Shown piece after piece: positions 1-43,507 of a DNA stretch of 43,507 bases. The translations under genes were made by a program, and so were the position numbers. This DNA comes from an uncultured Pseudomonadota bacterium (lineage in GTDB: Bacteria; Myxococcota_A; UBA796; GCA-2862545): the NCBI GenBank assembly GCA_903861005.1, contig CAIOSP010000080.1, forward strand, positions 1 through 43,507, in the 5' to 3' direction. The notes below the pieces were generated by a model. That model had not been told where the DNA came from. It made no database searches and saw only the letters and a program-made list of their open reading frames with translations. How positions within the stretch are numbered: position 1 is the stretch's first letter; each line of letters begins with the position of its first letter.

Positions 1-607
1 ACCGAGAACGCGTCGATGAGCGACAGGACAGACGGGGCGGCGGGCTTCCGGGGCGGCATGCGGGATCTCCAAGCGAGATCCGCCGCCACTCACCCTGCGG
101 CACGCATCGTTCAAGCCGGAAACTTCATGCGATTGCCCTGATCTCGTTGGCCTCACCCTCCAGGGCCTTGGCCGCCACGGCAAGCCCCATCAAACGCCTC
201 CCCCCACCACCGGGACCCTACCGCAGCCAGTCCGCGTCCGCGGTTCGCTCTGCAGCCCCGGTTCACCGCTTCGTCGAGCGCATCCGCTCCGCGCGGGTCG
301 GGTCCCCAAAGTCGGTCTCCAACCCACGTCCCGTCTCTACGCGCCAAGGTGAAGCGCCGCGTCGGGACGCCCCGCCGACGTCCGTCACCGAACCGCCGCA
401 CGGATCCAGCCGCCGGAGCCGGGGCGGGTCTGGAGATCCGCCTTGAAAACCCGCAAGATCAGCGGACCTCACGACAACGCGGCGGTCGACACGGACGTGC
501 AGTCTGATGAGCGCGCCTGATTCATCCAAAATCAATGATACGTATAACCACGTAGAACACCGCCGAACCAAGGCATGCATGGGTACGATTCATGAAGATC
601 CGCACCG
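1..607. other. No convincing gene; left-edge intergenic region
   Basis: Short open frames on both strands here are Arg/Pro/Ser-rich and show no family motif, so I read them as high-GC noise. One frame is open from base 1 to a stop near 141 and could be the last 46 codons of a gene cut by the window edge, but its sequence is not recognisable. A small hairpin (7-bp arms 63-69 and 75-81, 5-nt loop) lies inside that frame and has no T-tract. The stretch from about 519 to 552 is clearly AT-richer than its surroundings and probably holds the promoter of the gene starting at 608 or 665. Confidence 0.5.
521..548 (+). promoter_or_regulatory. Possible promoter for the PAS/GGDEF/EAL gene
   Basis: TATAAC at 543-548 lies in an AT-rich patch and has a poor -35 match (TTCATC, 521-526) 16 nt upstream. 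The assignment rests mainly on base composition and position, so it is weak. Confidence 0.25.
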
Positions 608-3600
608 GTGCGACCCGACCACGCAGTCGGAGGTCAGCCGTATACGGATCTGGCCCACCGCAACATGCCGAACAGCCCGTCTCGTCCCAACGCCTCTAAG
701 GCAGACGCCCAAGGCGCCAACCGCGCGCTCGGTGCGCAGGTTGAGGTGGACACCCCGAACGTGCCGAAGGTCAGCGCCGACGCCGGCCACCGAGACAGCG
801 TGGACGTGCTGCCACCCGGGTCACCCGGGGCGTTCTGGACTGTCGGTCGTGACGGAGAGATCACCTCCACGAACATCGAATTCGTGGAGGTCATCGATCG
901 GAGCGTTGAGGAGCGGGTCGACCGACCGATCCCAGAGTTGACCGAGATCGATCGTTCAAACAAGGTCGTGGTCGAACACCTGAATCCGACCCGCGACGAC
1001 CCGTTCAAAGGTCGCTTTCAGCGCAGCCACCGACTTCCTGACGGGACGCTGACCGCGCTGGACTTCTCGGCGTTCTCCACCGAGGACACAGACGCGTTCG
1101 CCGTCCTCATCCGTGCGGCGCGGGCGGCGGACGCCGTGCAGAGCGGCGGGCGGCGCTCCGCGTCGACGAAGCTCGCCAGGGTGCTCGCGTCCACCACCGA
1201 CGGGTACTGGTCAGTGGCCCCGGACGGATGCATCCAGGAGATCAACGCGACCCACGCGTCGGTGCTTGGCTACACGCCAGAGGAGATGATCGGCACGCAC
1301 ATCTCCAACTACTCGCGGCCCAACCCCACGGATGAGGCCGTTCGCGTCACGATGGAGCAGATCAAGCAGCTGGGGACCGCGCGGTTTGAGTCGGAGCACG
1401 TCCACCGCCTGGGCCACCTCGTGGCGGTCGAGTCGGTCGCCGCCTACTTGCCCGAGCACGACGAGACGATCGCCTTCATCCGTGACATCTCCGCGCGGAA
1501 GCATGCGGAGGCCGAGCTTCGAACCCAGAAGCGCGCGCTGTCCGCGGCCACCAAGAAGCTCACGAAGATGCTGGAGTCCGTGGTCGAAGGCGTGATGACG
1601 CTGGACGCCACCGGGCGCGTGACCAATGTGAACGCCGCGGTCTGCCGTCTGCTGGGCATGAAGCGCGAGCAGCTGGTGGGTGAGCTCACGGGCGTGGTTC
1701 GCAACGGCCAGGATGAGGTGCTGAAGGTGGTGCGGCGCCTCCTCTCTGAGGGCGGCCAGCTCACCGTGGAGCGCGAGTTCGCGCACCCCGATGGCCGAAC
1801 CCTGACCTTTGAGGTCATCGCCACCGCGCTGATCGAGCTCGACGAGGTCATGGTGCTCCTCTACGACGTCACGGAGCGCCAGCAGGCCGTGCGAAAGGAG
1901 CAGGCCGCGCGTGAAGCGTTCGAGCGACAAGCCGGTCGCTTCACCGCGTTGACCCAGGCCACCCTAGACGGCTTCTGGAGCGCAGGACCGGACGGGATCG
2001 TGCGCGAGGTGAACGACGCCCTGTGCACGATGCTCGGCTGGTCCCGCGAAGAGATCGTTGGACAACACTTGAGCTGCCTCACCCCAGCCGACGCCCGCGA
2101 GGACGCCGAGCGGTGGCGGACCCGGCTCCTTCGACTGCGCCACGTTCGGACCGACAGCGTCTTGGGCCGGCGCGACGGCAGCAAGGTCCCGGTCGCTCTG
2201 ACGGCGTGGGTGGACCCGCAGGACGGCGCCTACCTTTGCCTCGCGCACGACGTCACGGCGCTCCATGTCATGCAGGAGCAGAAGCAGGCCTTGCTCGGAC
2301 AGCGCGAAGCGCAGGCCAAGAAGTTCGAGGCGCTCACCAACGCCAGCCTCGACGGGTTCATCATGGTGGACCGGGACAGCGTCATCCTCGAGGTGAACGA
2401 CGAGTACTTGAAGCTGGGTGGGTGGAGCCGCCACGCGCTGCGTGGCGCGCCGATCGCGGTCGTGATGGCCTCGACCGAGGAGTTTCTTCGCGAGACGAAT
2501 ACGGCGATGCTTGAGACCCCCCAGGTGAGGTTCGAGACGCAGCACCGACGCGCGGACGGCACGCTGTTCCCGGTAGACGTCTCTGCCGTGGCGATGCAGT
2601 CCACGGGCCACTGCCTGCTGTTCGTGCGCGACACCACCGAGCGCAAGGCCCACGAGGAGTCGTCCCGTCACGCCGCCCACTACGACATGCTCACAGACCT
2701 CCCGAACCGTCGCATGCTGATCGACTCGTACCGCAAGACCAGCGCGCTCACCGCGCGACGGCAAGAGCACGGCGCCCTCGTCTATCTGGACCTCGACAAC
2801 TTCAAGTTCCTCAACGACGCGCGCGGTCACGACGTGGGCGACGAGGTGCTGCGCGAGGTGGCCAAGCGCCTGCGCATGTGCGTGCGCGACTGCGACACGG
2901 TGGCGCGCGTGGGCGGCGATGAATTTGCGCTGGTGCTGGGCGAGCTGAGCGGGGACGTGCACGTCGCCGCCGGGCAAGCCAGCGTGGTCGCGGAGCGCGT
3001 GTGCCGCAGCCTGGCCAAGCCCTACGTGATGAAGGATTACGTGCACACGGGCGGCTGCAGCGTCGGCGTCGCGCTGTTCCGAGACGAGCAAGACGAGCTT
3101 GACTCGGTCATGAAGTACGCGGACTCAGCGATGTACCTGGCCAAGAAGAGCGGGCGGAATCAGGTCCGGTTCTTCGACACCGCGATGCAGGCCCGCCTCA
3201 CCGCGCGCTCGGGGCAGGCGCGCGAGCTCAGCGACGCGCTCGCGCGGGAGCAGTTCCTGCTGCACTACCAGGTGCAAGTTGGCGCGGATCATCGGCCGTG
3301 TGGCGCAGAGGCCTTGGTGCGCTGGCTACACCCGGACCGTGGCCTGCTCGCCCCGTGCGAGTTCATCCCGCTCGCCGAGGAGACCGGCTTCATCTTGCTG
3401 CTCGACGACTGGGTGCTGCACACCGCCTGCGTTCAGCTCAGGGCTTGGCAGGACCACGACGACACCAAGGACCTGCCGCTGTCCGTCAACGTCAGCGCCA
3501 AGGCGTTCAACCAGGCCGACTTCGAGCAGCGCGTCCTCCACGCGCTTCAGGCAACCGGCGCGCCCCCGCACCTGCTCAAGCTCGAGCTCACCGAGACCAT

Positions 3601-3970
3601 CGCGCTCAAGAACGTGGAGCAGACGGTGACCAAGATGACCTCCCTGCAGAAGCACGGCGTGAAGTTCTCGATGGACGACTTTGGCACCGGCTACGCGTCG
3701 CTCACCAACCTGCGGCAGCTCCCGTTCGATCAGCTCAAGATCGACCAAGCGTTCGTCCGCGGTCTGCCCCACGAGCCGATGAACGTCGCCATCGTCGAGT
3801 CGATCCTGGCGATGAGCCGCGGCTTGGGCATCGAGGTGGTCGCCGAGGGCATCGAGACGGCCGACGAGCTGGACGCGCTGCGCTCGCGGGGTTGCATCAA
3901 GTACCAGGGCTACCTGTTCAGCCGCCCCATCCACCACAAAGACTACGAGAGCCTGCTCCACCAGAGCTGA
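608..3970 (+). CDS. Multi-PAS diguanylate cyclase/phosphodiesterase (GGDEF-EAL)
   Basis: A cytosolic signalling protein of about 1,120 residues predicted to make and/or break cyclic di-GMP. It has a divergent N-terminal PAS-like segment (about 60-175), then four clear PAS repeats (about 185-300, 318-430, 446-560, 576-690), a GGDEF domain (about 700-860) and an EAL domain (about 870-1115). The GGDEF motif is intact near residue 770. An RxxD product-inhibition site (RDCD) sits five residues before it. The EAL domain keeps EAL (about 900), SVN, LTET, DDFGTG, LKID, AEGIET and QGY, the residues used for metal binding and catalysis, so both activities look possible. There is no transmembrane segment, so the input is probably a soluble ligand, redox state or partner. 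The start is uncertain: GTG at 608 or ATG at 665, neither with a strong ribosome site. The net activity cannot be predicted from sequence. Confidence 0.93.
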   Translation: MRPDHAVGGQPYTDLAHRNMPNSPSRPNASKADAQGANRALGAQVEVDTPNVPKVSADAGHRDSVDVLPPGSPGAFWTVGRDGEITSTNIEFVEVIDRSVEERVDRPIPELTEIDRSNKVVVEHLNPTRDDPFKGRFQRSHRLPDGTLTALDFSAFSTEDTDAFAVLIRAARAADAVQSGGRRSASTKLARVLASTTDGYWSVAPDGCIQEINATHASVLGYTPEEMIGTHISNYSRPNPTDEAVRVTMEQIKQLGTARFESEHVHRLGHLVAVESVAAYLPEHDETIAFIRDISARKHAEAELRTQKRALSAATKKLTKMLESVVEGVMTLDATGRVTNVNAAVCRLLGMKREQLVGELTGVVRNGQDEVLKVVRRLLSEGGQLTVEREFAHPDGRTLTFEVIATALIELDEVMVLLYDVTERQQAVRKEQAAREAFERQAGRFTALTQATLDGFWSAGPDGIVREVNDALCTMLGWSREEIVGQHLSCLTPADAREDAERWRTRLLRLRHVRTDSVLGRRDGSKVPVALTAWVDPQDGAYLCLAHDVTALHVMQEQKQALLGQREAQAKKFEALTNASLDGFIMVDRDSVILEVNDEYLKLGGWSRHALRGAPIAVVMASTEEFLRETNTAMLETPQVRFETQHRRADGTLFPVDVSAVAMQSTGHCLLFVRDTTERKAHEESSRHAAHYDMLTDLPNRRMLIDSYRKTSALTARRQEHGALVYLDLDNFKFLNDARGHDVGDEVLREVAKRLRMCVRDCDTVARVGGDEFALVLGELSGDVHVAAGQASVVAERVCRSLAKPYVMKDYVHTGGCSVGVALFRDEQDELDSVMKYADSAMYLAKKSGRNQVRFFDTAMQARLTARSGQARELSDALAREQFLLHYQVQVGADHRPCGAEALVRWLHPDRGLLAPCEFIPLAEETGFILLLDDWVLHTACVQLRAWQDHDDTKDLPLSVNVSAKAFNQADFEQRVLHALQATGAPPHLLKLELTETIALKNVEQTVTKMTSLQKHGVKFSMDDFGTGYASLTNLRQLPFDQLKIDQAFVRGLPHEPMNVAIVESILAMSRGLGIEVVAEGIETADELDALRSRGCIKYQGYLFSRPIHHKDYESLLHQS

Positions 3971-4059
3971 CCGGAGTGGCGCCGGAGGACGGCGCCGGCT
4001 GGACGACGAGCGAGTCGTTCCGACCGGGCGGGCCAGGGCGGCGGGCGCGCGTCCCCTGC

Positions 4060-4074
4060 GGTACACTCCGCGCG
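4060..4074 (+). promoter_or_regulatory. Possible -10 element before the PhoD-like gene
   Basis: GGTACACTCCGCGCG contains TACACT, a fair -10 hexamer, about 20 nt before the GTG start at 4087. No -35 is recognisable. A very similar 15-mer occurs at 42529-42543 before another gene, which is the main reason to list it. Confidence 0.25.
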
Positions 4075-4086
4075 CGGGAGGTCGCA

Positions 4087-5583
4087 GTGATTCAAGTCGG
4101 CTGGTCGAGGCGAGAGGTGTTGGAGGCAGCGATCTCGATCGCGGCGACGGGTGGCGCGCTCTCGGCGTGTGCGCCGACCGACGAGGGGCTCGACACGGAC
4201 GAGACCCCGGGCGCCGCGGAAGACACCGACGGGATCGCCGACACCGACGCGCTCCTCGACACGGACACGCTCCTCGACACCGACCCCGTCGAAGACTCGG
4301 ACCCAACGGATCTCGCGGAGTTTGACGCGGACGCGATCGCGCTGGACACAGGTGCCTTCACCTACGCCGTGATGTGCGGGAGCATGACCCCGGCGCGCGC
4401 GCGGCTCTCGACGCGCGCCGACGGCGTGGCGGCGGTGCGTGTGCGGGTTTGGGAGGAGGTCGCCGCACCCCGCGTGCGGCTGATCGTGGACGTCGACGTG
4501 GCGCCAGAGGACGGCGGCTTCGTGCACGCGCTCGTGGAGGGCCTCTCGCCCGCGCACGCTTACCGCTACGGCTTCTTCACGGTCGACGAGGCTGGACGGC
4601 TCGTCGGACGGAGCGACCTGGGGCGCTTCCGGACCGCGCCAGCCGACACCGAATCCCCGCCGCTGACTGTGGCGCTGTGCTCGTGCAACGGGGACGCGAA
4701 GGGACGCTACGACGCGTTCGGCCGCATCGCGGACCACCCTGAGGTCGACGCCATCGTGCACGTCGGCGACATGGTCTACAACGACGGCGCCGCCACGCTC
4801 CCCCAGTACAGGGCAAGCTGGGCGTCGTGGATGCAGTCGGCCGGCTACCGGGCCGCGCTCGCGTCGGCGGGCCTCTACGCGACCTGGGACGACCACGAGG
4901 TCGCCAACGACTGGGATCCGGAGCAGACGTCGCCCGCACAGAAGGCGGCCGCCTTGCAGACGTTCCTGGAGAACGTGCCTGTGGAGTCGGGCCCAAACGG
5001 GGAGCTCTGGCGCAGCTACCGGTGGGGCCTGACGGCAGAGATCCTGGTCCTGGACTGTCGCTCCGAGCGGCTGCCGTCCACCCGGGGCGGGTCGGACGAC
5101 GACCTCTACATGAGCCGCGCCCAGCTGGACTGGCTCAAGGATCGCTTGGCTCAGAGCCCGTGCCGCTTCAAGGTCGTGATGAATTCCGTTCCGATCACCT
5201 GCATGCCCACCGTGTGGGACGTCGCCGCAGCGGATCGATGGGAGGGGTACCCCAAGCAGCGAAACGAGCTGATGAACCACATCCGGGACGCGGCGATCGC
5301 CGACGTGTGGTTCCTCACCGGCGACTTCCATGTCTGCTTCACGTCCCGCATCGAGCCCGGCTCGACCGGCACGCTCGCGGTGACTCAGGAGATCTGCGTC
5401 ACCAGCGGGAACAGCAACCCGTTGGGCGCGCTGCTGACGCAGCCGTACTTCGGCTACAACACCTTTGAGCCGCGCCTCTGCCTGATGACCTTCGACCCCG
5501 CGCTGGGGACCGTGCGCGTGCAGTTCATCGACCCGACGGGAGGGCGCGTCGTGTTTGATCGGGCGCTGTCCCAGACGCCCTGA
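4087..5583 (+). CDS. PhoD-like metallophosphatase, Tat-type lipoprotein
   Basis: A 498-residue protein of the PhoD alkaline phosphatase/phosphodiesterase family, expected to hydrolyse phosphate esters outside the cytoplasm with bound metals. The GTG start at 4087 has a GGGAGG ribosome site; the same frame is open far upstream but over the end of the preceding gene. The N-terminus has a twin-arginine motif (SRREVL, residues 7-12) followed by a short hydrophobic stretch and a lipobox (LSAC, lipidated Cys28), so it is probably folded before export and lipid-anchored. An Asp/Thr-rich linker (about 30-80) comes next, then a PhoD_N-like beta domain and the catalytic domain with VHVGDMVYND, WDDHEVANDW and LTGDFHV, the metal-ligand motifs of the family. 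The Asp/Thr linker resembles the acidic spacer in the MYXO-CTERM protein at 12087. The exact substrate is unknown. Confidence 0.88.
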   Translation: MIQVGWSRREVLEAAISIAATGGALSACAPTDEGLDTDETPGAAEDTDGIADTDALLDTDTLLDTDPVEDSDPTDLAEFDADAIALDTGAFTYAVMCGSMTPARARLSTRADGVAAVRVRVWEEVAAPRVRLIVDVDVAPEDGGFVHALVEGLSPAHAYRYGFFTVDEAGRLVGRSDLGRFRTAPADTESPPLTVALCSCNGDAKGRYDAFGRIADHPEVDAIVHVGDMVYNDGAATLPQYRASWASWMQSAGYRAALASAGLYATWDDHEVANDWDPEQTSPAQKAAALQTFLENVPVESGPNGELWRSYRWGLTAEILVLDCRSERLPSTRGGSDDDLYMSRAQLDWLKDRLAQSPCRFKVVMNSVPITCMPTVWDVAAADRWEGYPKQRNELMNHIRDAAIADVWFLTGDFHVCFTSRIEPGSTGTLAVTQEICVTSGNSNPLGALLTQPYFGYNTFEPRLCLMTFDPALGTVRVQFIDPTGGRVVFDRALSQTP

Positions 5584-5905
5584 CGGCGCGGGTCATCGTG
5601 ACCGTATCCCCAACCGCCAGACCAGCGGGTCGCTTCAACCGCGCATGGCGCCGATAGCCAAGCTGTGGCGTCGCCACGCACGCTCGCGTGCGCCCGCTCA
5701 CCCCGTCGCCCGCGCGCACCAACCCGCGACCGGCTCGCCGCGGTCGTAGACGCCGTCCACGTTCCCCTCGCCCACTGCGCGCCCCACGCACCCGCGCGTC
5801 GAGCGCTGCGACGCCATGCCGCCCACAGGTGACGTGGCCGGAACACCCGCCGACGTGGTGGGGTGAGATGTATGTGTCGCGGCCGAAGAAGCCGAAAGGG
5901 CGGGG
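5584..5905. other. Intergenic, no gene recognised
   Basis: About 320 nt between the convergent PhoD-like gene and the small lipoprotein gene. Frames on both strands were read; none gives a recognisable protein. A 5-bp hairpin (GGTCA/TGACC, 5591-5603) just after the PhoD-like stop could be a weak terminator but has no T-tract. Confidence 0.4.
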
Positions 5906-6253
5906 CTAGGGGCGGGGCGCGGTGTAGTCGATGTGCCACCGATACCACGGCTCATTCTGCGGACACGTCCAGCGGAAATAGCCTTCATCGTCAATGCTTT
6001 CAATCGTCTCTGGCTGTGGCCAGCATTCAGGCGTCGGAAATGCCCCGTCGCTGCCATTGTCGTCAACACAGATCGAAAGCGAAAACGAGGTAATCCCGTC
6101 CGGCGCCTTCCACAGAACATCAACAGGCCGGTCCCATCGGCAGTCGCCGCCCACGGTCTGCTCAACCAGCACGATGTCCGTGTCCCCGTCGTGAACCACG
6201 CCCGCGTCGGGTTCACACGCCGCCAACGTCAACATCAGACTTGCCCAACGCAT
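5906..6253 (-). CDS. Small Cys-containing lipoprotein, unknown function
   Basis: A 115-residue predicted lipoprotein. The ATG at 6253 follows a GGGAGG ribosome site. The signal peptide is very short and ends in the lipobox LAAC (Cys13). The mature part is acidic, rich in Trp and Pro, and has four further cysteines (in GGDC, SICV, PECW, WTCP) that could form two disulfides, which fits an exported domain. I recognise no family. The gene is visibly AT-richer than its neighbours, which may mean relaxed selection or recent acquisition. It lies in the same orientation as the lipoprotein at 6495 but 241 nt downstream of it, so it is probably transcribed separately. Confidence 0.7.
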   Translation of the reverse strand: MRWASLMLTLAACEPDAGVVHDGDTDIVLVEQTVGGDCRWDRPVDVLWKAPDGITSFSLSICVDDNGSDGAFPTPECWPQPETIESIDDEGYFRWTCPQNEPWYRWHIDYTAPRP

Positions 6254-6494
6254 CGTGACCCCTCCCAGGACGCCGACCATATAGCGCGCGTCAGACGGCC
6301 GCAGGACAGGCCTTCAACCTCCTCCCACCGCTCCTGAAGGTCGACCCCACGCGGCTTCCGTCGCCGCAGCAGACTCACGCCCGCACCTCGGCGTGTGCGC
6401 CCCGCCCGATAGGAAGGACCCGCTCGTCGTCGCCGACGCGCACGGATCCGACGACACGGCGGGGCGAATTTCCGCCCACCTGTCGGGAGGGCCG

Positions 6495-7229
6495 CTACGA
6501 GGCGGCCGCCAGACACGCGGCCACGGCGCCCTGCACGGCGTTCGTGCAGTCGGTGCCGTCGCACGGGAACTTCGCCCCGTTCACCTCATACCGGCACTGG
6601 GTCGCCGTGCAGCAGGTGTTCATCGTGCACCCACCCACGGACACCAGCTCGCAGTGCTCAGTCAGGTCTTCGCCGCCCTTGTCCGGCTCAGCGACGGTGA
6701 TCGGTAGCACCACCGGCTCTCCCCAGCTCAGGCCGGCGCCGCCGACCGGTGTGGTCGGCTCGGGCTCGTTGGCGGCCGCGAAGCCGACGTCGGTCGTGCC
6801 CGTCGACAGCTCGGTGTAGCAGGTGCCCATTCCACGGTAGTCGCGGTTGCAGAAGGTCTGGCCCTCCTGCGCCTCGAACACCGACGGGATGTCGAACCCG
6901 GCGGGGGTCCGCTCCGCATCCGTGATCGGAATCTCGTAGTAGCCCTCCTCCCAGGTCTCCACGAACACGATCACGCTGTTCACGGTGAGCTCAGTCACAA
7001 CCGACACGTCGACGTGCCAGTTGTAGGTGTCGCCCGCCACGAACGTGGTGGTCGACGGCGGCGTCACCACCACAGCCTGTCCGCTGGTCTGGCTACCGGA
7101 CGGCGCACCAGCGACGAAGGTGGCCGACGGGAACGTCACGACCAGCCCGGTGTTGGACTTGCAGCCGGACACCGGGCCGATCGCGAACACCGCCAGCATC
7201 GACAGCCACACAAACGGGAGCCTGTTCAC
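6495..7229 (-). CDS. Cys-rich lipoprotein, unknown function
   Basis: A 244-residue predicted lipoprotein. The GTG start at 7229 is chosen because GGAGG sits a few bases upstream and the signal peptide begins there; the open frame extends upstream into the neighbouring gene. The signal ends in VSGC (Cys23). The mature protein has a beta-rich, Thr/Val-rich N-terminal half (about 25-130). Its C-terminal half has many cysteines, including a GGCTMNTCC cluster and FPCDGTDC, suggesting a small disulfide-bonded module. No family is recognised. It has no sequence likeness that I can see to the lipoprotein at 5906 apart from being exported and Cys-containing. Confidence 0.72.
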   Translation of the reverse strand: MNRLPFVWLSMLAVFAIGPVSGCKSNTGLVVTFPSATFVAGAPSGSQTSGQAVVVTPPSTTTFVAGDTYNWHVDVSVVTELTVNSVIVFVETWEEGYYEIPITDAERTPAGFDIPSVFEAQEGQTFCNRDYRGMGTCYTELSTGTTDVGFAAANEPEPTTPVGGAGLSWGEPVVLPITVAEPDKGGEDLTEHCELVSVGGCTMNTCCTATQCRYEVNGAKFPCDGTDCTNAVQGAVAACLAAAS

Positions 7230-7341
7230 GGATACCTCCGATGACGGGCGTGCCCGCCACACAACCGTCCTGCAACGTCGATGCCACCCCCCCTTGGCCC
7301 GACGAGGAGACATCGCGCAGGGTTCCCAAGCCCGCAGGCCC

Positions 7342-8016
7342 CTACCGCTCCCGGTAGGTCCCAAACACAAAGTCCCACAGCGGCGACGAGATCCCCATGT
7401 TCCGCTCACCATCCGCGAAGTGATGCACCAGGTGGATCCGCCGCATGGTCTTGCCGAGCGTGGTCGTGGGCTTGAAGTGGTGCGTGTAGTAGTGCGTCCA
7501 GTCGTAGGCCAGGTACCCGAGCACCGTGCCGCCAAACAGCGGCCACCACAGCGCACCCGCCACCCCCCAGTAGACCAGCGCGATCACCGCGGCGATCGGG
7601 AAGCTCATCAGCGGCGGCGCGACCAAGCGCCACGGGTCGTCGGGGAACTCGTGGTGGTAGCCGTGCAACATGAACAGGTTGAGCTTGCGGGACGGGTCGT
7701 TCCCCGGCTTGGCGTGGAACGCGAAGCGGTGGAGCCCGTACTCGAGCAGGGTCCAGTTCAGCACGCCCAGCACGAACAGCGGCACGCCCACCAGGGGCCC
7801 CACCGCGACGGCCGACCACGCGCCGTAGGCGATCACCCCGCCGAACCACACGATCGGCAGCGCGGGGTGGGACGTGGCGAGCACGTTCTCCACGAAGTCG
7901 TTCTTGAACACCCGCAGGCGCTGGGTGCCGCGGTTGCGCGGGTCCGGCGGGCCGACCACGCCGCCCCACTGGTCAATCGCCTGTTGGCACTCTTCAGTGA
8001 GATCCAGCAGTCCCAT
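7342..8016 (-). CDS. Fatty acid hydroxylase-type di-iron membrane enzyme
   Basis: A 224-residue integral membrane protein of the fatty acid hydroxylase/sterol desaturase superfamily, which uses a di-iron centre to hydroxylate lipid chains. Membrane helices lie at about 53-85 and 138-172. The His clusters of the superfamily are all present: HRFAFH (96-101), HGYHH (118-122), HYYTHH (175-180) and HLVHH (195-199). This layout is closest to fatty acid 2-hydroxylases. The N-terminal cytochrome b5 domain found in many eukaryotic members is absent, so electrons must come from elsewhere. The ATG at 8016 has a GGAGGG ribosome site. It begins 53 nt after the rtcA stop on the same strand, with no obvious terminator between, so it may be the third gene of the rtcBA operon. 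The substrate is not determinable. Confidence 0.85.
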   Translation of the reverse strand: MGLLDLTEECQQAIDQWGGVVGPPDPRNRGTQRLRVFKNDFVENVLATSHPALPIVWFGGVIAYGAWSAVAVGPLVGVPLFVLGVLNWTLLEYGLHRFAFHAKPGNDPSRKLNLFMLHGYHHEFPDDPWRLVAPPLMSFPIAAVIALVYWGVAGALWWPLFGGTVLGYLAYDWTHYYTHHFKPTTTLGKTMRRIHLVHHFADGERNMGISSPLWDFVFGTYRER

Positions 8017-8069
8017 TCCACCCTCCGCGCCGCCACCATTGCAAGAACCGGGCCGTCTCCGGCCGCGGC

Positions 8070-9089
8070 TCAGCCTTGGGCGCCCACCTCGACCACCCAG
8101 GTCGGGCCGTCGTCGACGAACCGGATGTCCACCGGCAGGAACCGACGGATGACGTCCGCGTTCGTCGTGGTGTGCAGGCTCGGGGCTACGGTTCGGTAGC
8201 GGCCGCCGCCCGCCAGCGCGCACAGCAACAACAGCTGATCCGCGGTGTGCTCCCCCACCGGCACGTCGTGGGCGAGCAGCGCGCGCACCTCGTTCACCAC
8301 GCCGCGCGCCACCACCTCGGCGCGCACGCCCTTCTCGCCCACCGCCGACACCACCTCGGCGCCGTTCGGGAAGTCCAGGCGCGCCCACACGGCGTTTCCC
8401 GGGCCGCGCGGGTCCTTCACCTCCATGATGCGCCCGGCGCCGCGGTCGGTGCCCAGCTCGCGCGCCAGCACGAACAGCTCGCGGTTGGCGATCGACGCGG
8501 AGATCCCCGACACGATCGCCTCGAAGGACAGCGTCACGTCGCCGCCGCGCGACAGCAGCTCCAGCGGCTCCAGCCGACCGGGCGTGAGCCGCGCGTGCAG
8601 CCGGCCGCCGCCCGCCGGATAGAAGCCCGGGCGCTCCAGCTCCAGGTCGAGCGTGGCGCCCATACGCCCCAGCAGCGGCGCGTAGACCGCGTCCAGGAAG
8701 GGCACGGGCGGCGCGGCGGGGTTGTGCGTCCCGCCGCTCAGCACGAGCGACGACGGCGCGGCCGCGTGCAGGAGGATCGGCACCAGCGTCTGCAGGACGA
8801 GCGTGGTGCTACCCGCGCTGCCGATGTCGATCTTCCAGTCGCCGTGCTCGACCGGCCCGGGACGGAACTCGAGCGTGGTGGACGACAGCTCAGCGCCCAC
8901 CACGTCGGCCCCGCACACCGCAGCCGCGCTCTCCACCGCGCGCAGGTGCTGACGCATCAGCCCCGGGCGCGCGCGGCCCGCGCGGATCTGCTCCACGCGC
9001 ACCGGCGTGTTCGTCACCGCGGACAGCGCGAGCGCCGTCCGCAGGATCTGCCCGCCGCCTTCCCCTGCCGAACCATCGAGCGTGATCAT
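8070..9089 (-). CDS. rtcA: RNA 3'-terminal phosphate cyclase
   Basis: A 339-residue homologue of RtcA, which uses ATP to turn an RNA 3'-phosphate into a 2',3'-cyclic phosphate through an enzyme-AMP intermediate. Family motifs are clear: DGSAGEGGGQILR at the N-terminus, an RARPGL segment, GSAGSTTLVLQT, and the C-terminal EHTADQ. The nucleophilic histidine is most likely His306 in SLHTTTN, matching His309 of the E. coli enzyme by spacing. The ATG at 9089 is only 3 nt after the rtcB stop, so the two are co-transcribed. Length matches the family. In the pathway it prepares ends that RtcB can seal. Confidence 0.97.
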   Translation of the reverse strand: MITLDGSAGEGGGQILRTALALSAVTNTPVRVEQIRAGRARPGLMRQHLRAVESAAAVCGADVVGAELSSTTLEFRPGPVEHGDWKIDIGSAGSTTLVLQTLVPILLHAAAPSSLVLSGGTHNPAAPPVPFLDAVYAPLLGRMGATLDLELERPGFYPAGGGRLHARLTPGRLEPLELLSRGGDVTLSFEAIVSGISASIANRELFVLARELGTDRGAGRIMEVKDPRGPGNAVWARLDFPNGAEVVSAVGEKGVRAEVVARGVVNEVRALLAHDVPVGEHTADQLLLLCALAGGGRYRTVAPSLHTTTNADVIRRFLPVDIRFVDDGPTWVVEVGAQG

Positions 9090-9092
9090 GGC

Positions 9093-10310
9093 CTACCCCT
9101 TCACACACACGACCTGACGGAGCGTATGCACGATCTCCACCAAGTCCGACTGCGCCTTCATCACCGCGTCGATCGGCTTGTAGGCCGCCGGCGTCTCGTC
9201 GATCACGTCCGCGTCCTTGCGGCACTCCACGTGCTCCGTCGCCTTGATGTGGTCTTCGAGCGTGAACAGCTTCTTGGCCTGGGTGCGCGAGTGCAGGCGA
9301 CCCGCGCCGTGGCTGCACGAGCACAGCGAGTCCGGGTTCCCGAGCCCGCGGACGATGAAGCTGCGCGCGCCCATCGATCCGGGGATGATCCCCAGCTCAC
9401 CCAGGCCCGCGCGCACCGCGCCCTTGCGGGTCACGAACACGTCCGCGCCAAAGTGCGTCTCCTTCTGCACGTAGTTGTGGTGGCAGTTCACGGCGATCTC
9501 CCCTGCGACGAACGGCGGCAGCTCGTGCTTGAGCGACTCGAGCACGTTCTCCATCATCACGCGCCGGTTCTCCCGCGCGAAGTGCTGGGCCCATCCGACC
9601 GCCTCGACGTAGTCGTCGAAGTGCTCGGTCCCCTCGCGGAAGTACGACAAGTCACGGTCGGGCAGGTTGGCCTGGTGCACGCGCATGTCCTCGCGCGCGA
9701 GCTCGATGAAGTAGCTCCCGAAGCGGTTCCCCACGCCACGCGATCCCGAGTGCAGCATCACCCACACGCGGTCCTCCTCATCGAGGCAGACCTCGATGAA
9801 GTGGTTCCCCGTCCCGAGCGTCCCGAGGTGGTTGGCGTCGTTCCCCTGCCCCAGCCGCGGGTGCTTGGCGCAGATCTGCCCGTAGCCGTCCGACAGGCCC
9901 AGCCAGGCCTGCGCCGACCGCTCGGGCAGCAGCGTCCACGCCCCCCGATCGTTCCGCCCGCCGTGATCCGTCCGGCCCACGGGCACGCGACGCTCGATCG
10001 ACGACCGCACCGACTTCAGCGAGTCCGGCAGCTGCGACGCCGTGAGCGACGTCCGCACCGCCATCATCCCGCAGCCGATGTCGACACCCACCGCCGCGGG
10101 GATGATCGCCCCCAGCGTCGGCACGACCGACCCCACTGTGGCGCCGATCCCCACGTGCACGTCCGGCATCACGGCCACGTGCCCGCGCACGATCGGCAGC
10201 CGCGCCACGTTCTGGAGCTGGCGCACCGCGCCCTCGTCCATCGCCACGCCGCGCGTCCACGCCTTGATCGGCACGCCCCCTTCCACCACCAGCTCGTCGT
10301 ATCCGGACAT
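9093..10310 (-). CDS. rtcB: RNA-splicing ligase RtcB
   Basis: A 405-residue GTP- and Mn-dependent RNA ligase that joins 2',3'-cyclic phosphate (or 3'-phosphate) ends to 5'-OH ends, repairing cleaved tRNA or rRNA. It is close to the E. coli protein over its whole length. Metal-site motifs include VDIGCGM (Cys80) and NCHHNYV. The guanylylated histidine is His334 in CSCSHGAGR, equivalent to His337 of E. coli RtcB. The ATG at 10310 was chosen because it starts the family N-terminus and follows an AGGTGG ribosome site; the open frame continues well upstream without homology. It is the first gene behind the sigma-54 promoter at 10339-10354, which would give a leader of only about 17 nt. Confidence 0.98.
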   Translation of the reverse strand: MSGYDELVVEGGVPIKAWTRGVAMDEGAVRQLQNVARLPIVRGHVAVMPDVHVGIGATVGSVVPTLGAIIPAAVGVDIGCGMMAVRTSLTASQLPDSLKSVRSSIERRVPVGRTDHGGRNDRGAWTLLPERSAQAWLGLSDGYGQICAKHPRLGQGNDANHLGTLGTGNHFIEVCLDEEDRVWVMLHSGSRGVGNRFGSYFIELAREDMRVHQANLPDRDLSYFREGTEHFDDYVEAVGWAQHFARENRRVMMENVLESLKHELPPFVAGEIAVNCHHNYVQKETHFGADVFVTRKGAVRAGLGELGIIPGSMGARSFIVRGLGNPDSLCSCSHGAGRLHSRTQAKKLFTLEDHIKATEHVECRKDADVIDETPAAYKPIDAVMKAQSDLVEIVHTLRQVVCVKG

Positions 10311-10338
10311 CGTCCACCTCTTGTTCGACAGGGGCCTT

Positions 10339-10354
10339 GGCAGCGGTCGTGCCA
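10339..10354 (-). promoter_or_regulatory. Sigma-54 promoter for rtcBA
   Basis: Read on the minus strand, the sequence is TGGCACG-ACCG-CTGCC. The -24 element TGGCACG matches the consensus fully and the -12 element keeps the essential GC, with the required spacing. Transcription would start near 10327, just before the rtcB ribosome site. A divergent gene for the cognate activator RtcR makes this assignment strong. A 6-bp dyad (GCCAGA 10351-10356, TCTGGC 10367-10372) overlaps the upstream edge of the -24 box. Confidence 0.9.
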
Positions 10355-10407
10355 GACATGGCTTGATCTGGCGATCTCGTCGACTAGAACAGGCTAAACA
10401 CCCGATC

Positions 10408-10429
10408 TGTCCGCATTGATGCGTGGACA
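10408..10429. promoter_or_regulatory. Candidate RtcR upstream activator site
   Basis: The dyad TGTCC (10408-10412) and GGACA (10425-10429), separated by 12 nt with an inner GCA/TGC match, lies about 80-100 bp upstream of the predicted rtcB start point. That is where bacterial enhancer-binding proteins usually bind. Only geometry supports it. Confidence 0.35.
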
Positions 10430-10435
10430 TTTTAC

Positions 10436-10459
10436 GATACCTTGGGATAGCCAGGTATC
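10436..10459. repeat. Perfect inverted repeat at the rtcR ribosome site
   Basis: GATACCT (10436-10442) and AGGTATC (10453-10459) form a perfect 7-bp dyad with a 10-nt spacer. It ends one base before the rtcR start codon. The 3' arm contains the AGG that is the likely ribosome-binding core. It could be an operator for autoregulation or a hairpin limiting rtcR translation. Its place 109-132 bp from the rtcB start point would also suit an activator site. Confidence 0.55.
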
Positions 10460-10460
10460 C

Positions 10461-12035
10461 ATGACGCGCAGACCCACCCACATCCTCGGCTTCTATGGCA
10501 CCCAGCTGGACGCGGGCCTGCGGCCGGACCGCTGGGAGCGCTGGCGCCCCACCGTCTCGCTCTTTCAGCACGACGATCTGCAGGTCGACCGCCTGGACCT
10601 GCTGGTGCCGCCGCGCTGGGAGAAGCGCGCCGAGGGCTTGATCGCGGACATCCACCAGCTGTCGCCGGACACGGTTGTGGTGGCGCACCCCTTCCTGGCC
10701 CCTGACCCGTGGGACTTTGAGGACGTCTACGCGGAGCTCGACGACCTGGTGCAGCGGCTCGACTTCCGCCCGGACGACGTCGACCACTACGTGCACCTCA
10801 CCACCGGCACGCACGTCGCGCAGATCTGCCTGTTCCTGCTCTGTGAGTCGCGACAGATCCCCGGCCGCCTGATCCAGACGGGCCCGGCCACGCGCGGCCC
10901 GGGGCCCACGTGGTCGATCGTGGACCTGGAGCTGAGCCGCTACGACCGCCTCGCCGCGCGCTTCAAGGCAAGGCGCGAGGCCGCCCAGGGCGTGCTGCGC
11001 TCCGGCATCCCGACGCTCAACCCGGGCTTCGCGGCCCTCGTCGAGCGGCTGGAGCGCGTCGCCACGGCCAGCCGCGCGCCCATCCTGCTCCAGGGGCCCA
11101 CGGGCTCTGGCAAGACGCGCCTCGCGCGGCGCATCCACGATCTCAAGCGCAGCGGACGCCTCGCGTCGGGCAACCTGGTCGAGCTGAACTGCGCCACGCT
11201 GCGTGGGGATCAGGCGATGAGCGCGCTGTTCGGCCACGTGCGGGGCGCGTTCACCGGTGCGGCGGCGGATCGCGCGGGCCTGCTGCGTGCTGCCGACAAG
11301 GGCGTGCTCTTCCTCGACGAGATCGGTGAGCTGGGCCTGGACGAGCAGGCCATGCTGCTGCGGGCGCTGGAGGACAAGCGCTTCCTCCCCGTCGGCGCCG
11401 ACAAGGAGGTCTCCAGCGACTTCCAGCTGGTCGCAGGCACCCACCGTGATCTGCATGCCTCCGTCGCCGAGGGCCGCTTCCGCGAGGACCTGCTCGCGCG
11501 CATCGACCTGTGGACCTTCCACCTGCCCGGCCTCGCCGCCCGCAAGGAGGACGTGGCGCCCAACCTCGACTGGGAGCTGGAGCGCATCTCCGAGGAGCTC
11601 GGCCGACGCGTGCGCATGAACCGCGAGGCGCGCGACCGCTACCTCGGCTGGGCCACCGGGCCGGACGCCACGTGGCGCGGCAGCTTCCGCGACCTGCACG
11701 CCTCAGTCGTGCGCATGGCGACGCTGGCCGACGGAGGCCGGATCGATCGCGCGATCGTCGACGACGAGCTCGTGAGGCTCACGCCGCACGCCGGGCCCGA
11801 TCGGGCGCAGCGGGTGCTGGGCGCGCGGGCCGCGTCGCTCGATCGCTTCGACCGCGTGCAGCTCGACGACGTGCTCGCGGTGTGCGCCGCCGCGCGGACC
11901 CTGTCGGAGGCGGGGCGCACGCTGTTCGCCGCGTCGCGCGCTGAGCGCACCTCCGTGAACGATGCGGACAGGCTCCGCAAGTACCTCGCGCGCTTCGATC
12001 TGAGCTTCGACGACACGCGCGCCGCGCGCGCTTGA
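10461..12035 (+). CDS. rtcR: Sigma-54 activator of the RNA repair operon, RtcR
   Basis: A 524-residue enhancer-binding protein that activates sigma-54 polymerase at rtcBA. The N-terminal ~180 residues match the RtcR-type CARF sensor domain (start FYGTQLD, then PWDFEDVYAELDD, TTGTHVAQICLFLL), which in enteric bacteria keeps the protein inactive until an RNA-damage ligand is sensed. The central AAA+ domain has Walker A GPTGSGKT (about 211), the sigma-54 contact loop GAFTGA (about 262-267) and Walker B VLFLDEIGEL. The C-terminus (VNDADRLRKYLARFDL) is the RtcR-type DNA-binding end. ATG 10461 is preferred over the upstream in-frame ATG at 10416 because the conserved protein starts here and an AGG lies 5 nt before it. 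It is transcribed away from rtcB, the arrangement known in E. coli. Confidence 0.97.
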   Translation: MTRRPTHILGFYGTQLDAGLRPDRWERWRPTVSLFQHDDLQVDRLDLLVPPRWEKRAEGLIADIHQLSPDTVVVAHPFLAPDPWDFEDVYAELDDLVQRLDFRPDDVDHYVHLTTGTHVAQICLFLLCESRQIPGRLIQTGPATRGPGPTWSIVDLELSRYDRLAARFKARREAAQGVLRSGIPTLNPGFAALVERLERVATASRAPILLQGPTGSGKTRLARRIHDLKRSGRLASGNLVELNCATLRGDQAMSALFGHVRGAFTGAAADRAGLLRAADKGVLFLDEIGELGLDEQAMLLRALEDKRFLPVGADKEVSSDFQLVAGTHRDLHASVAEGRFREDLLARIDLWTFHLPGLAARKEDVAPNLDWELERISEELGRRVRMNREARDRYLGWATGPDATWRGSFRDLHASVVRMATLADGGRIDRAIVDDELVRLTPHAGPDRAQRVLGARAASLDRFDRVQLDDVLAVCAAARTLSEAGRTLFAASRAERTSVNDADRLRKYLARFDLSFDDTRAARA

Positions 12036-12043
12036 CCATGGCC

Positions 12044-12061
12044 CTCCGTCAGGCGACGGAG
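12044..12061 (+). terminator. Hairpin after rtcR, possible terminator
   Basis: CTCCGTC (12044-12050) and GACGGAG (12055-12061) form a perfect 7-bp stem with a 4-nt loop, 8 nt past the rtcR stop and 25 nt before the next gene. No T-tract follows, so termination is uncertain. Confidence 0.4.
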
Positions 12062-12086
12062 CCTTCGCACACCCCTGGGAGCCCCT

Positions 12087-13082
12087 ATGTTCGCGTTGAC
12101 CCTGCTTCTGCTGACCCAGCCCGCCTCGGCGTTCGGCTCGCCGAACAACAACAGCTTTGAGTCGGGCGACCTCACCAGCTGGTCGCACTGGGGCGCGGGC
12201 ACAATCGTCGGCACCGACGGCGCGTACGACGGCAGCTACGCGGCGCAGCTCTCGCTGGATCCATCCTCCACCGGCTCGCAGGAGTACGGCCTGTACCAGG
12301 ACGTGCCGGGGATCACCGCGGGGGCGCATGTCCAGTTCACGATCCTCGCGTCCATGTCCGTGGCCAACCCCCTGACGGCGGGCGCGACGCTGCGGATCAA
12401 GTGGGAGGCGTACAACGGCCCCACGTACCAGGGGGCGTCGGAGACCATCGTCCCCCTGCCGATCGACGGCAGCTTTGGCTACGGCAAGGTCGAGCTCACC
12501 GTGCCCGCGGACAACACGCTGCTGCGCTACACGCTGCTGATCGAGGGCCCGCAGGCCGGCGCCGGCGGCACCGTCTACGTCGACCTCGCGGAGATCGCGC
12601 CGTACACGGACGACTGGTGCCCTGAGATCTTGGACCAGCCGCTGGACGCCGACGGTGACCAGGTCGGCGACGACTGCGACGTGTGCGTGGGCGACGACAC
12701 CAGCGGCGACGCCGACGCCGACACCATCTGCGACAACCTCGACGTGTGCCTGGGCGACGACTCGGTCGGCGACGCGGACGGCGACGGCGTGTGCGACGAT
12801 CGAGACGCCTGCGAGGGCGATGACGCCACAGGAGACGCCGACGGCGATGGCCTGTGCGCGGACAGCGATCCGGACGACGCGGGCGACACCGACGTCGCCG
12901 CCGACACCGACCTGGCCGGCGCGGACACCGACCTCGGCGGCGCCGACACCGACGTGGCCGCGGACACCGACGACGGATCCACCGGGGATGCCGGCTGCGG
13001 CTGCGCGCAGTCGGGCTCTCCGATCGCGTTGGCGCCGCTCGCCCTGCTGGCCCTGGCTGCGCGTCGCCGCCGTCGCGGCTGA
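12087..13082 (+). CDS. Secreted MYXO-CTERM-like protein with TSP3 repeats
   Basis: A 331-residue cell-surface protein. It has a short cleavable signal peptide (ending near residue 15), a beta-sandwich, carbohydrate-binding-like domain (about 20-170), and then thrombospondin type 3 style calcium-binding repeats (about 180-270) with recurrent DADGDxVxDxxD patterns and paired cysteines. An Asp/Thr spacer built from DTDxAG-type units (about 270-300) follows. The C-terminus has GCGCA, a hydrophobic helix and RRRRRG, the layout of the MYXO-CTERM sorting signal used in myxobacteria for surface anchoring after processing. No enzyme motif is visible, so an adhesive or structural role is the best inference. 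It is 51 nt downstream of rtcR with a hairpin between, so it is probably unrelated to RNA repair. This is one of the stronger taxonomic clues in the window. Confidence 0.85.
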   Translation: MFALTLLLLTQPASAFGSPNNNSFESGDLTSWSHWGAGTIVGTDGAYDGSYAAQLSLDPSSTGSQEYGLYQDVPGITAGAHVQFTILASMSVANPLTAGATLRIKWEAYNGPTYQGASETIVPLPIDGSFGYGKVELTVPADNTLLRYTLLIEGPQAGAGGTVYVDLAEIAPYTDDWCPEILDQPLDADGDQVGDDCDVCVGDDTSGDADADTICDNLDVCLGDDSVGDADGDGVCDDRDACEGDDATGDADGDGLCADSDPDDAGDTDVAADTDLAGADTDLGGADTDVAADTDDGSTGDAGCGCAQSGSPIALAPLALLALAARRRRRG

Positions 13083-13105
13083 CGCGCCTGCGTGCGGGGC
13101 GGACG

Positions 13106-13148
13106 CGCGTGAGGATCGCGCGCCACCCTCACGCGTGAGGCGGCGCGC
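13106..13148 (+). terminator. Strong GC hairpin with an alternative pairing
   Basis: GCGCGCC (13118-13124) pairs with GGCGCGC (13142-13148) around the perfect palindrome CCTCACGCGTGAGG (13127-13140). An earlier copy of CGCGTGAGG (13106-13114) can instead pair with CCTCACGCG (13127-13135). It lies 24-66 nt past the MYXO-CTERM stop and most likely ends that transcript, though no T-tract follows. Confidence 0.5.
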
Positions 13149-13309
13149 GCCCGAGCGAGACATCGCGCCCGACTTGGTCCGCGGGCCAATTCCACGGGGC
13201 AAGACGCGTGTGGGGGCGCGGGTGCATTTCAGCCCCGCTGCGCCGCCCCAAAGAGCACGACCGCCCGCCGCCCCAGACGACAGGCTACAAACCCAGCGCT
13301 GGAGGCAAG

Positions 13310-14137
13310 ATGCGTCGCGTCGGGCTTGGGATCGGGCTGGTGTGGTTCACGGCGTGCGCAAAGGCCGCCCCGATCGTGGCCGCCGCGGCCGCGCCCCCTA
13401 TGGACGAGGTGCTCGCCCTCGCTTGGGTGCAAGCCAGCGCCGAGCACGAGGCCGCCACGCTCACCGTCTACCAGTCGGCCCACGCTGCGCTCGACCGCGC
13501 GCTCGCGGACACCACCTGGAGCGCGGCCCTGGAGCAGTCCGACGACTTCAGCGCGCTGCCGCCGGCCATCGTCGTCGACGTCGACGAGACCGTGCTCGAC
13601 AACAGCCCGTACCAGGTCCGAAACCTGCTGGACGGCAAGGGCTTCGACAAGGCCACCTGGGGCGCGTGGGTGGCCGAGGCGCACGCCGACGAGGTGCGTG
13701 GCGCCGCCGCCTTCCTGGCCGCCGCCGACGCGCGCGGCGTCGACGTGTTCTATGTGTCCAACCGCGAGGCCGATCAGGTCGAGCCCACCCGCGCCAACCT
13801 GGCCGCGCTCGGCTTCCCCGACACCGCGGACGCGCACACCTTCCTCTTCCGCGACGGCACGTCCGACAAGTCCGCGCGCCGGACCGCCGTGGCCGCCACG
13901 CACCGCGTGGTCCTCGTGTTCGGCGACAACCTGTTCGACTTCGTCGAGTCGCCCAAGCCCGACCTCACCGCGCGCCTGGCCATGGTCCACGACCACCAGG
14001 CGTGGTGGGGCACGCGCTGGTTCCTGGTGCCCAACCCGCTGTACGGTTCGTGGGACGACGCGATCGGGAGCTACGCGCACCCGGACGCGGCGACGCAGCA
14101 CACCCACCGGATCCACGCGCTCGACGCGCGGCGCTGA
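13310..14137 (+). CDS. HAD-type acid phosphatase lipoprotein, e(P4)/class B-C like
   Basis: A 275-residue lipid-anchored phosphatase of the HAD superfamily, like the outer-membrane e(P4) nucleotidase of Haemophilus. The ATG at 13310 follows a GGAGG site. The signal ends in FTAC (Cys16). Motif I is VVDVDETVLDNS, giving nucleophile Asp90 and acid/base Asp92. Motif II is in YVSNRE. A late GDNLFDF segment supplies the acidic metal ligands. Length matches the family. The likely role is dephosphorylation of nucleotides or other small phosphate esters at the envelope. It converges on rlmE with 13 nt between the stops. Together with the PhoD-like protein it makes two exported phosphatases in this window. 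Confidence 0.9.
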   Translation: MRRVGLGIGLVWFTACAKAAPIVAAAAAPPMDEVLALAWVQASAEHEAATLTVYQSAHAALDRALADTTWSAALEQSDDFSALPPAIVVDVDETVLDNSPYQVRNLLDGKGFDKATWGAWVAEAHADEVRGAAAFLAAADARGVDVFYVSNREADQVEPTRANLAALGFPDTADAHTFLFRDGTSDKSARRTAVAATHRVVLVFGDNLFDFVESPKPDLTARLAMVHDHQAWWGTRWFLVPNPLYGSWDDAIGSYAHPDAATQHTHRIHALDARR

Positions 14138-14150
14138 TCCAAACACGCGC

Positions 14151-14747
14151 CTACCGCTTGTCCAACCCCACCAGGAAGAACTCGCGCGACACCTGACGCA
14201 CCGCCTCAGGGCGATACCGCTTCACGGTGCCGAACACCTTGCGCACCTGCTCTTGGAAGGCCTGCGCGTCTCGACCGTCGAACACCTTCACGACGAACGA
14301 GCCGCCCTTCACGACGACCTTCTCGGCCAGCTCCAGCGCGCAGGTCGCGAGCTCGATCTGCCGGTAGTGATCGGCCTCCACCACGCCGGTGGTGTTGGGC
14401 GCCATGTCCGACAGCAGCAGGTCAGCCGGGCCACCGAGTGCCGCGATCAGCTCCTCCGCCGAGACCTCAAGCACGCTGCGCGCGATCCAGGTCCCGCCCG
14501 ACAGCTGCGGCTCGTGCAGGTCGACGCCCACCAACACACCCTTGCTGCCGATCTGCTGGAGCACGTACTGGCTCCAGGACCCGGGGAAGCAGCCCAGATC
14601 CACCACGCGCTGGCCCTGCTTGAAGATGCGGACGCTGCTCTGGATCTCCGACAGCTTGAACACGGAGCGCGCCTTGAAGCCCTGCTCCTTGGCGTCCCGG
14701 GTGAACCTGTCCGGCTTGGCGTACGGGTTCTTGGCCTTCCCACTCAT
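14151..14747 (-). CDS. rlmE: 23S rRNA 2'-O-ribose methyltransferase RlmE (FtsJ)
   Basis: A 198-residue SAM-dependent methyltransferase that modifies U2552 of 23S rRNA during late 50S assembly. It has the SAM-binding VVDLGCFPGSWSQYV motif and the K-D-K-E catalytic set: Lys in RSVFKL, Asp in LLSDMAPN, Lys in FVVKVF, Glu in SREFFLVG. The start at 14747 (MSGKAKNPYAKPD) gives the family N-terminus and overlaps the engB stop by 4 nt (ATGA), so the two are translationally coupled. An upstream in-frame start would lie inside engB. Coupling rRNA modification with a ribosome-assembly GTPase makes sense as one functional unit. Confidence 0.96.
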   Translation of the reverse strand: MSGKAKNPYAKPDRFTRDAKEQGFKARSVFKLSEIQSSVRIFKQGQRVVDLGCFPGSWSQYVLQQIGSKGVLVGVDLHEPQLSGGTWIARSVLEVSAEELIAALGGPADLLLSDMAPNTTGVVEADHYRQIELATCALELAEKVVVKGGSFVVKVFDGRDAQAFQEQVRKVFGTVKRYRPEAVRQVSREFFLVGLDKR

Positions 14748-15346
14748 GGCACGGCACACGCGGCTTCGAGGTGGTCCCACAGCGAGTCGACGCCCACGCG
14801 CGACTTCGCGGAGAAGGCGATCGGCTGGCCCGGGTCCAGGTGATGGACGTCGTGGAAGCGGCGCAGCGCGGGCTTGATCTCATGCTTGCTCAGCCGGTCG
14901 ATCTTGGTGGCGACCACCAACAGCGGCGTGCCGAAGTCGCGCAGGCCCTCGATCAGGATGGTGTCGATCTCCTGCGGCGGCAGGCGGCCGTCGATCAACG
15001 ACACGACCAAGCGCAGGTTGGGCCGCTCGCCCAAGTAGGCCTCGATCATCGGCTTCCAGGAGATCGTGACCGAGTCCGGCACGTCGGCGAAGCCGTAGCC
15101 AGGCAGATCGACGAACACACACGCCGATCCGACCTTGAACAGGTTCACCAGCTGCGTACGACCCGGGGTGGACGACACGCGCGCGGCGCGGCGCCCCCCC
15201 AACAGGGCGTTGAGGGCGCTGGACTTGCCCACGTTGCTTCGGCCGACGAACGCGATCTCCGGCAGCGTCTGCGCGGGGACCGCGCCGGGGAAGCTGCCGA
15301 TGAAGTCGACGTTGCCTGAATGATCTCGGAGTCGCTTAGGAGACAT
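14744..15346 (-). CDS. engB: Ribosome-biogenesis GTPase EngB (YihA/YsxC)
   Basis: A 200-residue GTPase needed for large-subunit assembly in other bacteria. All G motifs are present: GRSNVGKSS (G1), STPGRT (G2), DLPGYG (G3), TKID (G4) and SAKS (G5). The N-terminal segment and length match the family. It begins 43 nt after the stop of the ABC binding-protein gene on the same strand, so it may be read together with that operon, and its stop overlaps rlmE. Confidence 0.96.
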   Translation of the reverse strand: MSPKRLRDHSGNVDFIGSFPGAVPAQTLPEIAFVGRSNVGKSSALNALLGGRRAARVSSTPGRTQLVNLFKVGSACVFVDLPGYGFADVPDSVTISWKPMIEAYLGERPNLRLVVSLIDGRLPPQEIDTILIEGLRDFGTPLLVVATKIDRLSKHEIKPALRRFHDVHHLDPGQPIAFSAKSRVGVDSLWDHLEAACAVP

Positions 15347-15389
15347 GCGGCGCGGACTAACGCCCGGACGGCCGAATGTCGCCCAAGGC

Positions 15390-16334
15390 CTACGGCAGGG
15401 TCTTCCAGGCGCCCTGCGCGGTGCTGCCCGCGGGAAGCAGGTCGATCGAGATCATGGCGCCGACCAGCTCGTCCCAGCGCGCCTGCGTCATCTTGCCCAG
15501 GCCGTCTGTGCCGGTGGCGAAGGGCTTCTGGGCCTCAGTCACACAAGCCAGGGTCTCGGGCGTCAGCTGGTCGTTGAGCTTGCCGATCGCCGCGTTCGCG
15601 GCGGTCGGGTCGGCAAGGTAGGCGGTCCACGCCTCCTCGGTGGCCTTCACGAACGCGGGCGCCCACGCGGGAGGCGGGTCGGAGAACGCCAGCAGCGTGC
15701 CGTACGGGTTCCAGCCGGCGTCCGACGCCTTGAGGAACACCGAGTCGACGCCCTTGGCCTTCACCGCGCACGGCTCGGCCGTGATGTAGGCCTGCTGGGC
15801 CAGCGTCGGGTCGTTGAGCCAGGTGGCGATTGAGCCCGTCGTCGGGATCATCTCAACCTTGCCCTCCCACGCATACTTCTTCCAGAGGAAGCGCTGCAGC
15901 GGGCCACCGACCTCCAGCGCCAGCTTGCCTCCGTGGATGTCCGCGAACGAGGTCAGCCCCTGCTCCGTGTGCGCCATCAGGCCCATGGGCGACAGCTGGA
16001 AGGCAGGCCACACGCCGATTGCGGTCACGCCCTTGGAGCGCTTGAGCAGCAGGTCGTCCGCCGCCGAGATCGCCGCGTCGGCCTGGCCGCTGGCCAACAG
16101 CTCGAGCGTGGGCGCGCCGGGGCCGCCGGGCATGATCTCCACGTCAAAGCCGGCCTTGGCGTAGGAGCCGCTGACCACGCCCTGGTAGAACCCGCCGAAC
16201 TCCGGCTCGGGCACCCAGTTCAGCGCCAGCTTCACGTGCTGGACGGCGGGCGGTGCGTCCGCGGGCGGGGCCGTAGGCGCGAGCGTAGGACCAGAAGAAC
16301 AAGCGAACAAAGAGAGCAGAGCGAGCGCAATCAT
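15390..16334 (-). CDS. NMT1/ThiY-like ABC transporter substrate-binding lipoprotein
   Basis: A 314-residue binding protein of the NMT1/THI5-like family, the group that captures pyrimidine precursors of thiamin or alkyl-sulfonates. The signal peptide ends in LFAC (Cys12) followed by a Pro/Ala spacer. The N-terminal core runs KLALNWVPEPEFGGFYQG, then LASGQADAAIS and a helical C-terminus, all typical. The ATG at 16334 overlaps the permease stop by 4 nt. No TPP riboswitch was found ahead of the operon, so a thiamin-precursor substrate is only one possibility. Confidence 0.9.
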   Translation of the reverse strand: MIALALLSLFACSSGPTLAPTAPPADAPPAVQHVKLALNWVPEPEFGGFYQGVVSGSYAKAGFDVEIMPGGPGAPTLELLASGQADAAISAADDLLLKRSKGVTAIGVWPAFQLSPMGLMAHTEQGLTSFADIHGGKLALEVGGPLQRFLWKKYAWEGKVEMIPTTGSIATWLNDPTLAQQAYITAEPCAVKAKGVDSVFLKASDAGWNPYGTLLAFSDPPPAWAPAFVKATEEAWTAYLADPTAANAAIGKLNDQLTPETLACVTEAQKPFATGTDGLGKMTQARWDELVGAMISIDLLPAGSTAQGAWKTLP

Positions 16335-17089
16335 GTAGAGCCTCCAGCGTGCCAGCGACCGATAACCCGACGCTCCAAGGCCCGTACCGAGCCGAAGATC
16401 GCCAGCGAGAGGCCGGTCGCGCAAAGGATCGCCGCGACCGAGAGCCCCATCTCCGCGGTGCGCGCGGCCCGCAGCACCAGGAACCCTAGCCCCGGCGGTA
16501 CGCCGTTCGACCCGATGAACTCGCCGATGATGGCGCCGATCACGGCCAGCCCGCCCGCCACCCGAAAGCCGGCGAACAGGTACGGGAGCGCGGCTGGGAA
16601 GCGCAGCTTGAGCAGGGTCTGCGTCCAGGTGGCGCCGTAGAGGTGCAGCAACTCCACCTGCTCGGGCTCGGCGGCCCGCAGGCCCACGTTGGCCGCCGTG
16701 AGGATCGGAAAGAAGCTGGCGATGGCGCCCGACGCGATCGCCACCGGCGAGCCGTAGCCCAGCCACACCACAAACAGCGGCGCCACCGCGACGATCGGCA
16801 GCGTCTGGACCAGCAGCGCGTACGGGTAGAACGCGGCCTCGATCCACTTGGACCGCAAGAAGAGCACCCCGCCCGCCAAACCTGCCGCGGTGGCCAGCGT
16901 GAGCGCGATCAACGCGCACTTTCCCGTCTGCCAAGTGGCCGTGAGGAGGTCCTCACGCTGCGCCCAGGCGACCTCCGCCACCTCCATCGGCGACGGCAGC
17001 AGGATGGGCGGAAGTCGGCTGGCCAGCAGCGACCACAACACGATCACCGAGAGCGCGCCGAGCGCCGGGAGCCACGCGCCACGGGTCAT
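16331..17089 (-). CDS. ABC transporter permease (SsuC/ThiX-like)
   Basis: A 252-residue inner-membrane permease with about six helices. The cytoplasmic EAA loop is recognisable near residues 130-165 (LYGATWTQTLLKLRFPAALP), the contact point with the ATPase. Family resemblance is to the BPD_transp_1 permeases of nitrate/sulfonate/pyrimidine systems. It overlaps the ATPase gene upstream and the binding-protein gene downstream by 4 nt each, so the three subunits should be made in balanced amounts. Confidence 0.93.
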   Translation of the reverse strand: MTRGAWLPALGALSVIVLWSLLASRLPPILLPSPMEVAEVAWAQREDLLTATWQTGKCALIALTLATAAGLAGGVLFLRSKWIEAAFYPYALLVQTLPIVAVAPLFVVWLGYGSPVAIASGAIASFFPILTAANVGLRAAEPEQVELLHLYGATWTQTLLKLRFPAALPYLFAGFRVAGGLAVIGAIIGEFIGSNGVPPGLGFLVLRAARTAEMGLSVAAILCATGLSLAIFGSVRALERRVIGRWHAGGST

Positions 17090-17805
17090 AGGGCCGCCTC
17101 AGCGCGCATGGCGATCTGACCCAGGGCCGGGTCGTGGAGCAGCTCGGGCGGGCGTGGGCGCGGCAGGCCGACCCTGATGTCGTCGACGAGCCGGCCCGGG
17201 TCGGCCTTGAACACCAGCACGCGATCCGCCATCAGCACGGCCTCGTCGATGTCGTGGCTGACGAGCAGCACGGTGAAGCGCGCGGCCTCCCACAGGGCCA
17301 GGAACTCCTGCTGCATGCGCTTGCGGGTGATCGGGTCGAGCGCTGAGAACGGCTCGTCCATCAGCAGCAGCGACGGGCTGGTCACCAGCGCGCGGGCGAT
17401 CGAGGCGCGCATGCGCATGCCGCCGGACAGCTGACGCGGCAGCAGCTCCGCGGAGTCGGCCAAGCCCACCCGGGCGAGCGCGTCCCGCACCCGGGCTTGG
17501 GCGCTGGGCCCCTTCTCGCCCTTGAGCTCCAGCGGCAGGCCCACGTTGGCCGCCACCGAGCGCCAGGGCAGCAGCGTGGGGCTCTGGAACACAAACGCCC
17601 GCTCCCCCGCCGGGGTGGTCACCGTGCCCGCGTCTGGCTGGAGCAGGCCCGCCGCCAGGCGCAGCACCGTCGACTTGCCGCAGCCCGACGCGCCGACCAG
17701 CGCGGTGATGCCTCCGGCGGCGGCCTCGAAGCTGAGGCCCTCGAATAGAGGGCGCGCTCCGGGCCACGCAAATCGCACAGAGTCGAGGCGGACGGCGGTG
17801 TTCAC
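17086..17805 (-). CDS. ABC transporter ATP-binding protein (SsuB/ThiZ-like)
   Basis: A 239-residue ATPase that drives the transporter encoded by the next two genes. Walker A is GASGCGKST (38-46), the signature is LSGGM, Walker B is LLLMDEPFSALD, and the switch histidine is in LLVSHDIDEA. The best family match is the nitrate/sulfonate/taurine/pyrimidine group. It is the first gene of the operon, with its ATG at 17805 and divergent to the cyanophycinase gene across about 140 nt. Confidence 0.94.
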   Translation of the reverse strand: MNTAVRLDSVRFAWPGARPLFEGLSFEAAAGGITALVGASGCGKSTVLRLAAGLLQPDAGTVTTPAGERAFVFQSPTLLPWRSVAANVGLPLELKGEKGPSAQARVRDALARVGLADSAELLPRQLSGGMRMRASIARALVTSPSLLLMDEPFSALDPITRKRMQQEFLALWEAARFTVLLVSHDIDEAVLMADRVLVFKADPGRLVDDIRVGLPRPRPPELLHDPALGQIAMRAEAAL

Positions 17806-17889
17806 GCCGGGCCGCTATCGCAAGGGTCCAAACGGGCCAAGGTCATGCCTGGGAACAGGACGTCCGATGACGCCCGCGCGCGGATCCAC

Positions 17890-17920
17890 CGTGTCACGGG
17901 CTCGCCCCGTTGGCGACACG
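17890..17920 (+). other. Stable hairpin in front of cyanophycinase
   Basis: CGTGTC-ACGGG (17890-17900) pairs with CCCGT (17906-17910) and GACACG (17915-17920), leaving a 4-nt bulge on the 3' side and a 5-nt loop. It ends 25 nt before the cphB ATG, so it could sit in the cphB leader RNA or mark a DNA dyad between the divergent promoters. Confidence 0.4.
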
Positions 17921-17945
17921 TCGTTCGCCCCATTAGCAGGCGCCC

Positions 17946-18785
17946 ATGCCTTCTCCCGAATCCACACGCGGCGCGCGCGGCTACATCATCCCCATCGGCG
18001 GCGCCGAGGACAAGGTGAGTGACCGAGCCATCTTGACCCGGTTCACCGACCTGTCGGGCGGACGCACCGCGCGCATCGCGGTGTTCCCCACCGCCAGCGA
18101 GCTGTCCACCACCGGCGATCTCTACCGGCAGGTCTTCACGTCCATCGGGGCCGCGGCCGTCGACGTGTTCGAGATCACCGACCGCAAGTCGGCGAACGAC
18201 CCTGTGAACCTCGCACGCCTGGACGAGGCCACCGGTATCTTCTTCACCGGCGGCAACCAGCTGCGCCTGTCCACCATCCTGGGCGGCACAGCGATCGCCA
18301 CGGCCATCCGACGCCGCAACGCCGCGGGCATCCCGGTCGCGGGCACGTCCGCGGGCGCTGCGTTCGTCAGCGAGCACATGATCGCGTTTGGTCGCGAGGG
18401 CGCCACGCCGCGCGCCGGCTTCGTGACGCTGTCGCCGGGCCTGGGCCTGACCAACCGCGTGATCGTCGACCAGCACTTCCGCGAGCGCGACCGCCTGGGC
18501 CGCCTGCTGACCGCGCTGGCCTACAACCCCTTCGCCATCGGCCTGGGCCTGGACGAAGGCACCGCCGCGTTCATCGACCCTGAGAACCGGATCGAGGTCC
18601 TGGGCGCCGGGGGCATCACCGTGGTCGACGTGTCGCAGCTCGATCACAGCTCGATGGCGCGCAACCAGGAGGGTGAGGTCGTCGAGCTGGTCGGTGTGCG
18701 GCTTCACGTGCTCGCAAACGGCGCAGTCTACGATCTCGAGTCGCGCACCGGCAGCCTGGGCGACCAGCGCTCACGCGGGCGCTAG
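17946..18785 (+). CDS. cphB: Cyanophycinase, intracellular type
   Basis: A 279-residue serine peptidase of family S51 that cuts cyanophycin (poly-Asp with Arg side chains) into beta-Asp-Arg dipeptides. The nucleophile is Ser135 in the GTSAGAAF elbow. Other family motifs are IPIGGAEDK, FFTGGNQLRL, VDQHFRERDRLGRL (His177) and GLGLDEGTA. No signal peptide is seen, so it acts on the cytosolic granule. It is followed 63 nt later by the cyanophycin synthetase gene on the same strand, which places storage and mobilisation of the polymer in one locus. Confidence 0.95.
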   Translation: MPSPESTRGARGYIIPIGGAEDKVSDRAILTRFTDLSGGRTARIAVFPTASELSTTGDLYRQVFTSIGAAAVDVFEITDRKSANDPVNLARLDEATGIFFTGGNQLRLSTILGGTAIATAIRRRNAAGIPVAGTSAGAAFVSEHMIAFGREGATPRAGFVTLSPGLGLTNRVIVDQHFRERDRLGRLLTALAYNPFAIGLGLDEGTAAFIDPENRIEVLGAGGITVVDVSQLDHSSMARNQEGEVVELVGVRLHVLANGAVYDLESRTGSLGDQRSRGR

Positions 18786-18848
18786 AACAAAGTCCGGGCA
18801 ATCCCGCGCCGCTTTTGGTAAGTCCCCGGTCTGATTCAGGGGCGCACC

Positions 18849-21653
18849 ATGCAGCTGATCGAGAAGCAGACCTACGTCGGGCCCAGCCTGTACGCGAACT
18901 TCCCCGTGATCCGGTTCACGGTGGACCTCGGCCCCCTGGAGTCTGCGCCCAGCGCGAAGATCCCCGGCTTCAACGACGGCCTTCTGGCTGCCCTGCCCTC
19001 GCTCGCTGAGCACAGCTGCTCCTATAGCGAGGCGGGCGGCTTCGTCCGTCGCCTCCACGAGGACGGCGGCACCTGGCTCGGCCACGTGCTGGAGCACGTC
19101 GCGATCGAGATCCAGAACCTGATCGGCGCCAAGGTCACGTTCGGCAAGACGCGCGGCACCGGCGAGGCCGGCCGTTACCACGTGGTCTTCGAGTACGAGG
19201 ACGCGGCGTCCGGCATCGAGGCGGGCATGTTGGCGCTGCGCCTGCTGCACAGCCTGATCCCCGCGGAGCTGCGTCCGGGCGTACAGGATGACCCCTCGTT
19301 CCAGTTCCAGGAGACGCTGGAGGAGCTGACGCGCACCTCGCAGCGCCGCGCGCTCGGGCCGTCCACCGGATCGCTGGTCCGCTCCGCCATGAGCCGCGAC
19401 ATTCCCTGGATCCGCCTCAACGATCACAGCTTGGTCCAGTTCGGCCACGGCCGCTACCAGCGCCGGATCCAGGCCACGATCACGAGCGAGACCCGACACA
19501 TCGCCGTGGAGATCGCGTCGGACAAGGAGCAGACCAACCGCATCCTCGGCGACCTGGGCCTGCCCGTCCCGCGCCAGATGCAGACCCGCAACGTGGACGC
19601 CTGCATCCGCGCCGCCAACCGCATCGGCTACCCGGTGGTGGTCAAGCCGCTCGACGCCAACCACGGCCGCGGCGTGTCGATTGGCCTGGAGGACGACGAG
19701 TCGGTCCGCGTCGCGTTCGAGAAGGCCCAGGAGCACAGCCGCACCGTGCTCGTCGAGAGCTTCATCCAGGGCTTCGACCACCGCATCCTCGTGGTGAACG
19801 GCGTGGTCGTCGCGGTGGCCAAGCGCGTGCCCGGCCACGTGGTCGGCGACGGCGTGCGCACCATCGCGCAGCTCGTCGAGATCGTGAACCAGGACCCGCG
19901 CCGCGGCATCGGCCACGAGAAGGTGCTGACCCGCCTTGAGCTCGACCACCAGGCCGAGCGCCTGCTCGACGAAGGCGGCCGCTCGTCTGAGGACGTCCTG
20001 CCGCCCGGCGAGATCTTCTACCTACGCTCCACCGGCAACCTCTCCACCGGCGGCACGGCGATCGATCTGACGGACGAGTGCCACCCGGACAACCTGGAGA
20101 TGGCGGCCCGCGCGGCAGCGGCGATCGGCCTCGACGTGTGCGGCGTGGACTTCCTCACGCCCGACGTGACGCGCTCCTACCGCGAAGTCGGCGGAGGCAT
20201 CTGCGAGGTCAACGCCGCGCCCGGCTTCCGCATGCACGTCGCCCCCAGCGAGGGCAAGCCGCGCGACGTCGCCGGCGCCGTGATGGAGATGCTCTTCCCG
20301 CCCGGCACGCCCGCGCGCATCCCGATCGCCGCCATCACCGGCACGAACGGCAAGACGACCACCACGCGCATGCTCGCGCACATCCACAAGCTCAACGGAT
20401 CCACCGTGGGCATGTCGACGACCGACGGCGTGTACATCGACGGCCAGCGCACGGTCGAGGGCGACATGACCGGCCCAGTCGCTGCGCAGATGGTGCTGCG
20501 CGACCCCACCGTCGGCGTGGCGGTGCTGGAGACCGCGCGCGGCGGCCTGCTGCGCGCGGGCCTGGGCTACCGCAGCCCCAACGTGGCGTGCTGCCTCAAC
20601 GTCACGTCGGACCACCTCGGCATGAAGGGCGTCGACACGCTGGATCAGCTCGCGCTGGTCAAGCGCATCCCGATCGAGGTCGCGCGCGACGCGGTCATCC
20701 TCAACGCGGATGATCCCCGTTGCCTGCAGATGGCCGGGCACGCCCTCGCCGAGCGCGTCGGCTACGTCACGCTCAACCCCACGCACGGCCTGGTGCGCGA
20801 GCACATCCGCGCGGGGGGCCTCGCGGTCGCGCTCGAAGGCGGCGTCAACGGCCAGATGATCACGCTGTACGACAAGGGCGCGCACATGCCGCTCATGTGG
20901 ACGCACCTGATCCCCGCCACCATGGAGGGCAAGGCGATCCACAACGTGCAGAACGCCATGTTCGCCGCCGCCATGGCCCACGCGATGGGCGTGCGCCTGG
21001 ACAACATCCGCCACGGCCTGCGCACGTTCGACACCACGTTCTTCCAGGTCCCCGGGCGCATGAACGTGTTCGACGAGCACGGCTTCAAGGTCATCCTCGA
21101 CTACGGCCACAACCCGGCCGCCGTCGACGCGATGTGCACCCTGGTCGACCGGATCACGTCGGACGGCAGCACGCGCTTCCGCGGCACGCGCACCTGCGTG
21201 CTCTCCATGCCGGGCGATCGCCGTGACGAGGACGTGGTCAACGTGGCCACGCGCGCCGCGCGCAGCTTTGATCGCTACCTCATCCGCGAGGATGATGACC
21301 GCCGCGGGCGCGCCCCGGGCGTGATCGCCGAGCTGCTCCGCCAGACGCTGCTGTCGTCGGGCGTGGCACCCGAGAACGTCGAGGTCATCCTGTCCGAGGA
21401 GGAGGCGATCGACACGGCGCTCACGCGCGCTCAGCAGGGCGATCTGCTGCTGCTCTTCGCCGACAAGGTCACGCGCAGCTGGAAGCAGGTGATCTACTTC
21501 GGCGGCCGCAGCCCAGGCGTCGAGACGCCGTCCGCGCCGCCCCCGCCCGCGTTTGGCGACGGCTACGTCGAAGCTGCGCCGCTCAGCGCCACCGACGCGG
21601 GCTACGTCGTCGACAGCCGCGGCGTCACGCTCGCGCTGCAGACCGAGGACTGA
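18849..21653 (+). CDS. cphA: Cyanophycin synthetase
   Basis: A 934-residue enzyme that builds the nitrogen-storage polymer multi-L-arginyl-poly-L-aspartate. Three parts are visible. The N-terminal domain (1-160) has GTWLGHVLEHVAIEIQ. The ATP-grasp domain (about 215-480), which adds Asp, has IASDKEQTNRIL and VVVKPLDANHGRGVSIG. The Mur-ligase-like domain (about 490-880), which adds Arg, has ITGTNGKTTTTRM (Lys502), LETARGGLLRAGLGY, NVTSDHLG and LDYGHNPAAVDAM. All the key loops are intact, so the enzyme should be active. It is slightly longer than typical homologues, mainly in a low-complexity tail. A 3-nt gap separates it from the Mur-only gene downstream. Confidence 0.97.
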   Translation: MQLIEKQTYVGPSLYANFPVIRFTVDLGPLESAPSAKIPGFNDGLLAALPSLAEHSCSYSEAGGFVRRLHEDGGTWLGHVLEHVAIEIQNLIGAKVTFGKTRGTGEAGRYHVVFEYEDAASGIEAGMLALRLLHSLIPAELRPGVQDDPSFQFQETLEELTRTSQRRALGPSTGSLVRSAMSRDIPWIRLNDHSLVQFGHGRYQRRIQATITSETRHIAVEIASDKEQTNRILGDLGLPVPRQMQTRNVDACIRAANRIGYPVVVKPLDANHGRGVSIGLEDDESVRVAFEKAQEHSRTVLVESFIQGFDHRILVVNGVVVAVAKRVPGHVVGDGVRTIAQLVEIVNQDPRRGIGHEKVLTRLELDHQAERLLDEGGRSSEDVLPPGEIFYLRSTGNLSTGGTAIDLTDECHPDNLEMAARAAAAIGLDVCGVDFLTPDVTRSYREVGGGICEVNAAPGFRMHVAPSEGKPRDVAGAVMEMLFPPGTPARIPIAAITGTNGKTTTTRMLAHIHKLNGSTVGMSTTDGVYIDGQRTVEGDMTGPVAAQMVLRDPTVGVAVLETARGGLLRAGLGYRSPNVACCLNVTSDHLGMKGVDTLDQLALVKRIPIEVARDAVILNADDPRCLQMAGHALAERVGYVTLNPTHGLVREHIRAGGLAVALEGGVNGQMITLYDKGAHMPLMWTHLIPATMEGKAIHNVQNAMFAAAMAHAMGVRLDNIRHGLRTFDTTFFQVPGRMNVFDEHGFKVILDYGHNPAAVDAMCTLVDRITSDGSTRFRGTRTCVLSMPGDRRDEDVVNVATRAARSFDRYLIREDDDRRGRAPGVIAELLRQTLLSSGVAPENVEVILSEEEAIDTALTRAQQGDLLLLFADKVTRSWKQVIYFGGRSPGVETPSAPPPPAFGDGYVEAAPLSATDAGYVVDSRGVTLALQTED

Positions 21654-21656
21654 GGC

Positions 21657-23279
21657 GTGGAGGCTCGCCGCATCACCGGTCGGCACCTGCTGCTGGACGG
21701 CCCGGGCGCCGCGATCGACGTGCCCGCCGACGACGCCGCGCGGGTCGCCGCGCGTTCGATCGACGCGGCGCGCGTGCTCGGCTGGCCGACCGCGCTGACC
21801 AAGCACGCGCACGCCGCCGGCGTCACGCTCGCGTTGCGCGCGCCGATAGACGTGCTGTACGCAGCGACGGCGATGTTGGAGTGGGCGGTCGAGCAGTCGT
21901 CGATCGACGGCCCCGAATTCGCGGCCGTGGTCGCCGCGCGAGACCAGGAGGTCATCCCCCGCCTCCGGGAGCTCGTCGATCGCTTCGGGCCGTCGGCCGC
22001 GTTCGTCGGCGAGGATGAGCTGACGTTGGGGCTCGGGAAGCACGGCCAGACCTGGCCTGTCACCGACCTGCCCGACCCCGCCACGCTCGTCGTTCCCCCT
22101 CGCCTGCCGGTCGCCTACCTCACCGGCACCAACGGCAAGACGACGACCACGCGCATCCTCGCGCGCCTGGTGCGCAGCGCAGGCCTGACGCCCGGCTACT
22201 CGTCGTCCGACGCGATCGTGATCGGCGACGAGATCCTCGAGTCCGGCGACTGGACCGGCCCGTGGGCCGCGCGCCGCGTGCTGCGTGATCTCCGCGTCGA
22301 CGTGGCGCTCCTGGAGACCGCGCGCGGCGGCATCCTCCGTCGCGGCTTGGTGCTCGACGGCGCGGACGTGGCGGTCGTCACCAACGTCACGCCCGATCAC
22401 TTCGGCGAGTGGGGCGTGGACGATCTGGCGACGATGGCGCGGGCCAAGCTGGTGGTCGGCGAGGCGCTGCGCGTGGGCGGCACGCTGGTGACCCACGCGC
22501 GCTGCGCGGTGCTGGTCGACGCGGTGCGCGCGCTCGCCGCCAAGCGCCCTGATCTGGTCCTCACGACCTTCGCCGACGAGGGCGACGGCCCGCACGATCC
22601 TGGCGTCACCGCGTGGGCCGACGCCTCCACGCTGCATGGGCCAGACGGGCTGCTCGTGCCGCTCGCCGACATCCCCGCGACCATCCACGGGACCGCGCGC
22701 CACAACGTCGAGAACGCCCTGGCCGCCTCGCTCGCCGCGTGGGCGCTCGGGCTGGGCGCGGACGCGATAGCGCGCGGGCTGCGCGCGTTCCGCCCTTCGC
22801 TCCAGGAGAGCCGTGGGCGCTTGAACCGCTACCGGCTGCCGTCTGGCGCGATGGTGGTGCTCGACTTCGCGCACAACCCGGACGGCGTGACGCGCGTGGT
22901 CGACACCGTCCGCGCGTGGCCGGCGATCCGTCGCACGGTGCTGGTCGGGCAGGCGGGCGACCGCAGCGACGACGACCTCCGCGAGCTGGCCCTGGCCGTG
23001 GCGCCGATGGGCGCCGACCGTGTGGTGCTCAAGGAGCTGTCGCACAAGCTGCGCGGCCGCGAGCTGGGCGAGATCCCCGCCATCCTGCGCCGCGAGCTGA
23101 TCGCCGCGGGTGTGCCCGCCGCCGCCATCACCGAGCCCACGCCCGACGAGACCAGCGGCGTCGAGGCGTCGCTCGACGGCCTGGCCGACGGCGATCTGGC
23201 GCTGCTGTTGGTCCACGAGGCGCTCGACGACACGCTGGCCGTGTTGGCGGCCCGCGGGGCGACAGCGCTCGACGGGTGA
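21657..23279 (+). CDS. Mur-ligase-only paralogue of cyanophycin synthetase
   Basis: A 540-residue protein related to the C-terminal half of CphA. The GTG start lies 3 nt after the cphA stop, with GAGG 8 nt upstream. The first ~145 residues are not an ATP-grasp domain and I do not recognise them. From about 150 the Mur-ligase core follows: LTGTNGKTTTTRIL (Lys161), LLETARGGILRRGLVL, VTNVTPDHFGEWG, HNVENALAAS, LDFAHNPDGV. The ATP and metal residues look intact. It probably carries out an ATP-dependent amide-bond step on cyanophycin or its precursor, such as attaching the side-chain amino acid, priming, or recycling dipeptides, but the reaction cannot be named from sequence. Similar Mur-ligase-only proteins are known beside cphA in other bacteria. 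Confidence 0.85.
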   Translation: MEARRITGRHLLLDGPGAAIDVPADDAARVAARSIDAARVLGWPTALTKHAHAAGVTLALRAPIDVLYAATAMLEWAVEQSSIDGPEFAAVVAARDQEVIPRLRELVDRFGPSAAFVGEDELTLGLGKHGQTWPVTDLPDPATLVVPPRLPVAYLTGTNGKTTTTRILARLVRSAGLTPGYSSSDAIVIGDEILESGDWTGPWAARRVLRDLRVDVALLETARGGILRRGLVLDGADVAVVTNVTPDHFGEWGVDDLATMARAKLVVGEALRVGGTLVTHARCAVLVDAVRALAAKRPDLVLTTFADEGDGPHDPGVTAWADASTLHGPDGLLVPLADIPATIHGTARHNVENALAASLAAWALGLGADAIARGLRAFRPSLQESRGRLNRYRLPSGAMVVLDFAHNPDGVTRVVDTVRAWPAIRRTVLVGQAGDRSDDDLRELALAVAPMGADRVVLKELSHKLRGRELGEIPAILRRELIAAGVPAAAITEPTPDETSGVEASLDGLADGDLALLLVHEALDDTLAVLAARGATALDG

Positions 23280-23340
23280 TCGCGGGGAGCAGGCGCGTCG
23301 GGCGTTGGCGTCCGCACTCAGCGGATCGCCGTGAGTCCGC

Positions 23341-24936
23341 TCAGGCGCGCAGGAACCGCACGTTCGGCTCGCGGCGATCCGGACGACGGACCTCCTGCTC
23401 GAACGAGTCCGCGACCGGGTCCGCGACGAGGAAGCGCGACTCGTTGCCGTAGATGCGGATGGGGCCGACATCGGCGCTGGTGATGTTGCCGCGGCGGCAG
23501 ATCAGCGGGAGCAGGCGACGCGGATCCGCGCCGTGCTCGCGGCCGACGTTGATCCGGAACCACACGCCCTGATCGGGGCCGCTCGGACCAGGAGGGCCCG
23601 CGCCCGGGCGGGGGCTGGGCTCAGGCGCGCGCGGGGAGGCGACCACGTCCTCGGCGGCGGGGTTGGACTCGCGGCGGGCCTTGACCAGCGACGCGACGAG
23701 CGCCTCAGGGTCGTGCTCGGCGAGCAGCTGACGGGCGACCGAGCGATCCTCTTCCGACAGCTCACCCGTGGGGGCAAGGTCGCGAACGAGGCGCGACTGA
23801 TCGGCGGCCATCACGTCCGCCAGCGAGGGCGGATCGGTCCAGACGGCCTTCACCTTGGCGCCAGCGACCAGGCGCTGCGCGAGGCGACGCTTGGCCGGCG
23901 GGACCAGCATGACCGCGGTGCCCTTGCGGCCCGCGCGACCCGTACGACCGCTGCGGTGCAGGAGCGTGGCGTGGTCCATGGGCAGGTCGAAGTGCACGAC
24001 CAGATCCAGCGCGGGGACGTCCAGACCGCGCGCGGCGACGTCCGTGGCGACCAGTACCTTGGCGCGGCCGTCGCGGAGCGCCTGCAGCGCGCGCGAGCGC
24101 TCAGCCTGCGTGAAGTCGCCCGACAGCGCCGCGGCCGGGAAGCCGCGCTCGCTCAGGCGCGAGTGCAGGTGATGCACGCCTTCACGGGTGGCGAGGAAGA
24201 CGATGGCGGAGGGCGCGTCGAGGTGGCGAAGCACGTTGACCAGCGCGGCCTCGCGGTCGGCCTGGGCGACGACGTGGACCTTGTAGGCGATGTCCGCGTG
24301 CGCTTCCGTGGTGGCCACGTTCACACGAACGGCCTCCTTCTGGTAGCGGCGCGCGAGGCCCAGCGTGGCGTCCGGCAGCGTGGCCGAGAAGAGCAGCGTG
24401 CGACGCTCGGCGGGCGCGGTCTGGAGCAGCTTCTCCAGCTCGTCGCGGAAGCCCATGTCCAGCATCTCGTCGGCTTCGTCGAGGACGAGCACCTGGAGCT
24501 TGGACAGGTCGAGCGCGCCCTTGTCGACCAGATCGCACAGGCGACCCGGCGTGCCGACGACGATCTGCGCGCCGCCGCTGAGCGCGCGCATCTGGGCGCG
24601 GTACTCCATGCCGCCGACACAGGCGGCGACCTTGCCGCCGGCGGGAGCGTAGAGCCAGGTGAGCTCGCGCTGCACCTGCATGGCGAGCTCGCGCGTGGGC
24701 GCGACGACGAGCGCGAGCGGAGACTGGACCGTGTGGGCCTTCTCCCCGTCGAGGATGGCGTCGGCCATGGCGAGGCCGAAGCCCACCGTCTTGCCCGATC
24801 CGGTGCGCGCCGAGACGAGCAGGTCGCGACCGACGTAGGCCGGGTCGAGCACGGCGGCCTGTACGGCGGTCGGGGTGGTGTAGCCATGCGCGGCGAGCGC
24901 GGCCTGAAGCGTAGGATTTGCGTGGGAGAACGGCAT
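23341..24936 (-). CDS. DEAD-box RNA helicase with DbpA-type RNA-binding domain
   Basis: A 531-residue ATP-dependent RNA helicase. The RecA-like core has the Q-motif region, ARTGSGKT, PTRELA, TPGRL, DEADEML, SATLP, and in lobe 2 DVAARGLDV and HRSGRTGRAGRKG. After a Pro/Ala/Arg-rich linker (about 415-455) the C-terminal ~75 residues (WFRINVGREHGADPRRLL, RRGNITSADVGPIRI) match the RNA-binding domain of DbpA/CsdA. That points to ribosome assembly or cold-shock RNA remodelling. It converges on the Mur-ligase gene with a 61-nt gap. Confidence 0.94.
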   Translation of the reverse strand: MPFSHANPTLQAALAAHGYTTPTAVQAAVLDPAYVGRDLLVSARTGSGKTVGFGLAMADAILDGEKAHTVQSPLALVVAPTRELAMQVQRELTWLYAPAGGKVAACVGGMEYRAQMRALSGGAQIVVGTPGRLCDLVDKGALDLSKLQVLVLDEADEMLDMGFRDELEKLLQTAPAERRTLLFSATLPDATLGLARRYQKEAVRVNVATTEAHADIAYKVHVVAQADREAALVNVLRHLDAPSAIVFLATREGVHHLHSRLSERGFPAAALSGDFTQAERSRALQALRDGRAKVLVATDVAARGLDVPALDLVVHFDLPMDHATLLHRSGRTGRAGRKGTAVMLVPPAKRRLAQRLVAGAKVKAVWTDPPSLADVMAADQSRLVRDLAPTGELSEEDRSVARQLLAEHDPEALVASLVKARRESNPAAEDVVASPRAPEPSPRPGAGPPGPSGPDQGVWFRINVGREHGADPRRLLPLICRRGNITSADVGPIRIYGNESRFLVADPVADSFEQEVRRPDRREPNVRFLRA

Positions 24937-25075
24937 CCGCGGCTGTTAGCTCGAAACGGCGTGGAGAGCCCGTCCATGGCCCGCTTTTCCCGGGACGGAC
25001 CCGCCCTCGAACCACCTCGGCCAGATCGCGGTGTGCGGCGTTCGGACAGGCTATGAGCCGCCCGCTGGAGAGCCA

Positions 25076-25801
25076 TTGCGTCGCTCACTCGCCACGACGA
25101 TCCTGCTGGCCGCGGCGCTCCTGCTCGCCGCCGCCAAGTCCCCCGCCCCACCTCCCACCGAGGAGCCCGGCACGCCGGTGGAGGGCGGCTGTCGGGCGGT
25201 CGGTCTGCGCCCTGGAGACTCCGGACCGGCCTCGGTGCTGCTGGTCCGCAACGACCCAGAGCGCGCGATGATCGTGCTGCCGTTCGCCGCAGACTGGCAG
25301 CTGACCTGCGTGCGCGAGCGGCGCGTGTCGCCCGGCGCGGACCGCGTCATCTCGGGCCAGAGCGATCACGCCCGCCTGTTCAGCAGCGTGATCGTGCACC
25401 GCGAGTCGGGCGCGTTCGACGAGCGCGCGCACCTGGCCGAGGCGCTGACCCACCTGCGCGCCGCCATGGCCTCCCAGGGCCTCACCGTGGACCAGGACGC
25501 GATCGTGCCCATGGGCGAGCACCTCGTGCTGGACTACCGCATCACCGGGCGCCTCTCCGCCGGGATCGCCGGCATCGAGTATGAGGTCTGGTCCTCCCGC
25601 CTGCGCGACGACGGGGTGGCGATCGACACGCACTTGTCGTGGGACGCCTCGGGGCTCACACTGTCCGACGAGGACGTCGAGGTCGGTCGAACCGCGCTCC
25701 GCGCCGCGGTCGACATGACCAAGGTGCTCGACGCGCCTGCCCGCCCGGCCCGCGGACACCGCGCCGCACACGCCGCTGCGGACGCGAAGCCGTCGCAGTG
25801 A
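25076..25801 (+). CDS. Exported protein of unknown function
   Basis: A 241-residue protein with an N-terminal signal peptide (RRSLATTILLAAALLLAAA) followed by a Pro-rich linker. The mature domain (about 55-220) is a mixed alpha/beta sequence with conserved-looking blocks (VLPFAADWQLTCVRERR, HLVLDYRITGRL) but no family I can name. TTG 25076 is preferred because GGAG lies 5 nt upstream and the signal peptide begins there. An in-frame GTG at 25031 would add 15 residues that do not look like signal sequence. It precedes the metallophosphoesterase gene by 28 nt on the same strand. Confidence 0.7.
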   Translation: MRRSLATTILLAAALLLAAAKSPAPPPTEEPGTPVEGGCRAVGLRPGDSGPASVLLVRNDPERAMIVLPFAADWQLTCVRERRVSPGADRVISGQSDHARLFSSVIVHRESGAFDERAHLAEALTHLRAAMASQGLTVDQDAIVPMGEHLVLDYRITGRLSAGIAGIEYEVWSSRLRDDGVAIDTHLSWDASGLTLSDEDVEVGRTALRAAVDMTKVLDAPARPARGHRAAHAAADAKPSQ

Positions 25802-25815
25802 ACCGCACAATCGAG

Positions 25816-25821
25816 TAGAGT
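25816..25821 (+). promoter_or_regulatory. -10-like hexamer 9 nt before the metallophosphoesterase ATG
   Basis: TAGAGT lies so close to the ATG at 25830 that a transcript starting from it would be leaderless or nearly so. No Shine-Dalgarno sequence is visible before that ATG, which agrees, but no -35 is evident. Confidence 0.25.
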
Positions 25822-25829
25822 GGACGGAC

Positions 25830-26984
25830 ATGTCCATCCCCTTGCCCGCCCCCGAAGCTGCGGTCGGACTCTCGCGTCGACGCCAAGTCGCCACGATCGC
25901 GGCGGACGTGCCGGTGTGGATCATCAGCGATCTTCACCTGGGCGACGGCACCCCGTCCGACGCGTTCTTCGGCAAGGATCGGCACCTGCTGGCCCTGATC
26001 GAGCATGTGGAGCGCGCGGGCGGCACGCTGGTGGTCAACGGCGACGCGATCGACTTCCACCAAGCGTGGGGCTTCCTGCGCGTGGTGCGCGCCCATCAGG
26101 CGGTGCTGGAGGCCATGAGCCGCCTGGGCCGCGAGGGCCGCCTGGTCTACGTGATCGGCAACCACGACTACGACATCACGGTCTTTCGCGACCTGCTGTC
26201 CTTCCGCGTGTGCGACGAGCTGCACATCGGCGACAAGGTCCTGGTCCGCCACGGCTACGAGTATGACCCCTACATCCTTGACATGCTGGACAAGGGCCAG
26301 TGGCACACCCTGGTCCACCACGTGCTCGAGCGGCTGATGGGCGTGTGGCTGCGCATCCCCCTGGGCGAGTTCTACAACGTCCCCAATCGCCTGATGTTCT
26401 GGGTGGCGCACAAGATCGGCGTGATCGCGCGGACCGGCCAGCAGATCGGCGCCCGGCTGAAGGTCGACACGCCGATTGCCGACGAGGTGATCGCCAACCT
26501 GGACTTCTGGTGCTGGTCCAACCTCGGCGACTCCATGGGCATCTTCCGGCCCGCCATGCAGGACGTCGCCAAGGGCACTTGGGACGTGATCGTGTGTGGT
26601 CACAGCCACCTGCCCGGCATCGTCACACGCCACGGTCGCACCTACGCCAACACAGGCTCCTGGACGTTCGCCTCCTCGCAGTTCCTGGTGTGGGATGGCC
26701 AGTCGATGCGCAGCCACGACTGGATCACGGGCCGCGAGTACCGCGACGAGCTCTACCAGCCGATGCTGGACGGTACGCTCTACGAGCGCGACTTCTTCCA
26801 GTGGTGGCGTGAGAACTACCTGGGCTGGTTCCGCTTCCGCGAGGGCGAAGAGCGCCGCGGCAAGCTGCGGCACTGGGAGTCCTACCTGCGCGACCACCAG
26901 CGCATGTCGCTGCTGCGCGCCGTGCCGCAGCCGCCTGCGCCCGTGGTGCCCGAGCGCGACAAGGACGCCGCGACAGGCAAGTAG
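25830..26984 (+). CDS. Calcineurin-like metallophosphoesterase
   Basis: A 384-residue metal-dependent phosphoesterase. The five metal-site motifs are present in order: WIISDLHLGDG, VVNGDAIDF, VIGNHDYD, VRHGYEYD and VCGHSHLPG. The overall plan resembles LpxH-type hydrolases but is longer, with an insertion rich in aromatic residues (about 150-225) and a C-terminal extension after TGSW (about 280-370), so the natural substrate could be a lipid or nucleotide phosphate. No signal peptide is seen. The start at 25830 lacks an obvious ribosome site; other in-frame starts are inside the protein. Confidence 0.85.
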   Translation: MSIPLPAPEAAVGLSRRRQVATIAADVPVWIISDLHLGDGTPSDAFFGKDRHLLALIEHVERAGGTLVVNGDAIDFHQAWGFLRVVRAHQAVLEAMSRLGREGRLVYVIGNHDYDITVFRDLLSFRVCDELHIGDKVLVRHGYEYDPYILDMLDKGQWHTLVHHVLERLMGVWLRIPLGEFYNVPNRLMFWVAHKIGVIARTGQQIGARLKVDTPIADEVIANLDFWCWSNLGDSMGIFRPAMQDVAKGTWDVIVCGHSHLPGIVTRHGRTYANTGSWTFASSQFLVWDGQSMRSHDWITGREYRDELYQPMLDGTLYERDFFQWWRENYLGWFRFREGEERRGKLRHWESYLRDHQRMSLLRAVPQPPAPVVPERDKDAATGK

Positions 26985-27017
26985 AGCGGACCGGATCGAC
27001 GGTTCTTGGAGGCGTGA

Positions 27018-28082
27018 GTGCGCATCGACGGCAAGGCGTGGCGGACCCTGTGGCTGGACGGCGGGACGCTCCACCTCATCGACCAGACCGTGCTCCCGCA
27101 CACCTTCCGGGTCGTGCAGACCACCACGGTCGAGCAGACCGCGGTGGCGATCGAGACGATGATCGTGCGCGGCGCGGGCGCGATCGGCGCGACGGCAGCG
27201 GCGGGCGTCGCCCAGGCCGCGTGGACCGCCCCCGACAAGGACTTCCACCAGCACGTCGCCGTGGGCGCTGAGCGCATCCGCCGCACCCGCCCCACCGCGC
27301 AGAACCTGTTCGTGGGCATCGAGTTTGTGCTTCGGGCGATTGAGTCCGCGCCCACCCCCGCGGCCGCGCGTGACGCCGCCGTCGCGGCCGCCGTCGCGTT
27401 CGCCGACGACGACGCGGCGTGCTGCGCGGCGATCGGCCAGCATGGCGCCCCACTGATCGAGGACGGCATGGGCGTGTCCACCCACTGCAACGCGGGCTGG
27501 CTCGCGTTCGTCGACTGGGGCAGCGCGCTCTCCCCCATCTACGCCGCGCACCGCGAGGGCCGCCGGGTGCACGTGTGGGTCGACGAGACCCGGCCGCGCC
27601 AGCAGGGCGCCAAGCTCACCGCCTTCGAGCTGGGCCACGAGGGCATCGACCACAGCGTGATCGCCGACGGATCGATCGGCTGGTGGATGCGCCAGGGCCG
27701 CGTGCAGCGCACGTTCGTCGGCGCGGATCGCATCGCCGCCAACGGAGACGTCGCCAACAAGGTCGGCACCTACATGGTCGCGCTGGCGGCCAAGGCGAAC
27801 GGCGTGCCGTTCTACGTCGCGGCGCCCACCACCACGCTCGACGTCCACTGCCCTTCCGGCGCCCAGATCCCCATCGAGGAGCGCGGTGACGACGAGGTCT
27901 GCTTCACGTGGGGCTGGTCGGACGACGGCGTCTACCAGCGCGTCCGCACCACGCCGCTGACCAGCCGCGCGCGCAACGTCGCGTTTGATGTGACCCCCGC
28001 GGAGCTGATCGCCGGGATCATCACCGAGCGCGGCATCGTCCCGGCCACGCCCGAGGGGATCGCGTCGGTGGCACGGCGGTAG
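27018..28082 (+). CDS. mtnA: S-methyl-5-thioribose-1-phosphate isomerase
   Basis: A 354-residue aldose-ketose isomerase of the methionine salvage pathway, turning methylthioribose-1-phosphate into methylthioribulose-1-phosphate. It has the eIF2B-like fold motifs RGAGAIG, STHCNAGWLAF (catalytic Cys157), VDETRPRQQGAKLTAFEL, VGADRIAANGD (Asp237) and VAAPTTTLD. Residue positions match the Cys160/Asp240 pair of the Bacillus enzyme. The GTG at 27018 follows a GGAGG site. No other mtn gene is in the window, so its partners lie elsewhere. Confidence 0.95.
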   Translation: MRIDGKAWRTLWLDGGTLHLIDQTVLPHTFRVVQTTTVEQTAVAIETMIVRGAGAIGATAAAGVAQAAWTAPDKDFHQHVAVGAERIRRTRPTAQNLFVGIEFVLRAIESAPTPAAARDAAVAAAVAFADDDAACCAAIGQHGAPLIEDGMGVSTHCNAGWLAFVDWGSALSPIYAAHREGRRVHVWVDETRPRQQGAKLTAFELGHEGIDHSVIADGSIGWWMRQGRVQRTFVGADRIAANGDVANKVGTYMVALAAKANGVPFYVAAPTTTLDVHCPSGAQIPIEERGDDEVCFTWGWSDDGVYQRVRTTPLTSRARNVAFDVTPAELIAGIITERGIVPATPEGIASVARR

Positions 28083-28166
28083 ACCCCTGGAGGGGCCGGA
28101 GCGGCCCGGCGGCGTTAAGGGGGTCGTTTCGCGGTCGCCCCCACGTTCGGGCGCCCGGAGGTCCGA

Positions 28167-30473
<2,307 letters not shown>

Positions 30474-30517
30474 ACTGACGCAGGGAGGTCGGGGACGCGC
30501 ACAGCAAGCTCTTCTCA

Positions 30518-30984
30518 GTGGCCTCGTCTGGCGACTCGATGTTCTTGTTCCTCGACGAGAACGCGGCGCCGTGAACCATGTCGTGCTCGTTCTGCCCCCA
30601 CGTCCCTCCGCCCGGACCGGCAGGACGCGCCGCGCAACACCGAGCTGATGCGCCGCGCCTCCGCGGAGCTCGACACGCTGCTCGTCGCCCACCGCCCCAC
30701 CAAGGTGGACCTGGCGTCCGACGACATCCTCAACTCTGTCGGCCTGATGGATCTGTTGGCGGTCCCTGCGCGGCACGGCGTGGCGACGCGGCTGCTCACG
30801 CCTGGGCTGCGCATCGCGGACCCGGCCTTCGCGCGCAAGCTGGCGTCCAGCGGTGTGCGCGTGGTGCTGACCGTCCTGTCCGAGGCCAGCACCGCGCGTT
30901 CGAGGCGTGCGCGCCGCCGTCGCGCCCGACCGCGACGCGATCCGCGCGCGCCTGGAGCAGCTGATCGCCGAGCTTCGCGGCTAG
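30518..30984 (+). pseudogene. Decayed radical-SAM protein gene
   Basis: Three frames in a row carry pieces of what looks like one protein. The first (GTG 30518, ATG 30539) gives MFLFLDENAAP, then TGA at 30572-30574, then TMSCSFCPH. If the TGA were a Cys codon the result would be the CX3CX2C iron-sulfur motif of radical SAM enzymes. The frame then shifts (before about 30610) into VDLASDDILNSVGLMDLL, TRLLTPGLRIADPAFA and VRVVLTVLSE, which look like the following barrel strands. A third frame gives RAAVAPDRDAIRARLEQL and a stop at 30984. Much of the expected protein is missing between pieces two and three. I read it as a nonfunctional remnant downstream of lon; assembly error or a selenocysteine codon are alternatives for parts of it. 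Confidence 0.5.
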
Positions 30985-31009
30985 ACCATCGTCGTCGCCG
31001 CGTTCGCGA

Positions 31010-32332
31010 TCAGGTGGTGGTGTCGGCCGGGTCCGCGCCCGCCCACGCCGCCGGTGACGTGTCGCCCGCGCTGACCAGCGCCGCGATGACCAGATCGCCG
31101 CTGACATTGAGCGTCGTGCGGCACATGTCGAGCAGGCGATCCGCGCCCAGGATCAGGCCCATTCCTTCCGGCGGGATGCCGACCGACTGCAGCAGGATCA
31201 TGATCAGCGGCAGCGACCCGCCCGGCACGCCCGCCGTGCCCACGCCCGCCAGGATCGACATGAACACCACGCGCGCCTGATCGCCGAGCGACAGGTCCAC
31301 GCCGTAGACCTGCGCGAGGAACAGCACGGTGATGCCCTCGAACAGCGCCGTGCCGTTCTGGTTGGCTGTGGCGCCCACGGTCAGCACGAAGCGGCTGATG
31401 TTGGGGGGCAACTTTAGCTTCTGCTCGGCGGTCTCGATCGACAGCGGCAGCGTGGCGTTCGAGGACGCCGTCGAGAACGCGTAGAGGTAGACCTCGCGGC
31501 AGTCGCGGAAGAAGGCCATGGGGCTGCGCTTGGCGACGAACTTCAGCAGCGCGCCGTACACCACGAACTGCTGGATCAGCAGGCCCGCGATCACCAGCAC
31601 CACGTAGAAGGCGAGCGAGCCGAGGATGCCCGCGCCGTAGCCGTAGATGGTGTGGAACACGATGCCAAACACCGCCAGCGGCGCGATGCGCATGGCGAAG
31701 CCGACGATCTTCATGCTGATGGCGAGCAGCTGCTCGAGCAGGCGCACGGTGACGCCCTCCTCGCCGGCCTGCGACCCCTCCCCGCGCTCCTTCGCCACGA
31801 TCGACAGCGCGATGCCGAAGATCAGCGCGAACACCATCAGCGGCAGCATCTGACCGGACAGCGCGTTGGCGGCGGCCTCCACCGGGTTCTTGGGCACCAG
31901 CTCGACGATCGACTCGGCGATCGACTTGGCGCTGCTCGCGTTGTCCTTGATGGTGCCGACGGCCTTGGCCTGCTCGGCCAGTCGGGCGGCGTCGATGGGC
32001 ACGCCCACGCCCGGCTTGAAGAGGTTCACGAGGCCGATGCCGATCACCACCGACGAGGTGCTGGCGATGAACGTGTAGAACAGGGTGCGCGCGGCCACGC
32101 GGCCTAGGTCGCTGCCCTTGCCCAGCTCGTAGACGCCCAGGACCAGGGCCGAGAAGACCAGCGGCACCACGGTCATGAAGATCAGGCGCAGGAAGATCTG
32201 ACCCGTCGGGTACAGGAAGGACGTGTCGAGCGCGTCGAGCGCCGGCGTGCCCTTGTACGGGTGCAGCAGCGCGCCCGCGAGGATGCCCAGGACGAGTCCC
32301 GCGATCAGCTTGGTGTGGCCATGGGCTTTCAT
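31010..32332 (-). CDS. Dicarboxylate/amino acid:cation symporter (GltP/DctA family)
   Basis: A 440-residue secondary transporter that imports glutamate, aspartate or C4-dicarboxylates with Na+ or H+. It has about eight helices and the re-entrant loops of the family: STASSNATLP (the Ser-rich hairpin 1), NQNGTALFEG in TM7 (the NMDGT region), GTAGVPGGSLP (hairpin 2) and DRLLDMCRTTLNVSGD in TM8. The ATG at 32332 was chosen for its AGGAG site and family N-terminus; the frame is open upstream. It is the last gene of the co-directional minus-strand run, 98 nt after the ketoreductase, so it could be read with the pigment genes without being part of the pathway. Confidence 0.93.
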   Translation of the reverse strand: MKAHGHTKLIAGLVLGILAGALLHPYKGTPALDALDTSFLYPTGQIFLRLIFMTVVPLVFSALVLGVYELGKGSDLGRVAARTLFYTFIASTSSVVIGIGLVNLFKPGVGVPIDAARLAEQAKAVGTIKDNASSAKSIAESIVELVPKNPVEAAANALSGQMLPLMVFALIFGIALSIVAKERGEGSQAGEEGVTVRLLEQLLAISMKIVGFAMRIAPLAVFGIVFHTIYGYGAGILGSLAFYVVLVIAGLLIQQFVVYGALLKFVAKRSPMAFFRDCREVYLYAFSTASSNATLPLSIETAEQKLKLPPNISRFVLTVGATANQNGTALFEGITVLFLAQVYGVDLSLGDQARVVFMSILAGVGTAGVPGGSLPLIMILLQSVGIPPEGMGLILGADRLLDMCRTTLNVSGDLVIAALVSAGDTSPAAWAGADPADTTT

Positions 32333-32430
32333 CGAGGGCTCCTGGGGCGGCGGACCGGTCTGCGGCGGTCTAGCCCGGGCGGCGGCCCCGCGGCAGCCCT
32401 TGGGCCCCAGGACCCACGCAGGTCGGCCGA

Positions 32431-33156
32431 TCAGCACAGCCCGCCGTTCACCGAGATCACCTGCCGCGTGATGTACCCCGCGTCCGGCGACATCAGGAAG
32501 GACACCGCGGCCGCCACCTCGTCCGGGGTGCCGACGCGGCCCGCCGGGATCTGCGCGACGATCTCCGCGACCGGCAGCGACGCCAGCATCTCGGTGTCGA
32601 TCAGGCCGGGCGCGACGCAGTTCACGGTGATCTGCCGCTTGGCCAGCTCAAGCGAGAGCGCCTTCGCCGCGCCGATGATCCCCGCCTTGGACGCGCTGTA
32701 GTTCACCTGCCCGCGGTTGCCGATCAGCCCCGACACCGACGTCATGCACACGATGCGGCCCGGCGCGCGGCGGCGGATCATCGGCATCACCAGCGGGTGG
32801 AGCACGTTGAAGAAGCCGTCCAGGTTGGTGCGGAGCACGCTGTCCCAGTCGTCCTCAGACAGGCCGGGGAACACGCCGTCCCGGGTGAGGCCCGCGTTGC
32901 ACACCACGCCGTAGTAGGCGCCGTGCGACTCGATGTCCTGCTCGAGCACGCCGCGCGCCTCTGCGCGGTCCGCGATGTCGAACGCGAGCACGCGCGCGCT
33001 GCGCCCCAGGGTCACGATCTCCGCGGCGACGGCATGCGCCTCCACGATGCGCGACCGGCAGTGAAGCACCACGTCGTAGCCGTCACGCGCCAAGCGCAGC
33101 GCGATCGCGCGGCCGATGCCGCGGCTGGAGCCGGTGACCAGGATCGAGTCCGCCAT
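32431..33156 (-). CDS. 3-oxoacyl-ACP reductase (FabG/ApeQ-like)
   Basis: A 241-residue short-chain dehydrogenase that reduces the beta-keto group of the growing polyene with NADPH. It has the nucleotide motif TGSSRGIG, the NAG motif and the Ser-Tyr-Lys active site in TSVSG and NYSASK. The end (GYITRQVISVNGGLC) is typical of FabG proteins in aryl-polyene clusters. The start is either ATG 33156 (1-nt overlap with the dehydratase stop) or GTG 33159 (4-nt overlap); both imply coupled translation. Confidence 0.93.
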   Translation of the reverse strand: MADSILVTGSSRGIGRAIALRLARDGYDVVLHCRSRIVEAHAVAAEIVTLGRSARVLAFDIADRAEARGVLEQDIESHGAYYGVVCNAGLTRDGVFPGLSEDDWDSVLRTNLDGFFNVLHPLVMPMIRRRAPGRIVCMTSVSGLIGNRGQVNYSASKAGIIGAAKALSLELAKRQITVNCVAPGLIDTEMLASLPVAEIVAQIPAGRVGTPDEVAAAVSFLMSPDAGYITRQVISVNGGLC

Positions 33157-33608
33157 CACGCACCCCGCTCAAAGAAGGCCGCCGCGTCGGGCGGCTCGTA
33201 GACGCTCAGCTGCGCGTCCGACCGGACGCCGTCGCCGTCGATCCGACAGGTCCAGATCCCGACGCCCTTCCCGTCCTCCATCACGCGTCGCACGTCCACG
33301 CTCAAGCGCGCCCCGGGCTCGAACGCGTCGACGTTGACGTGCAGGCGACGCGCGCCGACGAGCACGCCGATCGGGATGGGCGCGCCCGCCAGACGGCAGC
33401 GGACGCCCACGTGCGCGGCGATCGCCTGCGCCATGATCTCCACGCCGACCCAGGCCGGGAGGCGGCCATCGGCGCCGGTGAGGATCCCCTGCGAGGGCAC
33501 GACGTAGGTCGCGAGGAGGTGGTCAGCCTCGAAGTGCTCCACCGCGTCGATCAGCAGCATCTCGTCCGCGTGTGGGACGAGGTCGCGGATGGCGTAATCG
33601 GGCTTCAC
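33156..33608 (-). CDS. 3-hydroxyacyl-ACP dehydratase, ApeP-like
   Basis: A 150-residue hotdog-fold protein expected to remove water from the 3-hydroxyacyl intermediate, creating each double bond of the polyene. The LVPHADEMLLID segment supplies the likely catalytic His13, and PAWVGVEIMAQAIAAHVG matches the long helix of the ApeP/COG4706 group. It starts with GTG at 33608, overlapping the ketosynthase stop by 4 nt, and runs into the ketoreductase. KS, DH and KR are thus a translationally coupled trio, the extension core of the pathway. Confidence 0.9.
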   Translation of the reverse strand: MKPDYAIRDLVPHADEMLLIDAVEHFEADHLLATYVVPSQGILTGADGRLPAWVGVEIMAQAIAAHVGVRCRLAGAPIPIGVLVGARRLHVNVDAFEPGARLSVDVRRVMEDGKGVGIWTCRIDGDGVRSDAQLSVYEPPDAAAFFERGA

Positions 33609-34786
33609 GCGCCGCCCCCGAACACCAGGCTCGCGTTGTTGCCTCCGAACGCGAACGAGTTGCTCATGAAGGTCAGCCGCCCGGCGGCGCGGGCCACGTC
33701 GCCCACCTGGGCCAGCGCGAGCGCAGGAAGCTCCGGATCACGCGGCTCCGACGACACCTGCGGCGGCAAGCGACGCGCCTCGTCCGTCAGCGACAGCCAG
33801 CAGAGCGCCGCCTCGACCGCGGCGGCCGCGCCCAGCGTGTGGCCGGTCAGCGGCTTGGTCGACGAGCACGGGACGCCGTTCGGGAACAGCTCGGCCACCG
33901 CGCGCGCCTCCATGGCGTCGTTGTGCCGCGTGGCGGTGCCGTGCAGGTTCACGTAGTCGATCGCGTCCGCGTCCAACCCCGCGTCGGCGAGCGCCGCCCG
34001 CATGGCCGACACGGCGCCCGCGCCCGACGGATCCGGCGAGGACATGTGGTAGGCGTCCGAGCTGCTGCCCGCGCCCAACAGGTTCACGGGCGCCCGATCT
34101 CGCGTCATCACGAACAGCGCGGCGCCCTCGCCCAGGTTGATGCCGTCGCGGTCGGCGGCGAACGGGCGGCACGCGCCGCGCGACACCGCGTCGATCGAGA
34201 TGAAGCCGCGGATGGTGAGGTCACACATCGTGTCGACCCCGCCCGCGATCACCACGTCGCACAGGTCGAGCGCGAGCCAGCGCCGCGCCGTGATCATCGC
34301 GCGCGCGCTCGACGTGCAGGCGGTAGACACCGTGACCACGGGCCCGGTGGCGCCGAGCGTGGTGGCGACGAACTCGCCGGTGGAGGCCGGCTCCTGCTGG
34401 CGGTAGTCGAACGTGGACGGCACGGCCGGCCCCGCCACCCACGCGCGCACCGCCTCGCCGCCCTCGGCGATGCCGGAGGTGCTGGTGCCGATCGCCACGC
34501 CGATCCGGTGCGCCGGCGTGCGTGCGAGCAGTGGATCCAGCGTGCCACGGAGCTGCTCAAGTGCGGCGAGCGCGAGCCGGTTGTTGCGGCTGTCGAAGCG
34601 GTGCAGGGAGTCGGGGAGCGCCGGGAGCGGCGCCGTCAGATCACCCACGACCAGATCACGACCCGGCGCCCGACCGACGCTGTGGCCCATGCCCGCGGTC
34701 GATCCGCGGGCCATCGCCTCGCGCACCGCGCGCGGCCCCACGCCGAGCGCGCAGAGCACGCCCACGTCGTGAAGGCCGACGATCAC
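33605..34786 (-). CDS. Beta-ketoacyl-ACP synthase (ApeO/FabF-like)
   Basis: A 393-residue condensing enzyme for polyene extension. The catalytic triad is complete: Cys157 in STACTSSARA, His282 in LHGTATRHND and His316 in KPLTGHTLGA. The glycine-rich end (SNSFAFGGNNASLVFGG) is typical of KAS II-like enzymes. GTG 34786 is preferred because the conserved protein begins there and it falls 25 nt past the halogenase stop; the longer open frame would overlap that gene. In aryl-polyene systems this type of enzyme pairs with a chain-length factor, for which the protein at 40279 is the candidate. Confidence 0.93.
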   Translation of the reverse strand: MIVGLHDVGVLCALGVGPRAVREAMARGSTAGMGHSVGRAPGRDLVVGDLTAPLPALPDSLHRFDSRNNRLALAALEQLRGTLDPLLARTPAHRIGVAIGTSTSGIAEGGEAVRAWVAGPAVPSTFDYRQQEPASTGEFVATTLGATGPVVTVSTACTSSARAMITARRWLALDLCDVVIAGGVDTMCDLTIRGFISIDAVSRGACRPFAADRDGINLGEGAALFVMTRDRAPVNLLGAGSSSDAYHMSSPDPSGAGAVSAMRAALADAGLDADAIDYVNLHGTATRHNDAMEARAVAELFPNGVPCSSTKPLTGHTLGAAAAVEAALCWLSLTDEARRLPPQVSSEPRDPELPALALAQVGDVARAAGRLTFMSNSFAFGGNNASLVFGGGA

Positions 34787-34811
34787 CGCGCACCCGGGCG
34801 CGAAGAGGCGA

Positions 34812-36038
34812 TCAGTTGGGGGCGCACAGCTCGACCAGGACGTTGAGGCGACGCTGGGGCTCGGACACATACGGGTTCTTCTGGTCCCACGCGTACCCCG
34901 CCAGGATCGAGCAGATCATCTTGCGCACGTCCGACTGCTCGTTCGTGTGGAAGATGACGTCCTGGAAGCGCCCATCGTACCACGCGTTCACGTAGGCGCG
35001 GAACGTGTCGACGCCCTTCTTGAGCGGGACCGCGAAGTCGGCCTCCCAGTCTACGGACTCCCCGCGGAGTTGACGGTCCAGCACGCTCGCCGCCAGGCTC
35101 GACGAGCGCATGGCGATGGTCACGCCCGACGAGAAGACCGGGTCGAGGAACTCGGCGGCGTTGCCGAGCAGCGCGAAGGTCGGACCATGCATGGCGCGCA
35201 CGTTGGCCGAGTAGCCGCCGATCTCGCGCGCGGGGGTGTCCCACACCGCGTTGGCCAGGAGCTTGGACAGACCAGGATCTTCGCTAACGAGGCGACGCAG
35301 ACGCACCTCGGCGTCAGGCGGGTCGGACTCGAAGTACTCCTTCACCGCGACGGCGCCGATCGACGCGCGGCCGTCGGCGAACGGGATCAGCCAGTACCAG
35401 ATGTCGCGGCGCTCCGGGTGCACCGTGATCAGGATCTTGTTTCGGTCGAAGGAGGGATCGTCGATGCGATCCTCGATGTGCGTGAACACCGCGTGGCGCA
35501 CCGGGAACGCAGACGGCGAGTCGAGCTCCAGCAGGCGCGGCAGCACGCGACCAAAGCCGCTCGCGTCGAGCATGAACTTGGCGTGGATCTGGGAGGTCTT
35601 ACCGCCCTCGTCGACGGTGGTCAGGGTGGCGCCGTCGTCGTCGGTCTTCACGTCGACCACGTCCACGCCGTAGCGGATCTCCACGCCCTGCTTGGCGGCC
35701 TCGTCGGCGAGCAGCTTGTCGAACCGGCCCCGCTGGACCTGGAACGCGCTGTCCTTGCCGTTCGTGAACTTCTGGCCGAAGTCGAACTCGGCGCGCTTGT
35801 CGCCCCAGGCGAACGCGGCGCCGTTCTTGAACTGGAAGCCGGCCGCCTGGACCGCCTCCAACATGCCCGCCTCCTCCAGGAAGTCCAGGCAGTGCGAGAG
35901 CAGGGACTCACCGATGGAGAAGCGAGGGAACTGCTGACGCTCCAGCACCACCACGTCATGCCCACGGCGCTTGAGCAGCGCCGAGGCCACCGCGCCCGAA
36001 GGGCCCGCGCCAATGACGACGACTGACCGAGACTCCAT
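34812..36038 (-). CDS. FAD-dependent halogenase-like monooxygenase
   Basis: A 408-residue flavoprotein of the flavin-dependent halogenase family. The FAD site starts at VVVIGAGPSGAVAS and ends with LLGNAAEFLDPVFSSGVT. Two halogenase hallmarks are visible: Lys71 in GFQFKNGAAF, at the place of the lysine that carries or orients hypohalous acid, and the WxWxIP-type motif WYWLIP (214-219), which distinguishes halogenases from ordinary monooxygenases. In this pathway it would halogenate the aromatic head, as in xanthomonadins. The ATG at 36038 has a GGGAGGG site. A separate flavin reductase would be needed and is not in the window. A halogenase-like non-halogenating oxygenase is the alternative. 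Confidence 0.82.
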   Translation of the reverse strand: MESRSVVVIGAGPSGAVASALLKRRGHDVVVLERQQFPRFSIGESLLSHCLDFLEEAGMLEAVQAAGFQFKNGAAFAWGDKRAEFDFGQKFTNGKDSAFQVQRGRFDKLLADEAAKQGVEIRYGVDVVDVKTDDDGATLTTVDEGGKTSQIHAKFMLDASGFGRVLPRLLELDSPSAFPVRHAVFTHIEDRIDDPSFDRNKILITVHPERRDIWYWLIPFADGRASIGAVAVKEYFESDPPDAEVRLRRLVSEDPGLSKLLANAVWDTPAREIGGYSANVRAMHGPTFALLGNAAEFLDPVFSSGVTIAMRSSSLAASVLDRQLRGESVDWEADFAVPLKKGVDTFRAYVNAWYDGRFQDVIFHTNEQSDVRKMICSILAGYAWDQKNPYVSEPQRRLNVLVELCAPN

Positions 36039-36144
36039 GAGACCCTCCCTAGACTGTGCCGCTATCCCGTGGCCTGCGCCGGGGCGCCACGGCCAGGACC
36101 TGCACCGCATTCATGCGCCGAACCGCGTCGGCCCGACCGTCAGA

Positions 36145-36570
36145 TCACGTCAGGACCTTCTGCACGAGGTCGAGCAGCAGCTCCGGCGACAGCAGCCGCA
36201 GCTCGCCCGTCTCGACCGACACCGCGACCTGCGTGCTGCTGGCGCGCGTGAGGCGCGCCCCGGTGGTGGTGTCGGTGATCTCGTAGTCGATCACCATCTG
36301 GTTCTCCCACTCCACCAGCGTGGCCGCGACGGTGAGCCTCTGCCCCACCGTGGCCGGTTGTGCGTAGCGGATCTGCAGGTCCACGATCGGCCACTTCACA
36401 CCGTTCACCCGCATGACGTCGTAGCCGTACCCGAGCTTTTCCATCAGCGCGAAGCGGGCCAACTCCAGGTACTTGGTGTAGTTCCCGTGCCAGACGATCT
36501 GCATGGCGTCGACGTCGTGAAACGGCACGACCAGCTCGACCGACTCGGAGATCACCCCACGCCTAAGCAT
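36145..36570 (-). CDS. Acyl-ACP/CoA thioesterase, 4HBT (YbgC-like) family
   Basis: A 141-residue hotdog thioesterase. The motif PFHDVDAMQIVWHGNYTKYLE has the catalytic Asp (Asp19 or Asp21) and the HGNY segment typical of the 4-hydroxybenzoyl-CoA thioesterase group. Similar thioesterases (ApeK-like) are regular members of aryl-polyene clusters, where they release or edit acyl chains. The ATG at 36570 overlaps the end of the ammonia-lyase gene by 8 nt. Confidence 0.9.
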   Translation of the reverse strand: MLRRGVISESVELVVPFHDVDAMQIVWHGNYTKYLELARFALMEKLGYGYDVMRVNGVKWPIVDLQIRYAQPATVGQRLTVAATLVEWENQMVIDYEITDTTTGARLTRASSTQVAVSVETGELRLLSPELLLDLVQKVLT

Positions 36571-38134
36571 GGATACGCCAGGGGCGGGCCTCGAACAGCG
36601 CCAGCAGCCGCCGCAGCTCCCCCTCGAGCGCGCGGTCCTCGTCCACGGGCGGGAACTCAGCGCCGAACGCCGTGATCCACCGGGTCAGCTCGTCGGACAT
36701 CTTGAGCGTCTCACCCTGGCGCTGACGCAGCCATACGCCCTGCAGCGCCGCCCGCAGCGCCGCCGCCGCCACCTGCTCGGTCAGCGTCAGCACCCGCAGC
36801 GCGTCGCGCGCGGCGATGGTGCCCATGCTCACCTTGTCCTGGTTGTGGCACTCGGTGGAGCGGGAGAACACGCTGGCCGGCATGGTCAGCTTGAGGGCCT
36901 CAGCCGTCCACGCGGACGAGCCGATCTGGATGGCCTTAAAGCCGTGGTTCAGCATGGCGCGTTCGCCGGTCGCGCCCGACAGGTTGGCGGGGAGCCCGTG
37001 GTTGTACCGGGTGTCCACCAGCAGCGCGAGCTGGCGATCCAGCAGGTCCGCCACGTTCGCGACCGCGTTCTTCAGCGAGTCCATCGCGAACGCGATGTGT
37101 CCGCCGTAGAAGTGGCCGCCGTGCAGCACCTGCCCAGCCTCGACGTCGAGCAGCGGGTTGTCGTTCGCGCTGTTGAGCTCGTCCTCGATCAGGCGACGGA
37201 AGAAGGGCAGCGCGTCGGCGAGCACGCCGAGGACGTGCGGGGCGCAGCGCAGCGAGTAGCGGTCTTGCAGGCGGCGCCGCGGGCGGTCCCGGGACTCGTC
37301 GCAGGCCAGATCCGCGCGCAGCCAGGACGCCACGTCGAGCTGCCCCGGGTGCGGCTTGGCGGCGAACAGGCGCTTGTCGAAGTGATCCGGGTTTCCGTCC
37401 GTCGCGACCACCATCATCGCGGTGATGCGCGAGGCGAGGCGGAGCAGATCGTCCGCGCGCTCGAACGCGAGGCAGGCCAGCGCGGTCATCACCGCCGTGC
37501 CATTCATGATCGCCAGGCCCTCCTTGGGGCGCAGCGTCAGCGGCTGGATCCCGCGCTCGGCGAACACCTCGGCCGTGGGCCGGAAGCCGCCTTCCGGGTC
37601 GATCACCTCGCGCTCACCGGCCAGCACCGCCGCCACGTAGGACAGGGGCGTCAGATCACCGCTGGCGCCGACCGACCCCTCCTCCGGGATGCGCGGCAGC
37701 ACGTCCTGCTGGAGCATGGTGGTCAGGCGGTCGAGCAGCTCGTAGCGGACGCCGGACACGCCCTGCGCGAGCGAGTTGAGGCGCGCGACGAGCACGGCGC
37801 GCGTGGCGACCGCCGACAGCGTCGCGCCCAGGCCGCACCCGTGGAAGGTGTAGAGGTGGCGCGGGAGCTCCTCCACCAGATCAAGCGGGATGCTGGTCTC
37901 ACAGGAGTCGCCGTACCCGGTGGTGACGCCGTAGATGTTGCCCTCGCGGGCGAGGAGCGCGTCCAGGAACTGCGCTCCCGCGTCGATCCGCGTGCGAAAG
38001 GCGTCGTCAGACGCGAGGAGCGCCGGGCGTTCGCGACGCGCCAGCGCGCACACGTCCTCGATCGTCAGGCGGCCCGCGCCAAGGACCACCGGAACCGGGT
38101 GGACACCACGCCCTGCTTCGAGATCGGACCCCAT
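36563..38134 (-). CDS. Aromatic amino acid ammonia-lyase (HAL/TAL family)
   Basis: A 523-residue lyase expected to remove ammonia from tyrosine, phenylalanine or histidine. The self-forming MIO cofactor triad is Ala157-Ser158-Gly159 in GSVGASGDLTPLS. Other family motifs are YGVTTGYGD (68-76), NGTAVMTALA, QDRYSLRCAPH and HNQDKVSMGT. The residue pair at the usual substrate-selectivity place is Phe97-His98 (TFHGCG), which matches neither the Ser-His of histidases, the His-Leu of tyrosine lyases nor the Phe-Leu of phenylalanine lyases. In pigment clusters this enzyme makes 4-coumaric or cinnamic acid for the starter unit. The ATG at 38134 with GGGAG upstream is chosen over the longer open frame. 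It is not part of a histidine-degradation operon here. Confidence 0.93.
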   Translation of the reverse strand: MGSDLEAGRGVHPVPVVLGAGRLTIEDVCALARRERPALLASDDAFRTRIDAGAQFLDALLAREGNIYGVTTGYGDSCETSIPLDLVEELPRHLYTFHGCGLGATLSAVATRAVLVARLNSLAQGVSGVRYELLDRLTTMLQQDVLPRIPEEGSVGASGDLTPLSYVAAVLAGEREVIDPEGGFRPTAEVFAERGIQPLTLRPKEGLAIMNGTAVMTALACLAFERADDLLRLASRITAMMVVATDGNPDHFDKRLFAAKPHPGQLDVASWLRADLACDESRDRPRRRLQDRYSLRCAPHVLGVLADALPFFRRLIEDELNSANDNPLLDVEAGQVLHGGHFYGGHIAFAMDSLKNAVANVADLLDRQLALLVDTRYNHGLPANLSGATGERAMLNHGFKAIQIGSSAWTAEALKLTMPASVFSRSTECHNQDKVSMGTIAARDALRVLTLTEQVAAAALRAALQGVWLRQRQGETLKMSDELTRWITAFGAEFPPVDEDRALEGELRRLLALFEARPWRIHA

Positions 38135-38222
38135 CGCCGTGCTGCTCCCGCGAGCGCCCCGGCATAGCGCCCACTCTCCGCCCGGACAAGCCGCCGCCCC
38201 GCCGCACACCGACGCGGCAACC

Positions 38223-39923
38223 TCAGGTGACGGCGTCCGCCGGGTCCAGGAACAGCAGGCGCCCACGGGACACTTCGGCGACGCCGCACGCGTAGCGAAA
38301 GCCCAGTCGGCGGCCATCCGGGTCACGTTCGAGCGTCAGCTCCACCGTGTCGCCCGGCCGGATCATCTGGGCGAACTTGATGTTCTCCATGCCCGAGAAC
38401 CGGCCATTGAGCCCCAGGTGCTCCCGCGCGTACCGCACAGCCCAGTCGATCTGCACCACGCCGGGCAAGATGGGCAGCGTCGGGAAGTGGCCCTGGAAGC
38501 ACGCCAGATCCGGCTCGACGACCAGACGAAGTGTGACCTGCCCGTCGGCCGAGGACGTGGTCTGCGTCACGGTCGGCATGACCGGCAGCGGAGCCGCCAG
38601 GACCGCGGCGATCGCGGGCCCGTCGAGCTTGCCCTGGCTGTTGCGCGGGACCTCCGCGCGCAGGCGGAAGCGCCGCGGGACGGCGATCGTCTCCACGCGC
38701 GCGCGGACGGTGGCGCGGAGCACGTCGGTGACGGCCTTTCGGCCCTGCTCCAGGAACGCGCGCAGCCCCTGATCGTTCAGGACCACGACCGCACCCAAGC
38801 GCGAGGGCGCTACCGGCACCAGCTGGACGGCGGCGTCCGACACCCAGGCGTGCTCGGTGAGCGCGGCCTCCACCGCCACGAGCGACACCCGCTTCTCCTC
38901 GATCTTGGCGATGCGATCCTGCCGGCCCTGCAGCAAGAAGCCACCGTCCACCAGGGTGATCGCGTCGGCGGTGTCAACCACCTCGCCGGGCGGCAGGAAG
39001 TCCGAGCGCACTCGCGCGCAGCCATCCGCGTTGACCGTCACGTCCACGCCAGGGAGCGGGCGCCACCACGCGTCGACGTCGCGCCAGGCGACGCCGCCGG
39101 TCTCCGAGCTGCCGAAGATCTCGGTCGGACGTACGCCGAGCCGAGCGTGGATCCGCGTGGCGGTGTCGGCCGGTAGCGGACCGCCGGACGAGCTGACCAT
39201 CACCACGCGCCCCATCGCGTTCGACCATGCCAGCCCATCGCCCATGCGCCGCAGGATCGCCGGGCTGGTGACCCACAGCGCGCCGTCCAGGCGGCCGGTC
39301 TTGGCGATCAGGTCCTCGGGGAAGGAGCACTGCGCGCGGTCGAGTGGGCGCCCGGCGGCCAGGGGCCAGAGCAGCCGGAACAGCAGCCCGTAAAGGTGCT
39401 GCGCGCTCACCGTACCGAGGACGGCGGCCTGCCCGAGGCGCGCGCCGAATACGACCTCTTGGGCGGCGACCTCGGTCTCCAGCTGCGCCAAAGACTTGGG
39501 CACCGCCACAGGCGCGCCCGTCGACCCCGAGGTCCACACGATCAGGCACGGGCGGGCCGTGTCGAGCGGCTCGTTCGCCGCGGGTGCTTCAGGCCACGGA
39601 CCGATCGGGTCGAGCGCGTCAGGCCGCGCCGTCCCCTCACCCAGCCAGCCGTCGACCTGGTCCGCCAGCCGCGCCGCGCTGTCCGATCCGAGCGTGCCCG
39701 CCAGGTAGACCACGGCTCCCGCCGACCAGCCACCCCACAGCGCCACGGCCAGCCGCCAGGCGTCGTCGGTCACCACGGCGACACGGGTCCAGCCCCGGCG
39801 CCGCAGCTCCGCGGCGAGCCGCGCGGCGGCGTCTTGGAGCGCGCGCAGGTCGAGCCCGTCGAGCGTGACAGGCCGGTTGTCCCAGCCGGGCTCCAGCAGC
39901 CGCGCGAGCGGGATCCAGCTCAT
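38223..39923 (-). CDS. AMP-ligase fused to a FabA/FabZ-like dehydratase domain
   Basis: A 566-residue two-domain protein. Residues 1-430 are an ANL-superfamily adenylating enzyme with the P-loop VWTSGSTGAPVAVPK, the GSSETGG motif and the C-terminal catalytic Lys in NSQGKLDGP. It should activate the aryl acid and load it on the carrier protein. Residues about 455-566 form a hotdog domain with CFQGHFPTLPILPGVVQIDW, the FabA/FabZ signature, including the conserved His. In E. coli aryl-polyene clusters these activities belong to separate proteins (ApeH and ApeI). The ATG at 39923 lies 10 nt past the carrier-protein stop. Confidence 0.92.
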   Translation of the reverse strand: MSWIPLARLLEPGWDNRPVTLDGLDLRALQDAAARLAAELRRRGWTRVAVVTDDAWRLAVALWGGWSAGAVVYLAGTLGSDSAARLADQVDGWLGEGTARPDALDPIGPWPEAPAANEPLDTARPCLIVWTSGSTGAPVAVPKSLAQLETEVAAQEVVFGARLGQAAVLGTVSAQHLYGLLFRLLWPLAAGRPLDRAQCSFPEDLIAKTGRLDGALWVTSPAILRRMGDGLAWSNAMGRVVMVSSSGGPLPADTATRIHARLGVRPTEIFGSSETGGVAWRDVDAWWRPLPGVDVTVNADGCARVRSDFLPPGEVVDTADAITLVDGGFLLQGRQDRIAKIEEKRVSLVAVEAALTEHAWVSDAAVQLVPVAPSRLGAVVVLNDQGLRAFLEQGRKAVTDVLRATVRARVETIAVPRRFRLRAEVPRNSQGKLDGPAIAAVLAAPLPVMPTVTQTTSSADGQVTLRLVVEPDLACFQGHFPTLPILPGVVQIDWAVRYAREHLGLNGRFSGMENIKFAQMIRPGDTVELTLERDPDGRRLGFRYACGVAEVSRGRLLFLDPADAVT

Positions 39924-39933
39924 CGCGGGGACC

Positions 39934-40194
39934 TCACGCGGTCCGTTGGGCGGCGACGAAGGCCGCGAGCGTGCGCACCGACTCGAAGTGCGCGCGGTTC
40001 TGCGCCTTGTCGTCGCCGATCTGGATGCGGTACCGGTTCTGCAGGAGCAGCCCGATCTCCAGCGCGTCCACCGAGTCCAGGCCCCAGTCGCCGTCGAAGA
40101 GCAGCGCCGCAGGGTCCATGTCAGACGCGCGCAGATCTTCCAGACCCAAGGTCTCGATGATCAGGCGGGTGAGCTCGGCCTCAAGGTCCGACAT
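39934..40194 (-). CDS. Acyl carrier protein
   Basis: An 86-residue carrier protein. Ser41 in DWGLDSVDALEI is the phosphopantetheine attachment site. It is helical and acidic, as expected, with a slightly unusual Trp just before the GLDS motif. It is the only carrier protein in the window, whereas characterised aryl-polyene systems use two. It is 10 nt ahead of the AMP-ligase, a probable loading partner. Confidence 0.94.
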   Translation of the reverse strand: MSDLEAELTRLIIETLGLEDLRASDMDPAALLFDGDWGLDSVDALEIGLLLQNRYRIQIGDDKAQNRAHFESVRTLAAFVAAQRTA

Positions 40195-40278
40195 GGGGCG
40201 GATGCTCCGGGAGCGCCGGGTTTAATGGCTCGACCTAAGGGGGGCAATGGACCCGCCACGCTGTCGGGCACGCGCCGT

Positions 40279-40992
40279 TCAGGCCCGCGACCACACCCAG
40301 CCCGACCGCGCGGTGTCGTGACGGAACGCGGCCGCACCCGCCGCGTTCGCCCGCAGCCAGACCAGCGCGGCTGACTCGGCGGACGGCGCCCCGCGGGCCT
40401 CGTCCCGCGCGAGCGTCCACTCGGCCCCGCGCTCCACACGCAGCGCGAGGGCGTGGCGGAAGGGCACGTCGGACACGAAGCCCGTGTACGGCTCGGGCGT
40501 GTCACCCTCGGCAAACAGGACCAGCACCGGCCCCGGCCGCTCCTGGAGGAGCGCCGCCGCCTCGACGAGCGCCAGCTCCAGCCCGTCCCCCGCCGCAGCG
40601 ATCGCCGTCACCTCACTGCGATCGCCACGAAACATCGACCACTGGCCGACGATCGCGTTGTGGACAGACAGGCCGAAAGAGGTGGGAGAAAGGTCCTGAT
40701 CGCGCGCGATCGACGACAGCAGCTCCACGGTGCGGTCGAGCTCGCCGTGGCGCGACGCGAACACCGTGGGCATGGACTCACCCTCGTCCACCACGTCACG
40801 CGCGACCGCGAACACCATGCGCGCGAGCGGGCTCAGGCGCCGCCTCATACCGGCGGGGACAAAGCTGCTGTCGGGCTCGGTGGGCGTGTCGGCGCGTGCC
40901 GCACCGCGCGACCACGCGGCCCACGCGGCCGACGAGTCAAGACCCGGTGCCCAGGCCGACCAGCGGGTGATGGAGAACGGGATCGCGGCCAC
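40279..40992 (-). CDS. Ketosynthase-like chain length factor (Ketoacyl-synt_2)
   Basis: A 237-residue protein of the short ketoacyl-synthase N-terminal family (PF13723), a regular member of aryl-polyene clusters. The hallmarks are VFASRHGELDRT (76-89), LSPTSFGLSVHNAIVGQWSM (101-120, His111) and the absence of a catalytic Cys. Such proteins serve as ApeC-type chain length factors in a heterodimer with the active ketosynthase. GTG 40992 follows GGAGGG and is preferred over the TTG seven codons upstream. It is 31 nt after the stop of the membrane protein gene. Confidence 0.85.
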   Translation of the reverse strand: MAAIPFSITRWSAWAPGLDSSAAWAAWSRGAARADTPTEPDSSFVPAGMRRRLSPLARMVFAVARDVVDEGESMPTVFASRHGELDRTVELLSSIARDQDLSPTSFGLSVHNAIVGQWSMFRGDRSEVTAIAAAGDGLELALVEAAALLQERPGPVLVLFAEGDTPEPYTGFVSDVPFRHALALRVERGAEWTLARDEARGAPSAESAALVWLRANAAGAAAFRHDTARSGWVWSRA

Positions 40993-41023
40993 GCAGCCCT
41001 CCGGTGGCGCCAAGGTAAGCCCG

Positions 41024-42445
41024 CTAGCGGACCTCGTACAGGCCGATCGTCATGGGCGTCCCGTCGCACTTCTCACAGCCCCAGGCGCCGTCCTTGGAGA
41101 CGATGGTGGTGGTGACCGTGGGCGCGCCATCGGGGGGCGGCTGGACGGTGTGCACGTGGTCGGCCAGCCCCACCCAGCGCCACTGGACCTGCGCGTCGGC
41201 CGCCTCCAGCGGGACGAAGTGCACGCCGGCGTAGCGCTTGACCCAGTCGGCCTCCACGCCCTGATTGTCCACCGACGCGTCGTAGGCGACCGTCGTGCCG
41301 GGTGGGAGCGTCGCGAGCGCCTCGCGGAGCAGCGCGTGCTCAACCTGCCAGGGGAACGGCGGGTACGGGTGGCGCGCGATCCAGTAGGAGGGCACGCCGA
41401 GCAAGACGACGACCGCCAGCCACCAAGGCCGACGCGCCACCGCCACCAGCCCGATCCCGGCGAGCGCGCACCACCAGACCTGCACGGGTGACTGGTAGCG
41501 GAAGGCGTCCGAGGGGATGCCCATGTTGATGTAGATGAGCGTGCCTCCGACCACCATCGCGAACAAGCCCGCCGTCGCGCGCTTGTGTAGCTTCCCTCCG
41601 GCGACCAGCCCGACCGGCACCAACAGCGCGAGGATGGCCGGGGTGCGCATCGGGTTGAAGACGATCAGCCGCCCGTCCGGCCCCGCGAGCTGCGACCACC
41701 AGAAGTCGAGGCGGTTCCACTGGTCGAGCGGGTAGCCGTTGTGCGTCACCGCCCCCGACCAGAACGCCTCCAGACGCCACAGCACCATCGTCGCCACGCC
41801 CACCGCCGCGCGACGACGCCCCGAGGCCCACGCCACCGCCACCATCGCCACGCCGAACAGCCCCTCCAATGGCCGCAGGTGGGTGACAAAGCCCGCGCCG
41901 ATCACGATCATCAGATCGCCCACCCAGCCCTGTCGACACAGCCCGTGGATGGCCAGGACCTCCATGGTCGCCAGCGCGACAAAGGCGGACTCAGTCGGCG
42001 CGATCGCCAGCGGGAGCGGCGCGATGGCGAGCAGCAGCGCCGACACCACCGCCACGCGCTCGCCGAACAGGTGGCGCATCGCGGCGTACAGGTGCGGCAC
42101 CGCCAGCACGGACAGCACGCCGTCGATCCAGTGTGTGCCGTCGATCGGGAAGCCCATCAGCGCGAGCGGCCACTGCATGAGCGCGACGCGCCCTTCGCCG
42201 TACTGCATGTCCGGCGAGAGCATCCCGTTCGAACCCATGATCTCCAGGTAGGGCGTGAGGTCGTGCATCTGGACGCGCGGGGCGTAGGTCACCCAATGCG
42301 TGAACGCCGACACGAGCAGCAACGCGAGGCCGGCGCGGTTGCGGGGCAGCGTACCAAACAGCACCAGCCACGCCACCAGGCCGAGCGCGACGAACCAGCG
42401 CCACTCGAAGAGCAGGATGAAGTGCGGGTAGTGGGACGGGGGCAC
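41024..42445 (-). CDS. Polytopic membrane protein, possibly GT-C glycosyltransferase-like
   Basis: A 473-residue inner-membrane protein with about ten hydrophobic helices (first at about 17-30, the last near 340-355) and a C-terminal soluble part of about 110 residues (365-473) with a CEKC motif near the end. An acidic loop after the second helix (MHDLTPYLE) recalls the first periplasmic loop of GT-C glycosyltransferases, but I see no diagnostic motif, so this is only a suggestion. It is the first gene of the minus-strand run and is 31 nt from the chain-length factor, so it may act on the pigment, for example by adding a sugar, or be a bystander. Confidence 0.75.
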   Translation of the reverse strand: MPPSHYPHFILLFEWRWFVALGLVAWLVLFGTLPRNRAGLALLLVSAFTHWVTYAPRVQMHDLTPYLEIMGSNGMLSPDMQYGEGRVALMQWPLALMGFPIDGTHWIDGVLSVLAVPHLYAAMRHLFGERVAVVSALLLAIAPLPLAIAPTESAFVALATMEVLAIHGLCRQGWVGDLMIVIGAGFVTHLRPLEGLFGVAMVAVAWASGRRRAAVGVATMVLWRLEAFWSGAVTHNGYPLDQWNRLDFWWSQLAGPDGRLIVFNPMRTPAILALLVPVGLVAGGKLHKRATAGLFAMVVGGTLIYINMGIPSDAFRYQSPVQVWWCALAGIGLVAVARRPWWLAVVVLLGVPSYWIARHPYPPFPWQVEHALLREALATLPPGTTVAYDASVDNQGVEADWVKRYAGVHFVPLEAADAQVQWRWVGLADHVHTVQPPPDGAPTVTTTIVSKDGAWGCEKCDGTPMTIGLYEVR

Positions 42446-42528
42446 GGGGGCATCCTGCGCGCAGGGATGGGTAACTCAGCGGGCGTAAGTCGCGCGAGCG
42501 CGGCGCACCGGCGCCCCCGGGCGCGCGT

Positions 42529-42543
42529 GGTATCCTCCGCTCG
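42529..42543 (+). promoter_or_regulatory. Possible -10 element before the acyltransferase
   Basis: GGTATCCTCCGCTCG contains TATCCT and matches GGTACACTCCGCGCG at 4060-4074 at 12 of 15 places. It lies 93 nt before the acyltransferase ATG in the divergent region. No -35 is recognisable. Confidence 0.25.
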
Positions 42544-42636
42544 TTAGGCAGACCCGCACGCCCGGCGGGGTACGCAGGGGCGGCGTCGCTGCGCGCTCGG
42601 GTCGGCAAAGGTCCGCGAGAAGGAGTCGTCCTCGAC

Positions 42637-43507
42637 ATGTCGCCGCGCGCGCCCCTGCCCACACCCCGAGCCCCGTCCTACCGACCGGACCTCGACGGGC
42701 TGCGCGCGCTCGCCGTCCTCATGGTCGTCGTGTTCCACGCGGCGCCCGAGCTGGCGCCGGGCGGCTACCTGGGCGTCGACGTCTTCTTTGTGCTGTCGGG
42801 CTTCCTGATCACCGGGCTGCTGCTGCACGCGCTGCAGACGGACACCTTCTCCTACGCCGACTTCTACGCGCGCCGCGTGCGGCGGATCGCGCCAGCGCTG
42901 GTCGTGATGCTCGCTGGGGTGTGGGCGTACGGCGCGGCGAACATGTTGGTCGACGACTTCCTGCGCTTGGGCCAGTCCCTGGTGGGCGCGGCGACGTTCA
43001 GCGCGAACTACGTCGCTTGGCGCGAGTCCGGGTACTTCGACGTGTCCGCGCCGTTCCGTCCCCTCCTCCACCTGTGGTCGCTGGCGGTCGAGGAGCAGTT
43101 CTACCTGGTGTGGCCGGTCGCGCTGGTCGCGTGGGTGCGCGCGACCGGGCGTCCGCGCGCAGGAATCGTCGCCGCGCTCGTGCTGTCACTCGCGGGCGCG
43201 GTGTGGCTCGATCGGCTGGATCCCGCGGCCGCGTTCTACGCGTCGCCGACGCGGGTCTGGGAGCTGCTGGCGGGCGCCGCGCTCGTCACGTTGACGCGGC
43301 CGGCGCGCTCCGCGCTCGGGGAGGCGGTCACGGCGCTTGCGGTGTGTGCGCTGGTCGGGCTGACGCTCGCCGCGCGTCCGGAGCAGTCCAGCGCGGTGGC
43401 CTTGGAGCTGGGCGCGGTCGCCTGCGCGCTCGCGGTGATCCAGGTGGGCGCCACGTCGCGGATTGGCACGCGCCTGCTGTCCGCGGCGCCCGTCGTGGCG
43501 ATCGGGC
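42637..43507 (+). CDS. OafA/YrhL-type membrane acyltransferase, cut by window edge
   Basis: The first ~290 residues of a membrane O-acyltransferase of the Acyltransf_3 family; the gene runs off the right edge with no stop. ATG 42637 follows an AAGGAG about ten bases upstream. Family motifs are clear: YRPDLDGLRALAVLMVVVFH, GYLGVDVFFVLSGFLIT, FYARRVRRIAPAL and LLHLWSLAVEEQFYLVWP. These enzymes usually acetylate or acylate cell-envelope sugars. It is divergent to the membrane protein and pigment genes, so a role in decorating the pigment or envelope polysaccharide is possible but unproven. Confidence 0.9.
   Translation, partial: MSPRAPLPTPRAPSYRPDLDGLRALAVLMVVVFHAAPELAPGGYLGVDVFFVLSGFLITGLLLHALQTDTFSYADFYARRVRRIAPALVVMLAGVWAYGAANMLVDDFLRLGQSLVGAATFSANYVAWRESGYFDVSAPFRPLLHLWSLAVEEQFYLVWPVALVAWVRATGRPRAGIVAALVLSLAGAVWLDRLDPAAAFYASPTRVWELLAGAALVTLTRPARSALGEAVTALAVCALVGLTLAARPEQSSAVALELGAVACALAVIQVGATSRIGTRLLSAAPVVAIG

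Follow-up and report, generated by a model that had tools for sequence, protein, structure and literature searches.

A CphA paralogue without the ATP-grasp domain, encoded next to cyanophycin synthetase, suggests an extra, previously undescribed ligation step in cyanophycin synthesis

Known cyanophycin synthetases and the locus in the window

Nitrogen can be stored as cyanophycin, a polymer of biotechnological interest whose synthesis has been attributed to a single enzyme. This enzyme, CphA1 (TIGR02068; PDB 7lg5, 7wae), carries N, G and M domains in one chain and extends cyanophycin by Asp and then Arg. Cyanobacteria have a second CphA-derived enzyme, CphA2, whose only active site, that of the G domain, joins beta-Asp-Arg units back into polymer; its M domain is degenerate. 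The N domain of CphA2 lacks HxxEH, which in CphA1 belongs to the primer site Cx19HxxEH, present in 83% of CphA1 at 70% non-redundancy (PMC9262961). In beta- and gamma-proteobacteria and in some Myxococcota a second CphA-like gene, CphA', adjoins cphA on its upstream side; its product has the N and G domains but mostly no M-domain lid, and the CphAs paired with it have no Asp-terminated tail of the kind described below. MurE and other Mur ligases have a similar catalytic fold and mechanism in their M domain, preceded by a UDP-MurNAc-binding N domain.

We analyzed a cyanophycin locus within a window of 43,507 nt (the whole stretch of DNA under study) from a draft genome of 5.8 Mb, whose host is supported by kinship to be non-cyanobacterial and a member of Myxococcota. 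Here cphB, cphA and a third gene, hereafter the companion, follow one another on the + strand, with 3 nt (GGC) between cphA and the companion; the gene calls confirm the positions and strand given in the preliminary description. The features are as follows.

17946 to 18785, + strand: cphB, cyanophycinase, 279 aa (TIGR02069, 255 bits against a cut-off of 127; PF03575)
18849 to 21653, + strand: cphA, cyanophycin synthetase 1, 934 aa (TIGR02068, 1123 bits against a cut-off of 850); N domain ~1-160, ATP-grasp G domain ~161-485, Mur-type M domain ~486-880, then the C-terminal tail
19083 to 19097, + strand: HxxEH (H79, E82, H83), primer-generating site of the CphA N domain, read in the translation
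21612 to 21650, + strand: C-terminal tail motif of CphA, DSRGVTLALQTED-COOH (family consensus DERGVRLARE..D-COOH)
21657 to 23279, + strand: companion, CphA paralogue without G domain, 540 aa, GTG start, matching Mur_ligase_M and Mur_ligase_C only
21657 to 21992, + strand: companion residues ~1-112, predicted degenerate CphA-type N domain without HxxEH (VIA-align; weak hhalign match)
21993 to 22058, + strand: companion residues ~113-134, putative remnant similar to the beginning of the G domain of CphA (DDxVSxGxG; hhalign E 0.004)
22122 to 22148, + strand: P-loop of the companion M domain, TGTNGKTTT, K161 corresponding to K499 of SuCphA1 (invariant in 48 companions)
22395 to 22400, + strand: companion D247-H248, corresponding to catalytic D585-H586 of SuCphA1 (D in 97% and H in 100% of companions)

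The window CphA matches the PF18921 N domain, RimK ATP-grasp, Mur_ligase_M and Mur_ligase_C in Pfam; H55 and C57 lie upstream of its HxxEH, at a spacing of 21 instead of 19. An IaaA-type isoaspartyl aminopeptidase is encoded in the same genome, where a search for IadA found none. Since the genome has the IaaA-type gene in addition to the cph genes, cyanophycin synthesis and full degradation are both encoded, in keeping with the earlier proposal of a cyanophycin route with a poorly defined extra ligase step in a non-cyanobacterial host. By eye, genes for an NMT1-like substrate-binding protein, a permease and an ATPase of an ABC importer adjoin the operon (15390-17805, - strand).

The companion has in common with CphA1 the N and M folds, the operon context and, in its M domain, the P-loop and the catalytic D585-H586, K602, R731 and H748 (SuCphA1 numbering, used throughout), but it does not combine N, G and M in one chain: the G domain and HxxEH are missing, the DD of the predicted amino-acid loop is lost and it falls in a separate clade. 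Compared with CphA2 its make-up is the opposite, with M intact and no G (no ATP-grasp match at E 10), whereas unlike CphA' it lies downstream of cphA, lacks G and retains the lid (Mur_ligase_C). From MurE and its relatives it differs by a CphA-type N domain in place of the UDP-MurNAc-binding one and by its linkage to cphA. No description of this gene was found in the open-access literature, subscription papers and preprints lying outside the search, and its RefSeq-derived annotation reads 'Mur ligase family protein' and nothing more. In six myxococcotal loci of family f17 (L121, L122, L123, L124, L125, L127) a tandem CphA-like gene, in some without the M lid, stands upstream of cphA; neither companion nor Asp tail was seen in any of the six, and the CphA'-type gene and the companion look mutually exclusive in these samples.

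Structure, descent and active site of the companion

As the preliminary description had noted, the companion has an intact P-loop (TGTNGKTT) and no ATP-grasp domain: its Pfam matches are Mur_ligase_M (156-361) and Mur_ligase_C (387-517), and no ATP-grasp match appeared even at E 10. The best NCBIfam match is TIGR02068, over positions 477-856 only (290 bits, cut-off 850). The first ~145 residues, which had been called unrecognised, are indeed without a Pfam match at E 10, but by comparison of structures they are a degenerate CphA N domain and not a new domain. An AlphaFold2 model built on 24 companions reached a mean pLDDT of 93.6, CphA1 structures ranked first when it was searched with Foldseek, and VIA-align placed 517 of the 540 residues (1-534) on TeCphA1 7wae_A 4-877 with Z 38 and 2.6 A. 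As the M domain accounts for at most ~390 residues, the superposition also covers well over 100 N-terminal residues. The sequence profiles gave weak matches in the same order as in CphA, hhalign pairing companion 1-41 with the beginning of the N domain of CphA (E 0.005, probability 7%) and 101-134 with that of the G domain (CphA ~171-209; E 0.004), and the identity of the N domain is thus carried by the structural match of the model, the sequence-only profile match being weak. For the M domain, cyanophycin synthetases come first among solved relatives and MurE-like ligases next. The superposition over the whole length with the G domain missing identifies the modelled companion as a paralogue of CphA in which the ATP-grasp G domain is absent and which is made up of a degenerate N and a complete M domain. 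HxxEH was absent from the N domain of all companions.

Loss of the G domain was noticed elsewhere too. Two Bacteroidota proteins of 592 aa (L027:1538-3316, L032:7494-9272) consist of a PF18921-type N domain and Mur M and C domains and, like the companion, lack ATP-grasp; the one from L032, the only one placed in the tree, groups with Bacteroidota CphA M domains and not with companions, so that by sequence this G loss is probably independent of that in the companion. No full-length CphA was seen beside L027, L028, L031 or L032. Another G-domain loss is found at L128:2315-3667, upstream of cphA, where a protein of 450 aa runs from an N domain directly into part of an M domain.

The phylogeny of Mur domains that had been proposed as a check was carried out, and the companions formed one clade (SH-aLRT 89) apart from every CphA clade, with the partner CphAs as one clade (SH-aLRT 100) and a distinct group of Bacteroidota and Synechocystis. 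This tree rules out a recent origin of the companion from the M domain of the neighbouring CphA. Companions diverge faster than partner CphAs (mean p-distance 0.57 vs 0.36), and the distances of the two sets are correlated (r 0.74; 0 of 2000 permutations as high), a correlation which partly reflects shared ancestry and not interaction alone. These sequence data fit an old duplication that was inherited and transferred with CphA as a unit.

Comparison of 48 companions showed D536, E558 (the Mg2+ ligand), R561, D745, G775-D776-R777 and R807 to be invariant; K499 and H586 occur in 100% and D585 in 97%, and the P-loop, the K602 position, R731 and H748 are invariant or conserved in at least 91%. 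The partner CphA M domain has these ATP and catalytic residues too, and, being intact, rules out that the companion replaces a dead one. The differences lie elsewhere. D801-D802, present in 100% of partner CphAs, is variable in companions, the second position often being His or Lys, and position 803 is Tyr in 81%; position 567 is R in 100% of companions vs 22% of partner CphAs, positions 537 and 590 are mostly aromatic, and E607, a polymer contact in SuCphA1, is mostly replaced by Arg or another residue. Amino-acid specificity is read here by equating positions with those of MurE, in which the DNPR amino-acid loop would correspond to the 801-807 loop. Since this loop has His/Lys and Tyr in place of DD, and further pocket positions are altered, the companion probably does not bind its amino acid as CphA binds arginine, and the different side-chain amino acid suggested in the preliminary description is compatible with the altered pocket. 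As to the weight of the conserved residues, K499A of TeCphA1 was impaired (PMC9427784), and D585A H586A inactivates the CphA1 M domain (PMC9262961).

Distribution and the Asp-terminated tail of the partner CphA

More than 60 genomes from several phyla have these genes in the same order, so the arrangement is not due to chance. A search for related loci found 23 full-length relatives of the companion, with cphA directly upstream in 21; of the other two loci, L025 begins at the edge of a contig, and in L004 cphA is not linked to the companion. Among 284 Myxococcota genomes a full-length companion was present in 44, all of which (44/44) combine the full-length profile match with cphA in the same genome, by which we define the family, and in 41 of the 44 it lies immediately 3' of cphA on the same strand. 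No companion without cphA was found in these 284 genomes, while 26 have cphA and no full-length companion, a few of them with companion fragments at contig ends. In Pseudomonadota the pair occurs in 5 of 398 sampled genomes, one being the search centre, and in Planctomycetota the companion occurs in 15 of 199, cphA being undetected in one of these and divided between contigs in another. Furthermore, the order cyanophycinase, cphA, 'Mur ligase family protein' is found on complete plasmids of the cultured Alphaproteobacteria Shinella zoogloeoides and Ruegeria sp. THAF33 and on one labelled Roseateles, and a companion is present in one Gemmatimonadota record. The companion is thus found in at least four phyla of cyanophycin-storing bacteria. 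It has been lost at least three times with CphA retained, and is therefore dispensable for cyanophycin synthesis as such.

Two records deserve mention. The MAG titled 'Klebsiella pneumoniae' (L006) has the companion coordinates of G137, a genome of the window's own order, and its title is evidently wrong. At L023, by eye, an iadA-like gene (216-1406) stands ahead of cphB, and argF-like and argJ-like genes (10506-15043) lie 3' of the companion, which would place arginine supply near the operon.

In the partner CphAs a variable linker leads to a conserved, disordered C-terminal tail with the consensus [LV][IV]RDERGVRLARE..D, a further undescribed feature that the preliminary description does not mention. 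We collected tails with a regular expression (D or E, one residue of any kind, then RG[VI]) which left the last residue free; in 63 of 63 non-duplicate tailed CphAs the core DxRG[VI] was present and the last residue was Asp, and 13 further tails read without that filter all ended in Asp as well. Elsewhere a terminal Asp was noticed in 1 of 57 Bacteroidota CphAs, 0 of 40 other CphAs and 2 of 48 companions. Translational signals, by way of a Shine-Dalgarno or gene-overlap constraint, do not account for it, as both GAC and GAT and all three stop codons occur, the gaps range from -1 to more than 80 nt and the Asp persists without a companion. In Pseudomonadota and Planctomycetota the tail was present in every companion-paired CphA with a readable end and in none without a companion. 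In Myxococcota, nine companion-less genomes of one clade (L117-L120, G109, G166, G185, G210, G220) keep D[EA]RGVR and the final Asp, the RLAR part being degraded, which weakens the case for the tail as a pure companion-docking motif. Two other Myxococcota genomes (G035, G262) have a companion that is not linked to cphA, and the CphA detected there has no tail, so that tail and companion, strongly associated as they are, are separable. Downstream of one companion-less tailed cphA (L130:3009-5491) we noticed, by eye, genes for lysine 2,3-aminomutase-like and D-Ala-D-Ala-ligase-like ATP-grasp proteins.

Candidate function and its alternatives

Starting from the family, domain make-up, operon linkage, co-occurrence, conserved ATP and catalytic residues and conserved CphA tail, all of which are established, we infer that the companion is active, that its acceptor is cyanophycin-like and that its amino acid differs from that of CphA. 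We argue that an ancient duplicate of CphA would have lost its G domain and kept an intact Mur-type M domain and, in degenerate form, the polymer-binding N domain; the product would act in trans beside CphA. With ATP it would activate the free side-chain carboxylate of an Asp-terminated acceptor as an acyl phosphate, the acceptor being a cyanophycin chain end, possibly the Asp ending the CphA tail, and would couple to it an amino acid whose binding probably differs from that of arginine in CphA. To this reading we give a probability of about one half: an auxiliary, ATP-dependent amide ligase would work on cyanophycin acceptors that end in Asp, perhaps with an amino acid other than arginine. 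It would add to cyanophycin synthesis a ligation step not described so far.

The companion might instead add ordinary arginine to the side chain of Asp-terminated short chains or of the CphA tail and so speed polymer initiation. The M-domain chemistry is kept in the companion, the partner tails always end in Asp, and the minimal primer of CphA1 is (beta-Asp-Arg)-Asp (PMC9262961), all of which agree with such a role; but a CphA with an intact M domain and its own HxxEH primer site should need no help, and the D801-D802 conserved in partner CphAs is lost in the companion, so we regard it as unlikely. A version in which primers are supplied by cleavage, as had been suggested, is not borne out, since the companion has no HxxEH and 22 of 22 full-length tailed partner CphAs tested retain theirs, which makes a companion role in primer-making by cleavage unlikely. 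More speculatively, by analogy with glycogenin, cyanophycin could be protein-primed: the C-terminal Asp would be the acceptor, the companion would load the first side-chain amino acid and CphA would extend the backbone, leaving the polymer covalently on its own synthetase. We hold this to be improbable; the all-Asp C-terminus of the partner CphA makes self-priming directly testable.

Slightly less credit still is due to a non-catalytic, regulatory subunit forming mixed oligomers with CphA. In the CphA1 tetramer, contacts are made by N and Mcore (PMC9427784), and operon linkage with near-overlapping genes would suit such a partnership. On the other hand, ATP and catalytic residues that are invariant across 48 diverged companions are unlike those of a decaying pseudo-enzyme, and a fused-chain prediction (L014, stop read through) did not place the CphA tail confidently on the companion (tail pLDDT <50).

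A salvage ligase that makes, caps or re-uses free beta-Asp-Arg dipeptides has poor prospects. The operon is shared with cyanophycinase, which releases beta-Asp-Arg (PMC10206079), but the G domain, believed to re-use dipeptides in CphA2, is missing from the companion; it therefore cannot form backbone peptide bonds and re-polymerise dipeptides as CphA2 does, and a lone Mur domain would add a residue to a free carboxylate. The re-use of dipeptides offered in the preliminary description is disfavoured accordingly. That the companion is a stand-alone peptidoglycan or other cell-wall Mur ligase is most improbable, for in spite of the Mur fold its similarity to MurE and peptidoglycan ligases is weak and below the cut-offs (77 bits vs 476 for MurE, 74.5 vs 257) and the CphA profile fits far better, its N-terminal domain is CphA-type and not UDP-binding, the genome has a separate Mur ligase (C206), and in the Myxococcota sample it is limited to cphA-bearing genomes.

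The intact catalytic residues and the near-constant linkage to one CphA clade suggest that many bacteria may make a modified or differently initiated polymer. Since Shinella zoogloeoides ATCC 19623 and Ruegeria sp. THAF33 are cultured carriers of the operon, the uncultured organism is not needed for a test. In Ruegeria, saccharopine-dehydrogenase-like and aldehyde dehydrogenase genes (L115:1908-4529) precede the operon, a possible link with lysine metabolism.
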